From the NCBI RefSeq assembly GCF_020164955.1, contig NZ_JAIUHG010000010.1, positions 62,001-126,000 of the forward strand: a DNA stretch of 64,000 nucleotides. The letters run 5' to 3'. The DNA comes from Mesorhizobium sp. CA8. GTDB taxonomy: Bacteria > Pseudomonadota > Alphaproteobacteria > Rhizobiales > Rhizobiaceae. A model generated the notes under the pieces. The model was not told the origin of the DNA. It ran no database searches and saw nothing but the letters and a program-made list of their open reading frames with translations. The position numbers were made by a program, and so were the translations under genes. Below, in pieces: positions 1 through 64,000 of the stretch; positions within the stretch are counted from its first letter, which is position 1, and each line of letters opens with the position of its first letter.

Positions 1-832
1 GCAGCCTTTCCGCCCCGGCATTCATATAGTCCAGCCGCCCCTCGGCATCGGTGCTGATCACCGCCTGGCCGATCGAGGCCAATGTGATCTGAGCACGCTC
101 GCGCTCGGCATTGAGGGCCGTCTGAAATGCCTGGCGCTGTTTCATCAGCTTGCGCGTGCGCCAAACGGCGAGCAGGATAAGCAGGGCAGCGGTGGCGAGA
201 TTGGCCGCCGTTAGCGCCATCTTGATGACGCGCGATCCCTCGCCGAGGCTGTCGGAAAAGGCCTTGGCGAGCGGCCCGATCCGGCGGTCGAGCTGGTGGA
301 TTTCCGCTTTCCAGAGACCGGTCTCGGTCGGCGAGGCCGGCCCGTTCTCGAGCCTGCGATGCATGTCGTCGCCAAGTCTTTCGATGGCGAGGATCATCTC
401 GTCGGCATCCGTCCAGTGCCGGATCGCGGTGTCGAGATAGCTGACGCCGCGGAAATTCCGAAACAGCCAGATCAGGCCGGCGACATCGTCTGGGTGGTTG
501 TTGCCGCCAAGAAAGCCAAGCCTGGCCGCGTTCGCGTCGGGCTCGGCCTGTTCGAGCGCAAGCCGCGCCGCGCGATCGGCGAGCGGCACGGCGATGGCCT
601 GACGATATTCGTTGAAATACTCTTCCCGACCGGTGTCGGCATAAAGGCTGAGGAAATAGATGGCGTGCTTCTGCCCCTTCGACCATTGGCTTTCGCCGCC
701 GACATAGGCGCGGACGGCAGACAGCGTGTGGAGGCTGAGCGTCGCAACCAGCGCCTGGGTCAGGACGACCGCGACGAAAGGCCAGACCAGTCCGATGAGA
801 CGCGGGGCGGCGTCGGTCGATGAGAGCTTCAT
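1..832 (-). CDS. Membrane sensor protein with PAS domain (5' part; runs off the window)
   Basis: The reading frame starts at an ATG at 832 and is still open at base 1, so only about 277 N-terminal residues are seen. They show a first membrane helix (about residues 12-34), an extracytoplasmic stretch of about 170 residues, a second helix (about 205-224), a charged linker and the beginning of a PAS domain (ASIGQAVISTDAEGRLDYMN, from about 249). This layout is usual for membrane-bound sensors ending in GGDEF/EAL or histidine kinase modules; the output domain lies outside the window, so which one applies cannot be decided. It probably senses an external or membrane signal. The upstream gap to the next gene is about 300 bases. 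Confidence 0.75.
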   Translation of the reverse strand, partial: MKLSSTDAAPRLIGLVWPFVAVVLTQALVATLSLHTLSAVRAYVGGESQWSKGQKHAIYFLSLYADTGREEYFNEYRQAIAVPLADRAARLALEQAEPDANAARLGFLGGNNHPDDVAGLIWLFRNFRGVSYLDTAIRHWTDADEMILAIERLGDDMHRRLENGPASPTETGLWKAEIHQLDRRIGPLAKAFSDSLGEGSRVIKMALTAANLATAALLILLAVWRTRKLMKQRQAFQTALNAERERAQITLASIGQAVISTDAEGRLDYMNAGAERL

Positions 833-1131
833 CCCATTCCCATCGAGCTAGCGCTGGCTCCCTCAGTGTCTGTCCGACCGGCTCATCCGTCGGTTGAGAC
901 GATAGTCTTCCCCGCATGTCGCGCGGTTACTGGCGACATCGATCCAGATAGCGCGCCTGGCTTAACGGCCGATAAATTTGTCCAGTATTTGTTTCGTGAC
1001 TTATTGCTAAGCAACAGAAGGATGCTTACGTCGCGTGATCGCGACATTTGGCGCATAGTATCGATCCACAGTGCGAGGGCGGGGAAGAAAAGCCGGCAAC
1101 ATCAATCCGATAGAACCCGGGCAGCCGCGCC
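833..1131. other. Intergenic region without a supported gene
   Basis: This stretch lies upstream of the membrane sensor and downstream of the first DUF1801 gene. Open frames here show no recognisable domain or ribosome site. It is less GC-rich than the genes around 960-1030 and holds two short palindromes (TTGCT-A-AGCAA near 1005 and a GTCGCG/CGCGAC pair near 1030-1046), so it probably carries the sensor's promoter. Confidence 0.4.
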
Positions 1132-1530
1132 TCAGCGCTTGGTCTTGGATTTGTTGAGGGCCACGGCCTCGCGGACGAGCGCCTTCAGGGCATCGGCGTC
1201 AATCGTGTCGCCGTCCTTGAAATCGATGGCGCGCCTCGTATTACCTTCGAGGCTGGAGTTGAAGAGCTTCTTGGGATCGGGCAGCGCCGCGCCCCTGGCG
1301 AAAGTCAGCTTGACGACGGCCTTGTAGGTCTCGCCCGTGCAGATCATGCCGGCATCCTCCCAGACGGGCACGCCGCGCCATTTCCACGTCTCGACGGCTT
1401 CGGGGGCAGCCTCCCTGATAAGAGCGCGGAGCCGGGCGAGCGTCTCGCCCCGCCAGTCGCCCAGCTCCTTGATCCGTCCGTCGATCAGCTCGGACGCAGA
1501 CTTGCCATCCTGTACGTCGCCTTGTTGCAT
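1132..1530 (-). CDS. DUF1801 domain protein
   Basis: A 132-residue cytoplasmic protein of the DUF1801/YdhG-like family. Typical features are the central segment VETWKWRGVPVWEDAGMICT and the later KLTFARGAALPDPKKLFN, followed by a lysine-rich tail. The family fold resembles iron-chaperone frataxin-like proteins, but its cellular role is not settled. I chose the ATG at 1530 because AGGAGAA lies just upstream; longer in-frame starts run into non-conserved, arginine-rich sequence. A second DUF1801 gene follows immediately upstream on the same strand, so the pair may be an old duplication. Confidence 0.8.
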   Translation of the reverse strand: MQQGDVQDGKSASELIDGRIKELGDWRGETLARLRALIREAAPEAVETWKWRGVPVWEDAGMICTGETYKAVVKLTFARGAALPDPKKLFNSSLEGNTRRAIDFKDGDTIDADALKALVREAVALNKSKTKR

Positions 1531-1607
1531 GTCCGGTTCTCCTCGATGCTGGATAAGAGATCGCCACCATGGCCCTTTCGGGAGACGGCGCTTAATTTTT
1601 CGTGCGC

Positions 1608-2051
1608 TTACATCCGTTCGCCGGGCAGCTGGCTCGCCTGCTTCACCCAAGAAACGAATTGCTCCTCGTCGAGCCGGTCGTTCTCATGGATGCGGAAATA
1701 GCGTGTGTCCTTGCTCCTGGATTCAACAGGCGGCACGGGCTTCAGCGACAGGCCACGAAAGAACGCCATCTTGATGTATTTGGCGAAGCAATGGATGCCG
1801 AGGAACCAGCCCTCGCCTTCCATGCCGTAGAAGGGAGAGTTCCATTTGACGGCCTTTTGCACACCAGGAACGGTCTGCACAATGAGCCGGTCGAGCCGGC
1901 GCCCGACTTCGCTCTTCCAGCCCGGCATCGCCGCGATATAAGCCTGCACGGGAGCATCGCCGTAGCCCTTGGCGATCTGCGGGTTGCCGCCGGAAAGCAG
2001 GACGGGCTTCGTGTCCGGAGACGCGGCGGCCTTCGATTTCGCCTGCGCCAT
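1608..2051 (-). CDS. DUF1801 domain protein, second copy
   Basis: A 147-residue DUF1801 protein, distinct in sequence from its neighbour. The conserved core reads VQKAVKWNSPFYGMEGEGWF, then an aromatic segment (FAKYIKMAFFRG) and a C-terminal region with FVSWVKQASQLP. No signal peptide or membrane helix is visible. The ATG at 2051 is preferred because the N-terminal stretch of the longer frame overlaps the membrane protein gene upstream. The 29-base gap to that gene suggests co-transcription. Biochemical function is not known from sequence. Confidence 0.8.
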   Translation of the reverse strand: MAQAKSKAAASPDTKPVLLSGGNPQIAKGYGDAPVQAYIAAMPGWKSEVGRRLDRLIVQTVPGVQKAVKWNSPFYGMEGEGWFLGIHCFAKYIKMAFFRGLSLKPVPPVESRSKDTRYFRIHENDRLDEEQFVSWVKQASQLPGERM

Positions 2052-2080
2052 CAGACCGATCCCGTGCGCTCGCCCGCCGG

Positions 2081-2284
2081 CTACCCGCGCCATTTGACGG
2101 CATAGGGCAGCACGAACATATAGAGGCCGCTGAACAGCAGCAGGAAAAGCGGGATCAACGGCGAATAGACGATCCAGGCGGGCGGCGGGCCCATGGCCAT
2201 GGCGGCGAAATTGGCAATGACGGTGACGGTGAAGATGATCGAAAGCCAGCGGTGAAGCTGCCTGATCCATTTGCTCCAGTTCAA
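2081..2284 (-). CDS. Small membrane protein with two predicted helices
   Basis: A 67-residue protein with two hydrophobic stretches (about residues 12-30 and 40-60) and a positively charged C-terminus ending VKWRG. The best start is a TTG at 2284, because an AAGGGAGG ribosome site (2291-2298) ends six bases upstream; a longer TTG start at 2302 would lie inside that site. I do not recognise a family with certainty. It precedes a DUF1801 gene on the same strand and may share its transcript. Confidence 0.6.
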   Translation of the reverse strand: MNWSKWIRQLHRWLSIIFTVTVIANFAAMAMGPPPAWIVYSPLIPLFLLLFSGLYMFVLPYAVKWRG

Positions 2285-2324
2285 TTCCAACCTCCCTTGC
2301 AAATGACGAGACGGATCGAGCGGC

Positions 2325-2717
2325 CTACCAGCGCGCCAACTGCGAAAGCTGAATGAGGTTGCCGCAGGTGTCGTTGAGCTGTGCGATGGTCGCGCCGGTC
2401 ACTGCTGTCGGCGCCATGGCAAAGCTGCCGCCATTGGCCTTGATGCGCTCATGATCTGCCTTGATGTCGTCGGTGAACAGCATCAGCGCCGGCTGCCCCT
2501 GCTTGAAGATGGCCTGCTGATAGGTCTTTGCCGCCGGATTGTCGTTCAGGGCCAGCTGCAGCTCGGTGCCGTCAGGATCGTCCGGCGAGACGACAGTCAG
2601 CCAGCGAAACGGGCCGTTGGTGAAGTCGGCCTTCTTGGTGAAGCCCAGCACGTCGGTATAGAAGCCGAGGGCCTTTTCCTGGTCGTCGACATAGATGCTG
2701 GTCAGCTTGATCTTCAT
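2325..2717 (-). CDS. VOC family protein (glyoxalase/bleomycin-resistance fold)
   Basis: A 130-residue single VOC domain. It opens MKIKLTSIYVDDQEKALGFY, has the characteristic second-half strand ALMLFTDDI and ends GNLIQLSQL. VOC proteins use paired beta-alpha-beta-beta-beta modules, often binding a metal, for lyase, dioxygenase or antibiotic-binding roles; the substrate cannot be told here. It is the last gene of an ArsR-SRPBCC-VOC series read leftwards, an arrangement common in soil alphaproteobacteria, where the ArsR repressor probably controls all three. Confidence 0.85.
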   Translation of the reverse strand: MKIKLTSIYVDDQEKALGFYTDVLGFTKKADFTNGPFRWLTVVSPDDPDGTELQLALNDNPAAKTYQQAIFKQGQPALMLFTDDIKADHERIKANGGSFAMAPTAVTGATIAQLNDTCGNLIQLSQLARW

Positions 2718-2795
2718 TTTGGTGCCTCCACTGCTTACGCCTGCGGTTTGCCGCCCCGCCAGGGCCGTGTCTGTCTTTTGAAGCTTCGGCGGACG

Positions 2796-3200
2796 TCAAT
2801 CGATCCGCGAAAGCAGCTGCTCCAGGGCCGTGAAGTTGCGCTTCCAGCCCACCGTGGCGCCGCGGTAGTACGGCTCCTGGTCGGTGCGGAAACCGACCTG
2901 CTCCATGCGCAGACGCGTGCCCCTGCCCGTCGGGGTGAGCGTCCAGGTGACGACGCTCTCGAGATCCTTGGTGTCCCAGCTGTAGGACAGCGTCCTGTTT
3001 GGCTCGACCGTCCGCACCTGGCAGTCGACGCCTCCCCATTCCGCGCTCAGGCTGAAGCGATGGTCCACGACCGGCTTGAAGCTGTTCTTCATCAACCACT
3101 CCTCGATGAGATGCGGTTGGGTGAGCGCACGCCAGATCTTTTCCGGCGGAAAAGGTATCTCGCGCTCGACGATGACGGAGCGCGTTGCGGCTTCATTCAT
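2796..3200 (-). CDS. SRPBCC/AHSA1-type domain protein
   Basis: A 134-residue START-like hydrophobic-cavity protein. The AHSA1 signature is clear: EREIPFPPEKIWRALTQPHL near the N-terminus, EWLMKNSFKPVVDHRF after it, and a C-terminal amphipathic helix (GWKRNFTALEQLLSRID). The ATG at 3200 overlaps the ArsR stop by four bases (ATGA), indicating translational coupling. This coupling of an ArsR repressor and an AHSA1 protein is widespread, but its physiological ligand is not known. Confidence 0.87.
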   Translation of the reverse strand: MNEAATRSVIVEREIPFPPEKIWRALTQPHLIEEWLMKNSFKPVVDHRFSLSAEWGGVDCQVRTVEPNRTLSYSWDTKDLESVVTWTLTPTGRGTRLRMEQVGFRTDQEPYYRGATVGWKRNFTALEQLLSRID

Positions 3201-3520
3201 TGATCCATCCTTTTGAGCAGGTCTTCCAGATCGTCGAACCGGCTTTCCCAAAACCCCGCCATGTCGCGCGTCCAGTCCATCAAGGGCGCAAGCGCCTTGA
3301 GTTGCGCGCTGTAATGGGTCTGGCGCCCTTCATGACGGTCACGCACCAGACCCGCCTCCTTGAGCACGCCCAGATGCTTCGACACCGCCGGCTGCGATAC
3401 GCCGGCCTGCGCGGTGAGGGCTCCGACCGTCTGCTCGCCCTGACGGCACAGACGTTCGAAGATGGCGCGCCGCGTCGGATCGGCAAGCGTCCTGAACAGC
3501 ATGTCATGCGCGGTCGTCAT
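3197..3520 (-). CDS. ArsR-family transcriptional regulator
   Basis: A 107-residue winged-helix repressor. It starts with the typical LFRTLADPTRRAIFERLCRQ, has the recognition helix QAGVSQPAVSKHLGVLKEAG, and the wing DRHEGRQTHYS. The metal-binding ELCV(C)DL motif of classical metal-sensing ArsR proteins is absent, so it belongs to the non-metal branch usually linked to SRPBCC genes. It is the first gene of the ArsR-SRPBCC-VOC run and probably autoregulates. Confidence 0.9.
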   Translation of the reverse strand: MTTAHDMLFRTLADPTRRAIFERLCRQGEQTVGALTAQAGVSQPAVSKHLGVLKEAGLVRDRHEGRQTHYSAQLKALAPLMDWTRDMAGFWESRFDDLEDLLKRMDQ

Positions 3521-3741
3521 TCTGATCGATAACCCGTTGGCTATTGATTAACGTATAACCACTGGGATATGTATGAGTCAAGCAGCGAATGGGGGGCCAC
3601 TCGAATCGCAACGCCTAAGGTGCGTCCGCCTCGGAACAATCGGGGGAAGCGAATGAAACAGGAGCCGCTGGCCGGGGAGTGGCTCCGGGCGCTGGCCGGC
3701 ACGCCGCGAACTCTTCCGAACGACACTGAACAGGGGATGGC

Positions 3742-4203
3742 TTATGCCGCCGCCGGTACCGTCAGATCCCTCAGCAGCGTCGAAAGCTCCGGCTCGTCGA
3801 TGAGCAATGCGGCGTCTGCCGCCGGCAGCCACGCGCGCTGCCGGTTCGCGGCTTCCTGCCAGTCGGCAAGCTCCTCGGTTACCTCGAGCAGATAGACCAC
3901 AACGTCGACGGGAATGAATCCGTCGGTCATGCGTTTCCAATAGGAATAGGTGCCGGCAGGCTGCTTCAGCGCCTTGCCCAGAACGCCGGCTTCTTCCTGG
4001 GCTTCGATCGTTGCCGCCTTGCGCCCGCTCTTGCCCTTCATCGGCCAACCCTTCGGCACGATGAAGCGCCGCGTGGTGCGTGAGGTGACCAGCAACACTT
4101 CGGGGCTGCCGTCCTCTCGCAGCCGATACGGAATGGCCGCCACCTGGCGAATCCGTTGGCCTTTCCTGGCTTTGCGAACTGCTTTCTTCTTGATCGTTGT
4201 CAT
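3742..4203 (-). CDS. NUDIX hydrolase
   Basis: A 153-residue NUDIX protein. The NUDIX box is visible around residues 54-77 (PKGWPMKGKSG, then IEAQEEAG); the EExxG metal-binding end is intact, whereas the early Glu of the consensus is Lys, as is frequent in the DIPP-like subgroup acting on diphosphoinositol polyphosphates or dinucleoside polyphosphates. A basic N-terminus (MTTIKKKAVRKARKGQ) precedes the domain. I chose the ATG at 4203 rather than 4272 because conservation begins there. A palindromic repeat lies directly upstream (4277-4382). Exact substrate unknown. Confidence 0.82.
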   Translation of the reverse strand: MTTIKKKAVRKARKGQRIRQVAAIPYRLREDGSPEVLLVTSRTTRRFIVPKGWPMKGKSGRKAATIEAQEEAGVLGKALKQPAGTYSYWKRMTDGFIPVDVVVYLLEVTEELADWQEAANRQRAWLPAADAALLIDEPELSTLLRDLTVPAAA

Positions 4204-4276
4204 CCCAAGTTTCGATGAGAGCAGCGTCTTGCCGCACGCTATCCGCGTCGCAAAAAACCTGTCCTCCTGCAAACCC

Positions 4277-4382
4277 TAGAGCGTTTCGCCGTTTCACGGA
4301 AACGGCGAACCGCTCTATCTCTTTAGTTTTGACGCAGTTCCTGACGGAGAACCGTGTCACACTTTTCCTGGAATTGCTCTAG
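4277..4382. repeat. Dispersed palindromic repeat, family A, copy 1
   Basis: A two-part element. The front part is a hairpin beginning AGAGCG and ending GAACCGCTCT with a short ACGG loop. The back part carries the family core TCACACTTTTCCTGGAATTG and ends in an AGAGCAATTCC-type inverted end. Its left GCAATTCC end is altered here to GCAGTTCC. Other copies lie at 5743, 6163, 14911, 35724 and 62567. It sits between the NUDIX gene and the Gln-rich secreted protein gene. Confidence 0.8.
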
Positions 4383-4452
4383 AACCACCGCCCTTGCAAT
4401 CCGGCATTTCGCCAGCAAGTAAGTCGGCTAATAAACTGAAAAAACAAAAATG

Positions 4453-4743
4453 TCAGCGGCAAACCCTGGAAATCGTGTTGCCGACCGCTTCCATCCGGCA
4501 CGTCTTGTCAAATACCGGCACATCGGGCTGGCTCCTGGGCGGGGCTGGCCGGTCGAGTTCGCGATAGATTTGCTGCTGCTGCTGGTATTGCTGCCGCTGC
4601 AACCGGTTCTGCAACTGCTGCAGCTCATTCTGCTGCACCAATGCGTTGCGGTTCGTCGGGATGACGATTTGCGCATAAGACGGCGCAATCACAGAAACCG
4701 AGGCCGCCAGCACGGCGCCTGCTAGAACAGCCAGACGAAGCAT
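4453..4743 (-). CDS. Small secreted Gln-rich protein
   Basis: A 96-residue protein with a Sec signal peptide (MLRLAVLAGAVLAA, predicted cleavage after PSYA), then a Gln-rich coiled segment (QQNELQQLQNRLQRQQYQQQ) and a proline-containing tail with two cysteines (KTCRMEAVGNTISRVCR) that may form a disulfide. It is probably periplasmic. I chose the ATG at 4743 because GGGAG stands eight bases upstream; ATGs at 4758 and 4779 lack a ribosome site. No function can be assigned. Confidence 0.65.
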   Translation of the reverse strand: MLRLAVLAGAVLAASVSVIAPSYAQIVIPTNRNALVQQNELQQLQNRLQRQQYQQQQQIYRELDRPAPPRSQPDVPVFDKTCRMEAVGNTISRVCR

Positions 4744-5121
4744 TCGCAAGGCTCCCATACGAAAAACCATGCGTCTCATATAGTGCGGACGGCCAATAAC
4801 GCTATGGGCAACTGCGAAACGTGATCGGCTCACGCAAGCCGCTCGATCGACTATGCCGTGACGCCGGCGCTGGAGGTCGGGGCCGACATCCCGCCGCCGC
4901 CGAGAATCTGCCCGGCAATCCGGCATTGCACTTGACGGAAGCCATCGATTCGCCGCTCTATCCGGTCGGCGCCGGGCTGGAGCTCAATGGCGTTAACGGC
5001 GTCCGGGTTGGCTGTCAGGTACAACGGCGCTTTCGGACAAACGATCAAGCAGAACGCGGTCAGCGCGCCTCTGAAGGTCAGCTTCCAGCTGACGCGGGGG
5101 CGACGGCCAAGAAGGGATCTC
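4744..5121. other. Divergent gap between two secreted-protein genes
   Basis: No gene is well supported in these 378 bases. A leftward frame covering 4851-5121 reads rather protein-like but starts inside the IalB-type gene, and a rightward frame from 4987 is an N-terminal extension of that gene without ribosome site. The stretch presumably holds promoters for both flanking genes and perhaps decayed coding sequence. Confidence 0.4.
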
Positions 5122-5718
5122 ATGAGGACGAAGTACGCGTATCTCGCAGCGATGCTGGCAGCCGCCTGCATTGCCGGTGTGCCGGCGGCGGGACTTGCCG
5201 CGCAGAACAAGACCGACAAAATGGCTCCAGCGGCCCAGCCCACCGACGCGGCGGCCAAGCCGCAACTGCCGGGCGGCGCCTCGGCGCTGTCGGAGACGCA
5301 TGGCGACTGGACGGTCAACTGCCAGGTCACCGGCACCAACAAGGTCTGCAGCCTGTCGCATCAGCAGTTCAACAAGCAGAGCGGCCAGCGGCTGCTAGCG
5401 ATCGAATTGACGACCAAGACCGGCCAGGACGCCGCCGGCACGCTGGCGCTGCCCTTCGGGCTTGCCTTGGCCAACGGAATCTCGTTCGAAATCGACGACA
5501 AGAAGCTGGATGGCACGTTGCAGTTCAACACTTGCCAGGCGGTAGGTTGCCTGGTGCCGGTGACGTTCGATGCCAATATCACGCCGTTGCTGCAGAATGG
5601 CACCACGCTGAAGGTCAACGCCACGGCGGCCGACACGACGCAGCCGATCTCCTTCACCATCTCGCTCAACGGCTTCGGCAGCGCCCTGGCGCGGACGGCG
5701 GACCTGTCGGCGGACTGA
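5122..5718 (+). CDS. Invasion-associated locus B (IalB) family protein
   Basis: A 198-residue exported protein. It has a signal peptide (YLAAMLAAACIAGVPAAGLAA), a proline/alanine-rich linker, then the IalB domain: GDWTVNCQ, KVCSLSHQQF, LPFGLAL and the cysteine pair NTCQAVGC, the usual disulfide pattern. The family takes its name from the Bartonella invasion locus; in free-living rhizobia it is a periplasmic or surface protein of unsettled role. The ATG at 5122 follows AAGGGAT; an upstream in-frame start at 4987 would put unrelated residues before the signal peptide. Confidence 0.85.
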   Translation: MRTKYAYLAAMLAAACIAGVPAAGLAAQNKTDKMAPAAQPTDAAAKPQLPGGASALSETHGDWTVNCQVTGTNKVCSLSHQQFNKQSGQRLLAIELTTKTGQDAAGTLALPFGLALANGISFEIDDKKLDGTLQFNTCQAVGCLVPVTFDANITPLLQNGTTLKVNATAADTTQPISFTISLNGFGSALARTADLSAD

Positions 5719-5742
5719 CCGGCGAACCAAGCGTATTCGTCT

Positions 5743-5803
5743 TAGAGCTGTTCTACGCAATTCCGGACGGATAACCGCTACACACTTTTCCTGGAATGGC
5801 TCA
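5743..5803. repeat. Dispersed palindromic repeat, family A, copy 2
   Basis: Only the back hairpin is present: GCAATTCCGGACGG on the left, the CACACTTTTCCTGGAAT core on the right, and an imperfect AGAGC/GGCTC end pair. It lies 24 bases after the IalB-type gene and overlaps the 3' end of the decayed gene at 5778-5978. Confidence 0.75.
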
Positions 5804-5978
5804 GGGCGACCGGCGGATGCCTGTCGCCCTCTTCGTTCCAATCGACTTCGCGCAACCGATAGCCGACGCCGGTCTCGGTGATGATGTCAGAAACCTCGCC
5901 GCGCTTCACCAGGTCGGCCAGGCCCAGGGCATCGGAGTTGGTGTAGGTATCGAGCAGGCTCTCCGAAATCGCAGCCAT
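5778..5978 (-). pseudogene. Chimeric gene remnant: amidase N-terminus joined to response-regulator C-terminus
   Basis: A 66-codon frame with a strong ribosome site (GGGAGGAACAC before the ATG at 5978). Residues 1-30 resemble the start of amidase-signature enzymes (NSDALGLADLVKRGEVS). Directly after this comes IITETGVGYRLRE, the hallmark last strand of OmpR/KdpE-type winged-helix response regulators. The frame then runs into repeat DNA and stops. Neither half could work, so this looks like a deletion that fused the start of one gene to the end of another. A short expressed peptide cannot be excluded because the start signals are intact. Confidence 0.6.
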
Positions 5979-6020
5979 GTGTTCCTCCCGTCAGGTTCTT
6001 GCCGGAGGCTGAGAATGGCC

Positions 6021-6152
6021 CGGCGGCTCCCCTCACCCAGCCTCCGCTTCGCTCGGCTGACCTCTCCGGCGGGGACAGGAGATCGTCAGCGTCGGCGCCA
6101 ACCTCTTCTCCCCACCGGGAGAAGGTGGCCGCGAAGCGGCCGGATGAGAGGG
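6021..6152. repeat. Large palindromic repeat, family B, degenerate copy
   Basis: Contains the family marks GGAGAAGGTGGC, a GCGAAG-centred small hairpin and CCGGATGAGAGGG, preceded by a CTCCCCTCACCCAGCCTCCG stretch. It is less symmetrical than the copies at 11523 and 31145. It lies between the chimeric remnant and the Gfo/Idh/MocA gene; no gene is seen here. Confidence 0.65.
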
Positions 6153-6162
6153 CTGGCGCGGC

Positions 6163-6214
6163 GTCTTTGTTTTTGGCGGAAAACCGCTACGCACTTTTCC
6201 TGGAGTTGCTCTAG
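6163..6214. repeat. Dispersed palindromic repeat, family A, copy 3 (left-truncated)
   Basis: Carries TTTGTTTTTGGCGGAAAACC and the core CACTTTTCCTGGAGTTGCTC but lacks the left GCAATTCC end. Its right end overlaps the last codons of the Gfo/Idh/MocA gene, whose stop is at 6211, so the repeat supplies that gene's terminal residues. Confidence 0.7.
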
Positions 6215-7302
6215 GTCAGCTCGACGGTCCGCTTCTCCGCGATGCTCTGCTCGGCCGCCAGCACGATGCGCAGGCTGTTGACCGCGGCATCCATCTGCTC
6301 GCTGAGATCAAGGTCCTCGCGGATGGCGCGCAGGAAGAAAGCCTGCTCGCGGTCGCAGAGCTCCTGGTGGCCGGGTTCATCCTCCATGCTGACGATCTCG
6401 TCGGGTTTGGTAAAATTCTTGTCGCCGTCGACCTGCGCATAATGGATCTTCAACGCGTCGGTCTTGGTGTGGCGGTCGATGTCGGCGGAGTCCGAGACTT
6501 CCTCCGCCTCCTTGGCGCTGCTCCCCGACTGGCCGGCGACGATCGAGACGGCGCCTTTCGGACCGACCACGTCCTTCACGAAATAGGCGGTCTCGCTCAT
6601 CATCGGACCCCAGCCCGCCTCGTACCAGCCGACCGAGCCGTCATCGAAGGTGACGTGGAGATGGCCGTAATTCTGCTTGTCGGCCTCGGCCCAGAGTTTT
6701 GCGCCGATGCCGTGCACACGCACCGGCTTGGCGCCGGTCAGCTGGCACATGACGTCGACATAGTGCACGCCGCAGTCGACGATCGGGATCAGCGAGTCGA
6801 TCAGGTTCTTGTGCCAGTGCCAGGCACTGCCGCTGCTCTGCTGGTTGAGGTTGAGGCGCATCACCAGCGGCTTGCCGAGCGTCTTGCCGACCTCGATGAA
6901 TTTGATCCAGGACGGGTGTACTCGCAGGATGTAGCCCAGCACCAGCTTGCGGTTCTTCGAGCGCGCGGCGGCCACAACCTTCTCGGCATCCGCGATGTTG
7001 GTGGCGAGAGGCTTTTCCATGAACACATGGCAGTTGGCGGCGATCGCCTTCAGCGCATATTCGGCATGTGTGTTGGGCCAGCTGTTGATGGAGACGGCGT
7101 CCGGCTTCGTCTCCTTCAGCGCCAGGTCGAAATCCTCGTAGAGAGGGTAGCCGGCGAGCTCCTTCGGGATCTTCTTGTTGCTCTTGATCGAGCGGCTCAT
7201 GATGCCGACGATCTCGAAGCCGTCGGAGCGGTGATAGGCGCTGGCATGGGAGGCGCCCATATTGCCCAGACCAACCACCAGGATTCTCACTTTGCCGGCC
7301 AT
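6211..7302 (-). CDS. Gfo/Idh/MocA family oxidoreductase
   Basis: A 363-residue NAD(P)-dependent dehydrogenase. The N-terminal Rossmann fold has VGLGNMGASHASAYHRSDGF, and the family motif EKP appears in HVFMEKPLATN at about residue 95. The C-terminal domain carries DCGVHYVDVMCQL, matching the G-x-H-xx-D catalytic region. Such enzymes oxidise sugars, inositols or their derivatives. It reads in the same direction as the ABC importer upstream (binding protein ends 71 bases before it) and is probably the last gene of that operon, so its substrate may be the imported compound. The substrate is not evident. Confidence 0.88.
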   Translation of the reverse strand: MAGKVRILVVGLGNMGASHASAYHRSDGFEIVGIMSRSIKSNKKIPKELAGYPLYEDFDLALKETKPDAVSINSWPNTHAEYALKAIAANCHVFMEKPLATNIADAEKVVAAARSKNRKLVLGYILRVHPSWIKFIEVGKTLGKPLVMRLNLNQQSSGSAWHWHKNLIDSLIPIVDCGVHYVDVMCQLTGAKPVRVHGIGAKLWAEADKQNYGHLHVTFDDGSVGWYEAGWGPMMSETAYFVKDVVGPKGAVSIVAGQSGSSAKEAEEVSDSADIDRHTKTDALKIHYAQVDGDKNFTKPDEIVSMEDEPGHQELCDREQAFFLRAIREDLDLSEQMDAAVNSLRIVLAAEQSIAEKRTVELT

Positions 7303-7373
7303 CGAAGCCTCCTCGATGCTTGAACGTTAATTCGGGCGGCGCATCACGCCGCCCGTTGGTCGGTCGGTCTGCC

Positions 7374-8540
7374 CTATTTGACGGCGGAGTCGAACAGGTG
7401 CGCCTTGATCTTGTCGACATCGAGCGCAGCAAAGCCTTCCGACAGCTTCACGCCGTCGGCATCGGCCTTCACCTTGGCCTTGTCGAAGTCGTTGGCTGGC
7501 TTGATCAGGTCGTTGGTGCAGACGTCTTCCGCCTTCACCGGCGCGGTGATCTGGCCGATTTTGAGGATCTCGTCGAAGAAGCCCTGCCAGCTCGCCATGT
7601 CGTGCGAGCCCCAGCCGCCGCGCTTGTCCATGTCGCCGCGGAAGACGTTGATCTGCTGCAGGATCGAGGTGGTGCCGAGTTCCGGCCCAAGGTTCTTGGC
7701 CAAGGTCGGGAACTGCTCGAACACGGCTTCGACCGCGGCGCGCGGGTTCTGGTAACCGAATTCGAGGCCCATCGCCCAGCCGCGCAGATATTTCTCCAGG
7801 AAGGCCTTCTTGTCGGCGTCTTCGAGGTCGGCGGCGCGCACGACGAAGGTGTTGGCCGGCAGCTTCGAGTTCTGCACACCCAGCCAGTATTCGAAGTCGA
7901 GCCCCTTGGCGATCCATTCGGCGCGCAAGCCTTCCCATGACAGCGCCGCGTCGCCCTGGCCGCCGGCGAGCGCGGTGCCCCAGGTCGGCCAGCCGGCCTC
8001 GACATATTTCACCTTCTTGATGTCGACGCCTTGCGCGGCAAGCAGCGGATCGACGATCGACTGCCAGGCGGCGGAGCCGAGCAGGATGGTCTTGCCTTCG
8101 AGGTCCTTGAGGTTCTTGGTGCCCTGGCCCTTGCGGAAGGCGATGCTGAACGTGTCGCGCGCGCCCATATGGAAGACGGATTTCAGCTTCATGCCGTTCT
8201 GGATGGCGAAGGAGAAGACGCCGGGCGAAGGGAAGCCCATGTCGGCCTGGCCGACATCGACGAACTTCACCGTTGCGGTGCCGTCCGACGGGCCCGGCTG
8301 CATGTCGGTGTTGAGGTCGCCGAAATAGCCTGCCTTCTTCGCCGACCAGTAGGGATAGTCGTCCAGCACTTCCAGCGTGCCGCGCGGCGAGATCCAGGTG
8401 AATTTTTCATAGGCTGCCGCCCTGGCTCTAAGGCCCGATGCGCCGAGCGCGGTGGCGGTCACGACACCGGCCGCCGTCACCTGCAGGAAATAGCGGCGGC
8501 TGATGCCTGCTCTTGTGTCGAATGAGCTTTCATTGGTCAT
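7374..8540 (-). CDS. ABC transporter substrate-binding protein, NitT/TauT type, Tat-exported
   Basis: A 388-residue periplasmic binding protein. The N-terminus has a twin-arginine signal (ISRRYFLQVTAAG, then an Ala-rich hydrophobic stretch ending ARAAA). The body shows NMT1/OpuAC-like features: VDVGQADMGFPSPGVFSFA and LKDLEGKTILLGSAAWQS. Tat export suggests that it folds in the cytoplasm. Its permease and ATPase lie upstream on the same strand, completing an importer. Members of this group carry sulfonates, nitrogenous bases or thiamine precursors; the ligand here is unknown. Confidence 0.87.
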   Translation of the reverse strand: MTNESSFDTRAGISRRYFLQVTAAGVVTATALGASGLRARAAAYEKFTWISPRGTLEVLDDYPYWSAKKAGYFGDLNTDMQPGPSDGTATVKFVDVGQADMGFPSPGVFSFAIQNGMKLKSVFHMGARDTFSIAFRKGQGTKNLKDLEGKTILLGSAAWQSIVDPLLAAQGVDIKKVKYVEAGWPTWGTALAGGQGDAALSWEGLRAEWIAKGLDFEYWLGVQNSKLPANTFVVRAADLEDADKKAFLEKYLRGWAMGLEFGYQNPRAAVEAVFEQFPTLAKNLGPELGTTSILQQINVFRGDMDKRGGWGSHDMASWQGFFDEILKIGQITAPVKAEDVCTNDLIKPANDFDKAKVKADADGVKLSEGFAALDVDKIKAHLFDSAVK

Positions 8541-8620
8541 GGCATTCCCCTTTTGTTGATTGCCTTCTATCGATCGCTGCCTTGCCTTTGCCCGCCTCCC
8601 GGGCGTTCATTTGGTCGTCT

Positions 8621-9469
8621 TCATGTCTCCCAGCTCGCCCATTTCTTGCCGATCAGGAAGAACAGCGCGTAGATCAGGATGCCGAGCGTCGACAGGATCA
8701 GCACCACCGCGAAGAATTGCGGCATCTGGATCATCGAGGAATAGGAGGTAAGCCGGTTGCCGAGACCGAAGCCGCCGCCGACCATCTCGGCGCCGACGGC
8801 GGTGAGCAGGCCGAAGATCGCGCCGATCATCAGACCGACCAGAATCATCGGCAGCGCCATCGGCGCGCGGATCTTCCAGAAGATCTGGAGCGTGCTGGCG
8901 CCATAGGAGCGGGCTAAAGCGATCTTGGCGCTGTCGACGCGGCGGAAGCCGGTAGCAGCGTTGATCATTACCATCGGGCCGGCTGCCAAAGCCACCGCGA
9001 TGATGCGCGGCGTGTAGCCGAAACCGAAGCGCAGGATGAGCAACGGTACCAGCGCCAGCATGGGCGTGGTGACGAGGATCAGGATATAGGGCGCGACGAT
9101 CTTCTCGGCGAAGGGAAACTGGGTGATCACCGCCGCCATCACCAAGCCGACGACGGCGCCGATGGCGAAGCCCGAGACAAGCTCGACCAGCGTGTATCCG
9201 AGATGCGGCGCGATCAGCGGAAACTCGTCGAATAAGGCGTAAACGATCGAGCTCGGCGGCGGCATGATATATTGCGGCACATGGAAGATGCGCAGCGCCA
9301 GCTCGATGCCGCCGATGATCACCACCGCCACGGCAAGGATCGCCGCCACCTCGGCGCCGGATTTGATGCCGGGACCGCTGGCGAAGGCCGAAAGATTGGT
9401 CAGGCTGACGTCCTGCCCATCTCCCGATTTGGCCTTGGAGAATTCCGGAATGGCGTCGCCTCCACTCAC
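8621..9469 (-). CDS. ABC transporter permease, NitT/TauT type
   Basis: A 282-residue inner-membrane protein with about six helices; the first is at roughly residues 38-58. The BPD permease EAA-loop region is seen at KIALARSYGASTLQIFWKIR, and RIFHVPQYIMPPPSSIVYAL is typical of the SsuC/TauC family. It overlaps the ATPase stop by four bases (9466-9469), so the two are translationally coupled. It forms the channel for the Tat-exported binding protein encoded downstream. Confidence 0.9.
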   Translation of the reverse strand: MSGGDAIPEFSKAKSGDGQDVSLTNLSAFASGPGIKSGAEVAAILAVAVVIIGGIELALRIFHVPQYIMPPPSSIVYALFDEFPLIAPHLGYTLVELVSGFAIGAVVGLVMAAVITQFPFAEKIVAPYILILVTTPMLALVPLLILRFGFGYTPRIIAVALAAGPMVMINAATGFRRVDSAKIALARSYGASTLQIFWKIRAPMALPMILVGLMIGAIFGLLTAVGAEMVGGGFGLGNRLTSYSSMIQMPQFFAVVLILSTLGILIYALFFLIGKKWASWET

Positions 9470-10293
9470 GGCCTGATCCTCACGATCTCAGCCGATGGTC
9501 GTTCCGGCGTCTTTGGCCGCACGCGCTCGCCGACGATATCCATCTTGATCTTGTTGGTGAGGTCGAAGACCTCTTTTGTCGCCATGATCTCCAGCGAACG
9601 CGGCCGCGGAAACGGCACGTCGTAGATCTTGGCGACGCGGCCGGGCCGTGTCGTCAACACCACGACACGGTCCGACAGGAAGATCGCCTCCTCGATGCTG
9701 TGGGTGATGAAGACGATGGTGGTCTTGGTGTCGAGCCAGATCTCCTCGACGAGGCGGTTCATCTCTTCGCGAGTGAAGCTGTCGAGCGCGCCGAAGGGCT
9801 CGTCCATCAAAAGCACGGACGGCTTCAGCGCCAGCGCGCGCACGATCGCGGCGCGCTGCTGCATGCCGCCGGAAAGCTCGCGCGGGAACTTGCCGCCGAA
9901 CCCGTCGAGGCCGACCCGGTTGAGCAGATGCGCGATCCATGCGCGATCCGGCTTCTCGCCCTTGATCTCGAAAGGGAAGTTGATGTTGGCGTCGAGATTG
10001 CGCCAGGGCAAAAGGTTCGCTTCCTGGAAAACGATGCCGATCTCGGGGCGCGGTCCGGTGATCTCCTTGCCGTCGAGCAGGATCGCGCCCGCGGTCAGCC
10101 GATGCAGGCCCGACATCGACCACAATAGCGTGGTCTTGCCGCAGCCGGAGGGACCGACGATCGAAACGATCTCGTTGGATTGAACATCCAGGCTGCAGCG
10201 ATCCAGCGCCAGAAGATCGCCGGAGCCCATCTGGTAGACCTTCGTCGCTGCCTGTACGCCGAGCTTCGGCGTTTTTGCGCTTGCCGTACTCAT
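9466..10293 (-). CDS. ABC transporter ATP-binding protein, NitT/TauT type
   Basis: A 275-residue ATPase with all motifs: Walker A GPSGCGKTTLL, Q-loop QEANLLPW, signature LSGGMQQRAA, Walker B VLLMDEPFGALD and the switch histidine in FITHSIEEA. It energises the adjacent permease. The ATG at 10293 is chosen because GAGGGGGAGC stands just before it; an upstream start at 10335 adds poorly conserved residues. It is the first gene of the leftward operon and faces the RpiR regulator across a 275-base gap. Confidence 0.92.
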   Translation of the reverse strand: MSTASAKTPKLGVQAATKVYQMGSGDLLALDRCSLDVQSNEIVSIVGPSGCGKTTLLWSMSGLHRLTAGAILLDGKEITGPRPEIGIVFQEANLLPWRNLDANINFPFEIKGEKPDRAWIAHLLNRVGLDGFGGKFPRELSGGMQQRAAIVRALALKPSVLLMDEPFGALDSFTREEMNRLVEEIWLDTKTTIVFITHSIEEAIFLSDRVVVLTTRPGRVAKIYDVPFPRPRSLEIMATKEVFDLTNKIKMDIVGERVRPKTPERPSAEIVRIRP

Positions 10294-10355
10294 GCTCCCC
10301 CTCGGAGACTGCGCGATGCGTTGCCGGAGGCCCATCTGTCCGCGAAAATCAGTCT

Positions 10356-10486
10356 GTAACTATCCTACTTTACTGTCAAGCGGCGACAGATGGCGGAAGC
10401 AATCAGGTTCAATCGGATCCTATGTAATCGTCTGATTTCTATCAGTTTTTTGATCGCTTGCGGTGCGTGTTACTTTCCTACATACT
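10356..10486. promoter_or_regulatory. Candidate operator pair between importer and RpiR genes
   Basis: The AT-rich divergent gap holds two similar blocks: AACTATCCTACTTTACT at about 10358-10374 and TTACTTTCCTACATACT at about 10470-10486. They share TCCTAC and flanking ACT units in the same orientation. One lies near each divergent promoter, as expected for a regulator controlling both. Binding by the RpiR protein is inference. Confidence 0.35.
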
Positions 10487-10568
10487 CGTCTCGGTTGATT
10501 GCCTATGGTCAGCAGGCGGATAATCGCGAGAATGATAGGGCCCGAAGCGGGCGGGGGAGGACTGGCCA

Positions 10569-11516
10569 ATGACCGAAGCTGACAGCCAGGCGTTGCGAAC
10601 GGCGGACGAGGACGGCGATCGGCACGACCATGTCAGGCGCATTCCCGATATCATCTCGCAGGTGAAGGACAGCTATGCGGAGCTGCGGCCGGCCGAGCGC
10701 CGCGTCGCCGATGTCGTGCTGGACGACGTCAAATATGCGGTCGACGCTTCCAACGCCGCGCTCGCCCAGCGCGCCGGGGTCAGCGAGCCGACGGTCACCC
10801 GCTTCTGCCGCGCCATCGGCTGCGAGGGCGTGCGCGATTTCAAGCTGAAGCTGGCGCAGAGCCTGGTCGTCGGCGCGCTCTATCTCGCCACCAAGCCGCA
10901 ACCCGCGAACAGCGACAGCGGCATGCCGTTCTGGAACGCGGTGTTTGGCGAGGCACGGCGCGCGCTGCAGGAGGCGGAGCGGCAGATCGATCCGGGCCAG
11001 CTGCAGAAGGCGGCGGAACTGATCGCCAAGGCGCGGCAGGTGACGGTGTTCGGCCTCGGCGGCAGTTCGTCGGCGCTGGCCCAGGAAACGCAATACCGGC
11101 TGTTCCGCTACGGCATCACCATCAGCGCGCAATGCGATCCGTATCTGATGCGCATGACCGCCTCGACGCTGAAGCCCGGCGATCTGGTCATCGCGATCTC
11201 GGCAACGGGTCGCACGCGCGAGGTGATCGAAGCGGTGGAGCTCGCCAAGCATTACCGCGCCAACGCGATCTGCGTGACGGCGCCCGACACCGAGCTGACG
11301 CGGGTCTGCGACGTGCGGCTGACGATGGCGGTTCCCGAATACCCCGACACGCTGAAGCCGACAGCGTCGCGCTACGCTTTCCTGGCCGCCATCGACCTGC
11401 TGGCGGTGGCGACCGCTTACAGGATCGACGGCCCGGCGCGCGAGACGGTGCGCCGCATCAAGTACAACGCCCAGATCCATCGGACAGGCAAGGAGATGGA
11501 GCCATTGGGAGATTAG
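10569..11516 (+). CDS. RpiR/MurR-family transcriptional regulator (HTH + SIS)
   Basis: A 315-residue regulator. Residues 25-100 form the RpiR helix-turn-helix (NAALAQRAGVSEPTVTRFCR), and residues 145-280 form a SIS sugar-phosphate-binding domain (VFGLGGSSSALAQETQYRLF and LVIAISATGRTREVIEAVEL). It starts at an ATG behind GGGGGAGGA. It is divergent from the NitT/TauT-type operon and upstream of the flavin monooxygenase gene, so it probably controls both in response to a phosphorylated or otherwise modified catabolite. Confidence 0.9.
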   Translation: MTEADSQALRTADEDGDRHDHVRRIPDIISQVKDSYAELRPAERRVADVVLDDVKYAVDASNAALAQRAGVSEPTVTRFCRAIGCEGVRDFKLKLAQSLVVGALYLATKPQPANSDSGMPFWNAVFGEARRALQEAERQIDPGQLQKAAELIAKARQVTVFGLGGSSSALAQETQYRLFRYGITISAQCDPYLMRMTASTLKPGDLVIAISATGRTREVIEAVELAKHYRANAICVTAPDTELTRVCDVRLTMAVPEYPDTLKPTASRYAFLAAIDLLAVATAYRIDGPARETVRRIKYNAQIHRTGKEMEPLGD

Positions 11517-11522
11517 CAGAGT

Positions 11523-11672
11523 CCCTTCTCCCCCTGGGGGAGAAGGTGGATCGGCGCGCAGCGCCGAGACGGATGAGGGGTGTTCCAGCGGAGTGAGACG
11601 CTGGCTTTCCCTGGAGCACCCCTCATCCGTCGCCTTCGGCGACACCTTCTCCCACAAGGGGAGAAGGGGGAG
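11523..11672. repeat. Large palindromic repeat, family B
   Basis: About 150 bases built of nested inverted repeats: CCTTCTCCCCC/GGGGGAGAAGG at the left, a GCGCGCAGCGC mini-hairpin, CGGATGAGGGGTG pairing with CACCCCTCATCCG, a centre TTCCAGCGGAGTGAGAC, a CGCCTTCGGCG mini-hairpin and CCTTCTCCC/GGGGAGAAGG at the right. It follows the RpiR stop by six bases and may end its transcript. It is the inverted counterpart of the copy at 31145. Confidence 0.85.
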
Positions 11673-11717
11673 GCGCCGCCGCCAAGGAATTCGAACTGAA
11701 GAAGGGAACGAAGAAGA

Positions 11718-13508
11718 ATGCTCGACATCGCACCATCGCAACAGGCGGCAACCTGGCTCGGCTCATTCGGCCGGGCGCTGGAGGCCGGCGATATCGAGTC
11801 GGCGACCGGCCTTTTCGTCGAGGATTGCTACTGGCGTGATCTTTTGACCTTCACATGGAACATCAAGACCATGGAAGGACAGGCCGCCATCCGCGACATG
11901 CTGAAGGCCACGCTGCCATCGGCGCAGCCATCGCACTGGCGGATGTCTGGGGAGCCCAGTGTCGATGACGGCACAGTCGAAGCCTGGTTCACATTCGAGA
12001 CGGCGGTGGCGCGCGGCGAGGGCATCATGCGGCTCAAAGACGGCCGCTGCCGCACGCTGTTCACGGCGATGAGCGAGCTCAAGGGGTTCGAGGAGCGGAA
12101 AGGCCCGGCGCGGCCGCTCGGCATCCGCCACAAGGCCGACCCGAAGCGCGAGACCTGGGCGGAAGCACGGGCGCGCGAGGCGCGCGATGTCGGCGTCCAC
12201 GAGCAGCCCTACTGCTTGGTGATCGGCGGCGGTCAGGGCGGCATCATGCTCGGCGCCCGGCTGCGGCAGCTCGGCGTGCCGGCGCTCGTCATCGAGAAGA
12301 ATGCGCGCGCCGGCGATTCCTGGCGCAACCGCTACCGCTCGCTCGTGCTGCACGATCCGGTCTGGTACGATCATCTGCCCTACATTCCGTTCCCGGAAAA
12401 CTGGCCGGTCTTCACGCCCAAGGACAAGATGGGCGATTGGCTGGAGATGTATACCCGCGTCATGGAGCTGAACTATTGGGTCGCCACCAAATGCGTCAGC
12501 GCCGCCTATGATGAGGCCGAAAAAGTCTGGACCGTGGTGGTCGACCGCGTCGGCCAGCGTGTCACGCTGAAGCCGAAGCACATCGTCTTCGCTACCGGGG
12601 CTTATGGGCCGCCGCGGCAGATCGAGTTGCCGGGGGCCGATAACTTCAAGGGCGAGCTGCTGCATTCCAGCCAATATTCCACCGGCGAGAAATTCCGCGG
12701 CAAGCGCGTCGCGGTGATCGGCGCTGCAAGCTCAGGCCACGATGTCAGCGTCGATCTGTGGGAAGCGGGCGCGAAGGTCACCATGGTGCAGCGCTCGCCG
12801 ACGACGGTTGTGAAATCCGATACGCTGATGGATGTCGGCTTCGAGATCTTCTCGGAGAAGGCGCTGGCGCGCGGCATCACCACCGACAAGGCCGACATGA
12901 TCGTCGCCTCGACGCCCTTCGCGCTGGTCCCGAAGGGCCAGCGCGCACTCTACGATGTGATCCGGGCGCGCGACGCCGATTTCTACCGGCGTCTCAGCGA
13001 CAGCGGCTTCGCCATCGACTTCGGCGAGGACGAGACAGGGCTGTTGATGAAGGCCTATCGGACAGGCTCGGGCTATTACATCGATGTCGGCGCCTGCGAG
13101 CTGATCCTGAACGGCGAGATCAAGGTCAAAAGCGGCGCCGGCATCAAGTCGCTGAGGCCGGACGGCATCCTGTTCGAAGACGGCAGCGAACTCGCCGTCG
13201 ACGCAATCGTCTGCTGCACCGGCTACCAGTCGATGAACGAGACGGTTGCGGGAATCGTCTCGCGCGAGGTCGCCGACAAGGTCGGCCCGTGCTGGGGCCT
13301 CGGCTCCGGCGTGAAGGGCGATCCCGGTCCCTGGCAGGGCGAATTGCGCAATATGTGGAAGCCGACGGCGCAGGAAGCGCTGTGGTTCCACGGCGGCAAT
13401 CTGGCGCTGTCGAGGTTCTACTCGAAGTTCGTTGCGCTGCAGCTCAAGGCGCGCATGGAGGGAATAGCGACGCCGGTGTATGGGGAGCCGAGCAACGCAA
13501 GGCGGTGA
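11718..13508 (+). CDS. Flavin-containing monooxygenase-like protein with N-terminal NTF2-like domain
   Basis: A 596-residue two-domain protein. Residues 1-130 resemble a SnoaL/NTF2 fold (LEAGDIESATGLFVEDCYWR). From about 165 a flavoprotein domain follows: the FAD site VIGGGQGGIMLGARLRQLG, the FMO-type signature FKGELLHSSQY at about 310, and the NAD(P)H site VIGAASSGHDVSVDL. Such enzymes oxygenate nitrogen, sulfur or carbonyl groups of small molecules. It follows the RpiR gene on the same strand, separated by a palindromic repeat. The substrate is unknown, but the neighbouring amidohydrolase and RidA genes fit a nitrogenous compound. Confidence 0.87.
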   Translation: MLDIAPSQQAATWLGSFGRALEAGDIESATGLFVEDCYWRDLLTFTWNIKTMEGQAAIRDMLKATLPSAQPSHWRMSGEPSVDDGTVEAWFTFETAVARGEGIMRLKDGRCRTLFTAMSELKGFEERKGPARPLGIRHKADPKRETWAEARAREARDVGVHEQPYCLVIGGGQGGIMLGARLRQLGVPALVIEKNARAGDSWRNRYRSLVLHDPVWYDHLPYIPFPENWPVFTPKDKMGDWLEMYTRVMELNYWVATKCVSAAYDEAEKVWTVVVDRVGQRVTLKPKHIVFATGAYGPPRQIELPGADNFKGELLHSSQYSTGEKFRGKRVAVIGAASSGHDVSVDLWEAGAKVTMVQRSPTTVVKSDTLMDVGFEIFSEKALARGITTDKADMIVASTPFALVPKGQRALYDVIRARDADFYRRLSDSGFAIDFGEDETGLLMKAYRTGSGYYIDVGACELILNGEIKVKSGAGIKSLRPDGILFEDGSELAVDAIVCCTGYQSMNETVAGIVSREVADKVGPCWGLGSGVKGDPGPWQGELRNMWKPTAQEALWFHGGNLALSRFYSKFVALQLKARMEGIATPVYGEPSNARR

Positions 13509-13516
13509 AACTGCAA

Positions 13517-13673
13517 TCTCCCCCCTCGAGGGGGAGATGTCCGGCAGGACAGAGGGGGTCGTCTCACGTAGAACGCCGACTTCCTCTCTTGTCTGTCGCG
13601 GACGGCGTTGGCGCTTCACGCGCGGCGACCCCCTCTGTCGCCTTCGGCGACATCTCCCCCTCGAGGGGGGAGA
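13517..13673. repeat. Large palindromic repeat, family B variant
   Basis: Outer arms CTCCCCCCTCGAGGGGGAGAT and its inverted partner at the right end, inner arms ACAGAGGGGGTCG and CGACCCCCTCTGT, and a CGCCTTCGGCG mini-hairpin as in the other copies. The centre sequence differs. It fills the whole gap between two convergent genes and its right end abuts the amidohydrolase stop codon, so it is placed to terminate both transcripts. Confidence 0.85.
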
Positions 13674-14900
13674 TCACCCCCGCCCGAAATGCCTCGCCGC
13701 CACATCCACATGCGTGTGATTCGCATGCGCTTCGAAGCGCTCCGTCTCGTTGTGGTCGGGCGCTTCGTTCGGCCACCATTTGCCGCCGATGACGATGCCG
13801 TTGGAGACCAGCCGCTGATCCGCGACCAATGACGCCCCGACGGCGTCGACGAAGGTGAAGCGGCCGGGTTGGAGCTTCAGCACCGCGACATCGCCGGTGC
13901 CGCCGACCTTCAGCGCGCCTAGTTCCGGTCTGGCGATCGCCTCCGCCGGCCGCTGCGTCGCTGCGCGCAGCACCTCGATCAGCGGCATGCCGAGCGCCAT
14001 GAGCTTCGACATGCAAACCAGGATGTCGAAGGCCGGGCCGTCGACGCAGTAGAGATGCACGTCGCTGGAGATGACGTCGGGCGCCAGTCCTTCGGCGAGC
14101 ATCGCCTTCGCCACCTCGAAGTCGAAGGAACCCATGCCGTGGCCGATGTCGAAGATGACGCCGCGCTCGCGCGCCAGCCGCATATCCGGCCGCACCGCGC
14201 CGGAGGCGAAGACCGGCGCATTGGGGAACGGCCGGAAGCAATGGGTGAGGACGTCGCCGCCCCGCAGCCTGGGCAGCACTTCCGAGCGGCCGGGCGGCGG
14301 CTCGTCGATATGCGCCATCAGCGGCAGGCCGGCCTTGTCGGCGGCTTCCAGCGCGAGGTCGACCGGCGCGATGCCGCTCCAGCCGCCGGCATGCTTGCCG
14401 GAGCGGACTTTGACGCCGACGACGACGTCGGCATGCTCGCGCACCGCCGCCACCGTTTCGCGCGGCTCGCAGAGCCTGAGATCGCTGCATTCGCCGACGG
14501 ATACGGTGTTGGAAAAGCCGAAAATGCCGGCGAAGGAGATGTTGATGTAAGCTAGGATGCGAACCTTCGAATGCTCCATGACATGGCGGCGAAAACCCAA
14601 GAAATTGCCCGCGCCGGCGCTGCCGGCGTCGATGAAGGTGGTGGTGCCGCTCTTGGCGGCGAGCCGGTCGGCGTCGACACCGAGCGAGGTACCGCCCCAA
14701 TAGACGTGGCTGTGCAGGTCGATGAGACCGGGCGCGACGATGCAGTCTCTGGCGTCGACCACCTGCGTGACATGCTCGGCGTCGATCGCGGCGTCGATCG
14801 CGGCGATGCGACCATCGGCGATGGCGACGTCGCGTTGCGCGTCCAGGCCCGATGCGGGATCGATGACGCGGCCGCCTTTGATCAGGAGATCGAACTGCAT
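13674..14900 (-). CDS. Amidohydrolase/deacetylase family metallohydrolase
   Basis: A 408-residue metal-dependent hydrolase of the dihydroorotase/deacetylase-like group. Visible are the metal-binding HxH motif in APGLIDLHSHVYWGG (about residue 60), the carboxylated-lysine candidate in VVGVKVRSGKHAG, the histidines in LMAHIDEPP and LTHCFRPF, and the late aspartate in VISSDVHLY. It starts at an ATG at 14900 behind GGGAGGG. It probably opens a cyclic amide or removes an acyl group in the cytoplasm. It is convergent with the monooxygenase gene and followed upstream by the RidA gene on the same strand. Confidence 0.88.
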   Translation of the reverse strand: MQFDLLIKGGRVIDPASGLDAQRDVAIADGRIAAIDAAIDAEHVTQVVDARDCIVAPGLIDLHSHVYWGGTSLGVDADRLAAKSGTTTFIDAGSAGAGNFLGFRRHVMEHSKVRILAYINISFAGIFGFSNTVSVGECSDLRLCEPRETVAAVREHADVVVGVKVRSGKHAGGWSGIAPVDLALEAADKAGLPLMAHIDEPPPGRSEVLPRLRGGDVLTHCFRPFPNAPVFASGAVRPDMRLARERGVIFDIGHGMGSFDFEVAKAMLAEGLAPDVISSDVHLYCVDGPAFDILVCMSKLMALGMPLIEVLRAATQRPAEAIARPELGALKVGGTGDVAVLKLQPGRFTFVDAVGASLVADQRLVSNGIVIGGKWWPNEAPDHNETERFEAHANHTHVDVAARHFGRG

Positions 14901-14910
14901 CGGTGCCCTC

Positions 14911-14996
14911 CCTTTGTTTGTTTCACGCAATTCCGGACGGAAGGCTACGGCGAAGTCGCCGAACCTAACCGCTAGACACTTTTCCTGGAATTGCTG
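14911..14996. repeat. Dispersed palindromic repeat, family A, copy 4
   Basis: Back hairpin only, with an insertion: GCAATTCCGGACGG, then GGCTACGGCGAAGTCGCCGA (itself a small hairpin), then the core AGACACTTTTCCTGGAATTGC. The inserted GGCGAAG segment is shared with the copy at 35724, defining a subfamily. It lies between the RidA and amidohydrolase genes, inside what may be one transcript. Confidence 0.75.
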
Positions 14997-15016
14997 CAAG
15001 CGATCCGACCGGGCGA

Positions 15017-15382
15017 TCAGACCGGCCGGTAAGCGACGGCCTCGACCTCGATCTTGATGTCGATCATCAGGCGTGACTCGACCGTCGTTCGCGCCGGCGG
15101 ATCCTTCGAGAAATGCTTTGCGTAGACGGTGTTGAATGTGCCGAAATCGCGCGCGTCCTCCAGCCACACTGTGGTCTTCACCACATCGTCCATGGTGCAG
15201 CCGGCGAGCGCCAGCGCCGCCTTGACGTTCTGCAGCACCTGCTCGGTCTGCTCGGCGATACCGCCCTTCACCACCAGCCCGTCGCTGCCCACCGGCACCT
15301 GGCCGGAGACATAGACGAAATCGCCGGCGCGCACGGCCGGCGAGAGTGGGACATGCGATTTTCCAAAACACTGCTTGGGCAA
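15017..15382 (-). CDS. RidA family protein
   Basis: A 121-residue protein of the RidA/YjgF/UK114 family. It shows VPLSPAVRAGDFVYVSGQVP, the QTEQVLQNVKAALALAGCTM helix and a C-terminal IEVEAVAYRPV, though the catalytic-arginine region reads ARTTVESRLMIDIKIEVEA. RidA proteins hydrolyse reactive enamines or imines. I chose the TTG at 15382 because AAAAGGAGG stands five bases before it and the family typically begins at this PKQ segment; the longer ATG start at 15490 would be divergent-promoter sequence. It is probably read into the amidohydrolase gene. Confidence 0.85.
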   Translation of the reverse strand: MPKQCFGKSHVPLSPAVRAGDFVYVSGQVPVGSDGLVVKGGIAEQTEQVLQNVKAALALAGCTMDDVVKTTVWLEDARDFGTFNTVYAKHFSKDPPARTTVESRLMIDIKIEVEAVAYRPV

Positions 15383-15571
15383 CTGAGCCTCCTTTTTGCG
15401 ATTGAGCGGGACTGCTATAGAGCCGTCTACGCTGGTCGGCATGATCCTCATAGAGCCGATGTCGGAAAGCAACATCTTTTCGAAATCCATGTTGCTTTAT
15501 TACAGAAGCCTGAGCATGTTGCGCTCGACGCCGTTTCCGGTCGGTTGCGGCATTGTGAGGGGAGATCCAGC

Positions 15572-16057
15572 ATGACCTTCGACAAGAATCCGTTTCCCGA
15601 GGGCGATGCCGACCGCCACGCGCTTTGGGAAATGCTGGTGCGGCGCGACATCGATGCCTTCCTTGGACAGGACTGGTCGATGGTCGAGGACGATTTCATC
15701 GCCGAAAGTTTCTTCGGCATGCATGCGCATTTCCTCAGCAACGCCGACGCCTGGCGACTTCAATTCCCAAGGCTCGAAGTCTATCGCGACGAATGGCTGC
15801 GGCAGGCCAAGGAAACCGCGGCGACGAAATTCGCCGAGCCGTTGCGCGAAGCGCTGTTTCGCGTCACCAACATGCGCGACATCGACGTGGACGGCGACCG
15901 CGCGGTGCTGCACAAGAAGTTCGACGGCTCGGTCGCCAAGGCGGATGGCGGCGTCGATCGGCTGAAGTGGCAAACGCTCTACTTCTGCCGTAAGGTCGGC
16001 GGCCGCTGGAAGATCGCGGGCTTCGTCGGCTACATGCCGCATCCGCTGGGAAGCTAG
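15572..16057 (+). CDS. NTF2-like/SnoaL-type protein
   Basis: A 161-residue cytoplasmic protein. It has an N-terminal helical half (HALWEMLVRRDIDAFLGQDW), a middle with ADAWRLQFPRLEVYRDEWL and a C-terminal beta-sheet half ending KVGGRWKIAGFVGYMPHPL, the last resembling the NTF2-like fold. The ATG at 15572 follows GAGGGGAG. It is divergent from the RidA gene and probably belongs to the same catabolic region; the monooxygenase nearby carries a related fold at its N-terminus. Its ligand is unknown. Confidence 0.75.
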   Translation: MTFDKNPFPEGDADRHALWEMLVRRDIDAFLGQDWSMVEDDFIAESFFGMHAHFLSNADAWRLQFPRLEVYRDEWLRQAKETAATKFAEPLREALFRVTNMRDIDVDGDRAVLHKKFDGSVAKADGGVDRLKWQTLYFCRKVGGRWKIAGFVGYMPHPLGS

Positions 16058-16171
16058 GAGAGGTTATCGGACGCCGCCTGTGTTGGCAAAATCGACCATT
16101 GTGAGCGTAGCCGAAACGCCCGTTTAGTTCGTCATTGACGATGTCAGCGAGCTTTCAGCCGACGGGGCTCG

Positions 16172-16426
16172 CTAGGACAGCCGTGGTAACCGCTCATCGG
16201 GCGAGCGGTGGTCGAAGACCACGCCCATGGTCTTACCAACGGCGGCCATCACGATCAGCTCGACCAGATGGTCGTCGCTGTCCACGCAGGCGGGGTCGGC
16301 GTGGCGTATGGCATCGAGCATGGCGCGTGTGGACACGGTGTCGCCGGCGCGAAAGTTCGAAAGAGCAGACGAAACAAGGTCTTGCACCGTCAGGTCCGGG
16401 ACCGGCACTTCCGCAGCGATGTTCAT
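16172..16426 (-). CDS. Hypothetical protein, 84 residues
   Basis: A small acidic cytoplasmic protein starting at an ATG behind GGAGGAGG, a very strong ribosome site, which makes it credible. It has two likely helices (LTVQDLVSSALSNFRAG and DDHLVELIVMAAVGKTMGVV) and no membrane segment. I do not recognise a family. It stands alone, with the HerA-like ATPase gene on the other strand upstream. Confidence 0.6.
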   Translation of the reverse strand: MNIAAEVPVPDLTVQDLVSSALSNFRAGDTVSTRAMLDAIRHADPACVDSDDHLVELIVMAAVGKTMGVVFDHRSPDERLPRLS

Positions 16427-16540
16427 TGGCCTCCTCCTGCCATGAACCCTCTCTGAAAGGATGATACGCCAATGGTTGGATTGCGCCAGCAAAATGGTGG
16501 TCCGACCAGTGCGATTGCCGACAGCCTGCCGCCAGTTCGG

Positions 16541-16607
16541 CCCTTAGGGACGGGGTGCGCCCGTAGGGACGGGCTCCGCCCTTAGGGACGGGCTGACCCG
16601 CCCTTAG
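16541..16607. repeat. Tandem repeat, about 19-base unit, three copies
   Basis: Units CCCTTAGGGACGGGGTGCG (16541), CCCGTAGGGACGGGCTCCG (16560) and CCCTTAGGGACGGGCTGAC (16579), then a partial CGCCCTTAGA. Each unit holds a small palindrome (CCCTTAGGG). The array lies in the divergent gap between the 84-residue gene and the HerA-like ATPase gene. Confidence 0.85.
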
Positions 16608-16702
16608 ATGTGGACATCGGTTGGCCGACGGCCGGCAAGCTCGACGCACCGCGCTCAGGTTGATAAGCCCGTCGCGCGCAGGGAGACGATCCGAGTCGAA
16701 AT

Positions 16703-18196
16703 ATGACCGTTGCAATCGAGATGGGGCAGACGACGGCAGGCGCGCCGGCGGCCCTCGACCTTGAGGAATTGCTGGCTACCCGCCTGCTGGTGCAGGGCAA
16801 TTCGGGCTCCGGCAAGTCGCATCTGCTGCGCCGGCTGCTCGAACAGAGCGCGCCTTGGGTTCAGCAGACCATCATCGACCCCGAAGGCGACTTCGTGTCG
16901 CTTGGCGAACGCTTTGGACATCTGGTGATCGACGCCGAGGAGCATACCGAGCGCGGCCTGCAGGCGGCCGGCGAGCGGGCGCGCATCCATCGCGTCTCGA
17001 CAGTCCTCAACCTCGAAGGGCTCGACGCCGAAAACCAGATGCGGCGCGCCGCGGCCTTCCTCGGCGGGCTGTTCGAGGTCGCGCGCGACCATTGGTACCC
17101 GATGCTGGTGGTGGTCGACGAGGCGCAGCTCTTCGCGCCCGCCGCCGCCGGCGAGGTTTCGGACGAGGCGCGCAAGCTTTCGCTGGGGGCCATGACCAAT
17201 TTGATGTGCCGCGGCCGCAAGCGCGGGCTTGCCGGCATCATCGCCACGCAGCGGCTGGCGAAGCTTGCCAAGAACGTCGCGGCGGAAGCGTCCAACTTCC
17301 TGATGGGCCGCACCTTCCTCGACATCGACATGGCGCGCGCGGCCGACCTGCTCGGCATGGAGCGGCGCCAGGCCGAAGCTTTCCGCGACTTGGAGCGCGG
17401 GCATTTCATGGCGCTCGGCCCGGCGCTGTCCCGCCGCCCGCTCGGCCTGCGCATCGGCCAGACCGAAACCAGCCCGCGCAACGGCACGCCGCGGCTGATG
17501 CCGATGCCGGGAGCCGCGCTCGAAGATGCGCGCGCGATCATTCTTGCCGCGCCGCCGCCGGAGACGGTACGGCCGCAACGCCGGCCTTCGCCCGACCTGC
17601 TCGACCAGCTGATGGCGGCCAAGGCCGCGCCGCTGGACATCCGCCCCGAGCCGATGGAGCCGCAGCCAAGCGCCGAGGACCTGGCGGAGCGGCGCGAACG
17701 GATGGATCGCATTCTGCGCGCCATCCTGGCCGAGCCCGATGCGGGTTTTCGGGTCATTGGCGTGCTCTACCAGGAATTCGTGGTCCGCTGCCGCATCGAG
17801 GGCCTCGCTTCGGTCGTGCCCGACCTATCGGAATTCCGCCGCATGCTGACGCGCGCCCGCGCGGGCGTCGGCTCCGACATGGCCGAGGACGATGCATGGC
17901 GGGACGTCTCGGTGCGCGCATCGCTGTTGCCCGAGGACATGCAAGGCGTGTTCATGATGATCGCCCGCGCCGCTAAGGAGGGCTGGCCTTGTCCCAGCGA
18001 TGCCGCGATTGCCCGCGCCTATGGCTCGCATTCTCTGCGCCGTGCGCGCCGGCTGCTCGACTATATCGAGGAGCAGGGGCTCATCGTCTGCCAGGTCGAC
18101 GGCGTCGGCCGGCGAACGGTGACGCTTGTCGAGCTCGCCTGGGCGACGGCGCCGGGCGATCCGAATGCTGCGGAGCAGGACAGGCTGGGGGCGTGA
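16703..18196 (+). CDS. HerA-like ATPase with C-terminal winged helix
   Basis: A 497-residue ATP-binding protein. Residues 20-260 form a HerA/DUF87-type P-loop domain: Walker A GNSGSGKSH at 32-40, Walker B MLVVVDEAQLF at about 134-144, and GIIATQRLAKLAKNVAAEAS, matching the sensor/arginine region of HerA and VirD4-like ATPases. A proline-rich linker follows, then a helical part and a winged-helix-like end (AIARAYGSHSLRRARRLLDY). No nuclease (NurA) or conjugation gene is nearby, so its partner is unknown. The domain layout suggests a DNA-engaging motor. Confidence 0.82.
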   Translation: MTVAIEMGQTTAGAPAALDLEELLATRLLVQGNSGSGKSHLLRRLLEQSAPWVQQTIIDPEGDFVSLGERFGHLVIDAEEHTERGLQAAGERARIHRVSTVLNLEGLDAENQMRRAAAFLGGLFEVARDHWYPMLVVVDEAQLFAPAAAGEVSDEARKLSLGAMTNLMCRGRKRGLAGIIATQRLAKLAKNVAAEASNFLMGRTFLDIDMARAADLLGMERRQAEAFRDLERGHFMALGPALSRRPLGLRIGQTETSPRNGTPRLMPMPGAALEDARAIILAAPPPETVRPQRRPSPDLLDQLMAAKAAPLDIRPEPMEPQPSAEDLAERRERMDRILRAILAEPDAGFRVIGVLYQEFVVRCRIEGLASVVPDLSEFRRMLTRARAGVGSDMAEDDAWRDVSVRASLLPEDMQGVFMMIARAAKEGWPCPSDAAIARAYGSHSLRRARRLLDYIEEQGLIVCQVDGVGRRTVTLVELAWATAPGDPNAAEQDRLGA

Positions 18197-18346
18197 TCAC
18201 GGCTGCAGTTCGATTGTGCGATATCGCGAAGCGGCGCACGATGGGACACCTATAGTGTCCCGGCCCATAGCGGCAACGCAGGGTTGGGCGCGGTAGCGTC
18301 GCAGCCCCGCCCTGAGAGCGGCCGGAAACCATCCCTGTGGATTACC

Positions 18347-18377
18347 GCATTGCACAATCTCCATCCGGCTGCACAAT
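18347..18377. promoter_or_regulatory. Repeated GCACAAT motif upstream of nasT
   Basis: GCATTGCACAAT at 18347-18358 and GCACAAT again at 18371-18377 stand just before the nasT ATG. The 11-base GCATTGCACAA also occurs at 20231-20241 upstream of the structural nitrate operon, so both control regions may bind the same protein. No clear ribosome site separates the second copy from the ATG at 18384. Confidence 0.4.
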
Positions 18378-18383
18378 AGACGC

Positions 18384-18986
18384 ATGTCCGCCGGTTCGTT
18401 GACCATCCTTGTTATCGACGAGAACCGCATCCGCGCCTCGATCATCGAGGCCGGATTGCGGGACGCCGGCCATCGCGAAGTCACGGTGGTCCATGACGTG
18501 GCCGGCATCGCCAAGCGCATCGCCGAGATCGAGCCGGACGTCATTGTCATCGATCTCGAAAATCCCAACCGCGATATGCTGGAGAACATGTTCCAGCTGT
18601 CGCGCGCGGTAAAACGTCCAATCGCCATGTTCGTCGATCGCTCCGACCAGGCCTCGATCGAGGCGGCCGTGGATGCCGGCGTGTCTGCCTATGTGGTCGA
18701 CGGGCTGAAGAAGGAACGCATCAAGCCGATCCTCGACATGGCGATCAGCCGCTTCAACGCCTTCTCGCGCATGGCGCGCGAATTGGAGGAGGCGCGCAGC
18801 GAGCTCGAGAACCGCAAGGTCATCGACCGGGCCAAGGGCATATTGATGAGGTCGCGCGGCCTGAACGAAGAGGCGGCCTACGTGCTGCTGCGCAAGACCG
18901 CCATGAACCAGAACCGCAAGATCGCCGATATCGCCCAGAGCCTGGTGACGGCGGCGGGATTGCTGGGGCCGCAGGAGGGCGAATGA
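18384..18986 (+). CDS. nasT: NasT: ANTAR-domain antitermination regulator of nitrate assimilation
   Basis: A 200-residue protein with a receiver-like domain (residues 1-125; EPDVIVIDLENP holds the acceptor-region aspartate) and a C-terminal ANTAR domain (about 140-195; RKVIDRAKGILMRSRGLNEE and IADIAQSLV). ANTAR proteins bind paired hexaloop hairpins in leader RNA and prevent termination. It overlaps nasS by four bases, fitting the known mechanism in which NasS holds NasT inactive until nitrate or nitrite binds. A matching RNA target is visible downstream at 20390-20510. Confidence 0.92.
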   Translation: MSAGSLTILVIDENRIRASIIEAGLRDAGHREVTVVHDVAGIAKRIAEIEPDVIVIDLENPNRDMLENMFQLSRAVKRPIAMFVDRSDQASIEAAVDAGVSAYVVDGLKKERIKPILDMAISRFNAFSRMARELEEARSELENRKVIDRAKGILMRSRGLNEEAAYVLLRKTAMNQNRKIADIAQSLVTAAGLLGPQEGE

Positions 18987-20209
18987 GCATGGCGCACGAA
19001 ATCACCGCCGGCTTCATGCCGCTCTTCGACAGCGCCGTCATGGTCGCGGCCGGTGAGATGGGCTTTGCCGCGCGTGAGGGCATCGATCTGAAGCTGCAGC
19101 GCGAGACCTCCTGGGCCAATATCCGCGACCGCATCGCCATCGGCCACTTCGATGTCGCCCATATGCTTGGGCCGATGCCGCTCGCCTGCAGCCTCGGCCT
19201 CACGCCGCTCGCTTCCGAAACCATTGTGCCCTTCTCGCTCGGCCTCGGCGGCAATTGCGTCACCGTCTCCAACGCCGTATGGGAGGGCATGGCGGCGCAT
19301 GGCGCGTCGCCTGATCTCGACCCGGCGCGTGCCGGGCAGGCGCTCGGCGCTTTGATCCACGAGCGAGCGAGCGCTGGCCGCGAGCCGCTGCGCTTCGCCG
19401 TCGTGCATCCGCATTCCGGGCACAATTACGAGCTGCGCTATTGGCTCGCCGCCTGCGGCATCGATCCCGACCGTGACATCGAGATCGTCATTGTGCCGCC
19501 GCCCTTCATGGCCGATGCATTGGCGGCCGGCCGCATCGACGGCTATTGCGTAGGCGAGCCTTGGAACAGCGCGGCCGTCGCGGCAGGCATCGGCCGCATC
19601 GTCACGGTCAAGGCGCTGCTTTGGCGCAACAGTCCGGAAAAGGTGATCGGCGTGCGCAAAGTCTGGGCGGAAGAAAACCCGGACGCGCTGGCAGCACTGC
19701 TGAGGGCACTGCATCACTCCGCACGCTGGTGCCAGGATCCGGCAAACCGCGGCGACCTTGCGGCGCTGATGGCGAGGCCTGAGTTTCTCGGCCAGCCGGA
19801 GGCGATCCAGATGCCGGCACTCACCGGACGCCTTCAACTCGGTGGAGGCGTGGAACGGAACGTCGAGGATTTCTTCCTGCCCTTCGACAAGGCGGCGAAT
19901 TTTCCCTGGAAGAGCCATGCGCTGTGGTTCTACACGCAGATGGTGCGCTGGGGTCAGTTGCCGCATACGCCGCAAAACCTCGCCATCGCGCGCGATTGTT
20001 ACCGGCCCGACCTCTATCGCTCGGCGCTGAAGCCGCTCGGCGTGGCGCTGCCCGGCGCCAATGCCAAAGTCGAAGGGGCCTTGAAGGCGGCGACGCCGGT
20101 CGGCTCGGCCGGCGCGAGTCTTGTCCTTGGCCCGGACGGATTTTTCGACGGCCAGATCTTCGATCCGGACCGGATTGACGCCTACGTCGCCGGCCAGAAA
20201 CGCGCCTGA
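18983..20209 (+). CDS. nasS: NasS: cytoplasmic nitrate/nitrite sensor (NrtA/CmpA-like)
   Basis: A 408-residue protein of the NrtA/CmpA periplasmic-binding fold, but without signal peptide or lipobox: the sequence goes straight into the binding fold (AGFMPLFDSAVMVAAGEMGF). Other marks are WANIRDRIAIGHFDVAHMLG, the middle VVHPHSGHNYELRYWLAACG, and ARDCYRPDLYRSALKPLG near the end. NasS binds nitrate or nitrite in the cytoplasm and releases NasT. The ATGA overlap with nasT implies matched production. The next genes form the assimilation operon. Confidence 0.92.
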   Translation: MSMAHEITAGFMPLFDSAVMVAAGEMGFAAREGIDLKLQRETSWANIRDRIAIGHFDVAHMLGPMPLACSLGLTPLASETIVPFSLGLGGNCVTVSNAVWEGMAAHGASPDLDPARAGQALGALIHERASAGREPLRFAVVHPHSGHNYELRYWLAACGIDPDRDIEIVIVPPPFMADALAAGRIDGYCVGEPWNSAAVAAGIGRIVTVKALLWRNSPEKVIGVRKVWAEENPDALAALLRALHHSARWCQDPANRGDLAALMARPEFLGQPEAIQMPALTGRLQLGGGVERNVEDFFLPFDKAANFPWKSHALWFYTQMVRWGQLPHTPQNLAIARDCYRPDLYRSALKPLGVALPGANAKVEGALKAATPVGSAGASLVLGPDGFFDGQIFDPDRIDAYVAGQKRA

Positions 20210-20226
20210 TCATTTGCGCGCCAATC

Positions 20227-20241
20227 TTGTGCATTGCACAA
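20227..20241. promoter_or_regulatory. Perfect palindrome upstream of the nitrate operon promoter
   Basis: TTGTGCA-T-TGCACAA, seven-base arms around one base, centred about 125 bases before the sigma-54-type element. It could be an activator site; the arms contain the GCAC/GTGC elements also found in NtrC sites but in an unusual close arrangement, so the binder is uncertain. Confidence 0.45.
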
Positions 20242-20360
20242 AATTTATGCTGCATGTTTATGCCATTGATCAATGTTTGACCGCGCCGCCGCTCGGCCCG
20301 GCCGAAGGCCAAAGCTCCCACTGCGTTGATTTTCCTTGAAATTCAGCTTCCGAGCGAAAC

Positions 20361-20376
20361 TGGCACGCTTCGTGCT
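20361..20376 (+). promoter_or_regulatory. Sigma-54-type (-24/-12) promoter of the nitrate operon
   Basis: TGGCACGCTTCGTGCT matches the TGGCACG-N4-TTGC consensus at all but one base, and the invariant GG and GC are exactly ten bases apart. Transcription would begin near 20387, just before the leader hairpins. A sigma-54 promoter implies activation by an NtrC-type protein under nitrogen limitation, a second layer over NasT/NasS. Confidence 0.7.
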
Positions 20377-20389
20377 TTGAAATAATCGA

Positions 20390-20510
20390 GCCCGTTCGCG
20401 GGCAATGGAACAGGCGTCCAATGGCGGGCGCCACAGGCAAAGCTGCCGCTCAGGTCAATACGACGCGATCCCGGATATACGGACGCGCGAGGCCTGGACG
20501 GCGGCTTTTT
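20390..20510 (+). ncRNA. Leader RNA: candidate NasT (ANTAR) antitermination target with terminator
   Basis: Three elements follow the promoter. First, a hairpin GCCCG-TTCG-CGGGC (20390-20403). Second, a seven-pair hairpin GGCGTCC-AATGGC-GGGCGCC (20413-20432) whose six-base loop has A at position 1 and G at position 4, the ANTAR target rule. Third, AGCTGCCG (20441-20448) can pair with CGGCGGCT (20499-20506), which runs into a T-rich tract, as a terminator. A further short hairpin GGC-AAAGCT-GCC (20436-20447), also with A1 and G4, overlaps the 5' arm of that terminator, so binding there would block it. The first hairpin's loop does not fit the rule, so the exact pair is uncertain. Confidence 0.65.
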
Positions 20511-20531
20511 CGTTTTGGACCGGAGACGACG

Positions 20532-20708
20532 ATGACCAAACGGATCGCAACGACATTGCTCAAGGATTTCACCCGTCGCGATTTCCTGGCGAGCAGCGCG
20601 CTGACCGCGGCTCTCTTCACTGCCGCGCTCCTGCTCTTTCCCGCCAATCACGAAACCGAAGGCAAAAGCCCGCAGGTGACCGCGCAAGTCCCGGTCTCGC
20701 GGCGCTGA
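20532..20708 (+). CDS. Small Tat-signal protein in the nitrate operon
   Basis: A 58-residue protein with a twin-arginine motif (FTRRDFLASSAL) and a hydrophobic helix (residues 22-38), then a short hydrophilic tail. GGAG stands upstream of the ATG at 20532. It is the first frame after the leader and before the nitrate transporter. The N-terminus resembles Tat signals of NrtA-type nitrate-binding proteins, so it may be the leftover start of a lost binding-protein gene or a small membrane-anchored protein in its own right. Confidence 0.6.
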   Translation: MTKRIATTLLKDFTRRDFLASSALTAALFTAALLLFPANHETEGKSPQVTAQVPVSRR

Positions 20709-20772
20709 CCGATGCCGCGCCTCTGATCAAGACAACACGCGGTGCCTCCCACGCCGCAAACCGGAGCCGACC

Positions 20773-22074
20773 ATGACCGCAAACCTCCCAGCCGCGCCCA
20801 GCCAGGATAATGCTCCCAGGCAGGCGCTCGTGATGTCCACCATCGCCTTCACCGTCTGCTTCGCGGTGTGGACGATCTTTTCCATCATCGGCGTGCGCAT
20901 CAAGCAGGAGCTAGGGCTGAACGAGACCGAGTTCGGCCTGCTCGTCGGCACGCCAATCCTCACCGGCTCACTCGTGCGCATGGTGCTTGGCGTCTGGACA
21001 GACCGCTATGGGGGACGCCTGGTCTACACCATGACGATGCTCGCGGCGGCGGTCGCGACCTTCCTGCTCGCTTTCGCACATACCTATGAGCAGATGCTGC
21101 TGGCCGCACTTGGTGTCGGGCTCGCGGGCGGCTCTTTCGCTGTGGGTGTTGCCTATGTCTCGCGCTTCTTCCCGGCCGGAAAGCAGGGCACGGCACTCGG
21201 CATCTTCGGTGTCGGCAATGTCGGCGCCGCCGTCACCAAGTTCCTGGCGCCACTCGTGCTGCTCGCCCGGGGCTGGCAGTCGGTGGCGCTGGTCTGGGCG
21301 GCGGCGCTCGTCGTCATGGCGATCATCTTCTGGTTCACCACTGGCGACGATCCGGTCATCCGCGAGCGCCGCGCCGGCAAGGCGATGCCCGTAAGAGGCT
21401 TCTGGCAGGAATTCGCCCCGTTGAAGAACCTGCAGGTCTGGCGCTTCGCCTTCTACTATTTCTTCTCCTTCGGGGCGTTCGTCGCGCTGTCGCTCTGGCT
21501 GCCGCGCTATCTCATCGGCGTCTATGGCTTCGGCATCGCCACCGCCGGCATGATCGGTGCCGCCTATTCGATCCCCGCCAGCATCTTCCGCGCCTATGGC
21601 GGCGTGCTTTCCGACCGCATCGGCGCCCGCACCGTGCTCTACTGGACCTTCAGCGTTTGTGCCGTCGCGACACTCACTCTGTCTCTCCCCTCGGCAGACT
21701 ATGTCGTGCGCGGCATCAGCGGGCCGATCCCGTTCCATGTCGAGATCGGCCCGCTCGCATTCATCGCCGTCGCTTGCGTGCTCGGCTTCTTCATGAGCCT
21801 CGGCAAGGCCGCCGTCTACAAGCACATCCCCGTCTATTATCCGCAGAGCGTCGGCGCGGTCGGCGGCGTCGTCGGCATGATCGGCGGCCTCGGCGGCTTC
21901 ATTCTGCCGATCGCCTTCGGCGTGCTGAACGATCTCACCGGGGTCTGGTCGAGCTGCTTCATGCTGCTCTTCCTCATCGTCGTCTCCTGCCTGATCTGGA
22001 TGCACGTCACCGTCCGCTGGATGGAGCGCGCGGCCGAGGTCAAGAGCCCGTCCCTATCCTACGCCGCCGAATAG
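20773..22074 (+). CDS. Nitrate/nitrite transporter, MFS family (NarK/NasA-type)
   Basis: A 433-residue membrane protein with about twelve helices. Family marks are GVRIKQELGLNETEFGLLVG and LVRMVLGVWTDRYGGR in the first half, the nitrate-signature segments GVGNVGAAVTKFLAP and GGVVGMIGGLGGFILP, and the conserved arginine near RMVLGV. It should import nitrate (and perhaps exchange nitrite) for the reductases encoded next. It starts at an ATG behind GGAGCC, 18 bases before nirB. Confidence 0.92.
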   Translation: MTANLPAAPSQDNAPRQALVMSTIAFTVCFAVWTIFSIIGVRIKQELGLNETEFGLLVGTPILTGSLVRMVLGVWTDRYGGRLVYTMTMLAAAVATFLLAFAHTYEQMLLAALGVGLAGGSFAVGVAYVSRFFPAGKQGTALGIFGVGNVGAAVTKFLAPLVLLARGWQSVALVWAAALVVMAIIFWFTTGDDPVIRERRAGKAMPVRGFWQEFAPLKNLQVWRFAFYYFFSFGAFVALSLWLPRYLIGVYGFGIATAGMIGAAYSIPASIFRAYGGVLSDRIGARTVLYWTFSVCAVATLTLSLPSADYVVRGISGPIPFHVEIGPLAFIAVACVLGFFMSLGKAAVYKHIPVYYPQSVGAVGGVVGMIGGLGGFILPIAFGVLNDLTGVWSSCFMLLFLIVVSCLIWMHVTVRWMERAAEVKSPSLSYAAE

Positions 22075-22091
22075 ATCGGAGCAGACCGGAC

Positions 22092-24542
22092 ATGACCGAG
22101 AAACTCGTCATCATCGGCAACGGCATGGCGCCAGGCAGGATGCTGGAGCACCTGCTGGAAGCCGCGCCCGACCGCTACGCCGTCACCATCTTCAACGCCG
22201 AGCCGCGCGTGAACTACGACCGCATCATGCTGTCGCCGGTGCTTTCGGGCGAGAAGGAGTTCGAGGAAATCGTCATCCATGGCGACGGCTGGTACATCAA
22301 GCACGGCATCACCCTCTACAAGGGCCACCGGATCGTCGCCATCGACAGGGACGCGAAGACCGTCACCTCGGACCACGGCGTGACCGAGAGTTACGACAGG
22401 CTGGTCATCGCCACCGGCTCGGTGCCCTTCATCATTCCGGTGCCGGGCAAGGACTTGCCCGGCGTGCTCAGCTACCGCGACCTCGACGACGTCAACGCCA
22501 TGCTGCTTGCCGCGCAGTCGCGCGCCAAAGCGGTCGTCATCGGCGGCGGCCTGCTCGGGCTCGAAGCCGCTGCCGGGCTGAAGGAGCGCGGCATGGACGT
22601 CACCGTGCTGCACGTCATGCCGACGCTGATGGAGCGCCAGCTCGATCCCGCCGCCGGCTACCTCTTGCAGAAGGCTGTCGAGGCGCGCGGCATCAAGGTC
22701 ATGACCAAGGCCAACACCAAGGCTATTGTCGGCAACGGCAAGGTCGAGGGCGTCGAGCTGATGGACGGCACGATCATCCCGGCAACGCTGGTGGTGATGG
22801 CGGTCGGCATCCGCCCAAACAGCACCTTGGCCAAGGACGCAGGGCTCGAGGTCAATCGCGGCATCGTCGTCGACGACCGCATGCAAACGTCCGACCCCGC
22901 GATCATGGCGCTCGGCGAATGCGCCGAGGTCGGCGGCCATGTCTATGGGCTCGTCGCGCCTCTCTACGAGATGGCCCGCGTCGCGGCTGCCAGGCTGACG
23001 GATGGCGAGGACAAGCGCTTCGTCCACTCCGACACGCCGACCAAGCTCAAGGTCACCGGCATCGACCTTTATTCGCTGGGCGACTTTGCCGACGGCGACG
23101 ACCGCGAGGAGATCATCCTGCGCGACGCCTCCGCCGGCATCTACAAGCGCGTCGTGCTGCAGGACAACCGCATCATCGGCACGGTGCTGTTCGGCGAAAC
23201 CGCCGACGGCGCGTGGTTCAACGACCTCAAGAAGAAGGCGACCGACATATCGGAGATGCGCGACACGCTGATCTTCGGCCAGGCGTTCCAGGGAGGCGTT
23301 TCCTCGGACCCTTTGGCGGCCGTTGCGGCACTGGCGGATGATGCGGAAATCTGCGGCTGCAACGGCGTCTGCAAGGGCAAGATCACCGGCGCGATCACGG
23401 CGAAGGGGCTGACCGGCCTCGACGATGTGCGCGCCCACACCAAGGCCTCGGCCTCCTGCGGCTCGTGCACGGGTCTCGTCGAGCAGCTGCTGAAGCTCAC
23501 GCTGGGCGAGGCCTACAATCCGGCGGCGGTACAGCCTATGTGCGGCTGCACGAGCCTCGGCCATGACGATGTGCGGCGTCTGATCAAGGCGAAGGGCCTG
23601 AAGACGATCCCTGCCATCATGCAGGAGCTCGAATGGAAGACCTCCTGCGGCTGCGCAAAATGCCGGCCGGCGCTCAACTACTATCTCGTCTGCGATTGGC
23701 CGGACCAATATGCCGACGACTATCAGTCGCGGTTCATCAACGAGCGCGTGCACGCCAACATCCAGAAGGACGGCACCTATTCGGTGGTGCCGCGCATGTG
23801 GGGCGGGGTGACCAGCGCCGGCGAATTGCGCGCCATCGCCGATGTGGTCGACAAGTTCGATATCCCGATGGTCAAGGTGACGGGCGGCCAGCGCATCGAC
23901 ATGCTTGGCATCCGCAAGGAAGACCTGCCGGCGGTATGGGCCGATCTCGGCAAGGCCGGCTTCGTCTCCGGCCATGCCTATGCCAAGGGCCTGCGCACGG
24001 TGAAGACCTGCGTCGGCTCGGACTGGTGCCGTTTCGGCACGCAGGATTCGACCGGGCTCGGCATCCGCATCGAGAAGTTCATGTGGGGTTCGTGGACGCC
24101 GGCCAAGGTGAAGATGGCGGTGTCGGGATGCCCGCGCAACTGCGCGGAGGCGACCTGCAAGGATGTCGGCGTGGTGTGCGTCGACTCTGGCTACGAAATT
24201 CACTTCGCCGGCGCCGCCGGCCTCGACATCAAGGGCACGGAAGTGCTCGGCTTGGTAAAGACCGAGGACGAGGCGCTGGAGGTGATCGTGGCGCTGGTCC
24301 AGATGTATCGCGAGCAGGCCCGCTATCTCGAGCGCATCTACAAATGGGCAAAGCGCGTCGGCACGGCCGAGATCAAGAAGCAGATCCTGGACGACGCCGA
24401 GAAGCGCCGCGCCTATTTCGAGCGCTTCGTCTTCAGCCAAAAATTCGCGCAGGTCGATCCGTGGTCGGAGCGCGTCTCCGGCAAGGACAAGCATGAGTTC
24501 AGGCCGATGGCGTCGGTCGGGTTCGCGGAGGCGGCGGAGTGA
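22092..24542 (+). CDS. nirB: NADH-dependent assimilatory nitrite reductase, large subunit
   Basis: An 816-residue cytoplasmic enzyme that reduces nitrite to ammonium. Order of parts: FAD/NAD domains (residues 1-300; IIGNGMAPGRMLEHLLE and VVIGGGLLGLEAAAGLKERG), BFD-like [2Fe-2S] domains (CGCNGVC at about 420, CGSC, and CGCAKC), then the sulfite/nitrite reductase module with the siroheme-[4Fe-4S] cysteines TCVGSDWC (about 639) and SGCPRNC (about 677). Length is as expected. The ATG at 22092 was chosen over longer frames overlapping the transporter. It works with NirD encoded immediately downstream. Confidence 0.95.
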   Translation: MTEKLVIIGNGMAPGRMLEHLLEAAPDRYAVTIFNAEPRVNYDRIMLSPVLSGEKEFEEIVIHGDGWYIKHGITLYKGHRIVAIDRDAKTVTSDHGVTESYDRLVIATGSVPFIIPVPGKDLPGVLSYRDLDDVNAMLLAAQSRAKAVVIGGGLLGLEAAAGLKERGMDVTVLHVMPTLMERQLDPAAGYLLQKAVEARGIKVMTKANTKAIVGNGKVEGVELMDGTIIPATLVVMAVGIRPNSTLAKDAGLEVNRGIVVDDRMQTSDPAIMALGECAEVGGHVYGLVAPLYEMARVAAARLTDGEDKRFVHSDTPTKLKVTGIDLYSLGDFADGDDREEIILRDASAGIYKRVVLQDNRIIGTVLFGETADGAWFNDLKKKATDISEMRDTLIFGQAFQGGVSSDPLAAVAALADDAEICGCNGVCKGKITGAITAKGLTGLDDVRAHTKASASCGSCTGLVEQLLKLTLGEAYNPAAVQPMCGCTSLGHDDVRRLIKAKGLKTIPAIMQELEWKTSCGCAKCRPALNYYLVCDWPDQYADDYQSRFINERVHANIQKDGTYSVVPRMWGGVTSAGELRAIADVVDKFDIPMVKVTGGQRIDMLGIRKEDLPAVWADLGKAGFVSGHAYAKGLRTVKTCVGSDWCRFGTQDSTGLGIRIEKFMWGSWTPAKVKMAVSGCPRNCAEATCKDVGVVCVDSGYEIHFAGAAGLDIKGTEVLGLVKTEDEALEVIVALVQMYREQARYLERIYKWAKRVGTAEIKKQILDDAEKRRAYFERFVFSQKFAQVDPWSERVSGKDKHEFRPMASVGFAEAAE

Positions 24543-24547
24543 CCAAC

Positions 24548-24877
24548 ATGACCTGGATCGCCATCGGTTCCGTCACCGACATTCCGCCGCGCGGCGCGCG
24601 TTGCGTGGCCACTCCGCAAGGCAAGATCGCGGTCTTCCGCACCGCGGACGATCAGGTTTATGCCATAGACGACCACTGCCCACACAAGGGCGGACCGCTC
24701 AGCCAGGGGATCGTCCACGGCGCTGCGGTGACCTGCCCGCTGCACAATTGGGTGATCTCGCTGGAGACAGGCAAGGCGCTTGGCGCCGACGAAGGCTCGG
24801 TCCGGACTATACCGGTCAAGGTTGAGGGCGAACGGTTGTTCATCGCGCTCGAAGCGCTGGCCTCGAAAGCGGCCTGA
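24548..24877 (+). CDS. nirD: Nitrite reductase small subunit (Rieske-like)
   Basis: A 109-residue NirD with the Rieske fold: WIAIGSVTDIPPRGARCV at the start, then the motifs CPHKGGPL and CPLHNWV. Both Cys-x-His pairs of a true Rieske cluster are present (CPH and CPLH), which fits the alphaproteobacterial form. The ATG at 24548 has GGAG eight bases upstream; a GTG at 24539 overlapping the nirB stop is an alternative start. It is followed after three bases by nasA. Confidence 0.92.
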   Translation: MTWIAIGSVTDIPPRGARCVATPQGKIAVFRTADDQVYAIDDHCPHKGGPLSQGIVHGAAVTCPLHNWVISLETGKALGADEGSVRTIPVKVEGERLFIALEALASKAA

Positions 24878-24880
24878 GGC

Positions 24881-27550
24881 ATGCAAGAAGCACGCGAGGT
24901 GAGGACCACCTGCCCCTATTGCGGGGTGGGCTGCGGCGTGCTCGCCGAGGTCGCCGCGGACGGTATGACGACCGTCCGCGGCGACCCCGATCATCCGGCC
25001 AATTTCGGCCGGCTCTGCTCGAAAGGTTCGGCTCTCGGCGAGACGCTTGGCCTCGAAGGCCGTTTGCTGCGGCCGGAAATTCTAGGCAAGCCGGCGAGCT
25101 GGGACGAAGCGCTCGACCTCGTGGCCGCGAAATTCTCGCAGGCTGTCGCCGAACACGGCCCGGACTCTGTCGCCTTCTATGTCTCCGGCCAGTTGCTCAC
25201 CGAGGACTATTACGTCGCCAATAAGCTGATGAAGGGCTTCATCGGCTCGGCCAATATCGACACTAATTCAAGGCTCTGCATGGCGTCGTCCGTCGCCGGT
25301 CATCGCCGCGCTTTCGGCGAGGACATCGTTCCCGGTGTCTATGAGGATTTCGAGTGCGCCGATCTCATCGTGCTCACCGGCTCCAACACCGCATGGTGCC
25401 ATCCCGTTCTCTACCAGCGCATGCTTGCGGCGCGAAAGGAACGCGGAACCAGGATCGTCGTCGTCGACCCGCGCCGCACCGCAACCGCCGACGAATGCGA
25501 CCTGCACCTGGCGCTCGATCCGGGCACGGACGTGATGCTGTTCAACGGGCTGCTTGCATATCTCGTCCAGGCCGGAAAAATCGATCCTGATTTCATCCGC
25601 GATCATACATCGGGCTTCGATGCGGCAGCTTCGCTCGCCGGCGCCGATGCGCCTTCGATCGCACGCGTGGCAAAGGGCTGCGGGCTGGCGGCAGCCGACG
25701 TCCAGGCCTTCTACGATCTCTTTGCCGCGACCGAGCGGACGGTCACCGTCTACAGCCAGGGCGTCAACCAGTCGGCGCATGGAACCGACAAGGTCAACGC
25801 CATCATCAACTGCCATCTCGCCACCGGCCGCATCGGCGAACCCGGCACGGGGCCGTTCTCGGTCACCGGGCAGCCGAACGCCATGGGCGGCCGCGAGGTC
25901 GGCGGTCTGGCCAACCAGCTTGCCGCGCATATGGATTTTGCCGACGAGGCCAGTATCGACCGGGTCTCCCGCTTCTGGAATGCGCCCAACATCGCCCGGC
26001 GCGGCGGCCTGAAGGCCGTAGACATGTTCCAGGCGGTCGCCGACGGCCGCATCAAGGCCTTGTGGGTCATGGGCACCAATCCCGCCGTCTCGATGCCCGA
26101 CGCTTCGCGTGTGCGCACTGCATTGTCCAAATGCGATTTCGTCGCGGTCTCGGATGTGACCCGCACCGACACCACGCGCTATGCCGACGTGCTGCTGCCG
26201 GCCGCCGCCTGGGGCGAGAAGGATGGCACCGTCACCAATTCGGAACGGCGCCTCTCGCGCCAGCGGCCGTTCCTGCCGCCGCCCAGCGACACGAAAGCCG
26301 ACTGGCGCATCATCTGCGAGGTCGCCGCGCGCATGGGTTTTGGCGAGGCCTTCGCCTACCAGACGCCAGCCGCGATCTTCCGCGAGCATGCAGCGCTGTC
26401 CGCCTTCGAGAACGACGGCAAGCGCCTGTTCGACCTTGGCGGCGTGGCTGATCTCAGCGATGAAGATTATTCCGCCTTCGCGCCGCGCCATTGGCCCGCA
26501 TCGGAACGGTGCGAGCAGCAGACGAGACTTTTCTCCGACGGTCGTTTTGCGACACAGGACGGACGCGCGCGTTTCGTGCCGGTGCGGCAGGAGGCGACGG
26601 CCTTCACGGTCGACGCCGACTATCCGCTCGCCCTGAACACCGGCCGGCTGCGCGACCAGTGGCACACCATGACGCGCACCGGAAACGTGCCGCGTTTGAT
26701 GGCGAACGCGCCGGACCCGGCGGTCGACCTTCACCCGGCGGACGCGGCCGCGCATCAGCTCAAGGATGGCGACCTCGCTCATCTTTCAACCCGCTTCGGC
26801 TTCGTCCGCGCCAGAGTGCGCGTGGCCGACGCGCAGCGGCGCGGACATGCCTTCATGCCCATGCATTGGAGCGGCCAGTTCGCAGCCAAGGCAGCAGCCG
26901 GCCTCTTATCCTCGCCGGTCACCGATCCGCATTCCGGCCAGCCAGAGCTCAAGCATGTTCCGGTGAGAATCGTGCGGGAAGAGACTGGCTGGGCCGGCGT
27001 GCTCATCACGCGACGCGATCTCAGGCCGACCGGTTTCGTGCATTGGAGCCGGCATGCTGTCGAGGGCGGCTGGGTTTACGACCTGACCGGAACCGAGCCG
27101 CCGGACCAGGGCATCCTGCTGGCGCGCAAGCTGCTCGGCGTCCAGCGGCGGGATCAACTCCTGGAATACACCGACCGCCGCGGGCTCGCCTATCGCGCCG
27201 CCGCCATCGACGAAGGCGGCGCCATGGCCGAAGCCTTGCTGGTCGCCGCCCCGGACCAGTTGCCGGCACGGGACTGGCTGGTGTCGTTGCTCGCCACGCG
27301 CCAGCCGCTGTCAACGACCGATCGCAACGTCCTTCTGTCCGGCCGGTCACCCGTGCCGATGCCGGCCATCGGGCGCGTCGTGTGCGCGTGCTTCCATGTC
27401 GGCGCCAACCAGCTCGCTTCGGCGGTCGCTTCGGGATGCGACAGCCTCGAAGCGATCGGCTCGACGCTGCGCGCAGGCACCAATTGCGGCTCATGCCGCT
27501 CGGAGATCAGGGCGATCATCGACTCGGGCCGAGTGCAAGCGGCTGAGTGA
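24881..27550 (+). CDS. nasA: Assimilatory nitrate reductase, catalytic subunit
   Basis: An 889-residue molybdopterin (bis-MGD) enzyme reducing nitrate to nitrite in the cytoplasm. The N-terminal [4Fe-4S] motif TCPYCGVGC ... RLCSKGSALG is clear; there is no Tat signal. The middle has VFSVTGQPNAMGGREVG-type cofactor-binding sequence and the C-terminal molydopterin dinucleotide domain has NTGRLRDQWHTMTRTGNVPR. Residues about 830-885 form a BFD-like [2Fe-2S] domain (VCACFHVG ... GTNCGSC), which is typical of the NAD-linked assimilatory form. It ends 22 bases before a convergent permease gene. Confidence 0.95.
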   Translation: MQEAREVRTTCPYCGVGCGVLAEVAADGMTTVRGDPDHPANFGRLCSKGSALGETLGLEGRLLRPEILGKPASWDEALDLVAAKFSQAVAEHGPDSVAFYVSGQLLTEDYYVANKLMKGFIGSANIDTNSRLCMASSVAGHRRAFGEDIVPGVYEDFECADLIVLTGSNTAWCHPVLYQRMLAARKERGTRIVVVDPRRTATADECDLHLALDPGTDVMLFNGLLAYLVQAGKIDPDFIRDHTSGFDAAASLAGADAPSIARVAKGCGLAAADVQAFYDLFAATERTVTVYSQGVNQSAHGTDKVNAIINCHLATGRIGEPGTGPFSVTGQPNAMGGREVGGLANQLAAHMDFADEASIDRVSRFWNAPNIARRGGLKAVDMFQAVADGRIKALWVMGTNPAVSMPDASRVRTALSKCDFVAVSDVTRTDTTRYADVLLPAAAWGEKDGTVTNSERRLSRQRPFLPPPSDTKADWRIICEVAARMGFGEAFAYQTPAAIFREHAALSAFENDGKRLFDLGGVADLSDEDYSAFAPRHWPASERCEQQTRLFSDGRFATQDGRARFVPVRQEATAFTVDADYPLALNTGRLRDQWHTMTRTGNVPRLMANAPDPAVDLHPADAAAHQLKDGDLAHLSTRFGFVRARVRVADAQRRGHAFMPMHWSGQFAAKAAAGLLSSPVTDPHSGQPELKHVPVRIVREETGWAGVLITRRDLRPTGFVHWSRHAVEGGWVYDLTGTEPPDQGILLARKLLGVQRRDQLLEYTDRRGLAYRAAAIDEGGAMAEALLVAAPDQLPARDWLVSLLATRQPLSTTDRNVLLSGRSPVPMPAIGRVVCACFHVGANQLASAVASGCDSLEAIGSTLRAGTNCGSCRSEIRAIIDSGRVQAAE

Positions 27551-27572
27551 GCTGTGCCCGTCGCGGCCCGTT

Positions 27573-28559
27573 TTACCGATCCTCGATGATCCTCAAATAT
27601 GCCGCCGTCACGAACAGCACGATGAAGCCGAAGAGGATGCGGCGGCCGCCTTCGGGCATCTGCAGGATGGTGAGCAGCGTCGTCAGCACGGTCAGGATCA
27701 GCGCGCCGATGATGGTGCCCGTGTAGCCGCCGCGGCCGCCGAAAATCGAGGTGCCGCCGATGACGGCAGCAGCCACCGAAGGCAGCACCAGCGGCTCGGC
27801 GAGCGAGAGCGAGGGCGCCTTGATCAGGCCGATATAGAGCAGGCCGGTGATGCCGGCGAGCAGGCTGGAGAGGACGTAGAGCGCGGTGATCACCTGCCAG
27901 TAGCGGACGCCTGACAGGCGCGCGGCGCGTTCATTGTCGCCGACGGCATAGAGCAGGCGGCCGAAGCCGGTGCGGTTCAGCACGAAGACGATCAGCACCG
28001 CCACCGGCACGAACAGGAGAAGCGCGTTGGGAAAGCCATAGGTGAGGCCGGTGCCCAGCCAGTTGAGGAAATCGGGAATCCTGGCGCCGGACGCGATCAC
28101 GGTGCGCTGGTAGACCTGCAGGAAGCCGGTGCCGATCAGGCTGGTGCCGAGCGTCATGATCAGCGGGTGCACCCGAAACACGCCGACGCCGATGCCGTTG
28201 ACGAGGCCGATCAGCACCGCGGGCAGCATGGCCAGCAGGAAAGCCACCGCCGGATCCTGGTTGACGATCTGCGTTGCCATGATGAAGGCGCTCATCGTCG
28301 CCACGGTGCCGACGGAAAGGTCGATGCCGCCGGTCAGCATCGTCATGGTCTGGCAGCCGGCGAGGATCGCCAGCGGGATGGCGAATTTCGCCGTGTTGGC
28401 GATCCAGCGCTCGTTGACGATGCCGGGGCGTAGGATCTGCAGGATCACCACGAGAATGATCAAAAGGACGATCAGAGGGATGAGCGGCCGGTCCGCCATG
28501 AAGCGCTTCAGGCGGCGGCCGAACGAGACAGGCTGGGGCATGGTCGCGATGTCGGTCAT
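27573..28559 (-). CDS. Sugar ABC transporter permease (second of two)
   Basis: A 328-residue inner-membrane permease of the ribose/galactofuranose class with eight to ten helices; GGIDLSVGTVATMSAFIMA and GTSIFGGRGGYTGTIIGALI are family hallmarks. Its ATG at 28559 overlaps the stop of the preceding permease by four bases. It is the last gene of the operon. With a second, different permease next to it, the importer resembles the YtfT/YjfF pair rather than the RbsC homodimer. Confidence 0.9.
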   Translation of the reverse strand: MTDIATMPQPVSFGRRLKRFMADRPLIPLIVLLIILVVILQILRPGIVNERWIANTAKFAIPLAILAGCQTMTMLTGGIDLSVGTVATMSAFIMATQIVNQDPAVAFLLAMLPAVLIGLVNGIGVGVFRVHPLIMTLGTSLIGTGFLQVYQRTVIASGARIPDFLNWLGTGLTYGFPNALLLFVPVAVLIVFVLNRTGFGRLLYAVGDNERAARLSGVRYWQVITALYVLSSLLAGITGLLYIGLIKAPSLSLAEPLVLPSVAAAVIGGTSIFGGRGGYTGTIIGALILTVLTTLLTILQMPEGGRRILFGFIVLFVTAAYLRIIEDR

Positions 28560-29542
28560 GGCGTTGCTCCTGCCGGGCGGCTCCGCATGGTGATGAAGGC
28601 GCCGAACATCACGACCGCGACCATGATCGCGCCTTCGATGATCGCGGTGACGTTCGGATCGATGGCCAGAAGCGTCAGGTCGGTGCGCACCAGCCGCAGC
28701 ACGAAGACGGCGATGATCGGCCCGGGCAGGCCGCCCTTGCCGCCGCCGAGCGCGACGCCGCCCAGCACCACGGCGGCTACGCTGGCAAGCAGATAAGGCC
28801 CGGGGATGGGCGCGCCGATACCGGTGCTGATGGTAAGCGACAGGCCGCCGAGCGCGGCGAACAGGCCGGAGAGCGCATAGGCGACGATCCTGGTGCGCGC
28901 CACCGGCACGCCGCTGCGGAAGGCGGCGAGCTCGTTGCTGCCGATGGCGTAGATGGAAAGGCCAAGTCGCGAGCGCCTGAGCGGAATCCAGACGATGCAG
29001 AGGCAAACGGCGAGCAGCACCAGCGCCTTTGGAACCCAGGCGTCGGCCCAATCCGGCAGGCCGGGGATCGGCACGGTGCCGATGACGCTTGCCTTCAGCC
29101 ACTCGGCGGCGGCGCCGCCGGGAGCACCAAGCACCAGCAGCGCCGCGCCTTGAAGCACGAACAGCATGGCCAAGGTGACGACGATATCAGGCACCCGCGT
29201 GACGACGATGAGCACGCCGTTCAGAGCGCCGAGCACCAGCCCCATGGCCAGCACGAAGGGCACGACAAACAAGGCATATTCCTCGCTGGCGCCGTTCATC
29301 ATCGAGGCCGCGGTCACGCTGGTCAGCGCCATCATAGCGGCGACCGACAGGTCTATGCCGCCGGCGATGACGACGACCGTTTGGGCCGCGACCGCGAAGG
29401 CGTAAGGCAGAACCGCCCGCGCAAGCGAGCCGAAGTCGCCGCTGCCATAGCCCGGCTGGATCAGCTTGGTGACGACGAAGAGGAAGATCAGCAGTGCGAA
29501 GAGGCCCGCGACCCAGCCCTGATTGCGGAGAAAGCGGCTCAT
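28556..29542 (-). CDS. Sugar ABC transporter permease (first of two)
   Basis: A 328-residue permease, same length as its partner but clearly different in sequence: VVIAGGIDLSVAAMMALTSV near the first third and LGGVALGGGKGGLPGPIIAV late. It overlaps the ATPase stop and the next permease start, each by four bases (ATGA), so ATPase and both permeases are made in fixed ratio. It would form a heterodimeric channel with the downstream product. Confidence 0.9.
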   Translation of the reverse strand: MSRFLRNQGWVAGLFALLIFLFVVTKLIQPGYGSGDFGSLARAVLPYAFAVAAQTVVVIAGGIDLSVAAMMALTSVTAASMMNGASEEYALFVVPFVLAMGLVLGALNGVLIVVTRVPDIVVTLAMLFVLQGAALLVLGAPGGAAAEWLKASVIGTVPIPGLPDWADAWVPKALVLLAVCLCIVWIPLRRSRLGLSIYAIGSNELAAFRSGVPVARTRIVAYALSGLFAALGGLSLTISTGIGAPIPGPYLLASVAAVVLGGVALGGGKGGLPGPIIAVFVLRLVRTDLTLLAIDPNVTAIIEGAIMVAVVMFGAFITMRSRPAGATP

Positions 29543-31098
29543 GACGCGGCCTCCGCGCTGGAACCGGGTTTGACCTCGGCAAGGATGCCGACATCCGCCT
29601 TGGCGCCGCGCGGCAGGCCGTAGGCGGCCCGCATCAATGCCGCTTCGTCGGCTTCTTCCACCGGGAAAGTATCGACGACGCGGCCGCCGAAGATGACGAC
29701 GACGCGGTCGCAGACACGCTGCACCTCTTCCATCTCGGATGTGTAGAACAGCACCGACTTGCCCTGGCCGGCGAGCTCGCGCAGCAGCTTGTAGATCTCC
29801 TGCTTGGTGCCGACATCGATGCCGCGCGTCGCGTCGAAGCAAAGAATGGTGCGGGCGTTGGCCGCGATCCAGCGGGCAATGGTCACCTTCTGCTGGTTGC
29901 CGCCGGACAGGCGCTGCACTTCGCCCTGGGCGCGGGTGTCGATCTGCAATCTGCCGATGGCGCTGGAAACCACCACTTGCTCCCGGCGCATGCGGATCGG
30001 CCCCCATTTGCGCGGCGCCGCGCTGAAGGGCAGCGCGATGTTCTCACGCACCGAACGCTGCATCGCCAAAGCCTCGGCGCGGTCGCCCGGCACATAGGCG
30101 ATGCCGGCCTGGATGGCGTCGCTCGGATGCGAGAATTTTACCGGCGCGCCGTCGACGTCGATGGTGCCGCCTGTCGGGCGGATCGAGCCGGCAAGCGCGG
30201 CGAAGAGCTCGTCCTGGCCCTGTCCCTCGAGCGCAAAGACGCCGACGACCTCGCCATTGGCGAGATCGAAGGAGACGTCGTTGAGCTTGGTGCCAAGCTG
30301 CAGGTTGCGGACCGACAATCTCGGACGACCGCCGACGGCAACCGCTACCTCATTCGCCGCGCGCGCGGCGACGCGTGTCTTCTCGATGCGGGTGCCGAGC
30401 ATCATCTCGACTATTCTTTCCTCGATGCCCGGTTCGATGTCGACGACACCGACGGTTGCGCCGTCGCGCAAGACGGTCGCGCGATCGCAGAGCGCGGAAA
30501 TCTCGACGAAACGGTGCGAGATGAAGATGACGGAGCGGCCGGCGTCGCCCTGGCGGCGCACGACTTCCAGCACCTTCTCGGCAAGGTTAGCCGGCAGAGC
30601 CGCGGTCATCTCGTCGAGCAGAAGCACGTCGGGTTCGACGGCGAGCGCGCGGGCGAGATCGAGCACGCGCAGGATGGCCAAAGGGATATGGCGGGCCGTC
30701 TCGCGGATATCGAGGTCGGGAATGCCGATCTCGCGCACCCAAGCGCGGAACGGCTCGACCGGCGTGCCGGTGAGCCGCAGGTTGGACAGGACATCGAGAT
30801 CGGGGATCAACGCCGGTTCCTGGTAGACCGGCAGCAGGCCGGCGCGGCGTGCGTCGGCGGGCGAGCGGACATCGAGCTGCTGGCCGCGGATCAGGATGCG
30901 CCCGGCATCCGCCTTGATCGCACCGGTCAGGATCTTCACCAGCGTGGACTTGCCGGCGCCGTTGGCGCCCATCAGCGCATGCACTTCGCCCGGCAGCACG
31001 GACAGCGAAGCGTTGCGCAGCGCGGCAACCGCGCCGTAGTTCTTCGTCACGCCGGTGGCGTCGAGGAGGGGATTTTGCGGCGACGGGTTTGTTGTCAA
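29539..31098 (-). CDS. Sugar ABC transporter ATP-binding protein (two ABC domains)
   Basis: A 519-residue duplicated ATPase of the RbsA/YtfR class. The first half has Walker A GANGAGKST and Walker B VLLLDEMTAAL but a weak signature; the second half has a good signature (RLSGGNQQKV) but a degenerate Walker B, CFDATRGIDVG, lacking the catalytic glutamate. Such asymmetry is usual in this class. I chose the TTG at 31098 because the longer ATG frame runs through palindromic repeat DNA; the ribosome site is modest (GAGAA), so the start is only fairly sure. Confidence 0.87.
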   Translation of the reverse strand: MTTNPSPQNPLLDATGVTKNYGAVAALRNASLSVLPGEVHALMGANGAGKSTLVKILTGAIKADAGRILIRGQQLDVRSPADARRAGLLPVYQEPALIPDLDVLSNLRLTGTPVEPFRAWVREIGIPDLDIRETARHIPLAILRVLDLARALAVEPDVLLLDEMTAALPANLAEKVLEVVRRQGDAGRSVIFISHRFVEISALCDRATVLRDGATVGVVDIEPGIEERIVEMMLGTRIEKTRVAARAANEVAVAVGGRPRLSVRNLQLGTKLNDVSFDLANGEVVGVFALEGQGQDELFAALAGSIRPTGGTIDVDGAPVKFSHPSDAIQAGIAYVPGDRAEALAMQRSVRENIALPFSAAPRKWGPIRMRREQVVVSSAIGRLQIDTRAQGEVQRLSGGNQQKVTIARWIAANARTILCFDATRGIDVGTKQEIYKLLRELAGQGKSVLFYTSEMEEVQRVCDRVVVIFGGRVVDTFPVEEADEAALMRAAYGLPRGAKADVGILAEVKPGSSAEAAS

Positions 31099-31144
31099 AT
31101 CGTGTGGTTCTCGTTCCAAAAACTGATGCAGACCGCGGCTCACC

Positions 31145-31292
31145 TCCCCTTCTCCCCTTGTGGGAGAAGGTGTCGCCGAAGGCGACGAATGACGGGTGCT
31201 CCAGCGGAGTGAGACATTGGCGTTCCCTGGAACACCCCTCATCCGTCTCGGCGCTATCGCGCCGATCCACCTTCTCCCACAAGGGGAGAAGG
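31145..31292. repeat. Large palindromic repeat, family B, inside the sugar operon
   Basis: Left arm CCCCTTCTCCCCTTGTGGGAG, CGCCGAAGGCG mini-hairpin, centre CCAGCGGAGTGAGAC, then ACCCCTCATCCGTC, a GGCGCTATCGCGCC mini-hairpin and right arm CCTTCTCCCACAAGGGGAGA. It is an inverted version of the copy at 11523. It lies between the binding-protein and ATPase genes, where a stable hairpin could stop or protect transcripts. Confidence 0.85.
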
Positions 31293-31311
31293 CAGAAGGG
31301 CGTCTCGTCTC

Positions 31312-32346
31312 TTATTCGCCCGGGCCCTTGCAGGCGATGATCTGGTCCTTGGTGTAGGTCGTCCAGTCCGGGATCGAGATCGAGACCGGCCATTCGGGGC
31401 TGAGCGAGGGATCGACAACGCTCTTCAGCTTGGCCTTGCCTTCTTCGGTGGCGTTTTCCCAAAGCTGCGGTTCGACCAGAACGGTCTGCTGCGCCGGCTT
31501 CTTGCCGTCGAGGATCTGCAGCGCCAGCGTCACGCCGGCGCCGCCGATCGAGCCGGGATTGGTGACGGCCGCACCCACCAGGCCCTTGACCGAGATCAAC
31601 TGACCGACGAAGCCGGCATTGTCGGCGCCCACGACCGGCACCATCGGCGCCTGCTGCTCGACCAGCGCATCGACGATGACGTTGTCGATGCCGGAGGTCC
31701 AGATGCCGTTGATCGGGGTGCCGGTGGCGAGGAAGGAGAGGATCTGCTGCTTGGCCTGATCCTGCTGCCAGCCAGTGAAGACTTCCTGCGCGACCTTTAC
31801 GTCGGGGAATTCGGCCAGAGCCTTCTTGAAGCCTTTGTCGCGGTCAGAGTCGGCCGAGGCCCCGGCAGCGCCGCGCATATAAAACACGTCGCCCTCGCCG
31901 CCCATCTGCTGGAACAGCCACTTGGCGCCGAGATAGGCGTATTGTTCCTGGTTGTTGGAGATGATGTAGGCCGACGGCTCGGTCACCGCCTGGTCAACGG
32001 CGACGACGACGATACCGGCCTTGGTGGCTTCCTCGAGGCCGGCCTTGATGCCGGCCGGATCGGCCGGGTTGACGACGATGGCGTCGACCTTGGCGCTGAT
32101 CAGGTTGCGGATGTCCTCGAGCTGGCCGGCGGCGTCGGTGTTGCGGTGGGCAATGTTGAGCTTCGCCACTTCGCCCGAAGCGAGCGCCTGCGCCTTCATC
32201 GCGCAGATCATTTCCTCGCGCCAGCCATTGCCCTGCACGGTGTTGGAAATGCCGATCGTGTACTTGCCGGCGGCGGCCGAGCCGCCCACCGAGGCAAGCA
32301 GCGCGGCGCCGGCAAGGAGCGAGGCCACGGTCAGATGTCTTTTCAT
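31312..32346 (-). CDS. Sugar ABC transporter substrate-binding protein (RbsB/YtfQ type)
   Basis: A 344-residue periplasmic binding protein. Signal peptide MKRHLTVASLLAGAALLASV with cleavage near SAAA, then the Peripla_BP_4 fold: YTIGISNTVQGNGWREEMIC, IRNLISAKVDAIVVNPADPA and WTSGIDNVIVDALVEQQAPM. The ATG at 32346 follows AGGAGGAGT. Its ATPase and permeases lie downstream beyond a palindromic repeat. Binding of a pentose, hexose or galactofuranose-like sugar is likely, but the ligand cannot be read from sequence. Confidence 0.9.
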   Translation of the reverse strand: MKRHLTVASLLAGAALLASVGGSAAAGKYTIGISNTVQGNGWREEMICAMKAQALASGEVAKLNIAHRNTDAAGQLEDIRNLISAKVDAIVVNPADPAGIKAGLEEATKAGIVVVAVDQAVTEPSAYIISNNQEQYAYLGAKWLFQQMGGEGDVFYMRGAAGASADSDRDKGFKKALAEFPDVKVAQEVFTGWQQDQAKQQILSFLATGTPINGIWTSGIDNVIVDALVEQQAPMVPVVGADNAGFVGQLISVKGLVGAAVTNPGSIGGAGVTLALQILDGKKPAQQTVLVEPQLWENATEEGKAKLKSVVDPSLSPEWPVSISIPDWTTYTKDQIIACKGPGE

Positions 32347-32417
32347 TTCAGTACTCCTCCACATTGATCTTTTCAGTTCGGTTCCAGGGCTCTGATTCAG
32401 TCGGAGCCAAGCTTTCG

Positions 32418-33329
32418 TCATTTGATGAAGGGGCGCAGCACGTCGCGGGCAAGCAGGAAGCCGCGCTTGACCTTTTCGTCCGTCCCCTCGAAGCGCCGGT
32501 CCTCATGCTCGATGATGACCGGCCCGTCATAGCCGGCCCGATACAGGCCCGAAAAAATCCTGCTCCAGTCGATGTCCCCAAGCCCCGGCATGCGCGGCAC
32601 CTGCCAGCCTATGCCGGCCGAAAGGATTCCGCGCTCGTACAAACCATCATGATCAATCATCAGGTCCTTGGCATGCACATGCAGCATGCTCTTGCCGAAT
32701 TCGCGGATGAAACGCTCCTTGTCGATCATCTGCCAGACGAGATGCGAGGGGTCGAAGTTCATGCCGACATCGCCGCCCCAGGCTTCGAGAATGCGGCGCC
32801 AGACATAGGGCGAATAGGCGATGTTGTGCCCACCCGGCCATTCGTCATAGCTGAAGATCATCGGGCAGTTCTCGAAGGCGAGCTTGACGCCATGCTCGCG
32901 GGCATGGGCGATGATCGCCGGCCAGATTTTCTGCGCATCTTCCCAGTTGGCGTCGATAGTCTTCGAAGCATCACCGCCGCAGAAGGTGTTGACGAGCGGC
33001 ACGCTCATGCGGCTCGCCAGCACGATCACCTTCTTCAGATGGTCGATCACCGCTTCGCGATGCGCCCGGTCGGGATGGAGCGGATTGGGATAGAAGCCGA
33101 GACCCGAGATGGCCAGGCCCTTGCCGGCGAGCTCGTCGGCGATGTCCTTGGCCTCAGCGGCCGAGACTCCCACGTCGATATGGCTGGTGCCGGCATAGCG
33201 CCGGCTGGCGCCGGAAGTCTTCGGCCAGCAGGCGATTTCCAGCGCCTCGAAGCCGGCCGAGCGCGCCCAATCGGCGACTTCGCCGAGCGGCGTATCCGGA
33301 AACGGTGCTGTCAGCAGTCCAAGCTTCAT
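32418..33329 (-). CDS. Sugar phosphate isomerase/epimerase (xylose isomerase-like TIM barrel)
   Basis: A 303-residue AP-endonuclease-2/xylose-isomerase-like barrel. The metal ligands stand where expected: Glu in LAFENCPMIF, Asp and His in GMNFDPSHLVW, His in MLHVHAKDL and Glu in VIIEHEDRRF. Such enzymes isomerise or epimerise keto-sugars and inositol-like compounds. It lies 19 bases after the mannitol-dehydrogenase-family gene and 71 before the binding-protein gene, so it is part of the same catabolic operon. Confidence 0.88.
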   Translation of the reverse strand: MKLGLLTAPFPDTPLGEVADWARSAGFEALEIACWPKTSGASRRYAGTSHIDVGVSAAEAKDIADELAGKGLAISGLGFYPNPLHPDRAHREAVIDHLKKVIVLASRMSVPLVNTFCGGDASKTIDANWEDAQKIWPAIIAHAREHGVKLAFENCPMIFSYDEWPGGHNIAYSPYVWRRILEAWGGDVGMNFDPSHLVWQMIDKERFIREFGKSMLHVHAKDLMIDHDGLYERGILSAGIGWQVPRMPGLGDIDWSRIFSGLYRAGYDGPVIIEHEDRRFEGTDEKVKRGFLLARDVLRPFIK

Positions 33330-33348
33330 GATCCCTCCCGGTTGCTAA

Positions 33349-34875
33349 CTATGCAGATCGCGTCGGCTGCTTCAACCGCGCATCGGTTGGCCCAGCGCAG
33401 ACCTGTCCGACAAAGCCCATCGGATCGTTCGAGAGCAAACCACCGAGCCCGGCGATGATATGGGCCCGGAATGTCGCGTTGGCGGCCAAGGCCGGGTCGA
33501 AGATAGCGTCGATGGCAAGGATCGAATCGACGAGCGCTTTGCTGTCCGTACCGATGCGGTCGGCAATGGCGGCGATCTTGTCGGCAAACGGATCGGACAC
33601 CTGCCAGGCGCGGCCGAAGCGGGCGGAAGCCTTGATCAGATAGGCCATCCAGCCGGCAACGGCCACCGAGAGGAGCGCAATGTCCCCGCCCTTCGCCAGG
33701 CGATCGCGGATCGGGTTGAGCAGGCGCTGCACGATCTTCTGCGAGCCGTCGGTGGCGATCTGGTGGTTGCGATGGCGGATCGCGGTGTTGGTGAGGCGCG
33801 ACAGGCTCTGCTCGACATAGGCCGCCGGCTGAATGCCGGGCACGGGCGTCAGCGTCGGCAGCGTTTCCTCGGTCAGCATGCGCCGGACAAAGCGGGCCAG
33901 AAGCGGATTGGCCATCGTCTCGAACGTGTGTTCAAAGCCGCCCAACACCCCGAGATAGCTGAGCGTCGTCTGGGCACCGTTCAGCACGCGCATCTTGAGG
34001 TGCTCGAATGGCGTGACATCGTCGACGAAGGTCGCGCCGACAAGGTCCCAGCGGGGCACGCGTCCGGCGAAGCGGTTCTCGATCACCCATTGGCGGAAGC
34101 GCTCGCCGACCACCACAGCGCCGTCGCGATAGCCGAAGCGCTGCTCGACGGCGTCGATATCGGCCTCGGTCGTCGCCGGCACGATACGGTCGACCATGGC
34201 CGCGGGGAAGGCGACATTGGCTTCGATCCAGTCCGCCAGCTTCCCGCCGCGCCGCTCGGCGAATGTGCGTACGACATTGCTGAGGATGATGCCGTTGGCC
34301 GGGATGTTGTCGCAGGACAACAGCGTCACCGGCCTGCCCTGTCTGGCCATGCGCAGTTCCAGCGCGCGCGCCAGGATACCGGGCACGCTGCGCGGCGTCT
34401 CGGGGTTGGCGAGATCATGGACGATATCGGGATGGTCGAGGTCGAGAGCGCCACTCGAAGGGATGTGGCAATAGCCTTTCTCGGTCACCGTCATGGTGAC
34501 CATCTGGATGTCGGCCGAGGCGAGCACATCCAGCGCCGGGGCGGCACTGTCCTGGCTGTCGACGACGCGAACGATGCTGCCGATGACGCGCGCTTCGACT
34601 TCGTCGTTCTGGCGGATCAGCCGTGTGTAGAGGCCGCTCTGCCGGCCGAGCGTGCCGGCCAGCAGGGGAGGGCGGATATTGATGCCGACCAGTCCCCAGC
34701 GGTCGAAATCCTTCGCCAGGAGGTCGTCGGTGTATTCGGCCTGGTGGCAGCGGTGGAAGGCGCCGACGCCGATATGGGCGATGCCCGGCTTCAGCGCGGC
34801 GCGATCGTAAGCCGGCTTGCGGACCTCCGACGGCAATCGGCCGAGCAGGGCAGGGCTGAGCTTCTCGGCGCTCAC
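33349..34875 (-). CDS. Mannitol dehydrogenase family protein (polyol or uronate oxidoreductase)
   Basis: A 508-residue long-chain polyol dehydrogenase related to mannitol dehydrogenase, fructuronate reductase and tagaturonate reductase. The NAD site is GIAHIGVGAFHRCHQAEYTD; the catalytic Lys and Asn stand in HLKMRVLNGAQ, but the His usually three residues after Asn is Gln here. I chose GTG at 34875: GGAG lies seven bases upstream and the GTG overlaps the stop of the short-chain dehydrogenase (GTGA); the in-frame ATG at 34896 has GGAG only two bases away. Works in the cytoplasm. Confidence 0.87.
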   Translation of the reverse strand: MSAEKLSPALLGRLPSEVRKPAYDRAALKPGIAHIGVGAFHRCHQAEYTDDLLAKDFDRWGLVGINIRPPLLAGTLGRQSGLYTRLIRQNDEVEARVIGSIVRVVDSQDSAAPALDVLASADIQMVTMTVTEKGYCHIPSSGALDLDHPDIVHDLANPETPRSVPGILARALELRMARQGRPVTLLSCDNIPANGIILSNVVRTFAERRGGKLADWIEANVAFPAAMVDRIVPATTEADIDAVEQRFGYRDGAVVVGERFRQWVIENRFAGRVPRWDLVGATFVDDVTPFEHLKMRVLNGAQTTLSYLGVLGGFEHTFETMANPLLARFVRRMLTEETLPTLTPVPGIQPAAYVEQSLSRLTNTAIRHRNHQIATDGSQKIVQRLLNPIRDRLAKGGDIALLSVAVAGWMAYLIKASARFGRAWQVSDPFADKIAAIADRIGTDSKALVDSILAIDAIFDPALAANATFRAHIIAGLGGLLSNDPMGFVGQVCAGPTDARLKQPTRSA

Positions 34876-35654
34876 CGATTGGCTCCGATCACCCATTGCT
34901 CCTGGTCGATCAGCGCCCCGGTCATAGGGCCCGCCGCGTCGGAAAGCAGGAAGACCGCGAGATTGGCGATATCGCTCACGGAGAAAAGCCGGCCGAAGGG
35001 CTGCGTGGCATTGGCCGCATCGAGCCAGCCCGGGCCCTGGCCGAGCGTCTCGGCCTGCATGATCCGTTCGGCCGGCGTATCGGTCCAGCCGACATTGATG
35101 CCGTTGACGCGGATGCGGTCAAAGCGATGGGCATTGGCGGCGTTCTTGGTCAGCGTCGCCAGCGCGCCCTTGGTGGCGGAATAGACGGCAAGCTCCGGCG
35201 AGCCGCAATGCGCGTTGATCGACAGGATGTTGACGATCGAGCCGCCCTGTCCGCGCTTCCTCATCTCGGCGATTGCCGCCTGCATCAGGAAGAAGGGCGC
35301 GCGGGCGTTGACGGCAAACAGCGATTCCCAGTCATCGAGCGTGGCATCGACGAAGGAAGCGCGGTCGGTCAGGCCGGCGGCGTTGACCAGGCCGTCGATG
35401 CGACCGAAGTGGTCGATGCAGGCTTGCGCCAGCCGCACCGGGGCCTCGGGATCGCCGAGATCGGTAGCAGCGAAGGCGGCGGAGGTGCCCGTGGCCGAGA
35501 GTTCGGCGGCGACAGCATCGCCACGTTTCTGGTCACGGCCAGTGATCAGCAGTCCGGCGGCGCCGGAGCGCGCAAGCGTCTCGGCGATCGCCCGGCCGAT
35601 GCCTTGCGTCGCGCCGGTGACCAGCACCACCTTACCGTCGAGACGAACCTCCAT
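34872..35654 (-). CDS. Short-chain dehydrogenase/reductase
   Basis: A 260-residue classical SDR. Cofactor motif VLVTGATQGIGRAIAETLAR, structural NAAG in LVNAAGLTDRA, and catalytic Ser-Tyr-Lys (ILSIN and YSATKGAL) are all present. It begins with ATG at 35654 behind GGGAGGAGGA. It is the first structural gene of the sugar operon and likely oxidises or reduces the imported sugar or polyol. The exact substrate is not visible. Translational coupling to the next gene is through a GTGA overlap. Confidence 0.9.
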   Translation of the reverse strand: MEVRLDGKVVLVTGATQGIGRAIAETLARSGAAGLLITGRDQKRGDAVAAELSATGTSAAFAATDLGDPEAPVRLAQACIDHFGRIDGLVNAAGLTDRASFVDATLDDWESLFAVNARAPFFLMQAAIAEMRKRGQGGSIVNILSINAHCGSPELAVYSATKGALATLTKNAANAHRFDRIRVNGINVGWTDTPAERIMQAETLGQGPGWLDAANATQPFGRLFSVSDIANLAVFLLSDAAGPMTGALIDQEQWVIGANR

Positions 35655-35672
35655 TCCTCCTCCCGGAACAAA

Positions 35673-35697
35673 GTTTCCATTTTTTCAAATATGGAAC
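35673..35697. promoter_or_regulatory. Candidate operator of the sugar operon (inverted repeat)
   Basis: GTTTCCAT, ten AT-rich bases, then ATGGAAC just upstream of the short-chain dehydrogenase gene. The symmetrical TTCCAT/ATGGAA pair is a plausible site for the RpiR regulator encoded next door; related TGGAAAA appears in the regulator's own upstream gap near 36896. Confidence 0.4.
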
Positions 35698-35723
35698 GAT
35701 GGTTCTCTTTAGTCAATCGCCCC

Positions 35724-35848
35724 AGAGCGGTTCACCGTTTTCATGGAACCGGTGAACCGCTCTATCTCCTTGTCTTTCGCAATCCCGGACGGAAGGTTAC
35801 GGCGAAGACGCCGAACTTAACCGCTCACACTTTTCCTGGAATTGCTCT
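35724..35848. repeat. Dispersed palindromic repeat, family A, copy 5 (full length)
   Basis: The most complete copy. Front hairpin: AGAGCGGTTCACCG paired with CGGTGAACCGCTCT around TTTTCATGGAAC. Back part: GCAATCCCGGACGG, an inserted TTACGGCGAAGACGCCGAA hairpin shared with the copy at 14911, and the core CACACTTTTCCTGGAATTGC. It separates the RpiR regulator gene (stop at 35851) from the sugar operon. Confidence 0.85.
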
Positions 35849-35850
35849 TG

Positions 35851-36738
35851 TCAGCCTGTCCGCTGCGCGACGACGCCGTGGACCAACGCCATGCCGACCG
35901 CGAGCGAGGCGGCAAGCGAGCGGAAACCGCCAAAGTCCTGCTCGACCACTTCAAGCCAGGTGTCGGAGAGTTTTGCCAGCGGCGAAAAGGTGCTGTCGGT
36001 GATGGTGAGAATCCGCGCCTTGCGCTCATGCGCGACGGCGACGAGGTCGGGCGTGATCGAGTTGTAGGGGCTGAAGGAGACGGCAAGCACAGCGTCGCGC
36101 GGCGTGATGCAGCCGACCTGGTCGAGCGCGGTCGAGCCGACATTGTCGACCAGCACGTTGCGCACGCCCTGCTGCGACAGCGTCAGCGACAGATAGGTGG
36201 TGACGGGGAAGGCGCGCTTGCTGCCGATGACATAGATCAGCTCGGCCGCCGCCAGATAATCGACCATTGTCTCGAAAGCGGCGATATTGAAATCATTGCC
36301 GATGCGGCCGAGCGAGGCCTGGCAGGCACCGACCATGCCATTGAGGAAATGCAGGTTTGCGTTCGGCTCCTCGGCCTTGTCCGGGCTGCCTTGCGTATCC
36401 GGCCAGGAGCCCTTCATGCGGTCCTTGAACAGGAGCTGGAAATCGGAAAAGCCCGAATAGCCGAAGATCTGCGCGAAGCGCACCAGGGTCGAAGGCTGCA
36501 CGCCGGCCTGGTCCGCCACCTGCGCGATCGTGCCCAACGCCACCTCGCTCGGGTGCTGCCATAGAAAGATCGCCACCTGGCGAAGCCGTTTCGGGAAATG
36601 CACGGTTCCCGACGCAAGCACCGCCCGCAGCTCTTCATAGGTTTGCGGCTTGGTGTAGCCAAGTGCTGCCAGTGATCGGCCTTGTTTGCGGGGAGCGCTG
36701 TCACCGGCCTGGCCGGGTGAGGTTCGCACGCCGCTCAT
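35851..36738 (-). CDS. RpiR/MurR-family transcriptional regulator
   Basis: A 295-residue regulator. The HTH region includes LGTIAQVADQAGVQPSTLVR, and the SIS domain includes LIYVIGSKRAFPVTTYLSLT and DAVLAVSFSPYNSITPDLVA. It probably represses the adjacent sugar operon and releases it on binding a sugar-phosphate. The ATG at 36738 is the likeliest start, though no good ribosome site precedes it; a TTG at 36784-36786 would add 16 residues. It is divergent from the Gfo/Idh/MocA gene. Confidence 0.85.
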   Translation of the reverse strand: MSGVRTSPGQAGDSAPRKQGRSLAALGYTKPQTYEELRAVLASGTVHFPKRLRQVAIFLWQHPSEVALGTIAQVADQAGVQPSTLVRFAQIFGYSGFSDFQLLFKDRMKGSWPDTQGSPDKAEEPNANLHFLNGMVGACQASLGRIGNDFNIAAFETMVDYLAAAELIYVIGSKRAFPVTTYLSLTLSQQGVRNVLVDNVGSTALDQVGCITPRDAVLAVSFSPYNSITPDLVAVAHERKARILTITDSTFSPLAKLSDTWLEVVEQDFGGFRSLAASLAVGMALVHGVVAQRTG

Positions 36739-36976
36739 GGCATGGGCCGGGTTTGAGGTACCGCGCGGGAAGGTGAAGACCGCCAATTGTCGAAGTTAGC
36801 GCCCGAAAAAAGGGCAGCCATCCTACGCTTCATCACCCAGACCCTCCGTCTTTCTACAAGCCTAGTGCGGCAGGATCGTTTTACAAAACAAAATCTGGAA
36901 AAACTGTTCGAAATTGGTGGGAAGCCTCCGTATAGTCGCGCACTGCCAATGACAGTTATCCGCGAGGAATCGAAAC

Positions 36977-38161
36977 ATGGTCTATGCAACCGCTGACGGA
37001 ACCTCGCGCCAACGCTTGCGGGTCGGCATGGTCGGAGGCGGCCGCAACGCCTTCATCGGCGCCGTGCATCGGCTGGCCATGCGGCTCGACGACCAGATCG
37101 CCCTGGTCGCCGGCGCATTGTCCTCGGATCCGGAGAACGCAGCCGCCTCCGCCGCGGAGATCGGCATCGCGCCGGAGCGCAGCTACGCCGACTACCACGC
37201 CATGGCGAAGGACGAAGCGGCGCGGGCCGATGGCATCGAGGCGGTCGTCATCGTCACGCCCAACCATCTGCACGCGCCGATCGCCACCGCGTTCCTCGAG
37301 GCCGGCATCGACGTCATCTGCGACAAGCCGCTGTCGACGACACTTGAGGAGGCACAAGCGCTGGTGGCGCTGACCAAAGCGAAGAAGCGCCGCTTCGTCG
37401 TCACGCTGAACAACACCGGCTACGCCATGGTGCGTCAGGCGCGTGAGATGGTGGCGGCGGGCGAGCTCGGCAGCATCGTGTCGGTGCACGGCGCTTACAT
37501 CCAGGACTGGCTGACCAAGCCGATCGACGCCGAGGGCCAGAAGCAGGCGGAATGGCGCACCGATCCGGCGCGCGCCGGCCAGTCGGCGGTGCTCGCCGAT
37601 ATCGGCGTGCATGCTTTCAACCTGGCAAGCTTCGTCTCCGGCTTCGAGGCCGAGGCGGTCTCGGCCGACCTCTTCACCGCCGTGCCCGGACGGCGGCTCG
37701 ACGACAACGCGCATGTGCTCGTGCGCTGGGCGGGCGGGGCGCGGGGTACGATCCTCGCCAGCCAGACCTCGCCCGGCCACTACAACGACCTCTCGATGCG
37801 CATCTATGGCGAGAAGGCCGGACTCGAATGGTTTGGGTCGCGGCCGGAGGAATTGCGCTTCTCGCCCTATGGCGAGGAAACCCGCACGCTGGTGCGTGGC
37901 GGCCATGGCTCGACGGCGGAAGCCCGGCGCGTCTCGCGCATGCCGGCCGCGCATCCCGAGGGCTATATCGAGGCCTTCGCCAATTTCTACCGCGACGCCG
38001 CCGATATCATTCGCGCGCATCGCGCAGGCGGTGCGGTCGATGCCGCGCGGGCGGCGCAAGTGCCCGATGTCGTCGACGGCGCGCGCGGCGTGAAGTTCGT
38101 CGCCGCGGCGGTGGAGTCGAATGCGGCAGGCGGGGTGTGGACAACTGCGAGGTTTAGATGA
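36977..38161 (+). CDS. Gfo/Idh/MocA family oxidoreductase
   Basis: A 394-residue NAD(P)-dependent dehydrogenase. N-terminal site LRVGMVGGGRNAFIGAVHRL, the substrate-loop motif CDKPLSTTLEEA (EKP-type, Asp-Lys-Pro here) and the catalytic region LADIGVHAFNLASFVSGFEA. This subgroup acts on sugars and inositol-like compounds. It shares the divergent control region with the RpiR gene and probably belongs to the same sugar pathway as the leftward operon. Confidence 0.9.
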   Translation: MVYATADGTSRQRLRVGMVGGGRNAFIGAVHRLAMRLDDQIALVAGALSSDPENAAASAAEIGIAPERSYADYHAMAKDEAARADGIEAVVIVTPNHLHAPIATAFLEAGIDVICDKPLSTTLEEAQALVALTKAKKRRFVVTLNNTGYAMVRQAREMVAAGELGSIVSVHGAYIQDWLTKPIDAEGQKQAEWRTDPARAGQSAVLADIGVHAFNLASFVSGFEAEAVSADLFTAVPGRRLDDNAHVLVRWAGGARGTILASQTSPGHYNDLSMRIYGEKAGLEWFGSRPEELRFSPYGEETRTLVRGGHGSTAEARRVSRMPAAHPEGYIEAFANFYRDAADIIRAHRAGGAVDAARAAQVPDVVDGARGVKFVAAAVESNAAGGVWTTARFR

Positions 38162-38196
38162 GCGCCTCGCGTTCTGTCCTTGAGATCGATCAATCC

Positions 38197-38817
38197 TCAT
38201 CGCGATTTTGCAGCTTGGCTATCGACCGACCGTCGGTCGCCACCGATCAAAGGTGACAGCCCGTCGAGCACCAGGCTCCGGAACATGGCGTCGACCTGGG
38301 ACGGCGGCAATTTCGGCTTTCGCTCGAACCACCAGTTCAGCGTCGTCAGGAAGGCGCCGACGATGAATTGCACCACGAAGTCGCGCGGGATGGCCTCGTC
38401 GTGGAGGGTAGGGGGCAATTCCTGCCGCACCATTTCCGACAGGATCAGGCGAATTTCGTTCTCCGTCACGGCGCCGCCCCGCCCGCCGATCATCGTGCGG
38501 TAATGGTCGGCATATCGGGCCGCATGCTCGAAGATGGCCGTGCTGAAACCTAGCGGATCGTCGTGCGATGCTTCGGCTCCGGCGCGTGCCGCCGACTGCG
38601 CCTCCTTGAGCTCCTCCCGAAGCATCCGGAAGCCGCTGCGCAGCAAGTCCTCCTTGCCGGTATAATGCGCATAGAATGTCGAACGGCCGACATCGGCTTC
38701 GTCGATAATGTCCTGCACCGAAAGGGCCTCGTAGCCCTTGCGCAGCATCAGCGCCAGCAGCGCCTCGTGAAGGGCTTTACGGGTGCGGGCGGCTCTCCGG
38801 TCGATTTCCCGAGGCAT
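38197..38817 (-). CDS. TetR-family transcriptional regulator
   Basis: A 206-residue repressor. The N-terminal HTH reads ALMLRKGYEALSVQDIIDEA followed by DVGRSTFYAHYTGKEDLLRS, a textbook TetR pattern; the C-terminal ligand domain has FVVQFIVGAFLTTLNWWFER, like TetR_C_8. It is divergent from the methyltransferase gene with 215 bases between, so it may control it. The effector is unknown. Confidence 0.9.
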   Translation of the reverse strand: MPREIDRRAARTRKALHEALLALMLRKGYEALSVQDIIDEADVGRSTFYAHYTGKEDLLRSGFRMLREELKEAQSAARAGAEASHDDPLGFSTAIFEHAARYADHYRTMIGGRGGAVTENEIRLILSEMVRQELPPTLHDEAIPRDFVVQFIVGAFLTTLNWWFERKPKLPPSQVDAMFRSLVLDGLSPLIGGDRRSVDSQAAKSR

Positions 38818-39032
38818 TGGGCTCGCTCCTTTTGCCGTCACACGGATTGGGCGACTTTTCCGGGACAGCGGGCTCGGATTGTCCGCTAGCGAACGTTCCC
38901 TCCGCTTCTTCCGTCGAAAAACCCGAACAAGCTGTCCATCATCATACGAGCTGTTTCGAAACTGCGCCAGCCGCAGCCCTATGCCGGTATCCGGCCCGGA
39001 CCTCGCGCTGCTGAAGAAAGGACGTGACGAAC

Positions 39033-39689
39033 ATGCATCATATGCGAAGCGAAGCACACGCGGGGGCCGCGATCGGCCCTGAGGCCAACAGGGGCATCGG
39101 CTTTCCGCGCCTCTATGATCTGCTGGTGCTGATATTGACCCGCGGGCGCGACAGGGCCTATCGCGAGGCCCTGCTCGATCTTGCCGACCTGGCGCCGGGC
39201 TTCCACTTGCTGGACGTCGGATGCGGCACCGGCACTCAGGCGATTTCGGCCTGGCGCCGGGTGCAGCCCGGCGGATCGGTGGTTGGCGTGGACGTTTCCG
39301 AAAAGATGCTTGCCGCCGCGCGCCGCAAGGCGAGCCGGGCCGGCCTCGATATCCCATTTCATCATGCTGATGCGGCCGAGCTGCCGTTCGAGGAAGGTCG
39401 CTTCGATGTCGTCACTTTCACGACGGTGCTGCACATGGTGCCGGAGGCAAGGCGCGGCTTTTGCCTGCGCGAGGCCGCGCGTGTTCTGCCCCCCGGTGGA
39501 CGGCTGCTGCTGATCGACTATGCCGGACCAGTGGGCGAGCGCAGACACCTGTCGGCAAAGCACGGCCTGCATGGCCAGTTCGACCTGCACCGCCTTCGCG
39601 AACCGCTGGCGGCAGCCGGGTTCGAGCGCATAGAAGGCGGCCCGCTCAACTGGCTCGGCCTGCATTACCTGCGGGGCATCAAATCATGA
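39033..39689 (+). CDS. Class I SAM-dependent methyltransferase
   Basis: A 218-residue methyltransferase of the UbiE/Methyltransf_11 type. Motif I is LLDVGCGTGTQAI, motif II has GVDVSEKMLAAARRKA, and later VVTFTTVLHMVPEARRGF and VLPPGGRLLLIDYAGPVGER. A short hydrophobic segment near residues 22-38 (FPRLYDLLVLILTRG) is typical of the family. I chose ATG at 39033 because AAGGAC is nine bases upstream. Substrate unknown; it is divergent from a TetR gene. Confidence 0.87.
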   Translation: MHHMRSEAHAGAAIGPEANRGIGFPRLYDLLVLILTRGRDRAYREALLDLADLAPGFHLLDVGCGTGTQAISAWRRVQPGGSVVGVDVSEKMLAAARRKASRAGLDIPFHHADAAELPFEEGRFDVVTFTTVLHMVPEARRGFCLREAARVLPPGGRLLLIDYAGPVGERRHLSAKHGLHGQFDLHRLREPLAAAGFERIEGGPLNWLGLHYLRGIKS

Positions 39690-39710
39690 ACACTGCGGTC
39701 GTGCTGATGG

Positions 39711-40571
39711 CTACCCCTTGATCGCCGAGCCGACGATCGAATCGACGAAGAAGCGCTGCAGGAAGACGAACAGGATGAGCGGCGGCAGCACAGCGAGCGT
39801 GGCGCCGGCCATCACCAGGCCGGTGTTGACGGCGCCGCGGTTGTAGCTGAGCAGCCGGCTCAGACTGATGACGATCGGATAGGCGTCGGCATTGCCCTGC
39901 AGCACGGTGAGCGGCCAGAGATAGCTGTTCCAGTGATAGACGAAGGCGAAGAGCGCGAGTGCCGCGATCGCGGGTGCTACGCTCGGCGCCACGATCTTGA
40001 ACAGGATGAGCAGCTCAGAGGCGCCGTCCATGCGGGCGGCGTCGATCAGGTCGTCCGGCACGCCGGCGATGAACTGGCGCATCAGGAAGATGCCGAAGGC
40101 GTTGGCAAGATTGGGCACGATGATGCCGGCAAGGCTTGCGCTCAGGCCCATCGAGCCGACCATGCGATAGAGCGGAATCAGCGTCACGATCGGCGGCAGG
40201 AACATGGTGGCGATCAGCAGCGAGAAGAGCAGCGAGCGGCCGGGGAAGGAATATTTGGCGAAGGCGTAACCGGCCATCATGCTGGTGACCAGGATGCCGG
40301 CGGTGGTGACCGTGGCGATGACCAAGGAATTCCACATCGAGCGTCCAAGATTGATGACGCCGGCGACCTTGCCATAGGCCTCCAGCGTCGGCGTATGCGG
40401 GAGCCAGACCGGCGGCACCTGCATGGTCTCGGCCGGCGTCTTCAGGCTGGACAGCACCATCCAGGCCAGCGGGAAGGCGGATGCGACGGCAACCAGAAGC
40501 ATTGCGGTCGCAAGCAGCGCGTTGCGGCCCGACAGGCGCTTGCGTGACAGCGATCGGGTTGCCGCGCTCAT
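39711..40571 (-). CDS. Carbohydrate ABC transporter permease, CUT1 type (MalG-like)
   Basis: A 286-residue permease with six helices. The EAA loop is LIDAARMDGASELLILFKIV, and PLAWMVLSSLKTPAETMQVP is the usual CUT1 MalG-type N-terminal part. It overlaps the partner permease stop by four bases. It completes a channel for the binding protein at 41487. No ATPase gene follows; the next gene is convergent. Confidence 0.92.
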   Translation of the reverse strand: MSAATRSLSRKRLSGRNALLATAMLLVAVASAFPLAWMVLSSLKTPAETMQVPPVWLPHTPTLEAYGKVAGVINLGRSMWNSLVIATVTTAGILVTSMMAGYAFAKYSFPGRSLLFSLLIATMFLPPIVTLIPLYRMVGSMGLSASLAGIIVPNLANAFGIFLMRQFIAGVPDDLIDAARMDGASELLILFKIVAPSVAPAIAALALFAFVYHWNSYLWPLTVLQGNADAYPIVISLSRLLSYNRGAVNTGLVMAGATLAVLPPLILFVFLQRFFVDSIVGSAIKG

Positions 40572-41458
40572 TCGCTGTCCTTGCGATCGACAAAGGCAAA
40601 CAGCGCCGAGACGCAGACGATCAGCGACAGCATCAGCATAACCGCCATGGCGGAGCCCAGCCCGCCCTGCGCGCGTTCGATGCCGACGCGGCGGATATGG
40701 TAGGTTAGGATGTTGGTCGAGCCCACTGGTCCGCCTTGCGTGATCAGCGCCACCGGCTCGAACACCTGCACGGCGTTGATGATGGCGATTACGGCGCTGA
40801 ACAGAAGCGTGCGGCGAAGCAAGGGCAGGGTGATGAAGCGGAACTGTTCTCGGCCGTTGGCGCCGTCGAGCGTCGCCGCCTCATAGAGGCTGCCGGGGAT
40901 CTGTGTCAGCCCGGCGATGGCGAGCACCGTGAAGTAGCCGACCTGCTGCCAGACATTGAGGAAGACGATGGAGAGCAACGCCGAGCGCGGCGAGGAGAGC
41001 CAGGGCTGCGGACCGATGCCGACGAGGCCGAGCAACTGGTTGAGCGGTCCCTCGCTCGGCGAATAGAGCTTCGACCAGACGAGCGCCACCGCGATCATCG
41101 GCACCATGTAGGTGGAAAACAGCACCGTGCGCAGCGCCGTGCCGCCGGCGACCTCGCGCTGATAGACCATCAGGCCGAAGGCGACCGACAAAGGCAGGAT
41201 GAGGATGACCGAGAGCGCAGTGTAGATTGCGGTATTGAGCAGCGCCGTCTTGAAATCGCGGCCGACCGAGGTCGGGCCGAAGATTTCTTGGAAATTGTCA
41301 AGCCCGGTGAAGCTCGCCTCGGAAAAGGGCGTCTGCGTCGACCAGTCCTGGAACGACAGCCAGATGGTGAGCAGCATCGGCACGAGAACGAACACGCCGA
41401 TCAATGTCACGGCGGGCGCAAGCATGATGCCCGCCGAGGCACGAAAAGCTCTGGCCAT
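40568..41458 (-). CDS. Carbohydrate ABC transporter permease, CUT1 type (MalF-like)
   Basis: A 296-residue permease. Typical are LAPAVTLIGVFVLVPMLLTI and the EAA loop SLYEAATLDGANGREQFRFI. It reads from an ATG at 41458, 28 bases after the binding-protein stop, and overlaps the MalG-like gene. Six membrane helices are predicted. It forms the importer's heterodimer with the downstream product. Confidence 0.92.
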   Translation of the reverse strand: MARAFRASAGIMLAPAVTLIGVFVLVPMLLTIWLSFQDWSTQTPFSEASFTGLDNFQEIFGPTSVGRDFKTALLNTAIYTALSVILILPLSVAFGLMVYQREVAGGTALRTVLFSTYMVPMIAVALVWSKLYSPSEGPLNQLLGLVGIGPQPWLSSPRSALLSIVFLNVWQQVGYFTVLAIAGLTQIPGSLYEAATLDGANGREQFRFITLPLLRRTLLFSAVIAIINAVQVFEPVALITQGGPVGSTNILTYHIRRVGIERAQGGLGSAMAVMLMLSLIVCVSALFAFVDRKDSE

Positions 41459-41486
41459 TCACCTGCTTCCGGTCAGGAACCCGAAC

Positions 41487-42779
41487 TTACTTGGCAGCGC
41501 GCTCCAGGATCGACGTGGCGTCGGCCTGCGCGTTCGCCTGCGCATCCTTGGCCGAGACCTGTCCATACTGCAACGCCTCGAGCGTCTGCTGCAGCGATTC
41601 CGAGAATTCCTGGCCGCCGGGCACGACCGGGAAGGGCCGCGCATCGGCAAGCACCGAGACATAGCCGGACAGGAATTCGGAGCCGAGCTTGTCCTTATGC
41701 GCTTCGACGTCGGAAGTGCGTGACGGCAGGATGCCCATAGACATCAATATGTCGGACATGGCCGAGGCGCCGTTCTTGCCCGATTTCGGGTTGTTCAGCC
41801 AGGCGAGGAACTCCCAGGCTGCCTTCTGCTCGGCTTCGCCCGCCTTGGCGTTGACGACGGTCATCCAGGAATAGGAGATCGAATGCGGCTTGTCGCCGTG
41901 CGGGCCGACGGGGATCGGTGCTGTGGCGACGTTGGCGAACTTGTCGCCCATGCCGGTCTTCAGTGCGCTTTCCCACCAGTTGGCCATGATGATCATGCCG
42001 GTCTTGCCGGAGACGAAATTGTCGAGGAACGGACCGGTTGTGTTGGCGTCTGCCGTCGCCATCGCCGGATTGCTCGCGCCGGATTTTATCAAATCTTCAT
42101 AGAGCGCGAAGGTTTCGGCGGCCTGGGGACTGTCCAGCGCCGGCTTGCCATCCTTGACCAGATTGCCACCATTGGAGACGAGCAGCGAGGCGAAAGGATG
42201 GACCACCCCCGCCGCCCATGAATTGATCATGCCGAAGCCCTGTTGGCCCTTGTCCTTATTGGTCAGCTTCGCGGCGGCATCCTTGAATTCGGCCCAGGTC
42301 TTGGGCGGAGCGGCGATGCCCGCTTCCTTGAATAGTTCCTTGTTGTAGTTCAGCGCGTAGACGTCGATCTCGTTCGGAATGCCGTAGAGCGTGCCGCCGA
42401 CCGAGGCGGCGCTGACGACGCCCGCCGGCCAGGCGCTCTTCACCTCGGCTGCCACCGCGTCGGGAGCAGGGGCGACGAGCTTGTCCCGCGCCAGTTCCGG
42501 CAGCCACAGATCGTAGATGCCGCCGATCGTCGGACCGTCGGAGGAGCCGCCCTGCGAGCGCAGCGTTGTCAGCAGATCGCCGAACGGAACCGCGCGCACG
42601 GTGATGGCGACATCCGGGTGCTCCTTGGAAAAATCCTTGGCTGCCGCTTCGAGCAGGGCCACCGTCTCCGGCGACCAATGCGTCAGATAGGAGATGTTCA
42701 CCGATTGCGCCCAGCCGCTCGCGGGCAGGGCAACGAGCCCCGCGGCGAGAGCCAGTTTCGAGATCCGGGCCAGCGACAT
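41487..42779 (-). CDS. Carbohydrate ABC transporter substrate-binding protein, CUT1 type
   Basis: A 430-residue extracellular binding protein (SBP_bac_1 fold). Signal peptide MSLARISKLALAAGLVALPA with cleavage near GWAQ, then ISYLTHWSPETVALLEAAAK, the hinge GIPNEIDVYALNYNKELFKE and the conserved WWESALKTGMGDKFANVATA. The second ATG at 42779 is preferred: GGAGG is six bases before it but directly touches the first ATG at 42785. It faces the ROK-GntR-SIS operon, which points to an amino sugar or related ligand. Confidence 0.9.
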   Translation of the reverse strand: MSLARISKLALAAGLVALPASGWAQSVNISYLTHWSPETVALLEAAAKDFSKEHPDVAITVRAVPFGDLLTTLRSQGGSSDGPTIGGIYDLWLPELARDKLVAPAPDAVAAEVKSAWPAGVVSAASVGGTLYGIPNEIDVYALNYNKELFKEAGIAAPPKTWAEFKDAAAKLTNKDKGQQGFGMINSWAAGVVHPFASLLVSNGGNLVKDGKPALDSPQAAETFALYEDLIKSGASNPAMATADANTTGPFLDNFVSGKTGMIIMANWWESALKTGMGDKFANVATAPIPVGPHGDKPHSISYSWMTVVNAKAGEAEQKAAWEFLAWLNNPKSGKNGASAMSDILMSMGILPSRTSDVEAHKDKLGSEFLSGYVSVLADARPFPVVPGGQEFSESLQQTLEALQYGQVSAKDAQANAQADATSILERAAK

Positions 42780-42810
42780 CGGCATCCTCCACTTAACCGT
42801 ATCAGAGCGG

Positions 42811-42826
42811 ATGACGTTATGACAAG
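42811..42826. promoter_or_regulatory. Candidate GntR operator near the importer promoter
   Basis: ATGACGTTATGACAAG lies 32 bases before the binding-protein ATG. It shares the CGTTAT and GACA elements with the better palindrome at 43009 and would place the same regulator at both divergent promoters. Confidence 0.4.
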
Positions 42827-43008
42827 TTTGAGCAAAGGCGCAAGGCCTCTCGCAAATGGACGTGCGGATCCTGTTTGCAGATGAAAGCCTCGATGATCTC
42901 GATGCAGTAGATAACATAAACAAATCATCGAGATAAGATGCAGCTTCCTGGCCGATGTCCGATCGATCGATAGCCATCAACGTCTTTGCGGCTCTTGCGG
43001 GTGGCATC

Positions 43009-43026
43009 ATGTCGTTATAATGACAT
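43009..43026. promoter_or_regulatory. Candidate GntR operator overlapping a -10 box
   Basis: ATGTCGTTATAATGACAT is a near-perfect 18-base palindrome with one mismatched pair. It contains TATAAT (43016-43021), a consensus -10 element, about 36 bases before the ROK kinase ATG, so a bound repressor would block RNA polymerase. Palindromes of this size are usual for HutC-type GntR regulators. Confidence 0.6.
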
Positions 43027-43056
43027 TTGAAAAGATGCTGATCGGAGCCACGAGAG

Positions 43057-43929
43057 ATGACACGGGTTCTCGCCATCGATCTCGGCGGCACCAATCTGCG
43101 CGCCGCCGTCCATACGGGCGATATCAGCGCCCTTGCGCCGCAAGTCCGCGAGCCGGCGCCGGGCAGTCTCGATGCGTTCGAGACGCGTATCCGCGCGCTT
43201 GCGGCCGCGGGCGAGGCCGAAGCGCTCGGGCTTGCTGTCCCGGGCCTTGTCGAAGGGGCGGTCTGCCGCTGGATCCCGAACCTGCCCTGGCTCGACGGCG
43301 TCGATATTGCGGCGCTGTTTCCCGACCTTCGCGTGGCGGTCGGCAATGACGCGCAGATCGCGCTGCTCGCGGAAGCGGCGCAAGGCGCGGCCAAGGACGT
43401 GTCCGACGCGATCCTGCTGGCAATCGGCACAGGCATTGGCTCGGCGGTGCTGGCCAATGGCCGCATCGTCGCCGGCGCGCATGGCGGCGCCTGCTCCTTC
43501 GGCTGGGCCAGCGCCGACGTCAAGGACCACGGCGAGGATCGCAGCGGCTGGCTGGAACGTGTCGCCTCCGGCCGCGCGCTGGACGCCCTTGCCGCACAGA
43601 TCGGACTGGCCGACAGCCGCCAGCTGATCGCCGCCGCCAAGGCAGGCCAGCTTGCCGCGCAGACCCTGCTCGAGGTGCCGGCGCGCCAGCTCGGCACGGC
43701 GCTCGCCGGCGCCGTGGGGCTGCTCGATCCGGGTATCATCCTGGTCTCGGGCGGTCTGGCGGACGCGCTGGATGTGATCGCGCCGCCTTTGCTTGCGGCG
43801 CTACGGCGTCAATTGCCGCCGCATCTGCGCGGCATCGAACTTAGGCCTGGAAAATTCGGCTCTCGCGCCGGCCTGGTTGGGGCCGCGCTTGCCGGACAGG
43901 CGGGAAGCGGGTGGAGGCAGATCCGATGA
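43057..43929 (+). CDS. ROK family sugar kinase
   Basis: A 290-residue ROK protein. ATP site VLAIDLGGTNLRAAV at the N-terminus, GNDAQIALLAEAAQG with the catalytic aspartate, and LLAIGTGIGSAVLANGRIVA. The histidine of the ROK zinc signature appears in AHGGACSFG, but the CxCGxxGC cysteines are missing, so it is a zinc-free variant. It probably phosphorylates the imported sugar. It is the first gene of a three-gene operon and overlaps the GntR gene by four bases. Confidence 0.87.
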   Translation: MTRVLAIDLGGTNLRAAVHTGDISALAPQVREPAPGSLDAFETRIRALAAAGEAEALGLAVPGLVEGAVCRWIPNLPWLDGVDIAALFPDLRVAVGNDAQIALLAEAAQGAAKDVSDAILLAIGTGIGSAVLANGRIVAGAHGGACSFGWASADVKDHGEDRSGWLERVASGRALDALAAQIGLADSRQLIAAAKAGQLAAQTLLEVPARQLGTALAGAVGLLDPGIILVSGGLADALDVIAPPLLAALRRQLPPHLRGIELRPGKFGSRAGLVGAALAGQAGSGWRQIR

Positions 43930-44693
43930 ACGAAGCGAGCTTTCAGCAGCCGGACCGCAGGCGACCGGAGCCGCTCTGGTACCAGGTCGAGGAGGCGATC
44001 CGCGCCATCGTCAAGAGCGGCGAGTGGGCGACCGGCGACCAGATCCCGGCCGAGGACCGGCTCTGCGCCTTGTTCGGCGTCAGCCGCATCACGCTGCGCC
44101 ACGCGCTGCGCAATCTGGAGGAAAGCGGGCTGCTCAGGCGCGAACACGGACGGGGCACTTTCGTGCGCTCGGCCACGCTGGTCGCCGGCACACGCGAGCT
44201 CACCTCCTTCACCCAGGAGATGGGCAATATCGGCGTGGTCGCCGGCTCGCGCCTGCTCGATTGCAGCCTGACGACGGCGAATGCGGCGGCGGCCGGCGCG
44301 CTGGAGATCGAGGAGGGCGATCCTATCGTGCGGATCAGGCGACTGCGGCTAGGCAACAACGAGCCCATCGGTATCCAGACGGCGCAATTGGCAGCCGCGC
44401 GCGTACCGGGCTTCCTCGACGCCGGGCTGCTCAAGGGGTCGCTCTACGAGGCGCTGGAGCGCCAGTACGGCATCGTGCCGGTCGAGGCGCGCGAGAATTA
44501 CCGCGTCGGTGCCGTCAGCGCGACGGACGCCGAGCTCCTCGACCTGCCCGCGGGCAGTCCCGCCTTCGTCGTCGAGCGCATCACCATCGACGAGCGCGGC
44601 CCGTTCGAATTTACCGTCTCCGTCATGCGCGGCGACCGCTACGAAATACGCTCGACGCTGCGCGCCAGCCGCCTCCCGAACACCAGAAGCTGA
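43926..44693 (+). CDS. GntR-family transcriptional regulator (HutC/UTRA type)
   Basis: A 255-residue regulator: N-terminal winged helix (WYQVEEAIRAIVKSGEWATG and LCALFGVSRITLRHALRNLE, then REHGRGTFVR) and C-terminal UTRA effector domain (PIVRIRRLRLGNNEPIGIQT, and near the end AFVVERITIDERGPFEFTVS). It overlaps the kinase gene (ATGA) and precedes the SIS gene. It likely represses its own operon and the divergent importer through the palindromes at 42811 and 43009, using a sugar-phosphate as effector. Confidence 0.92.
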   Translation: MNEASFQQPDRRRPEPLWYQVEEAIRAIVKSGEWATGDQIPAEDRLCALFGVSRITLRHALRNLEESGLLRREHGRGTFVRSATLVAGTRELTSFTQEMGNIGVVAGSRLLDCSLTTANAAAAGALEIEEGDPIVRIRRLRLGNNEPIGIQTAQLAAARVPGFLDAGLLKGSLYEALERQYGIVPVEARENYRVGAVSATDAELLDLPAGSPAFVVERITIDERGPFEFTVSVMRGDRYEIRSTLRASRLPNTRS

Positions 44694-44715
44694 CACGATC
44701 AAAAGGAGTACCGAA

Positions 44716-45507
44716 GTGTCCGATCTCTACATCCCCCGTCTCGTCGCCCTCATCGAACAGGCATCGAAGGCCAATGAAGAAGCCTTCAGCCAGGCGGCGA
44801 GCCGCTTCGCCGACACGCTGCAAAATGGCGGACTGGTCCATCTCTACGGCTCGGGCCATTCGGTGCTGCCGGCGCAGGAGATGTTCCCGCGCTACGGCAG
44901 CTTCGTCGGCTTCAACCCGCTCACCGACCCGCGCGTGATGTGGCACAACGTGCTCGGCGCCGGCGGCGTGCGCGAGCTTTTGTGGCTGGAGCGGACCGAG
45001 AGATATGCCGAGAAATTCTTGGACCATCAGCCGCTGAACGAGGGAGATTCCATCATCATCTTCGGCCATAGCGGCCGCAATTCGTCGGGGATCGACACCG
45101 CGCTCTACGCCAAGAAGCGCGGCATCTTCGTCGTTGCCGTCACCAGCAAGAACAATCTTGACAAGCCGGCCACACACTCCTCCGGCAAAAGGCTGGCGGA
45201 TGCGGCCGACCTCGTCATCGACACCTGCTCGCCGATCGAGGACGCGGTGGTGCCGATCGAAGGCTGGAGCCGCCCGGTGGCGGGTTCCTCGACGGTGTTG
45301 GCGATGATCATGGCGCATGAGCTGCTCGCGCGCACCGCCGAGCAATTGTCGAAGCGCGGCATCGAGCTGCCGGTCTTCGCCTCGCCGACCATTGCGGGCG
45401 TCACGCTGCACGACACAGACGTCATCTACGGCGTCTACCGCGAGCGCATGATCGAAGCGCAGAAGAGGCACCTGCCCACCTTCCAGGCGACGATGCGCGG
45501 GGAATGA
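44716..45507 (+). CDS. SIS domain sugar isomerase-like protein
   Basis: A 263-residue SIS protein. The phosphosugar-binding region shows GLVHLYGSGHSVLPAQEMFP and IIFGHSGRNSSGIDTALYAK; the second half has SSTVLAMIMAHELLARTAEQ. It belongs to the group annotated as sugar isomerase domain proteins, possibly handling an amino-sugar phosphate made by the ROK kinase. It starts at GTG (44716) behind AAAAGGAG. Cytoplasmic. The reaction itself is inferred from context only. Confidence 0.87.
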   Translation: MSDLYIPRLVALIEQASKANEEAFSQAASRFADTLQNGGLVHLYGSGHSVLPAQEMFPRYGSFVGFNPLTDPRVMWHNVLGAGGVRELLWLERTERYAEKFLDHQPLNEGDSIIIFGHSGRNSSGIDTALYAKKRGIFVVAVTSKNNLDKPATHSSGKRLADAADLVIDTCSPIEDAVVPIEGWSRPVAGSSTVLAMIMAHELLARTAEQLSKRGIELPVFASPTIAGVTLHDTDVIYGVYRERMIEAQKRHLPTFQATMRGE

Positions 45508-45552
45508 TGACGGCGCATGGGAGGAGCATTCGGCGCGCCTCCCGCAAGGCTA

Positions 45553-45735
45553 TCAACGCCGGCGAGGCCTGGTTACGGAATGCTTGGGCGGCGCGTCATT
45601 CTCGTCGGGATTGGGGATCGGCTCCTCGTCGGGCAGCCGGTCCGGATCCGGCTCGCGCACCGGCTTCGGCTTCGGGATTGGCGGCGGGGTGGGCACCGGC
45701 GTGGGGGATGGGTCCGGATTGGGGAGAATGGCCAT
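45553..45735 (-). CDS. Small proline-rich protein
   Basis: A 60-residue protein that is nearly one third proline, with alternating Pro-x-Pro runs (PNPDPSPTPVPTPPPIPKPK), then an acidic stretch and a basic tail (VTRPRRR). GGAAGGAAAA stands before the ATG at 45735. It would be an extended, unstructured chain. No signal peptide. Low-complexity composition makes it hard to be sure that it is a gene, but the ribosome site supports it. Confidence 0.5.
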   Translation of the reverse strand: MAILPNPDPSPTPVPTPPPIPKPKPVREPDPDRLPDEEPIPNPDENDAPPKHSVTRPRRR

Positions 45736-46036
45736 CGCGTTTTCCTTCCGCTCTGTGCCCGACAAGCTTTGCTGCGATCCAAAAACCGGGATCTCCTGCC
45801 CGACCTTAAACGATGGTGTGATCGCCGCCGCATTCAGACGCTTCGTCGGGAGGGATCGGCAGCGCAGGCTGGCAGAACGGCCACGCCCGCGGATGGTTCC
45901 CGCACGATCGCGCGGCGCGATGGCGGCAAGCGGCGATCAAATGATTCTGCGCGCCTGTTCCGGCTCTTGCCGGCGACTGGCCGTGCCTTAGTTCCATTGC
46001 CAGCGGGTGGCCAATTTGCCGATACAGGAGACGGCC
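45736..46036. other. Intergenic region without a supported gene
   Basis: About 300 bases between the proline-rich gene and the 144-residue gene. Frames in both directions are open but lack recognisable domains and ribosome sites. It presumably contains the two divergent promoters. Confidence 0.4.
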
Positions 46037-46471
46037 GTGAAGCACCAAACCCTTGACCAAATCAACGCCGTTGCCGACGTTCATGCCGAAGCACCGGCTC
46101 TCATCGCCAATCGTGGCCAGCGCCTCGAGCGCTGGGCGCAACTTCTCGAACAAGACCCCGGCCGCCGCCTCACGGCGCTGACGGGCACCGAATACGCTTC
46201 GCCTGATGTGCGTCAAAGAATGCGCACGGACGGATCGGCGATCACCGTCGCTTTCGAGGATCCGATCTTTCGCGCGCAAGGCTTGCGGGACGACACCTAC
46301 GGTGAAGCCAGGCGCTTCTTCGAAATGAGCGACTGGCAGTTGCATGAGGTCGTCTGCCATTGCCACGTCGGCGCCAACATGCCGGCCCGCTGGGCGGCAT
46401 CGCGCGTGCGCGCGGCGATCTCTCCGGGAGCGGGCATTTTTGCCTGGCTGAGAGCGGTGTTCATGCATTAG
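46037..46471 (+). CDS. Hypothetical protein, 144 residues
   Basis: A cytoplasmic protein read from a GTG at 46037 behind CAGGAGACG. It is mostly helical by appearance (LDQINAVADVHAEAPALIAN, GQRLERWAQLLEQDP) and has a short His/Cys cluster, HEVVCHCHVGANM, that could bind a metal. The C-terminus is hydrophobic. I do not recognise the family. It is convergent with the orphan nuoD gene. Confidence 0.6.
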   Translation: MKHQTLDQINAVADVHAEAPALIANRGQRLERWAQLLEQDPGRRLTALTGTEYASPDVRQRMRTDGSAITVAFEDPIFRAQGLRDDTYGEARRFFEMSDWQLHEVVCHCHVGANMPARWAASRVRAAISPGAGIFAWLRAVFMH

Positions 46472-46548
46472 AGCGGTTGCGTCGGCGGGATCGCGTCGGA
46501 CTCGACGGTTGACGGAAACGAAGGAGAGGCGCCGGGCTCTCCTCCGCG

Positions 46549-47739
46549 TCAGCGGTCGATCTCGCCGAAGACGATGTCGAGCGAACCGATGATCGCCGCG
46601 ACATCCGCCACCATGTGCCCGCGCGACAGGAAATCCATCGCTTGGAGATGGGCGAAGGAGGGCGCGCGTATCTTGCAACGATAGGGAATGTTGCTGCCGT
46701 TCGAGACCAGATAGACGCCGAACTCGCCCTTCGGCGCCTCGACCGCCGCGTAGACTTCGCCAGGCGGCACGCGGTGGCCTTCGGTATAGAGCTTGAAGTG
46801 ATGGATGGTCGCCTCCATCGAGCGCTTCATGATGGCGCGCCGCGGCGGCGTGATCTTATGGTTGGGCACCGCGACCGGACCCCGGCCATCGGCCGAGCGG
46901 AGCTTTTCCAAGCACTGCCGCATGATCCGCACGGACTGGCGCATCTCCTCCATACGCACCAGATAGCGATCATAGCAGTCGCCATGCTTGCCGATGGGGA
47001 TGTCGAAATTCATCTCCGAGTAGCATTCATAGGGCTGCGCCTTGCGCAGGTCCCAGGCAGCGCCCGAGCCGCGCACCATGGGGCCGGAGAAGCCCATGCC
47101 CCAGGCGTCGTCGAGCGAGATCACGCCGACATCGACATTGCGCTGCTTGAAGATGCGGTTGTCGGTGAGCAGGCCTTCGAGATCGTCGCAAGCCTTCAGG
47201 AACGGATCGCAGAAATCCCAGATGTCGTCGAGCAGCTTTTCCGGCAGGTCCTGATGCACGCCGCCGACACGGAAATAATTCGCGTGCATGCGGGCGCCGG
47301 ATGCGCGTTCATAGAAAACCATCAGCTTCTCGCGTTGGGCGAAGCCCCAGAGCGGCGGCGTCAGCGCGCCGATGTCCATGGCCTGCGTGGTGACATTGAG
47401 AAGATGCGACAGGAGCCGGCCGATCTCGCAAAACAGCACGCGGATCAACTGGCCGCGCCGGGGGACGGACAGTTCGAGCAGCTTCTCGGCGGCGAGGCAG
47501 AAGGCATGCTCCTGATTCATCGGCGCGACATAATCGAGCCGGTCGAAATAAGGCAGGGCCTGGAGATAGGTCTTGTATTCGATGAGCTTCTCGGTGCCGC
47601 GATGCAGGAGCCCGATATGCGGGTCGGCACGGTCGACGATCTCGCCGTCCAGTTCGAGCACCAGCCTGAGCACGCCATGCGCCGAAGGGTGCTGCGGCCC
47701 GAAGTTGAGCGTGAAGTTGCGGACCGCGGATTCGGTCAT
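46549..47739 (-). CDS. nuoD: NADH-quinone oxidoreductase subunit D (orphan copy)
   Basis: A 396-residue, apparently complete 49-kDa subunit of respiratory complex I. It opens with [20 protein letters not shown], includes the quinone-site tyrosine region [14 protein letters not shown] and [19 protein letters not shown], and ends with the usual [12 protein letters not shown]. No other nuo gene is in the window: the upstream neighbour is a secreted protein and the downstream one a hypothetical. Complex I genes normally lie in one nuoA-N cluster, so this is probably an extra copy. Confidence 0.93.
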
Positions 47740-47802
47740 GACGGCCTCCGCAAGAGTGAGGATCGAATGCGGACCGCGGCCCGTCGACCGCCGTCCGCCG
47801 CG

Positions 47803-48198
47803 TCAGGCCGTCGTCTGGATGATCAGCGTCAGCGTGCCGTCACCGTCGATGTTGGCGGCGACGACCTGCGAGGAGTTCAGCCCGTTCGCGTGCAGGACCG
47901 ACGTCGCCTCGGGCGAGGCGTCGACCGAACTCTGCAGCTTGGCCAGTTCCTTGGCCGTCGTCCTGGTGACTATGGCTTCGGCCTGCGCCTTCACTTCCGA
48001 AGGCAAGTCCTCCATCGCCACCACGACGATGTTGGTGACATTCTGGGCAGCAGCGTCCTGGCCGGGCTGCGGCTGGCCGGGGATGGGCTCCTGGGCAGGA
48101 GGCAACGCTTGCGGCGGCTGCGGATCGGCGCGTTGAGCCGAAGCGGGCTGCGCCAATGCCATTGCCGACAGCGTCAGGACCATCGTCAACATACGCAT
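47803..48198 (-). CDS. Secreted hypothetical protein, 131 residues
   Basis: Signal peptide MRMLTMVLTLSAMALAQPAS with cleavage near ASAQ, then a proline/glutamine-rich linker (PPQALPPAQEPIPGQPQPGQ) and a small alpha/beta domain (NIVVVAMEDLPSEVKAQAEA; GDGTLTLIIQTTA). Probably periplasmic. No family recognised. It lies 63 bases upstream of nuoD on the same strand but is unlikely to be functionally linked. Confidence 0.65.
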   Translation of the reverse strand: MRMLTMVLTLSAMALAQPASAQRADPQPPQALPPAQEPIPGQPQPGQDAAAQNVTNIVVVAMEDLPSEVKAQAEAIVTRTTAKELAKLQSSVDASPEATSVLHANGLNSSQVVAANIDGDGTLTLIIQTTA

Positions 48199-48279
48199 CG
48201 TCTTTCCTTTCGGTCTCGAAATTCTGACGACACAACCCCGCGGGTCCGGCGATGGTTCCCGGATAGTCGCCGGTGCGGC

Positions 48280-48897
48280 TTAAAGAGCCCGCATTGTCCG
48301 CAACGTAACCGAATAGCGATGGCGTTCGACCGGCGGGATGGAGTGTTCCCACTCGTTCCGCGCCGGGCCGGCCATGAGATAGATGGATCTGGGCTCGACC
48401 TCGATCGTTTCACGGTCCCATGCCGCGCCGTTCTTGCGGCGCAGCCGGAAGTTGCAGGGCGCCAGGAGCGAGACGCCCGCAACGAGCTCGAAATGCGGTT
48501 TGTCCCGGTGCCAGCCTATGCCGGCGCCGGGACGATACTCGTTGATCAGCACCTGTGCGAATTCGGCTGCCGGGACGCCCGCGAAGGCGGCGACCTTCGC
48601 CCGAAGCGGCAGCAGGAAGTCCGGAATCGGTGGCGCTTCGAGCACTTGGCGGCGCTCATAATCATAGCGCAGGCCGAAGCCGACGACCTGTCTGTTGGCA
48701 AGATGGCCGTGGAAATCGAACGGCTTGAAAGGCAGGTGCTGGATGTGACCGACGAGTTCATCTTCCTCATCGCGGGTAATCAGGTCCGGCTGGTAAGAGA
48801 AGCCTTCAGGCACGCTTGCGGGCGGCAGGCCGGTGGGCGCACCGAAGAGATCGCCCTGGAAAGCGCCCCCGCCGGTTCGGTTCCTGACTGATGACAT
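48280..48897 (-). CDS. AlkB-type 2-oxoglutarate/Fe(II)-dependent dioxygenase
   Basis: A 205-residue protein of the AlkB family (2OG-FeII_Oxy_2). The iron ligands are visible: His and Asp in GIGWHRDKPHFE and His in NEWEHSIPPVE; the 2-oxoglutarate-binding arginines stand in ERHRYSVTLRTMR. The family oxidatively removes alkyl groups from DNA or RNA bases. The start is uncertain: ATG at 48897 fits the family's usual length, while an ATG at 48945 adds 16 residues. Neither has a clear ribosome site. No ada gene is adjacent. Confidence 0.87.
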   Translation of the reverse strand: MSSVRNRTGGGAFQGDLFGAPTGLPPASVPEGFSYQPDLITRDEEDELVGHIQHLPFKPFDFHGHLANRQVVGFGLRYDYERRQVLEAPPIPDFLLPLRAKVAAFAGVPAAEFAQVLINEYRPGAGIGWHRDKPHFELVAGVSLLAPCNFRLRRKNGAAWDRETIEVEPRSIYLMAGPARNEWEHSIPPVERHRYSVTLRTMRAL

Positions 48898-48966
48898 GGC
48901 GCTGAGATAGGCAATGAGAGCGCTTCTGCAAGGCCGGTCAGGCATGGTGGAACCGAGGGGCGCACG

Positions 48967-49004
48967 AAGGATTAAGAGTTGGAAGAAGGATTAAGAGTTG
49001 GAAG
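48967..49004. repeat. Perfect 19-base tandem duplication
   Basis: AAGGATTAAGAGTTGGAAG occurs twice head to tail (48967-48985 and 48986-49004), just before the ribosome site of the KTSC gene. It looks like a recent slippage event in the leader. Confidence 0.85.
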
Positions 49005-49017
49005 CAGGAGGCGGCAC

Positions 49018-49233
49018 ATGCCTTCCACCGCGATCCGGAATATCCATTACGATCCGTCGAGGCGGATCCTTTCGGTATGGTTCGTCCCAACCGGCAGGCA
49101 ATACAACTATGAGGACGTGGGGCCCGAGGTCTATACGGCTTTCAAGGCGGCGTTCTCGAAAGGGCAATTCTTCAACGAATTCGTGCGCGATCGTTTCAGA
49201 TATCACCTGGTCGAGCACGAAGGTCGTCATTGA
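49018..49233 (+). CDS. KTSC domain protein
   Basis: A 71-residue single-domain protein: STAIRNIHYDPSRRILSVWF, then YNYEDVGPEVYTAFKAAFSK, with GQFFNEFVRDRF near the end. This is the KTSC domain, named after a domain fused to lysyl-tRNA synthetases; alone it is a small cytoplasmic protein of unclear role. The ATG at 49018 follows CAGGAGGCG. Confidence 0.87.
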   Translation: MPSTAIRNIHYDPSRRILSVWFVPTGRQYNYEDVGPEVYTAFKAAFSKGQFFNEFVRDRFRYHLVEHEGRH

Positions 49234-49615
49234 GCGCTATGGCCGGTGCACGGAGGGTTGGCTGGGAGTTGCAGCGGCCAGCCGGGCGACGCTATTGGAT
49301 GGGCGGCCTGTCGGGCGAGGCTAGGTTCAACTCAACGGCCAGAATGGGCATGGGGACTCGGATACGCTCGTTGCTTTGATAGACGACACCGAGGCAATTG
49401 CGGTGCCGGTCAAAGCATCGAAGTTCTGGCGCCATATGGGCGCTGCGATGAATCCCAGGCCTTGTCGGGCTCGGTGCGAACGAGTTGCACGCAGCCATGT
49501 AGCCCTCCGGAAAGTTGGAGCGGTTCGCGCTGCCTTGCGGACAGGTGGCGGGGCAGCGCCAACCCGGCGAACGGATGCCATTGCCCACCGCTCGCCGAGA
49601 ATTGGCGCCGCGCCG
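49234..49615. other. Intergenic region without a supported gene
   Basis: About 380 bases between the KTSC gene and the end of the carboxymuconolactone-decarboxylase-family gene. A leftward frame (49292-49588) has a mildly protein-like composition but no domain or ribosome site. Both neighbours read into this gap, so it should hold their transcription ends. Confidence 0.4.
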
Positions 49616-50095
49616 CTACTTGTTGGCAGTGGTGTCGCCGCCCAGATCCTTCTTGAACTGCTCGAAGTCCACCTGCATGCCGTTGAAGATCGTGCTCCAA
49701 TGCCGTGTGATGGCCGCCATCGCCACCGCCTCCTTGATTTCGGCGTCGGTGGCGCCCGCCTGCCGGGCCGAGACCGTGTCGGACCAGATGCAGTAGTTGC
49801 AAGGGATCTGCGCCGATACGGCGAGGGAGATCAGGGCTTTGGTCTTCACGGTCAGGGCGCCGTCGCTGAACTCGAGAGCCTTGGTTTCCGCCCAGGCTCC
49901 GGGCAATCCGCTATCGGGAAACGCCTTGAGGAAATCCGGCACCTTGCCGAAGGTCTGTTCGATATCCTTATGGGTTGTGGCGAGGGCATTGGATGCATCG
50001 TCGGCATAAGCGGGCGATGGAACATAGATTAGAAATGCCGCGGTGCCGCCGGCGGCCAGCATCCGCGCGAAGGTGGAAAGCAAAGCGGTCATCAT
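49616..50095 (-). CDS. Exported carboxymuconolactone decarboxylase family (AhpD-like) protein
   Basis: A 159-residue protein with a signal-like N-terminus (FARMLAAGGTAAFLIYVPSP, cleavage near AYA) and a CMD domain containing the AhpD-type redox motif PCNYCIWSDTVSARQAGATD. The CxxC pair suggests a peroxidase-reductase or disulfide function rather than decarboxylation. It lies 105 bases downstream of an ECF sigma factor on the same strand. ECF sigma factors of the ECF41 group are known to sit beside CMD genes, so the pair may form a stress-response unit. Confidence 0.85.
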   Translation of the reverse strand: MMTALLSTFARMLAAGGTAAFLIYVPSPAYADDASNALATTHKDIEQTFGKVPDFLKAFPDSGLPGAWAETKALEFSDGALTVKTKALISLAVSAQIPCNYCIWSDTVSARQAGATDAEIKEAVAMAAITRHWSTIFNGMQVDFEQFKKDLGGDTTANK

Positions 50096-50200
50096 GGAAC
50101 TCCTCCTGGTCCGGGGGGACCACTGCGGTCCCTATGGGAAAGAGATGCATTCGCAGCCGCAAAAGTTCGCTCGGCGAGAACGAGCGATAGTTCGTTGGCG

Positions 50201-51169
50201 TCAGTCCATCGGAAACGGAGGACGCGCAGCCATATGAAGGTAGAGACGCTCCACCTGCGCTGCGCCCTCCTTCATGACCATCACGACGCCGGGCGGGCAG
50301 AGATAGGGCGTTTCCGGCGGATTGGCGATCGCAGCCTCGAGCACGGTGATGTTGTCGCTTGCCATGATCCGCTTCGGCTGGACCCGCACGCCCGTTTGCA
50401 GATCGGAATCCATCTCCGCATCGAAATGTTCCCGGCCGCGGAAGCGGTTGCCGGTGGTTGACCAGATCAGTTGCAAGTCGTCGGAGAAATGCGAGAGGAA
50501 CTTGTCGCGCTGCCCGCAATAGAGCGTGCGGAAGGCGTCTTCATAAAATGACCGGCGTTCCGCCTGGAGTTGCTCGTGCGTCTCGTCGCGGTCGCCTGCG
50601 GCGGACAGGAGCAGCTCGGACAGTCTGATCTTGGCATCGAACAGCCGGCTCCGCACGGTACCGACCGGAACACCGAGGATGGTCGAAACCTCCTCATAGG
50701 AATTGTAGAAGCTGAAATAGCGCAGCATGACCGTGGCGCGATGTTCTTCCGGCAGCTTCCGCAATGCCGCCCACACCCAGTCGCGCAGTTCGCGAGTTTC
50801 GATGCCGGTCTCGATCCGCTCGTCGTCCGGCATGTCGCGGAAATGCTGCTCCGCCTGCGCGCCGCCGATCTGCGGCCGGCGCTGCCGCCGCTCGATCAGG
50901 CAGCAGTTTCTGAGAATCGCGTGAAGCCATCCGCCTACGGCCGCGGGCTCGCGCAATTGGTCGAGCCGCGCGAGAGCGGTCAGGAAAGTGTCGTGAACGG
51001 CATCCTCGGCATTGCTCGTGTAGCCGAGCAGCGATACGGCTGCCGCATAGAGCTGCGGCCGGTGGCGTTCGAACAGCAGACCGAGGCTGTGCACCTGGCC
51101 ATTCCTGGCCTCCATGACCAGCGCCGCATCGCTGGTTCCTTTCCGCTGCGCAAGGCTCACATGCTCCAT
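50201..51169 (-). CDS. ECF-type RNA polymerase sigma factor with NTF2-like C-terminal extension
   Basis: A 322-residue sigma factor. Region 2 is seen at LLGYTSNAEDAVHDTFLTAL with the DNA-melting WLHAILRNCCLIE; region 4 at LRKLPEEHRATVMLRYFSFY and EVSTILGVPVGTVRSRLFDA. Residues about 205-322 add a SnoaL/NTF2-like tail (RSFYEDAFRTLYCGQRDKFL). This layout matches ECF41-like factors, in which the tail replaces an anti-sigma factor, but I do not find the WLPEP and DGGGR-type motifs of that group. Its likely target is the CMD gene downstream. Confidence 0.87.
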   Translation of the reverse strand: MEHVSLAQRKGTSDAALVMEARNGQVHSLGLLFERHRPQLYAAAVSLLGYTSNAEDAVHDTFLTALARLDQLREPAAVGGWLHAILRNCCLIERRQRRPQIGGAQAEQHFRDMPDDERIETGIETRELRDWVWAALRKLPEEHRATVMLRYFSFYNSYEEVSTILGVPVGTVRSRLFDAKIRLSELLLSAAGDRDETHEQLQAERRSFYEDAFRTLYCGQRDKFLSHFSDDLQLIWSTTGNRFRGREHFDAEMDSDLQTGVRVQPKRIMASDNITVLEAAIANPPETPYLCPPGVVMVMKEGAAQVERLYLHMAARPPFPMD

Positions 51170-51444
51170 ACGCGCCTCCGGATTTCGACATTATCATCAT
51201 CCAAGATGCCTCGCGGAAAGGAAAGTTCGCTTGATGGTCGAGATTTCTGCTCGGATGGGCAGCAGTTCGCGTTCGCCCCGCACTGATACCAGCGGTTTCG
51301 GCAATTTTTGCCCGGCGGTCTGAATGGGGCGGAGCTTAACAATCGAGCAGCATCGGAGCGACACAGGTGGTACCGGCGTGCAGGCACGGCTGTGGGGCAC
51401 GCTCACAAAAAACTAATTCAACGCTTAGGAGCCCGATGCAAGGC

Positions 51445-51534
51445 TGGCGGAGAGAGCGGGATTCGAACCCGCGTTACGGTTTCCCGTAAACACACTTTCC
51501 AGGCGTGCGCCTTCAACCACTCGGCCACCTCTCC
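51445..51534 (-). tRNA. tRNA-Ser (anticodon GGA)
   Basis: Read leftwards from 51534: acceptor GGAGAGG, D-arm with GAGTGGTTGAAGG, anticodon loop CTGGAAA in a CACGC/GTGTG stem (anticodon GGA), the long variable arm expected of tRNA-Ser (ACGGGAAACCGT hairpin), T-arm GCGGGTTCGAATCCCGC, acceptor 3' strand TCTCTCC, discriminator G and an encoded CCA at 51445-51447. All arms pair; the last acceptor pair is a G-T wobble. Confidence 0.96.
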
Positions 51535-51856
51535 GTCGTTGACATCTCGCGCCGGCCGGTTTCGCCGCGCGGGTTGGGGAGATGCTCCCATGGGAAGTCC
51601 TCAACGGATATGTGGTATGCCCTCAACCGGCAGGCAACCCTTCCCTGCGCCGGTAGCCGTCTAGGCAAACAGGCGCGGGGCTCATCTAGTCGATCCGAAA
51701 GCGAATGCCAAGCCATAATGGCGTTGCCGCGGCTTTTGCCGCGGAGCGAGCCGAGGGCGCGGGTCAAGAGGGGCGATCCGTTCGAATGATGTGCACAGGC
51801 CCATCGTGCCGCGCCGGTGATGCTTGACTTCACCTCCGCCCGGCTGTCGACTGCGC
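51535..51856. other. Intergenic region upstream of tRNA-Ser
   Basis: No supported gene. It holds a perfect seven-pair hairpin CCGCGGC-TTTT-GCCGCGG at 51727-51744 without a following T run. The tRNA promoter should lie next to 51534. Confidence 0.45.
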
Positions 51857-51970
51857 TAAATCTTTGTTTTCATGCTATCCCGGTGAACGGTTGCGAGCTT
51901 TCCCTGGAATTGCCAGTTCGGTTTTTGCAATTTCCGACGAAAAGCCGCCAGGCGGCCTTGCCGGAATTGC
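51857..51970. repeat. Degenerate dispersed repeat, family A
   Basis: Contains TCTTTGTTTT, CCCTGGAATTGCC and then a second unit GCAATTTCC ... GGAATTGC (51927-51970), whose ends are inverted. It resembles two decayed back-hairpins of family A side by side, just upstream of a membrane protein gene. Confidence 0.5.
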
Positions 51971-51994
51971 TTGGGCGAGGGGCATCGTCCTGGC

Positions 51995-52678
51995 ATGGCG
52001 TCGATCGACCAGCAACCCGCGGGGCGACCGGACAGCGGACTTTCCTTCATCCCGGTGGCGTGGCTCGTCATCGTCATGGGCTTGTCGGCCTATGGCCTGA
52101 TTGCGAACTGGCGGCTGATCGGCGACTTCAGCCTGCCCGAAAATGCATTCCTGCTCGTCTATGGCGGCTTGACCGGCGGCGTGATCACCATCCTGTGGGG
52201 ATTGTACCTGCTTGGCCTTGCCTTCAACCGCTCGGCCCGCTTCCCGCGCCATTACACGATCTGGCAGATCGCTATCATCATCTGGCTCGTCCTGCGCCAG
52301 GCCTATGTGTCCTACGCCTTCGTGTTCTCGGTCGAGGCGCTGGGCTTCACCGTGGCCGAGATCGCGATCGGCCTTCTCTGCATCTATCTCCTGCGCAACG
52401 GTTCGGGCTCCGAGACCGTCTATGCCAATCCGGAGACCGAGCGGCCGCCGGTCCTGGTCTCGATCCTTGCCGCGCTGCTCGGCATCCTGCTTGGCGGCGC
52501 GATCGGCGCCTGCGGCGGGTTCTTCGCCGGCTCCCTGATCGCGGACCTGACGCATATGAGCTGTTTCGAGGGCGCCTGCGGATTTTTCGCGGCTTTTGTC
52601 GGCCTGGGCGGCCTGATCGCCGGCGGCATTTTCGCCATCTGGCGGGTGAACCGGCGCAAGCCGGCGCGGGCTCGCTAA
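51995..52678 (+). CDS. Polytopic membrane protein of unknown function
   Basis: A 227-residue inner-membrane protein with about five hydrophobic segments: FIPVAWLVIVMGLSAYGLIA, YGGLTGGVITILWGLYLLGL, IWQIAIIIWLVLRQAYVSYA, VSILAALLGILLGGAIGACG and a final GFFAAFVGLGGLIAGGIFAI. A DUF2569-like layout is possible. The C-terminus is basic (RVNRRKPARAR). The ATG at 51995 is the likeliest start, but its ribosome site (GAGGGG, 11 bases away) is weak. Confidence 0.65.
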   Translation: MASIDQQPAGRPDSGLSFIPVAWLVIVMGLSAYGLIANWRLIGDFSLPENAFLLVYGGLTGGVITILWGLYLLGLAFNRSARFPRHYTIWQIAIIIWLVLRQAYVSYAFVFSVEALGFTVAEIAIGLLCIYLLRNGSGSETVYANPETERPPVLVSILAALLGILLGGAIGACGGFFAGSLIADLTHMSCFEGACGFFAAFVGLGGLIAGGIFAIWRVNRRKPARAR

Positions 52679-52760
52679 TTTCACGGGCCGCGATTGCGCG
52701 GGAACCACGCACGCTCTATGTCGATTGGGGGCTAGACGGGAGCGTTCGGGGAGAGCGTCG

Positions 52761-53087
52761 ATGTTGCGTTTCATCTTTCGGCTGGCAGCCATGATTGCGC
52801 TGTCGATCTCCGTCATCATGGCGGTGATCGACACGACACGCTCTGTCGCAGCATCGGCGCTGGTGATGACGCCGCTCAACACAAGCTGGCTGGCTGTCTC
52901 GCCGGATACCCACGCGGCCTTCGAGACTTTCGTGCGCGCCAAGACAAGCTCGCTGGTCTGGGACAGCGCCGTCGCCTGGGTGCTCGCGCAGCCTGGTTTT
53001 GCCGTGTTCGCGGTGCTTGCCTTCCTGCTCTACGCCATCGGCTATCGGCGCAAGCGCCGTGGCGCGGAATTCGCCCCAAGTCCCTGA
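52761..53087 (+). CDS. Membrane protein with two helices, 108 residues
   Basis: An N-terminal helix (FRLAAMIALSISVIMAVIDT), a hydrophilic loop of about 50 residues (LNTSWLAVSPDTHAAFETFV) and a second helix (PGFAVFAVLAFLLYAIGYRR) followed by a basic tail. GGGGAGAG precedes the ATG at 52761. This pattern is common in rhizobial proteins of unknown role. It lies 82 bases after the previous membrane protein gene, which may share its transcript. Confidence 0.65.
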   Translation: MLRFIFRLAAMIALSISVIMAVIDTTRSVAASALVMTPLNTSWLAVSPDTHAAFETFVRAKTSSLVWDSAVAWVLAQPGFAVFAVLAFLLYAIGYRRKRRGAEFAPSP

Positions 53088-53324
53088 AGGCCCTAGTTTT
53101 GACGCTGCTGCGGACGGGTCGGCCACGGCGAAACGCAGAGTCCAACCGCCGGTAACCGCTTTTTCCAACAGGTCAAAATTCCACGTGAATTTTGTTTCGC
53201 GCCGTGCCAGATTGACCGCGAGCGGGAGGGGAAAAACACTTCCTGCCTGGCGCCGCAAGCCCGCCGGAGAACCGGGCGGGCAGGCGGTGCAAAACGGAAA
53301 AAAAACCGACAGGGTGTGGATCAC

Positions 53325-54314
53325 ATGAAACGTATCGTTCTCGGCCTTCTGGCCGCAACCGCAATGGTTCTTCCGGCTTTCGCCGCGGATGTCCAGCCGG
53401 CTATCCTTTATGATCTGGGCGGCAAGTTCGACAAATCCTTCAACGAGGCCGCCTATCATGGCGCGGAGAAGTTCAAGGCCGAGACCGGCATCCCCTATGT
53501 CGAATTCGAGGTCTCCAACGCCTCGCAGCGCGAGCAGGCGCTGCGCCGCTTTGCCGAGGACGGCCGCAACCCGATCGTCATGGCCGGCTTTGCCTGGGAG
53601 GACGCGCTGAAGAAGGTCGCGGCCGAATATACCGATCTGAACTTCGCCATCATCGATGATGCCGTCGACCTGCCCAATGTCCGCTCGCTGGTGTTCAAGG
53701 AGAATGAAGGCTCATACCTCGTCGGCATCCTGGCGGCGATGGCGTCGAAGTCGAAGAAGGTCGGCTTCGTCGGCGGCATGGACATCCCCCTGATCCGCAA
53801 GTTCGAATGCGGCTATGTCGGCGGCGCCAAGTCGGCCGGCGCCACCGAGGTGATCCAGAACATGACCGGCGACACGCCGGCTGCTTGGAACGACCCGGCC
53901 AAGGGCGGTGAGATCGCCAAGACGCAGATCGACCAGGGCGCCGATGTGGTCTACGCGGCTGCTGGCGGCACCGGCGTCGGCGTGCTGCAGGCGGCAGCCG
54001 ATGCGGGCAAGCTCGGCATCGGCGTCGATTCCAACCAGAACGGCCTGCAGCCCGGCAAGGTGCTGACTTCGATGCTGAAGCGCGTCGACGTTGCCGTCTA
54101 CAACGCCTTCATGGACGGCAAGAACGGCACCTTCAAAGGCGGCGTCGAAAATCTCGGCCTGAAGGAGGGCGGCGTCGACTACGCTATGGACGACAACAAC
54201 AAGGCGCTGGTGACCGATGAGATGAAGGCGGCCGTCGAAAAGGCCAAGGCCGATATCATCGCCGGCAAGGTCCAGGTCCACGACTATACCGCCGACAACA
54301 ATTGCCCGTATTGA
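53325..54314 (+). CDS. BMP-family nucleoside-type ABC substrate-binding protein
   Basis: A 329-residue periplasmic protein of the BMP/Med (PnrA-like) family. Sec signal MKRIVLGLLAATAMVLPAFA without lipobox cysteine, then ILYDLGGKFDKSFNEAAYHG, ENEGSYLVGILAAMASKSKK and GVDSNQNGLQPGKVLTSMLK. BMP proteins bind purine and pyrimidine nucleosides. The matching ATPase and permeases begin at 55753, and the nucleoside enzymes follow, so nucleoside uptake is well supported. Two hairpins follow the stop at 54330 and 54372. Confidence 0.92.
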   Translation: MKRIVLGLLAATAMVLPAFAADVQPAILYDLGGKFDKSFNEAAYHGAEKFKAETGIPYVEFEVSNASQREQALRRFAEDGRNPIVMAGFAWEDALKKVAAEYTDLNFAIIDDAVDLPNVRSLVFKENEGSYLVGILAAMASKSKKVGFVGGMDIPLIRKFECGYVGGAKSAGATEVIQNMTGDTPAAWNDPAKGGEIAKTQIDQGADVVYAAAGGTGVGVLQAAADAGKLGIGVDSNQNGLQPGKVLTSMLKRVDVAVYNAFMDGKNGTFKGGVENLGLKEGGVDYAMDDNNKALVTDEMKAAVEKAKADIIAGKVQVHDYTADNNCPY

Positions 54315-54329
54315 CCGGCAGTTGAACCA

Positions 54330-54363
54330 GAGCGGTTCAGCGATTGAACCGCTCCGACTTTTT
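54330..54363 (+). terminator. Rho-independent-type terminator after the BMP binding-protein gene
   Basis: A perfect ten-pair stem GAGCGGTTCA/TGAACCGCTC with loop GCGAT, followed after CGAC by five T. It begins 15 bases after the stop. The stem equals the front hairpin of repeat family A, suggesting that the terminator derives from that repeat. Confidence 0.65.
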
Positions 54364-54371
54364 GTCTTCCA

Positions 54372-54393
54372 CCGCCGGGCCAACGCCCGGCGG
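54372..54393 (+). terminator. Second hairpin after the BMP gene
   Basis: CCGCCGGGC-CAAC-GCCCGGCGG, nine perfect G/C pairs, followed by TTTCATTT. It lies eight bases after the first terminator and 19 bases before the acetyltransferase remnant. Two terminators in series would isolate the binding-protein transcript. Confidence 0.55.
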
Positions 54394-54411
54394 TTTCATT
54401 TGGAGACGGTG

Positions 54412-54854
54412 ATGCAGCCTGCAATTGAAGCGATGGCCGAGGACGACGTCGAACCAATGGCGCGGCTTCGGCTCAAAGCTTTCTTCGAGGGCACGGATCG
54501 GACACTCGACGAGGACATGGCCGGCCTGCGCGGGCTGATCGCCGGCGATGGCTTCGAGGCCGCCTTTGTGGCCCGCGACCGCGGCCGGCCGGTCGGGAGC
54601 TGCCTGCTCGTCCGCGACGAGATCAGTTCGCCGCATAATCTGACGCCATGGCTGGCCGGACTGGTCGTCGAGCAAGCCTATCGAAGCGGCGGTGTCGGCA
54701 CGGCGCTGGTCAGAACCGTCGAGGCCCACGCAGCGACGGCCGGTGTCGGCACGCTTGGCAGGCGCGCGGCTTTTACGAAGCGCTCGGGTGGTCGGCAGTC
54801 GAGACTTTCGAGCAGGACGGCGCGCCGATGCTTCTGATGTCACGCGACCTATAG
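54412..54854 (+). pseudogene. GNAT-family acetyltransferase, frameshifted
   Basis: The ATG at 54412 opens a GNAT domain (IEAMAEDDVEPMARLRLKAF, AAFVARDRGRPVGSCLLVRD, acetyl-CoA site YRSGGVGTALVRTVEAHAAT). After GVGTL the reading frame leaves the family pattern and stops at 54837, while the correct C-terminus (AWQARGFYEALGWSAVETFE) continues in another frame to 54854. A deletion of roughly a dozen bases near 54750-54758 would explain this. The gene is probably non-functional unless the shift is a sequencing error. Confidence 0.75.
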
Positions 54855-55256
54855 CGTGCCGGCGAGATAGCCGAGCGCAAAGGCCGCCACCAGGGCAAGC
54901 GCGATGACAAAGCCCAGCCTGCCGCCGAGCGAATGCAGGCCGACCCCATAGGGCTTGCGGTCGAGCCGGTGGATCATCGGCGGCGGCGGTTCCATCTCGC
55001 GGGCGGCGACGCCAGCCAGCCGCGTCTGCATCTGCGGCAGTTCGGCAAGACGTTGCGTGACCAGCTCCCAGCGGTTGCTGCGCTCGTCAGGCCCCGCGGG
55101 ATCGAAGACGCGCAAGCGCTCGGCCAGCCGCAGCACCATCTCGCGAAAGGCGGGATCGATCTCGAGGTCGCGCTCGGCGCGGGCGCGTTCCCTGTCGTTC
55201 ATCAGGCCAAAGACATAATCGCCGGCCCTGGCGACATTGTCGCTTTCACTGGACAT
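54849..55256 (-). CDS. Anti-sigma-factor-like membrane protein
   Basis: A 135-residue protein. Residues 1-55 resemble the cytoplasmic anti-sigma domain of RskA/ChrR-type proteins without the zinc motif (GDYVFGLMNDRERARAERDL, FREMVLRLAERLRVFDP); a membrane helix closes the protein (FVIALALVAAFALGYLAGTL). No sigma factor gene is adjacent, which is unusual for this class. It ends six bases inside the acetyltransferase remnant and reads away from slyX upstream. Confidence 0.65.
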   Translation of the reverse strand: MSSESDNVARAGDYVFGLMNDRERARAERDLEIDPAFREMVLRLAERLRVFDPAGPDERSNRWELVTQRLAELPQMQTRLAGVAAREMEPPPPMIHRLDRKPYGVGLHSLGGRLGFVIALALVAAFALGYLAGTL

Positions 55257-55278
55257 GGCCGTTCTTCCCCATGGCTCC

Positions 55279-55488
55279 TCACCAATGCGGCGGCTTGGTC
55301 ACCGGCACGTCGGAGGCGGTCTGCTCCTCCAATTCCAGGAAACGGTCGGCGAGGGCTATGAGCTTGCGCTCCATGCGCTCGATCACCTTCCATTGTTCGG
55401 CGATCTGGCCGGACAATTCCTCGATGGTCTTTTCCTGCTCGGCGGCGCGGATTTCCAGCGTCGTCAACCGATCGTCAGGCATGGCCAT
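55279..55488 (-). CDS. slyX: SlyX family protein
   Basis: A 69-residue protein: DDRLTTLEIRAAEQEKTIEE followed by LSGQIAEQWKVIERMERKLI, a coiled coil, and the usual TKPPHW end. The short coiled-coil plus C-terminal PPHW motif is diagnostic of SlyX, whose function is unknown. I chose ATG at 55488, with AAGGG about ten bases upstream; ATG at 55482 is nearly as good. It is followed by the anti-sigma-like gene on the same strand. Confidence 0.85.
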   Translation of the reverse strand: MAMPDDRLTTLEIRAAEQEKTIEELSGQIAEQWKVIERMERKLIALADRFLELEEQTASDVPVTKPPHW

Positions 55489-55522
55489 GCAAACCGACCC
55501 TTCGAATGTGAAGCCTCCACCC

Positions 55523-55559
55523 AAGCAGATATTCGTGGGATGCCCACAAGTATCTGCTT
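55523..55559. other. Near-perfect 17-pair hairpin
   Basis: Arms AAGCAGATATTCGTGGG and CCCACAAGTATCTGCTT around the loop ATG. Only two of 17 positions deviate, one a possible G-U pair. It lies in the divergent gap between slyX and the nucleoside importer ATPase gene. No T run follows on either strand, so it is not an ordinary terminator. Confidence 0.75.
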
Positions 55560-55752
55560 ATGCTCTGTTGGTTCTCGCAGATTCTGATCGCAAAACCGTG
55601 GGACACTTTTGCGGAACCTGCTCAGGTTCGAAATTGACAAGGACGCGGGGATTTGTCGAGAGTGAATGGCGTTCCGGCCAATTGGCACGGGCGGGGCATC
55701 ATGCTAGGCATTTTGACCAAGCGATAAAAAAATAACGAGTGGGACAGGCTGC

Positions 55753-57285
55753 ATGGCGCAAGCCGCAATCGAGCTCATAGGCATCAACAAGAGTTTTGGC
55801 GCCGTACGCGCCAACCGCGACATCAACCTGGAGGTCGCGCGCGGCACCATCCACGGCATCGTCGGCGAAAACGGCGCCGGCAAGTCGACGCTGATGTCGA
55901 TCCTCTACGGTTTCTACCAGGCCGACAGCGGCGAAATCCGAGTCGGCGGCAAGCCGGTGTCGATCAACACGTCAAACGACGCCATCGCGCTCGGCATCGG
56001 CATGGTGCACCAGCATTTCATGCTGGTCGACAATTTCACGGTGCTGGAGAACGTCATCCTCGGCGCCGAGAACGATGTGCTGCTGAAGAGCAGCATCGCC
56101 AAAGCGCGCTCGGAACTCGACCGGCTGGAGCGCGAATACGGCCTCGAGGTCGATCCCGACGCCATCATCGAAGAGCTGCCGGTCGGCCTGCAGCAGCGTG
56201 TCGAAATCCTCAAGGCGCTCTACCGCGGCGCCGAGATCCTGATCCTCGACGAGCCGACGGGCGTCTTGACGCCGGCCGAGGCCGACCATCTCTTTCGCAT
56301 TCTCAAGCAATTGAAGGATCAAGGAAAAACCATCGTGCTCATCACGCACAAGCTGCGCGAGATCATGGCGATCACCGACACGGTTTCGGTGATGCGCCAG
56401 GGCACGATGGTGGCGACCCGGGTGACGAAGGAGACCACGGTCGGCGAACTGGCCGAGCTGATGGTCGGCCGGCGCGTGCTTCTGCGGGTCGAGAAGGGCC
56501 AGTCGGAAGCTGGCGCCGTAAAACTCTCGGTCAAGAACCTGACGGTGAAGGATTCGCGCGGCGTCACCATGGTCGACAACGTCTCCTTCGACGTGCGCGG
56601 CGGCGAGATCGTCGGCATCGCCGGCGTTGCCGGCAACGGCCAGTCCGAACTGCTGGAGGCAATCTCCGGCATCCGACATGCGGTTTCCGGCGAGGTGATG
56701 CTGGAAGGCAAGCCGATCGATCTCACCGGCAAGGCCGATCCCGGCGAATTGCGCGACCGGGGGCTCGCCCATGTACCGGAGGACCGCCACCATGTCGGAC
56801 TGGTGCTCGCCTTCGAGGAGAACGAGAATTCCATCCTCGGCTATCATGACGACGAGCGCTATCTGAAGGGGCCGTTCCTCGACGTCGATGCCATCATGGC
56901 CGACGCTAAGGACAAGATTGAGAAATACGACATCCGCCCGGGCAATCCGCGGCTGAAGACAGCTAATTTCTCCGGCGGCAATCAGCAGAAGATCGTGCTG
57001 GCCAGGGAGATGGAGCAGGATCCGGGCGTGCTGATCGTCGGCCAGCCGACGCGCGGCGTCGATGTCGGCGCCATCGAATTCATCCACAAGCGGCTGATCG
57101 CCATGCGCGACCAGGGCAAGGCGGTGCTGGTGGTCTCGGTCGAGCTTGACGAGATCCGTTCGCTGTCCGACCGCATCCTGGTGATGTTCGCCGGCCGTGT
57201 CGTCGGCGAGCGCGGCCCTGATGCGACCGAAGGCGAGCTCGGCCTGCTCATGGCCGGCGTCGAGCACCAGGAGGCCGCCGAATGA
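55753..57285 (+). CDS. Nucleoside-type ABC transporter ATP-binding protein (two ABC domains)
   Basis: A 510-residue duplicated ATPase of the BMP-linked class. First half: Walker A GENGAGKST, Walker B ILILDEPTGVLTP. Second half: degenerate Walker A (GVAGNGQSE), good signature SGGNQQKIVLA, and Walker B with Gln in place of the glutamate (LIVGQPTRGVDVG), which is normal for this subfamily. It overlaps the first permease by four bases. It powers uptake for the binding protein at 53325. Confidence 0.93.
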   Translation: MAQAAIELIGINKSFGAVRANRDINLEVARGTIHGIVGENGAGKSTLMSILYGFYQADSGEIRVGGKPVSINTSNDAIALGIGMVHQHFMLVDNFTVLENVILGAENDVLLKSSIAKARSELDRLEREYGLEVDPDAIIEELPVGLQQRVEILKALYRGAEILILDEPTGVLTPAEADHLFRILKQLKDQGKTIVLITHKLREIMAITDTVSVMRQGTMVATRVTKETTVGELAELMVGRRVLLRVEKGQSEAGAVKLSVKNLTVKDSRGVTMVDNVSFDVRGGEIVGIAGVAGNGQSELLEAISGIRHAVSGEVMLEGKPIDLTGKADPGELRDRGLAHVPEDRHHVGLVLAFEENENSILGYHDDERYLKGPFLDVDAIMADAKDKIEKYDIRPGNPRLKTANFSGGNQQKIVLAREMEQDPGVLIVGQPTRGVDVGAIEFIHKRLIAMRDQGKAVLVVSVELDEIRSLSDRILVMFAGRVVGERGPDATEGELGLLMAGVEHQEAAE

Positions 57286-58421
57286 GCACGCCTTACGCCA
57301 AGCTGCCGGCCTGGGCCGATTATGGGTTGATTCCGGTGATCAACCTGGCGGTCGCCTTCATCGTCGCCGGCTTCGTCGTCATGCTGGTCGGGGAAAATCC
57401 GTTCCGTGCCGCCGTCATCCTGGTCGAAGGCGCCTTCGGCAAGGGCACAGGCATAGCCTTCACGCTCTTCTACGCCACGACCTTCATCTTCACCGGGCTG
57501 TCGGTGGCGGTGGCGGCGCATTGCAGCCTTTTCAACATCGGCACCGAGGGCCAGGCCTATATAGGCGGCCTGGGCATCGCGCTGGTGTGCCTGAGCTTCG
57601 ACAGCGTGCTGCCCTGGTGGGTGATCTTTCCCATCGCGATCGTTGCCGCGGCGGCGTTCGGCGCGCTGTGGGGCCTGATCCCGGCCTATCTGCAGGCCAA
57701 GCGCGGCTCGCACATCGTCATCACCACCATCATGTTCAACTTCATCGCGGCCTCGGTGATGGTCTATCTGCTGGTCGGCCCGCTGAAGCCGGCCGGCTCG
57801 CAGGCGCCGCAGACGCGCAATTTCCTCGCCGGCGCCGAACTGCCGAAGCTCAACTGGATCATCGAATTGTTCGGCGCCAAGATACGTTCCGCGCCGCTCA
57901 ACATCTGCTTCCTGCTGGCGCTGGTCATGGCCTTCCTGGTCTGGCTTTTGATCTGGCGCACCAGGCTGGGCTATGAGATGCGCACCTATGGCCACAGCCC
58001 GAAGGCGGCGCGCTACGCCGGTATATCGGAAACCCGCATCATCATAACCGCGATGATGATCTCGGGCGCGCTGGCCGGCATGATGGCGCTCAACCCGGTG
58101 ATGGGCGACCAGCACAATGTCGCGATCGATTTCGTGTCCGGCGCCGGTTATGTCGGCATCGCGGTGGCGCTGATGGGCCGGCTGCATCCGGTCGGCATCG
58201 TCTTGGCGGCGATCCTGTTCGGCATGCTCTACCAGGGCGGCGCCGAGCTTGCCTTCGAGATGCCGGCAATCAGCCGCGACATGATCGTCATCATCCAGGG
58301 CCTGGTCATCCTCTTTGCCGGCGCGCTGGAACACATGTTTAGGCCTTACATCCAGGCGCTGTTCGCCTCCGTCAGCCCAAAGTCGGTCGGCATGCAGGCG
58401 GTCAAAGGCACGGGGGCCTGA
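57282..58421 (+). CDS. Nucleoside-type ABC transporter permease 1
   Basis: A 379-residue inner-membrane permease with about nine to ten helices; family features are HCSLFNIGTEGQAYIGGLGI and the later MRTYGHSPKAARYAGISETR. It starts with ATGA overlapping the ATPase stop and ends one base before the second permease's start. It forms a heterodimeric channel for nucleosides. Confidence 0.92.
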   Translation: MSTPYAKLPAWADYGLIPVINLAVAFIVAGFVVMLVGENPFRAAVILVEGAFGKGTGIAFTLFYATTFIFTGLSVAVAAHCSLFNIGTEGQAYIGGLGIALVCLSFDSVLPWWVIFPIAIVAAAAFGALWGLIPAYLQAKRGSHIVITTIMFNFIAASVMVYLLVGPLKPAGSQAPQTRNFLAGAELPKLNWIIELFGAKIRSAPLNICFLLALVMAFLVWLLIWRTRLGYEMRTYGHSPKAARYAGISETRIIITAMMISGALAGMMALNPVMGDQHNVAIDFVSGAGYVGIAVALMGRLHPVGIVLAAILFGMLYQGGAELAFEMPAISRDMIVIIQGLVILFAGALEHMFRPYIQALFASVSPKSVGMQAVKGTGA

Positions 58422-58422
58422 G

Positions 58423-59394
58423 ATGGACATGTTCAACGCAATCGTCCAGGTGCTCGATTCGACGATCCGCCTTTCGGTGCCGCTGCTGCTCGCCTGCCTG
58501 GCGGGCCTCTATTCGGAGCGGGCCGGCATCTTCGACATTGGCTTGGAAGGCAAGATGCTGGTCGGCGCCTTTGCCGGAGCTTCCGCCGCCGCCGTCTTCC
58601 ACTCGGCGCTGATCGGTCTCGGCACGGCGGTGCTGATCTCGGTCGCCTTCGCGCTGGTGCACGGCTTTGCCTCGATCACGCATCGCGGCAACCAGATCGT
58701 CTCCGGCGTGGCCATTAATTTCATCGCCGCCGGATCGACCATCATCCTCGGCCAGGCCTGGTTCCAACAGGGCGGGCGCACGCCGGCGCTGCAGCCGGGC
58801 GAGCGCTTCGAAGCGATCACCTGGCCCGGCGCCGACGCGGTCAGGGATGTGCCGGTCATCGGTCCGATCTATGGCGAGCTAATCTCCGGCCATTCGATCC
58901 TGGTCTATTTCGCCTTCGCCATGGTGCCGTTCACCTGGTGGGTGTTGTTTCGCACCCGCTTTGGGCTGAGGATGCGTGCCGTCGGCGAAAATCCCGCCGC
59001 CGTCGATACCGCCGGCATCTCGGTCGCCTGGCTACGCTATCGCGCGCTGATCTGCACCGGCATTCTCACCGGAGTCGCCGGCGCCTATCTCTCGATGGTG
59101 CAGAATGGCGGCTTCGTGAAGGACATGACTGCGGGCAAGGGCTATATCGCGCTGGCAGCGCTCATCTTCGCCAAATGGAAGCCGGTCAACGCCATGTTCG
59201 CCTGCCTTTTGTTCGGCTTCCTCGATGCCGCAGCAATCCGCCTGCAGGGCTCGCCGCTGCCGATCATCGGCAAGGTGCCGGTGCAGTTCATGCAGGCGCT
59301 GCCCTATGTGCTCACCGTCATCCTGCTCGCCGGCTTCATCGGCAAAGCCATCCCGCCGCGCGCCGGCGGCGTGCCTTACGTGAAGGAACGCTAA
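58423..59394 (+). CDS. Nucleoside-type ABC transporter permease 2
   Basis: A 323-residue permease of the same class: SERAGIFDIGLEGKMLVGAF near the N-terminus, TRFGLRMRAVGENPAAVDTA, and TAGKGYIALAALIFAKWKPV later. Its ATG at 58423 lies within GCCTGAG ATG directly after the first permease's stop. It is followed after 60 bases by cytidine deaminase, linking uptake to nucleoside breakdown. Confidence 0.92.
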   Translation: MDMFNAIVQVLDSTIRLSVPLLLACLAGLYSERAGIFDIGLEGKMLVGAFAGASAAAVFHSALIGLGTAVLISVAFALVHGFASITHRGNQIVSGVAINFIAAGSTIILGQAWFQQGGRTPALQPGERFEAITWPGADAVRDVPVIGPIYGELISGHSILVYFAFAMVPFTWWVLFRTRFGLRMRAVGENPAAVDTAGISVAWLRYRALICTGILTGVAGAYLSMVQNGGFVKDMTAGKGYIALAALIFAKWKPVNAMFACLLFGFLDAAAIRLQGSPLPIIGKVPVQFMQALPYVLTVILLAGFIGKAIPPRAGGVPYVKER

Positions 59395-59454
59395 GGCGCA
59401 ATTTCGTCCAGCGGCGACCGGCATTTGAACAAGATCGTGGGAGAGAAGAACCGG

Positions 59455-59847
59455 ATGTCGCATGATCTGTTCGAGGCGGCGAAGACGGCGATGGCCAAGG
59501 CCTATGCGCCCTATTCGAAGTTCCCGGTGGGCGCAGCGCTGCGCACGGAGGACGGGCGCGTCTTCACCGGCGCCAACATCGAGGTGGCGTCCTATCCGGA
59601 AGGCTGGTGCGCGGAGACGACGGCGCTTGGCCACTACATCATGGGCGGCGGCGGCAAGATCATCGAGATCGCGGTGATCGCCGAACGCATGGCCAAATGC
59701 TCGCCCTGCGGCGGCTGCCGGCAGCGGCTGGCGGAATTCTGCCGGCCGGAGACGAAGCTCTATCTGTGCGACAATAGCGGCGTGGCCGAGACGGTGACCA
59801 TGGGCGACATGCTGCCCTACGGCTTCAGGGGCGACATATTGAAATGA
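59455..59847 (+). CDS. cdd: Cytidine deaminase
   Basis: A 130-residue cytidine/deoxycytidine deaminase (tetrameric short form). Zinc and catalytic residues are present: SYPEGWCAETTALG with Cys-Ala-Glu and CSPCGGCRQRLAEF with the PCxxC pair. It converts imported cytidine to uridine. ATG at 59455 was chosen; a TTG at 59425 would add ten residues. It overlaps the purine nucleoside phosphorylase gene by four bases. Confidence 0.93.
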   Translation: MSHDLFEAAKTAMAKAYAPYSKFPVGAALRTEDGRVFTGANIEVASYPEGWCAETTALGHYIMGGGGKIIEIAVIAERMAKCSPCGGCRQRLAEFCRPETKLYLCDNSGVAETVTMGDMLPYGFRGDILK

Positions 59848-60665
59848 AGAGCGGGGCTGAAATGAAGGAAGCGCTGGATCATCTGGTCGAGAAGCTGGAC
59901 GGGCTGGCGCCCACAGTGGCGCTCGTGCTGGGCTCGGGCCTCGGGGGGCTGGTCGATCAGGTCAAGGATGCCAGGCGCATTTCCTATGCCGAATTGCCGG
60001 GATTCCCGCGCAGCGGTGTCTCCGGCCATGCCGGCGAGGTGGTGGCCGGGCATTTCGCCGGCACGCCGGTGCTAATGTTGTCCGGCCGGGCGCATTATTA
60101 CGAGCATGGCAACGCGGGCGCGATGCGTCCGGCGCTTGAGGTGCTTGCCGGCATCGGCATCTCGCACCTCATCCTCACCAATGCCGCCGGCTCGGTGGAC
60201 CCAGAAATGGGACCGGGCTCGGTGATGCTGATCACTGACCACATCAATTTCTCCGGCTCCAACCCGCTGATCGGCGAGCCGAGCGACCGCCGCTTCGTCG
60301 GCCTCACGGAGGCCTATGATGCGGGCCTGCGCAAGGCGATCGAGAAAGCGGCGAAGGCAACGGGAACCGCGCTGCATCAAGGCGTCTATATGTGGTTCTC
60401 GGGACCATGCTTCGAAACGCCGGCCGAGATCCGCATGGCGCGCGTCATGGGGGCCAACGCCGTCGGCATGTCTACCGTGCCGGAGGTCATCCTCGCCCGC
60501 TTCCTCGGGCTCAAGGTCGCCGCCTGCTCGGTCGTCACCAACCTGGCGGCCGGCATGACGGGAGCGGAACTCTCACACCAGGAAACCAAGGACATGGCGC
60601 CGGTCGGCGGCGCGCGGCTGGCGACGATCCTGCGGCGCGTCTTCCAGGACGGCTTGCCCGACTGA
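59844..60665 (+). CDS. punA: Purine nucleoside phosphorylase
   Basis: A 273-residue trimeric-type PNP (PunA/XapA group). Motifs: ALVLGSGLGGLVDQV (phosphate site), GRAHYYEHGNAGAMRPALEV, LILTNAAGSVDPEMGPGSVM and, at the base-binding site, GPCFETPAEIRMAR. It cleaves guanosine, inosine and relatives to free base and ribose-1-phosphate. ATGA overlap with cdd and a one-base overlap with deoA show tight coupling. An internal ATG at 59862 is a possible alternative start. Confidence 0.92.
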   Translation: MKSGAEMKEALDHLVEKLDGLAPTVALVLGSGLGGLVDQVKDARRISYAELPGFPRSGVSGHAGEVVAGHFAGTPVLMLSGRAHYYEHGNAGAMRPALEVLAGIGISHLILTNAAGSVDPEMGPGSVMLITDHINFSGSNPLIGEPSDRRFVGLTEAYDAGLRKAIEKAAKATGTALHQGVYMWFSGPCFETPAEIRMARVMGANAVGMSTVPEVILARFLGLKVAACSVVTNLAAGMTGAELSHQETKDMAPVGGARLATILRRVFQDGLPD

Positions 60666-61981
60666 TGCTTCCGCAGGAGATCATCCGTCGCAAACGCAAC
60701 GGCCACAAACTCTCGGCCGACGAGATCGCAGCCTTCATTGCCGGGCTGACGGCCGGCACCATCTCCGAGGGCCAGGTCGGCGCTTTTGCGATGGCGGTTT
60801 TCCTCAACGGCATGAGCCGTGAGGAAGCCGTCGCGCTGACGATCGCCATGCGCGATTCCGGCGACGTGCTCGACTGGTCCGACCTGCCGGGCCCGGTCAC
60901 CGACAAGCATTCGACCGGCGGCGTCGGCGACAATGTCTCGCTGATGCTGGCGCCGATCGTCGCCGCCTGCGGCGCTTATGTGCCGATGATCTCGGGCCGC
61001 GGCCTCGGCCACACCGGCGGCACGCTGGACAAGATGGATGCCATCCCCGGCTATGCCAGCCAGCCGGACGTGGCGCTTTTTCGCAAGACGGTGCTCGAGA
61101 CCGGTTGCGCCATCATCGGCCAGACTGCCAATCTCGCGCCGGCCGACCGCCGGCTCTACGCGATCCGCGACGTCACCGGCACGGTCGAATCGGTCCCGCT
61201 GATCACCGCCTCGATCCTGTCGAAGAAGCTGGCCGCGGGCTTGGGCTCGCTGGTGCTCGACGTCAAGGTCGGCAACGGCGCCTTCATGGAAAAGTCGCGC
61301 GACGCGGCCGCCCTGGCGAACAGCCTGGTCGAGGTGGCCAATGGCGCCGGCCTGAGCGCCTCGGCGCTGGTAACGGGTATGAACGAGCCGCTGGCCTCGG
61401 CCGCCGGCAATGCGGTCGAGGTGAAGAATGCCGTCGATTTTCTCACCGGCCGCTATCGCGACCGCCGGCTGGAGGAGGTGACGCTGGCTCTCGCCGCCGA
61501 GATGCTGCAGGCGGCGGGCCTCGTCTCGTCCTACCAGGACGGTACCAGGCGCGCCACCGAAGCGCTCGCCGGCGGCCGTGCCGCAGCCGTGTTCGCGCGG
61601 ATGGTTTCCGCGCTTGGCGGTCCCGGCGATTTCATCGAGAAGCCGGAGAATTATCTGCCGACGGCGCCGGTCGAACTGGCCGTCAAAGCGGAACAGGAAG
61701 GGTTCGTGACCGGCATCGCCACGCGGGACATCGGGCTTGCCGTCGTCACGCTCGGCGGCGGGCGCTCCCATCCGGACGACAAAATCGATCATGCCGTCGG
61801 TCTGACCCGGCTGTTGCCGGTCGGCGCCGAGCTGCGCCCGGGCGAGGCGCTGGCGCTGGTGCATGCCCGCACCAATGCGGAAGCCGAGGCGGCGGCGGCG
61901 GCCGTGCGGGCGGCTTATACGATCGGCGGTTCCAAACCGCCCGCCGAAAAGACCGTGCTCAGGCGGATACTGCCGCGCTGA
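60665..61981 (+). CDS. deoA: Thymidine phosphorylase
   Basis: A 438-residue pyrimidine nucleoside phosphorylase. The signature SGRGLGHTGGTLDKMDAIPG stands at about residue 117, with the phosphate loop DKHSTGGVGDNVSLMLAPIV before it and LDVKVGNGAFMEKSRDAAAL after. It releases thymine or uracil and (deoxy)ribose-1-phosphate. It is the last gene of the rightward nucleoside operon, overlapping PNP by one base (TGATG), and ends six bases before a convergent gene. Confidence 0.94.
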   Translation: MLPQEIIRRKRNGHKLSADEIAAFIAGLTAGTISEGQVGAFAMAVFLNGMSREEAVALTIAMRDSGDVLDWSDLPGPVTDKHSTGGVGDNVSLMLAPIVAACGAYVPMISGRGLGHTGGTLDKMDAIPGYASQPDVALFRKTVLETGCAIIGQTANLAPADRRLYAIRDVTGTVESVPLITASILSKKLAAGLGSLVLDVKVGNGAFMEKSRDAAALANSLVEVANGAGLSASALVTGMNEPLASAAGNAVEVKNAVDFLTGRYRDRRLEEVTLALAAEMLQAAGLVSSYQDGTRRATEALAGGRAAAVFARMVSALGGPGDFIEKPENYLPTAPVELAVKAEQEGFVTGIATRDIGLAVVTLGGGRSHPDDKIDHAVGLTRLLPVGAELRPGEALALVHARTNAEAEAAAAAVRAAYTIGGSKPPAEKTVLRRILPR

Positions 61982-61987
61982 TCGGAC

Positions 61988-62554
61988 TTACTGGACGAGC
62001 AGCAGCGCGCCGTTCTGGACCTGGTATTTCTGCAACCGCTGCAGGAAGCTCATGCCGATCAGGTTGGTCTGCAACGCTTTGTCGTCGAGTACCATCGCCT
62101 GGACGCCGTCGACGGAGATCTTGCCGATCTGCAGGCGCTCGACCGTCACCACGGCGGCTTTAATCACCCCGTTGGCGGTGTTCACCTGGCGATTGAAGTC
62201 GGACGGGTTGAGCGAGATGCCGATCCTGCGCGCGGTCGAGGCGTTGATGGCGACCAGCGTCGCGCCGGTGTCGATCAAGCCGTCGATCTGGCGGCCGTTG
62301 AGCTTGAACTGCGACGTGAAGTGGCCGCGCCCATCGGCGTTGACCAGCACCTGGCGGCCGAGCGGCATCGGCGTCGGCGGTTTGTCCGGGACCGAAGCGA
62401 GATTGACCTGCGGCTGAGCTTCCGGTGCTGCCGGCTGCGAGGCGACGGTCGACTTCAGCAGGCCGTCCACCAGATGCGGGTTAGCCTGATAGACGATCGG
62501 AATCGAAGCCGAGGTTCCGGCAAAGATGCCGAGGATAAGAAGCTTGCGCAGCAT
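61988..62554 (-). CDS. Retropepsin-like aspartic protease (TIGR02281 type)
   Basis: A 188-residue protein anchored by an N-terminal helix (LLILGIFAGTSASIPIVY). After a proline-rich linker comes a single retroviral-type aspartic protease domain with the catalytic motif IDTGATLVAINASTARRIGI (Asp-Thr-Gly) and late MSFLQRLQKYQVQNGALLLV. One domain alone must dimerise to be active. It faces the periplasm. It stands convergent to deoA and is unlikely to be part of nucleoside salvage. Confidence 0.87.
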   Translation of the reverse strand: MLRKLLILGIFAGTSASIPIVYQANPHLVDGLLKSTVASQPAAPEAQPQVNLASVPDKPPTPMPLGRQVLVNADGRGHFTSQFKLNGRQIDGLIDTGATLVAINASTARRIGISLNPSDFNRQVNTANGVIKAAVVTVERLQIGKISVDGVQAMVLDDKALQTNLIGMSFLQRLQKYQVQNGALLLVQ

Positions 62555-62566
62555 GGATGCCCCCTG

Positions 62567-62666
62567 GAGCGTTTCATCGTTTCAAGGAAACGTTGAACCG
62601 CTCTATCCCTTTGTTTCGGGGCAATTCCGAACGGAAAACCGCTTCACACTTTCCTGGAATTGCTCC
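62567..62666. repeat. Dispersed palindromic repeat, family A, copy 6
   Basis: Front hairpin GAGCGTTTCATCGTTTC/GAAACGTTGAACCGCTC around AAG, then CTTTGTTTC, GCAATTCCGAACGGAAAACC and the core TTCACACTTTCCTGGAATTG. It lies between upp and the protease gene, 13 bases before the latter's ATG. Confidence 0.8.
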
Positions 62667-62759
62667 CGAAGGCAGCATCCTTAAGCCCGGCATGGTGTGT
62701 ACGACTTTAACGCGTGCGGGAACCGCAAGCTTGCGTAAACGGCCAGTTAAGAAGGGCGC

Positions 62760-63389
62760 TCACTTTGTCCCGTACATGCGGTCGCCGGCATCGCCGAGGC
62801 CGGGCATGATGTAGCCCTTGTCGTTCAGCTGCCGGTCGATCGAGGCGGTGAAGATCGGCACGTCCGGATGCGCCTTGGTGAAGCGCTCGATGCCTTCCGG
62901 CGCGGCCAGAAGGCAGAGGAAGCGGATGTTGGTGGCGCCGCGTCCCTTCAGCTTGTCGATCGCGGCGATCGCCGAATTGGCGGTTGCCAGCATCGGATCG
63001 ACGACGATCACCAGACGGTCGGCAAGGTCGCTCGGCGCCTTGAAGAAATATTCGACCGCTTCCAGCGTCTCGTGGTCGCGGTAGAGGCCGATATGGGCGA
63101 CGCGGGCGGCCGGCACTAGGTCGAGCAGGCCCTCGAGCAGGCCGTTGCCGGCGCGCAGCACCGAGGCGAAGACCAGCTTCTTGCCTTCCAGCGTCGGCGC
63201 CTCCATCTCCTCGATCGGGGTCTCGATCATGGTCGTGGTCAGCTCGAGATTGCGGGTCACCTCGTAGCCGAGCAGAAGCGAAATCTCACGCAGCAGCCGC
63301 CGGAAACCGGCCGTCGAGGTCTCCTTCTTGCGCATGATGCTCAACTTGTGCTGGACAAGGGGGTGGTCGACGACGGTGACGCCCTGCAT
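62760..63389 (-). CDS. upp: Uracil phosphoribosyltransferase
   Basis: A 209-residue enzyme making UMP from uracil and PRPP. It starts [20 protein letters not shown] and has the PRPP-binding loop [40 protein letters not shown] and the C-terminal uracil site [18 protein letters not shown]. Length matches the family. It returns uracil released by deoA to nucleotides. Adenosine deaminase lies 158 bases upstream on the same strand. Confidence 0.96.
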
Positions 63390-63413
63390 GATGTGCTCCG
63401 ACTGGTTCGGGGT

Positions 63414-63547
63414 AGTAGTCAGTAGTGAGTAGTGAATAGTGAGCCGATTTGCGAGTCCTTGCCTCGGGGAAAGCTCCGGCCTTCAACCGATCTATGCGCG
63501 CTCGGCCAAATGCATAACTACTGACTACCGACTACTCCCCTACTCAC
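63414..63547. repeat. Two facing heptamer arrays
   Basis: Left array at 63414-63443: AGTAGTC, AGTAGTG, AGTAGTG, AATAGTG, AG. Right array at 63517-63547: ACTACTG, ACTACCG, ACTACTC, CCTACTC and so on, the reverse complement of the same unit. The 73-base spacer could form a loop. The pair fills the gap between upp and the end of adenosine deaminase. Confidence 0.8.
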
Positions 63548-64000
63548 TCACCGCACCTTCACGTCTAACCGGCCTAGCAGCATCGCCTTGGTCTTCTTAT
63601 CCACGAAGGCCGCCTCGATGGCCGTCCGAGTGATGCCGGTGAGCGCCTTGTCGTCCATGCGGAAATGCTCGGCGGCGATATCGTATTCGCGCTTCAGCGA
63701 AGTCCAGAAATAGGGCGGGTCGTCGGAGTTGAGCGTCACCTTGCAGCCGGCGGCGCGCAGCGCCGGAAAGGGGTGGTCGGCGAAGCTGTCGAAGACTTTC
63801 AGCGCGATGTTGGAGCCTGGGCAGCATTCCAGCACCACGCCCTGGTCGGCTATGCGGCGGACAAGGTCGGGGTTCTCGATGGCGCGAACGCCATGGCCGA
63901 TGCGGGACGGGCGGATGTGGTCGAGAGCCGCCGCCACACTTTCCCAGCCCATCAGCTCGCCGGCATGGATGGTGATGCCGAGGCCCGCTTCGCGCGCGAT
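63548..64000 (-). CDS. add: Adenosine deaminase (3' part; runs off the window)
   Basis: The C-terminal 150 or so residues of an adenosine deaminase. Visible are [40 protein letters not shown] and the zinc-binding/catalytic [20 protein letters not shown]; the family's SLNTDDP motif reads TLNSDDP here. It converts adenosine to inosine, which PNP then cleaves. The 5' part and start lie beyond base 64000. Reads towards upp, probably one operon. Confidence 0.9.

Follow-up and report, generated by a model that had tools for sequence, protein, structure and literature searches.

Regulation of nitrate assimilation in this Mesorhizobium genome raises the question of whether one short region, lying between nasS and the nitrate-assimilation genes, controls both the initiation and the elongation of transcription. 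A first-pass annotation of the window (the whole 64-kb stretch of DNA that was analysed) had proposed such two-layer control, with nitrogen starvation acting on a promoter and nitrate acting on the leader behind it. We conclude, at a probability of roughly 0.88, that the window carries NtrC/sigma-54-dependent initiation combined with NasT-mediated antitermination of the Mesorhizobium nitrate-assimilation operon. Judged from its sequence, the control region appears real and well conserved. The principle of joining a sigma-54 promoter to an ANTAR leader is already known, and the new part of this leader is an additional hairpin, which we term P0.

Gene setting and architecture of the control region

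The genes around the control region are as follows.

18384-18986 (+): nasT, predicted RNA-binding antiterminator with a receiver and an ANTAR domain (PF03861, 75.1 bits; PF00072, 36.5 bits)
18983-20209 (+): nasS, predicted NrtA-like nitrate/nitrite sensor (PF13379, 249.1 bits; matches to NrtA and nitrate-transporter chains in the PDB)
20532-20708 (+): 58-codon ORF, a truncated NrtA signal-peptide relic and the first reading frame past the leader, without Pfam or NCBIfam match
20773-22074 (+): NarK-type MFS transporter for nitrate/nitrite (TIGR00886, 210.6 bits, below the cut-off of 311.7)
22092-24542 (+): nirB, nitrite reductase large subunit (TIGR02374, 912.6 bits, cut-off 578.35; start codon chosen by us)
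24881-27550 (+): assimilatory nitrate reductase-type molybdoenzyme (PF00384, PF01568, PF04879, PF04324; NasC and NasA models below their cut-offs)

The Pfam domains confirmed that nasT and nasS sit directly upstream of the leader, as the first-pass annotation had stated. The two genes form an adjoining ANTAR response-regulator-like and NrtA-like pair with kin in the PDB, the arrangement that marks a NasS-NasT system, and nasT ends approximately 1.4 kb upstream of the leader. The 6.16-Mb genome gave three ANTAR hits, with nasT the strongest; the two other genes (L002 1054-1722 and L003 1453-2457, minus strand) look AmiR-like by eye. Both ntrC (696.8 bits) and rpoN (425.7 bits) are also present in the genome, with one of each over the cut-off. 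The relationships of NasS place the window among Mesorhizobium.

The intergenic region contains the following elements.

20218-20232 (+): putative NtrC-type site GCGCCAATCTTGTGC, palindrome in 7 of 8 letters, starting 144 bp upstream of the -24 GG, counted from its first G
20236-20250 (+): putative NtrC-type site GCACAAAATTTATGC, palindrome in 7 of 8 letters, starting 126 bp upstream of the -24 GG, counted from its first G
20361-20376 (+): sigma-54 -24/-12 promoter element TGGCACGCTTCGTGCT (GG at 20362-20363, GC at 20374-20375, N10 between)
20387 (+): predicted transcription start (+1), 12 bases past the C at -12
20390-20403 (+): hairpin P0, GCCCG-UUCG-CGGGC, with a UUCG tetraloop that is not A1/G4, at about +4 of the predicted transcript
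20413-20432 (+): hairpin P1, GGCGUCC-AAUGGC-GGGCGCC, 7 bp with one G-U pair and the ANTAR hexaloop AAUGGC (A1/G4)
20436-20447 (+): hairpin P2, GGC-AAAGCU-GCC, 3 bp with the ANTAR hexaloop AAAGCU (A1/G4), mutually exclusive with the terminator
20439-20508 (+): intrinsic terminator with a long branched stem of predicted fold, and a T tract at 20506-20516

Collection of related leaders

We took the best 80 of at least 512 NasS relatives as loci; at 49 of them a loose rule identified a dual hexaloop no more than 1 kb away from nasS. The window and 40 hand-picked members of these 49 loci made up an alignment of 41 leaders (A1). The Rfam narK RNA family (RF03032) matched in 9 of 297 genomes of the window's order, and in none of the 297 over its cut-off; we therefore searched with a purpose-built covariance model of P1 and P2 (R1), trained on the 41 leaders with the window among them. 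With an E-value limit of 0.001, 55 of the 397 genomes searched in that order gave a match.

The leaders from the NasS relatives (47, with L032, L056 and L082 of the 49 dual-hexaloop loci left out) and from the R1 search (63) were reduced to 105 by removing copies. L050/L140 and L051/L137 are the same leaders and are each counted once among the 105, while the terminator-overlap figures (106 rows) and the 80% clusters given below come from a set of 107 leaders that still included these duplicates. A further alignment (A3) omitted L005, L111, L112, L118 and L140 as near-copies.

Run over the genome of the window, R1 identified one strong target, the window leader itself (59.7 bits, the window being among the training sequences). 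We found no convincing further NasT target in the genome: the second-best match reached 24.1 bits (E 0.136), and 36 more matches with E values up to 10 all scored below that.

A sigma-54 promoter element with upstream NtrC-type palindromes

The sigma-54 consensus is a GG and a GC ten bases apart (GG-N10-GC) within TGGCACG-N4-TTGCW, and transcription from such promoters starts 12 bases past the C at -12. Set against this consensus, the element at 20361-20376 agrees in 11 of 12 letters and has the GG-N10-GC spacing, which bears out the earlier report of a -24/-12 element with GG and GC ten bases apart. The sequence at this position, TGGCACGcttcGTGCT, is the sole strict -24/-12 match within the 64-kb window. 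The pattern TGGCACRNNNNNTGCW occurs once in the window versus 0.12 expected, with at least one match in 11 of 100 shuffles. A scan of 18200-20800 found no sigma-70-type promoters, where 0.3 were expected.

Conservation of the GG-N10-GC element in relatives, on which the first-pass annotation had made its proposal depend, was found in 81 of the 105 distinct leaders, at a distance of up to 75 nt upstream of P1 (33-39 nt before P1 in 51 of these). One of the 81, L120, has 8 of the 12 consensus letters and looks spurious. The element is absent within 75 nt of P1 in the remaining 24, so the promoter layer is not universal.

Both NtrC-type sites of the window are one letter off the palindrome GCAC-N7-GTGC, the letters of which we take to be those of the NtrC site type; the site at 20236-20250 has the perfect form GCACAAAATTTGTGC in some relatives. 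We searched for this palindrome 20-200 bp before the -24 element in the 79 leaders with a promoter match of at least 10 letters, and found it with 7 or 8 of 8 letters in 44 of them versus 7% of shuffles. Among these 44 leaders with a good site, the palindrome lies at -120 to -127 from the first G of the GG in 29, and the first-listed palindrome lies at -143/-144 in seven. We infer that NtrC may bind the palindromes at 20218-20250. The RegPrecise consensus for Paracoccus, as described in PMC5424462, is related to GCAC-N7-GTGC yet different from it.

A dual-hexaloop leader overlapping a terminator

The ANTAR dual hexaloop described in PMC3369931 comprises two hairpins of at least 3 bp joined by a variable linker, A and G at positions 1 and 4 of both loops, and a terminator over P2. 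The window leader has stems of 7 and 3 bp separated by a 3-nt linker, the loops AATGGC and AAAGCT, and a terminator that overlaps P2, an arrangement that the same paper reports for approximately 30% of hits in ANTAR-bearing organisms. P1, linker, P2 and overlapping terminator are thus predicted from the sequence to follow the canonical ANTAR order. Both leader features that had been reported earlier, a seven-pair hairpin with an A1/G4 hexaloop and a T-rich terminator whose 5' arm overlaps a second A1/G4 loop, correspond to P1 and to the P2-terminator overlap and were recovered here.

The 5' arm of the terminator, AAAGCUGCCG (20439-20448), begins with the loop and 3' arm of P2 and pairs with CGGCGGCUUU (20499-20508), which is followed by the T tract. 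A simple terminator scan called only the 3' part of this structure (20489-20508). The 127-nt leader folds with a predicted energy of -63 kcal/mol (z -3.79), and none of 200 shuffles was equally stable. The full ANTAR-type combination (P1 of 7 or more pairs, P2 of 3 or more pairs, a linker of at most 12 and an overlapping terminator) was found once when the two strands of the window were searched, and never in 40 Markov-resampled windows, each searched on a single strand. Searched at Rfam gathering thresholds, the leader gave no match; a weak narK RNA match (17.0 bits) does cover P1 and P2.

Comparison among the leaders of alignment A1 (40 distinct rows from the 41) showed that 97.2% of P1/P2 cells are paired, versus 34-56% for controls in which the pairing was slid along the alignment. 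The covariation of the two stems was 0.319 versus 0.156 for shuffled alignments (0 of 500 as high) and at most 0.124 for the slid controls; P2's own contribution to it rests on one pair, because P2 has only three pairs and two are invariant. Every one of the 41 aligned leaders has A1 and G4 in the loops of both P1 and P2. Among 13 aligned Mesorhizobium relatives, hardly any change was seen in the promoter, P1, P2, the 3' arm of the terminator or the T tract; the exceptions are L014, with greater divergence, and L015, which has no leader at this place. The P1 loop at 20413-20432, whose conservation had been named as decisive, reads AATGGC or AATGAC in 12 of the 13, with L015 as the exception.

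In 102 of 106 rows, 7 or 8 of the 8 positions of the 8-nt P2 arm are complementary to the stretch that precedes the T tract, versus 12% for shuffled tails. When arms and tails were swapped among leaders, the mean pairing was 7.30 of 8 versus 7.70 for each leader's own tail. Swapped arms pair almost equally well because arms and tails are both conserved, and the match between P2 and the terminator therefore demonstrates a conserved overlap, not strong covariation.

An additional hairpin at the 5' end of the transcript

The first-pass annotation had noted that the first hairpin breaks the loop rule, and had suspected that the hairpin pair might be arranged unlike known NasR and NasT targets. The observation holds, in that the first hairpin is P0 with its UUCG loop. 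The suspicion does not: P1 and P2 form the canonical pair, and P0 is an additional hairpin outside that pair, absent from the usual two-hairpin version.

Comparison among leaders argues that P0 is real. A P0-like hairpin with a score of at least 8 was found at the 5' end in 51 of the 75 leaders with enough room. In shuffles the rate was 9%, and among 225 natural segments from upstream of the promoter 43 had such a hairpin, which gives an excess of approximately 3.6-fold over natural sequence and 7.8-fold over shuffles. It was present in 49 of 58 leaders with a promoter-P1 spacing of 27-41 and in 2 of 17 with a wider spacing, of at least 42, most of which are of the Devosia type. On average, P0 begins at position +3.4 (sd 0.8) of the predicted RNA and leaves 8.0 (sd 1.8) nt between its end and P1.

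The covariation of the P0 stem across 56 leaders was 0.275 versus 0.142 when shuffled (0 of 500 as high). In the named P0 stem 19.8% of cells are unpaired, 22 of 51 leaders do not form its outermost pair, and 103 of 500 shuffles reached the observed value for pairs with two-sided changes. RNAalifold, applied to the 56-leader alignment, did not recover P0 and formed pairs with promoter letters in its place, probably as a result of the variable loops having been scattered by MAFFT; the evidence for P0 therefore consists of the shuffles, the natural control segments and the named structure. P0 loops vary among leaders (UUCG, GCAA, GAAA and others), and those of close Mesorhizobium relatives are UUCGC, UUCUC, CUCGC and similar. 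A 5'-terminal stem-loop can reportedly stabilise mRNA in E. coli (Emory 1992), and our guess is that P0 in the window probably protects or insulates the leader end.

A third A1/G4 hexaloop in some lineages

In some leaders the P0 region carries an ANTAR-type loop. In the 45 nt preceding P1 we counted hexaloop hairpins for each of the 16 possible pairs of letters at loop positions 1 and 4. With stems of 5 or more pairs, A1/G4 occurred in 14 of 105 leaders, versus 5 for the next loop classes and 1 of 105 for A1/G4 in control segments further upstream; with stems of at least 4 pairs the figures were 16, 9 and 6, respectively, and by 80% clusters A1/G4 was found in 12 of 79 versus 4. Three of the 14 lie off the usual P0 place (L121 and L141 overlap the promoter side, and L047 has no GG-N10-GC) and may represent something else or chance.

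The lineages with an A1/G4 P0 are Roseibium, Methyloceanibacter, Mesorhizobium sp. 1M-11, Aurantimonas (4-bp stem) and perhaps a Rhodospirillales MAG, and P0 usually precedes the classical P1/P2 pair by 8-9 nt. This distribution suggests that several lineages have three-hexaloop leaders. At least four changes are required to account for the A1/G4 P0 on a tree of 49 NasS proteins, so that it is either ancient with frequent losses or was acquired more than once. (The tree labels P0, AG and no were set by hand, L060 being assigned to AG by eye outside the scripted list; any stop codons appear as X.) In the window, the A1/G4 loop of P0 was either lost or never present.

By analogy with the stepwise model of ANTAR action (PMC8934654), an A1/G4 P0, where present, could well act as a further recruiting hexaloop. 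A broader reading, which we regard as tentative and somewhat more doubtful than not, is that many alphaproteobacterial NasT leaders are three-hairpin devices, with an A1/G4 P0 in several lineages, on which NasT would be loaded at the RNA exit and passed from P0 to P1 to P2; Mesorhizobium would have kept the stem and not the loop, and the Rfam narK RNA would be the two-hairpin form of the cassette outside the window's order. The third hairpin makes the stepwise-transfer model testable by adding or removing a hexaloop.

Alternative readings of the control region

Transcription of the operon might instead begin upstream, by read-in from nasTS or another start, with a genuine NasT attenuator, nitrogen control exerted at nasT and the 20361 element not the main promoter. 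Read-through is possible because the terminator scan found only one weak hairpin between nasS and the promoter (20227-20241, overlapping an NtrC-type palindrome); the NtrC site tested in Paracoccus lies before nasT (PMC5424462), and 24 of the 105 leaders have no -24/-12 element. We nevertheless consider this improbable, since the strict element and a palindrome at about -125 are conserved at this place in many genomes, the 200 bp before nasT contain no good -24/-12 match, and P0 begins at +3/+4 as counted from the predicted start. Even less credible, to the point of being barely worth entertaining, is that the hairpins merely terminate nasTS and have no antitermination role. A terminator after nasS requires no regulator, but P1 lies outside the terminator and its A1/G4 loop and stem are nonetheless among the most conserved parts of the leader, and the overlap of P2 with the terminator has been kept.

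P0 itself invites two other interpretations. An inverted repeat fixed after the promoter would give the same picture if it were a DNA operator over the start site and not an RNA hairpin. The stem letters, however, vary by lineage (ggccc, gactc, gcgc, agctt, gttcc, gatctc) with the pairing kept, so RNA fits better than a specific protein site, and we judge an operator unlikely, if the least unlikely of the alternatives considered here. A role of P0 as a third NasT-binding hairpin even in the window would be in keeping with the 14 leaders that have an A1/G4 hexaloop near the P0 place (against 5 and 1 for the next class and the control). The window's own loop, however, is UUCG and the loops of close Mesorhizobium relatives are likewise not A1/G4, EutV binding is reported to drop with single changes at loop letters 1 and 4 (PMC3369931), and NasR is reported to prefer A1 and G4 (PMC7496416); NasT binding to P0 here is accordingly very improbable.

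Proposed mechanism and relation to known systems

The reading that we prefer is therefore two-layer control of the nitrate-assimilation operon, on which the identity of NasT, the terminator overlap, the presence of ntrC and rpoN and the conserved NtrC-type palindrome agree, in support of the first-pass proposal. When fixed nitrogen is short, phosphorylated NtrC bound approximately 125-145 bp upstream of -24 would activate sigma-54 polymerase at 20361-20376, as suggested by the sequence and its conservation, and the transcript would start near 20387. By default, the 5' arm of the terminator would capture the P2 region and transcription would stop at the T tract (20506-20516), consistent with the predicted fold and the conserved overlap. 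Nitrate or nitrite bound to NasS would free NasT, as is known from Paracoccus, and NasT on the A1/G4 hexaloops of P1 and P2 would hold P2 and block the terminator, for which EutV and NasR are precedents; the transporter, nirB and nitrate reductase genes would then be made. P0 would be an additional 5'-proximal structural hairpin that in several relatives, with its A1/G4 loop, offers a possible further recruiting site. The antitermination part of this mechanism is transferred to this organism by analogy with relatives.

The closest precedent for both layers is nasF/NasR of Klebsiella oxytoca, in which Ntr control is combined with nitrate-responsive ANTAR antitermination on a P1P2 leader (PMC5424462, PMC7496416) with the same two-hairpin motif (PMC7496416). 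NasR, however, is a single protein with its own nitrate domain, unlike the NasS-NasT pair of the window, and the accessible descriptions of nasF in these papers, by which we compared the two, do not mention P0. Klebsiella already provides an established case of an Ntr-controlled start with elongation under nitrate control, and the window contributes a well-supported example from the Alphaproteobacteria. Paracoccus denitrificans has the same regulators, with a leader between nasTS and the structural genes and a hairpin that is needed for expression (PMC5424462, PMC3795266): nitrate frees NasT from NasS and NasT binds the nasA leader (PMC3795266), and a leader-hairpin mutant phenotype shows that nas expression needs the hairpin (PMC5424462). 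The NtrC site tested there lies before nasT, and the site before nasA is called as yet unidentified in the available text, whereas in the window the -24/-12 element and palindrome stand directly before the leader. The NasS-NasT system of Azotobacter is likened to the window by citation only. The eut/EutV leaders of Enterococcus faecalis share the dual hexaloop with P2 within the terminator; EutV differs in being activated by phosphorylation, and the accessible portions of these papers mention no sigma-54 element in eut leaders (PMC3369931, PMC8934654).

A search of the open-licence literature for ANTAR targets with extra hairpins gave two ANTAR papers, PMC3369931 and PMC8131098. The tandem hairpins of the former are, in the text available, the dual motif, and the PdtaR-bound RNA of Mycobacterium tuberculosis in the latter has three hairpins near a start codon, a different setting. 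No paper on a Mesorhizobium nasT leader was found in the open-licence literature among the matches listed.

Relation to the Rfam narK RNA

The window leader was rejected as a member of RF03032, with which it aligns over P1 and P2 at 17.0 bits (E 0.68), below the gathering score of 43.2. The family consensus nevertheless resembles the window. Its positions 1-15 read GGCaCAgcucUUGCU, i.e. GG-N10-GC (positions 1-14), followed by an A1/G4 hexaloop hairpin and then, as in the window, a second A1/G4 hairpin (CGAC-AAAGAC-GUCG) that lies outside the Rfam structure line. We inspected the 38 RF03032 hits with a locus, of 44 distinct places listed, and 35 of the 38 start with GG-N10-GC, in part because the family model asks for it. 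In 29 hits outside the window's order, 92% of cells of the second hairpin are paired, three of its four pairs being without two-sided change. The consensus differs from the window in that its P1 lies near +5, without room for P0. RF03032 narK RNA looks like the combination of a sigma-54 promoter and a downstream ANTAR dual hexaloop whose P2 is unannotated, a plausible identity for this family, and no paper describing the narK motif was found in the open-licence literature.

Variation and history of the promoter-leader cassette

The comparative anatomy of one promoter-leader cassette across many genomes could be useful to specialists, and several variants were observed. In leaders of the Devosia/Pelagibacterium type (L051, L128, L131, L133-L136, L149, L150 and L156) a longer element replaces P0 upstream of P1, with a near-constant CTCCTCCCAAGACG flanked by GAGC- and GCTC-like arms. 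Leaders of the Methyloceanibacter type (L060, L074, L153 and L154) have TGGCACGCWTCTTGA before P0, a near miss of the -12 GC, and P0 is A1/G4 in three of these four.

Another member of the genus (G309; L198, G309:C40:416500-428000) carries the promoter-leader cassette twice in series, in the order nasT, nasS, leader 1, nrtA, two transporter-like genes, leader 2, relic, MFS gene, nirB and nirD-like ORF (named by eye). The relic is a 63-codon nrtA start of the same kind as the 58-codon ORF of the window. We infer that the leader and the start of nrtA were copied to a place before the MFS gene, and that the lineage of the window kept only that copy.

The 58-codon ORF (20532-20708) corresponds to an NrtA cut down to its signal-peptide start. 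The short forms (window and six relatives) read AAL in the hydrophobic part and the five aligned full-length forms AAR. For the short ORF, dN/dS was 0.21-0.68 in all 21 pairs, with a pooled pN/pS of 0.46, and it may therefore be a kept small membrane peptide. In M. jarvisii (L012, from 4559) the nrtA frame behind the leader is cut short at 89 codons, which may mean that the gene is broken or that the sequence contains an error.

Two leaders per genome were also found in eight members of another family (f6), separated by 3.4-4.7 kb in five of them and by more than 200 kb in three. In L199 (G222:C10:172000-184000) the two leaders precede, by eye, a transporter-like gene set and an MFS-type ORF.
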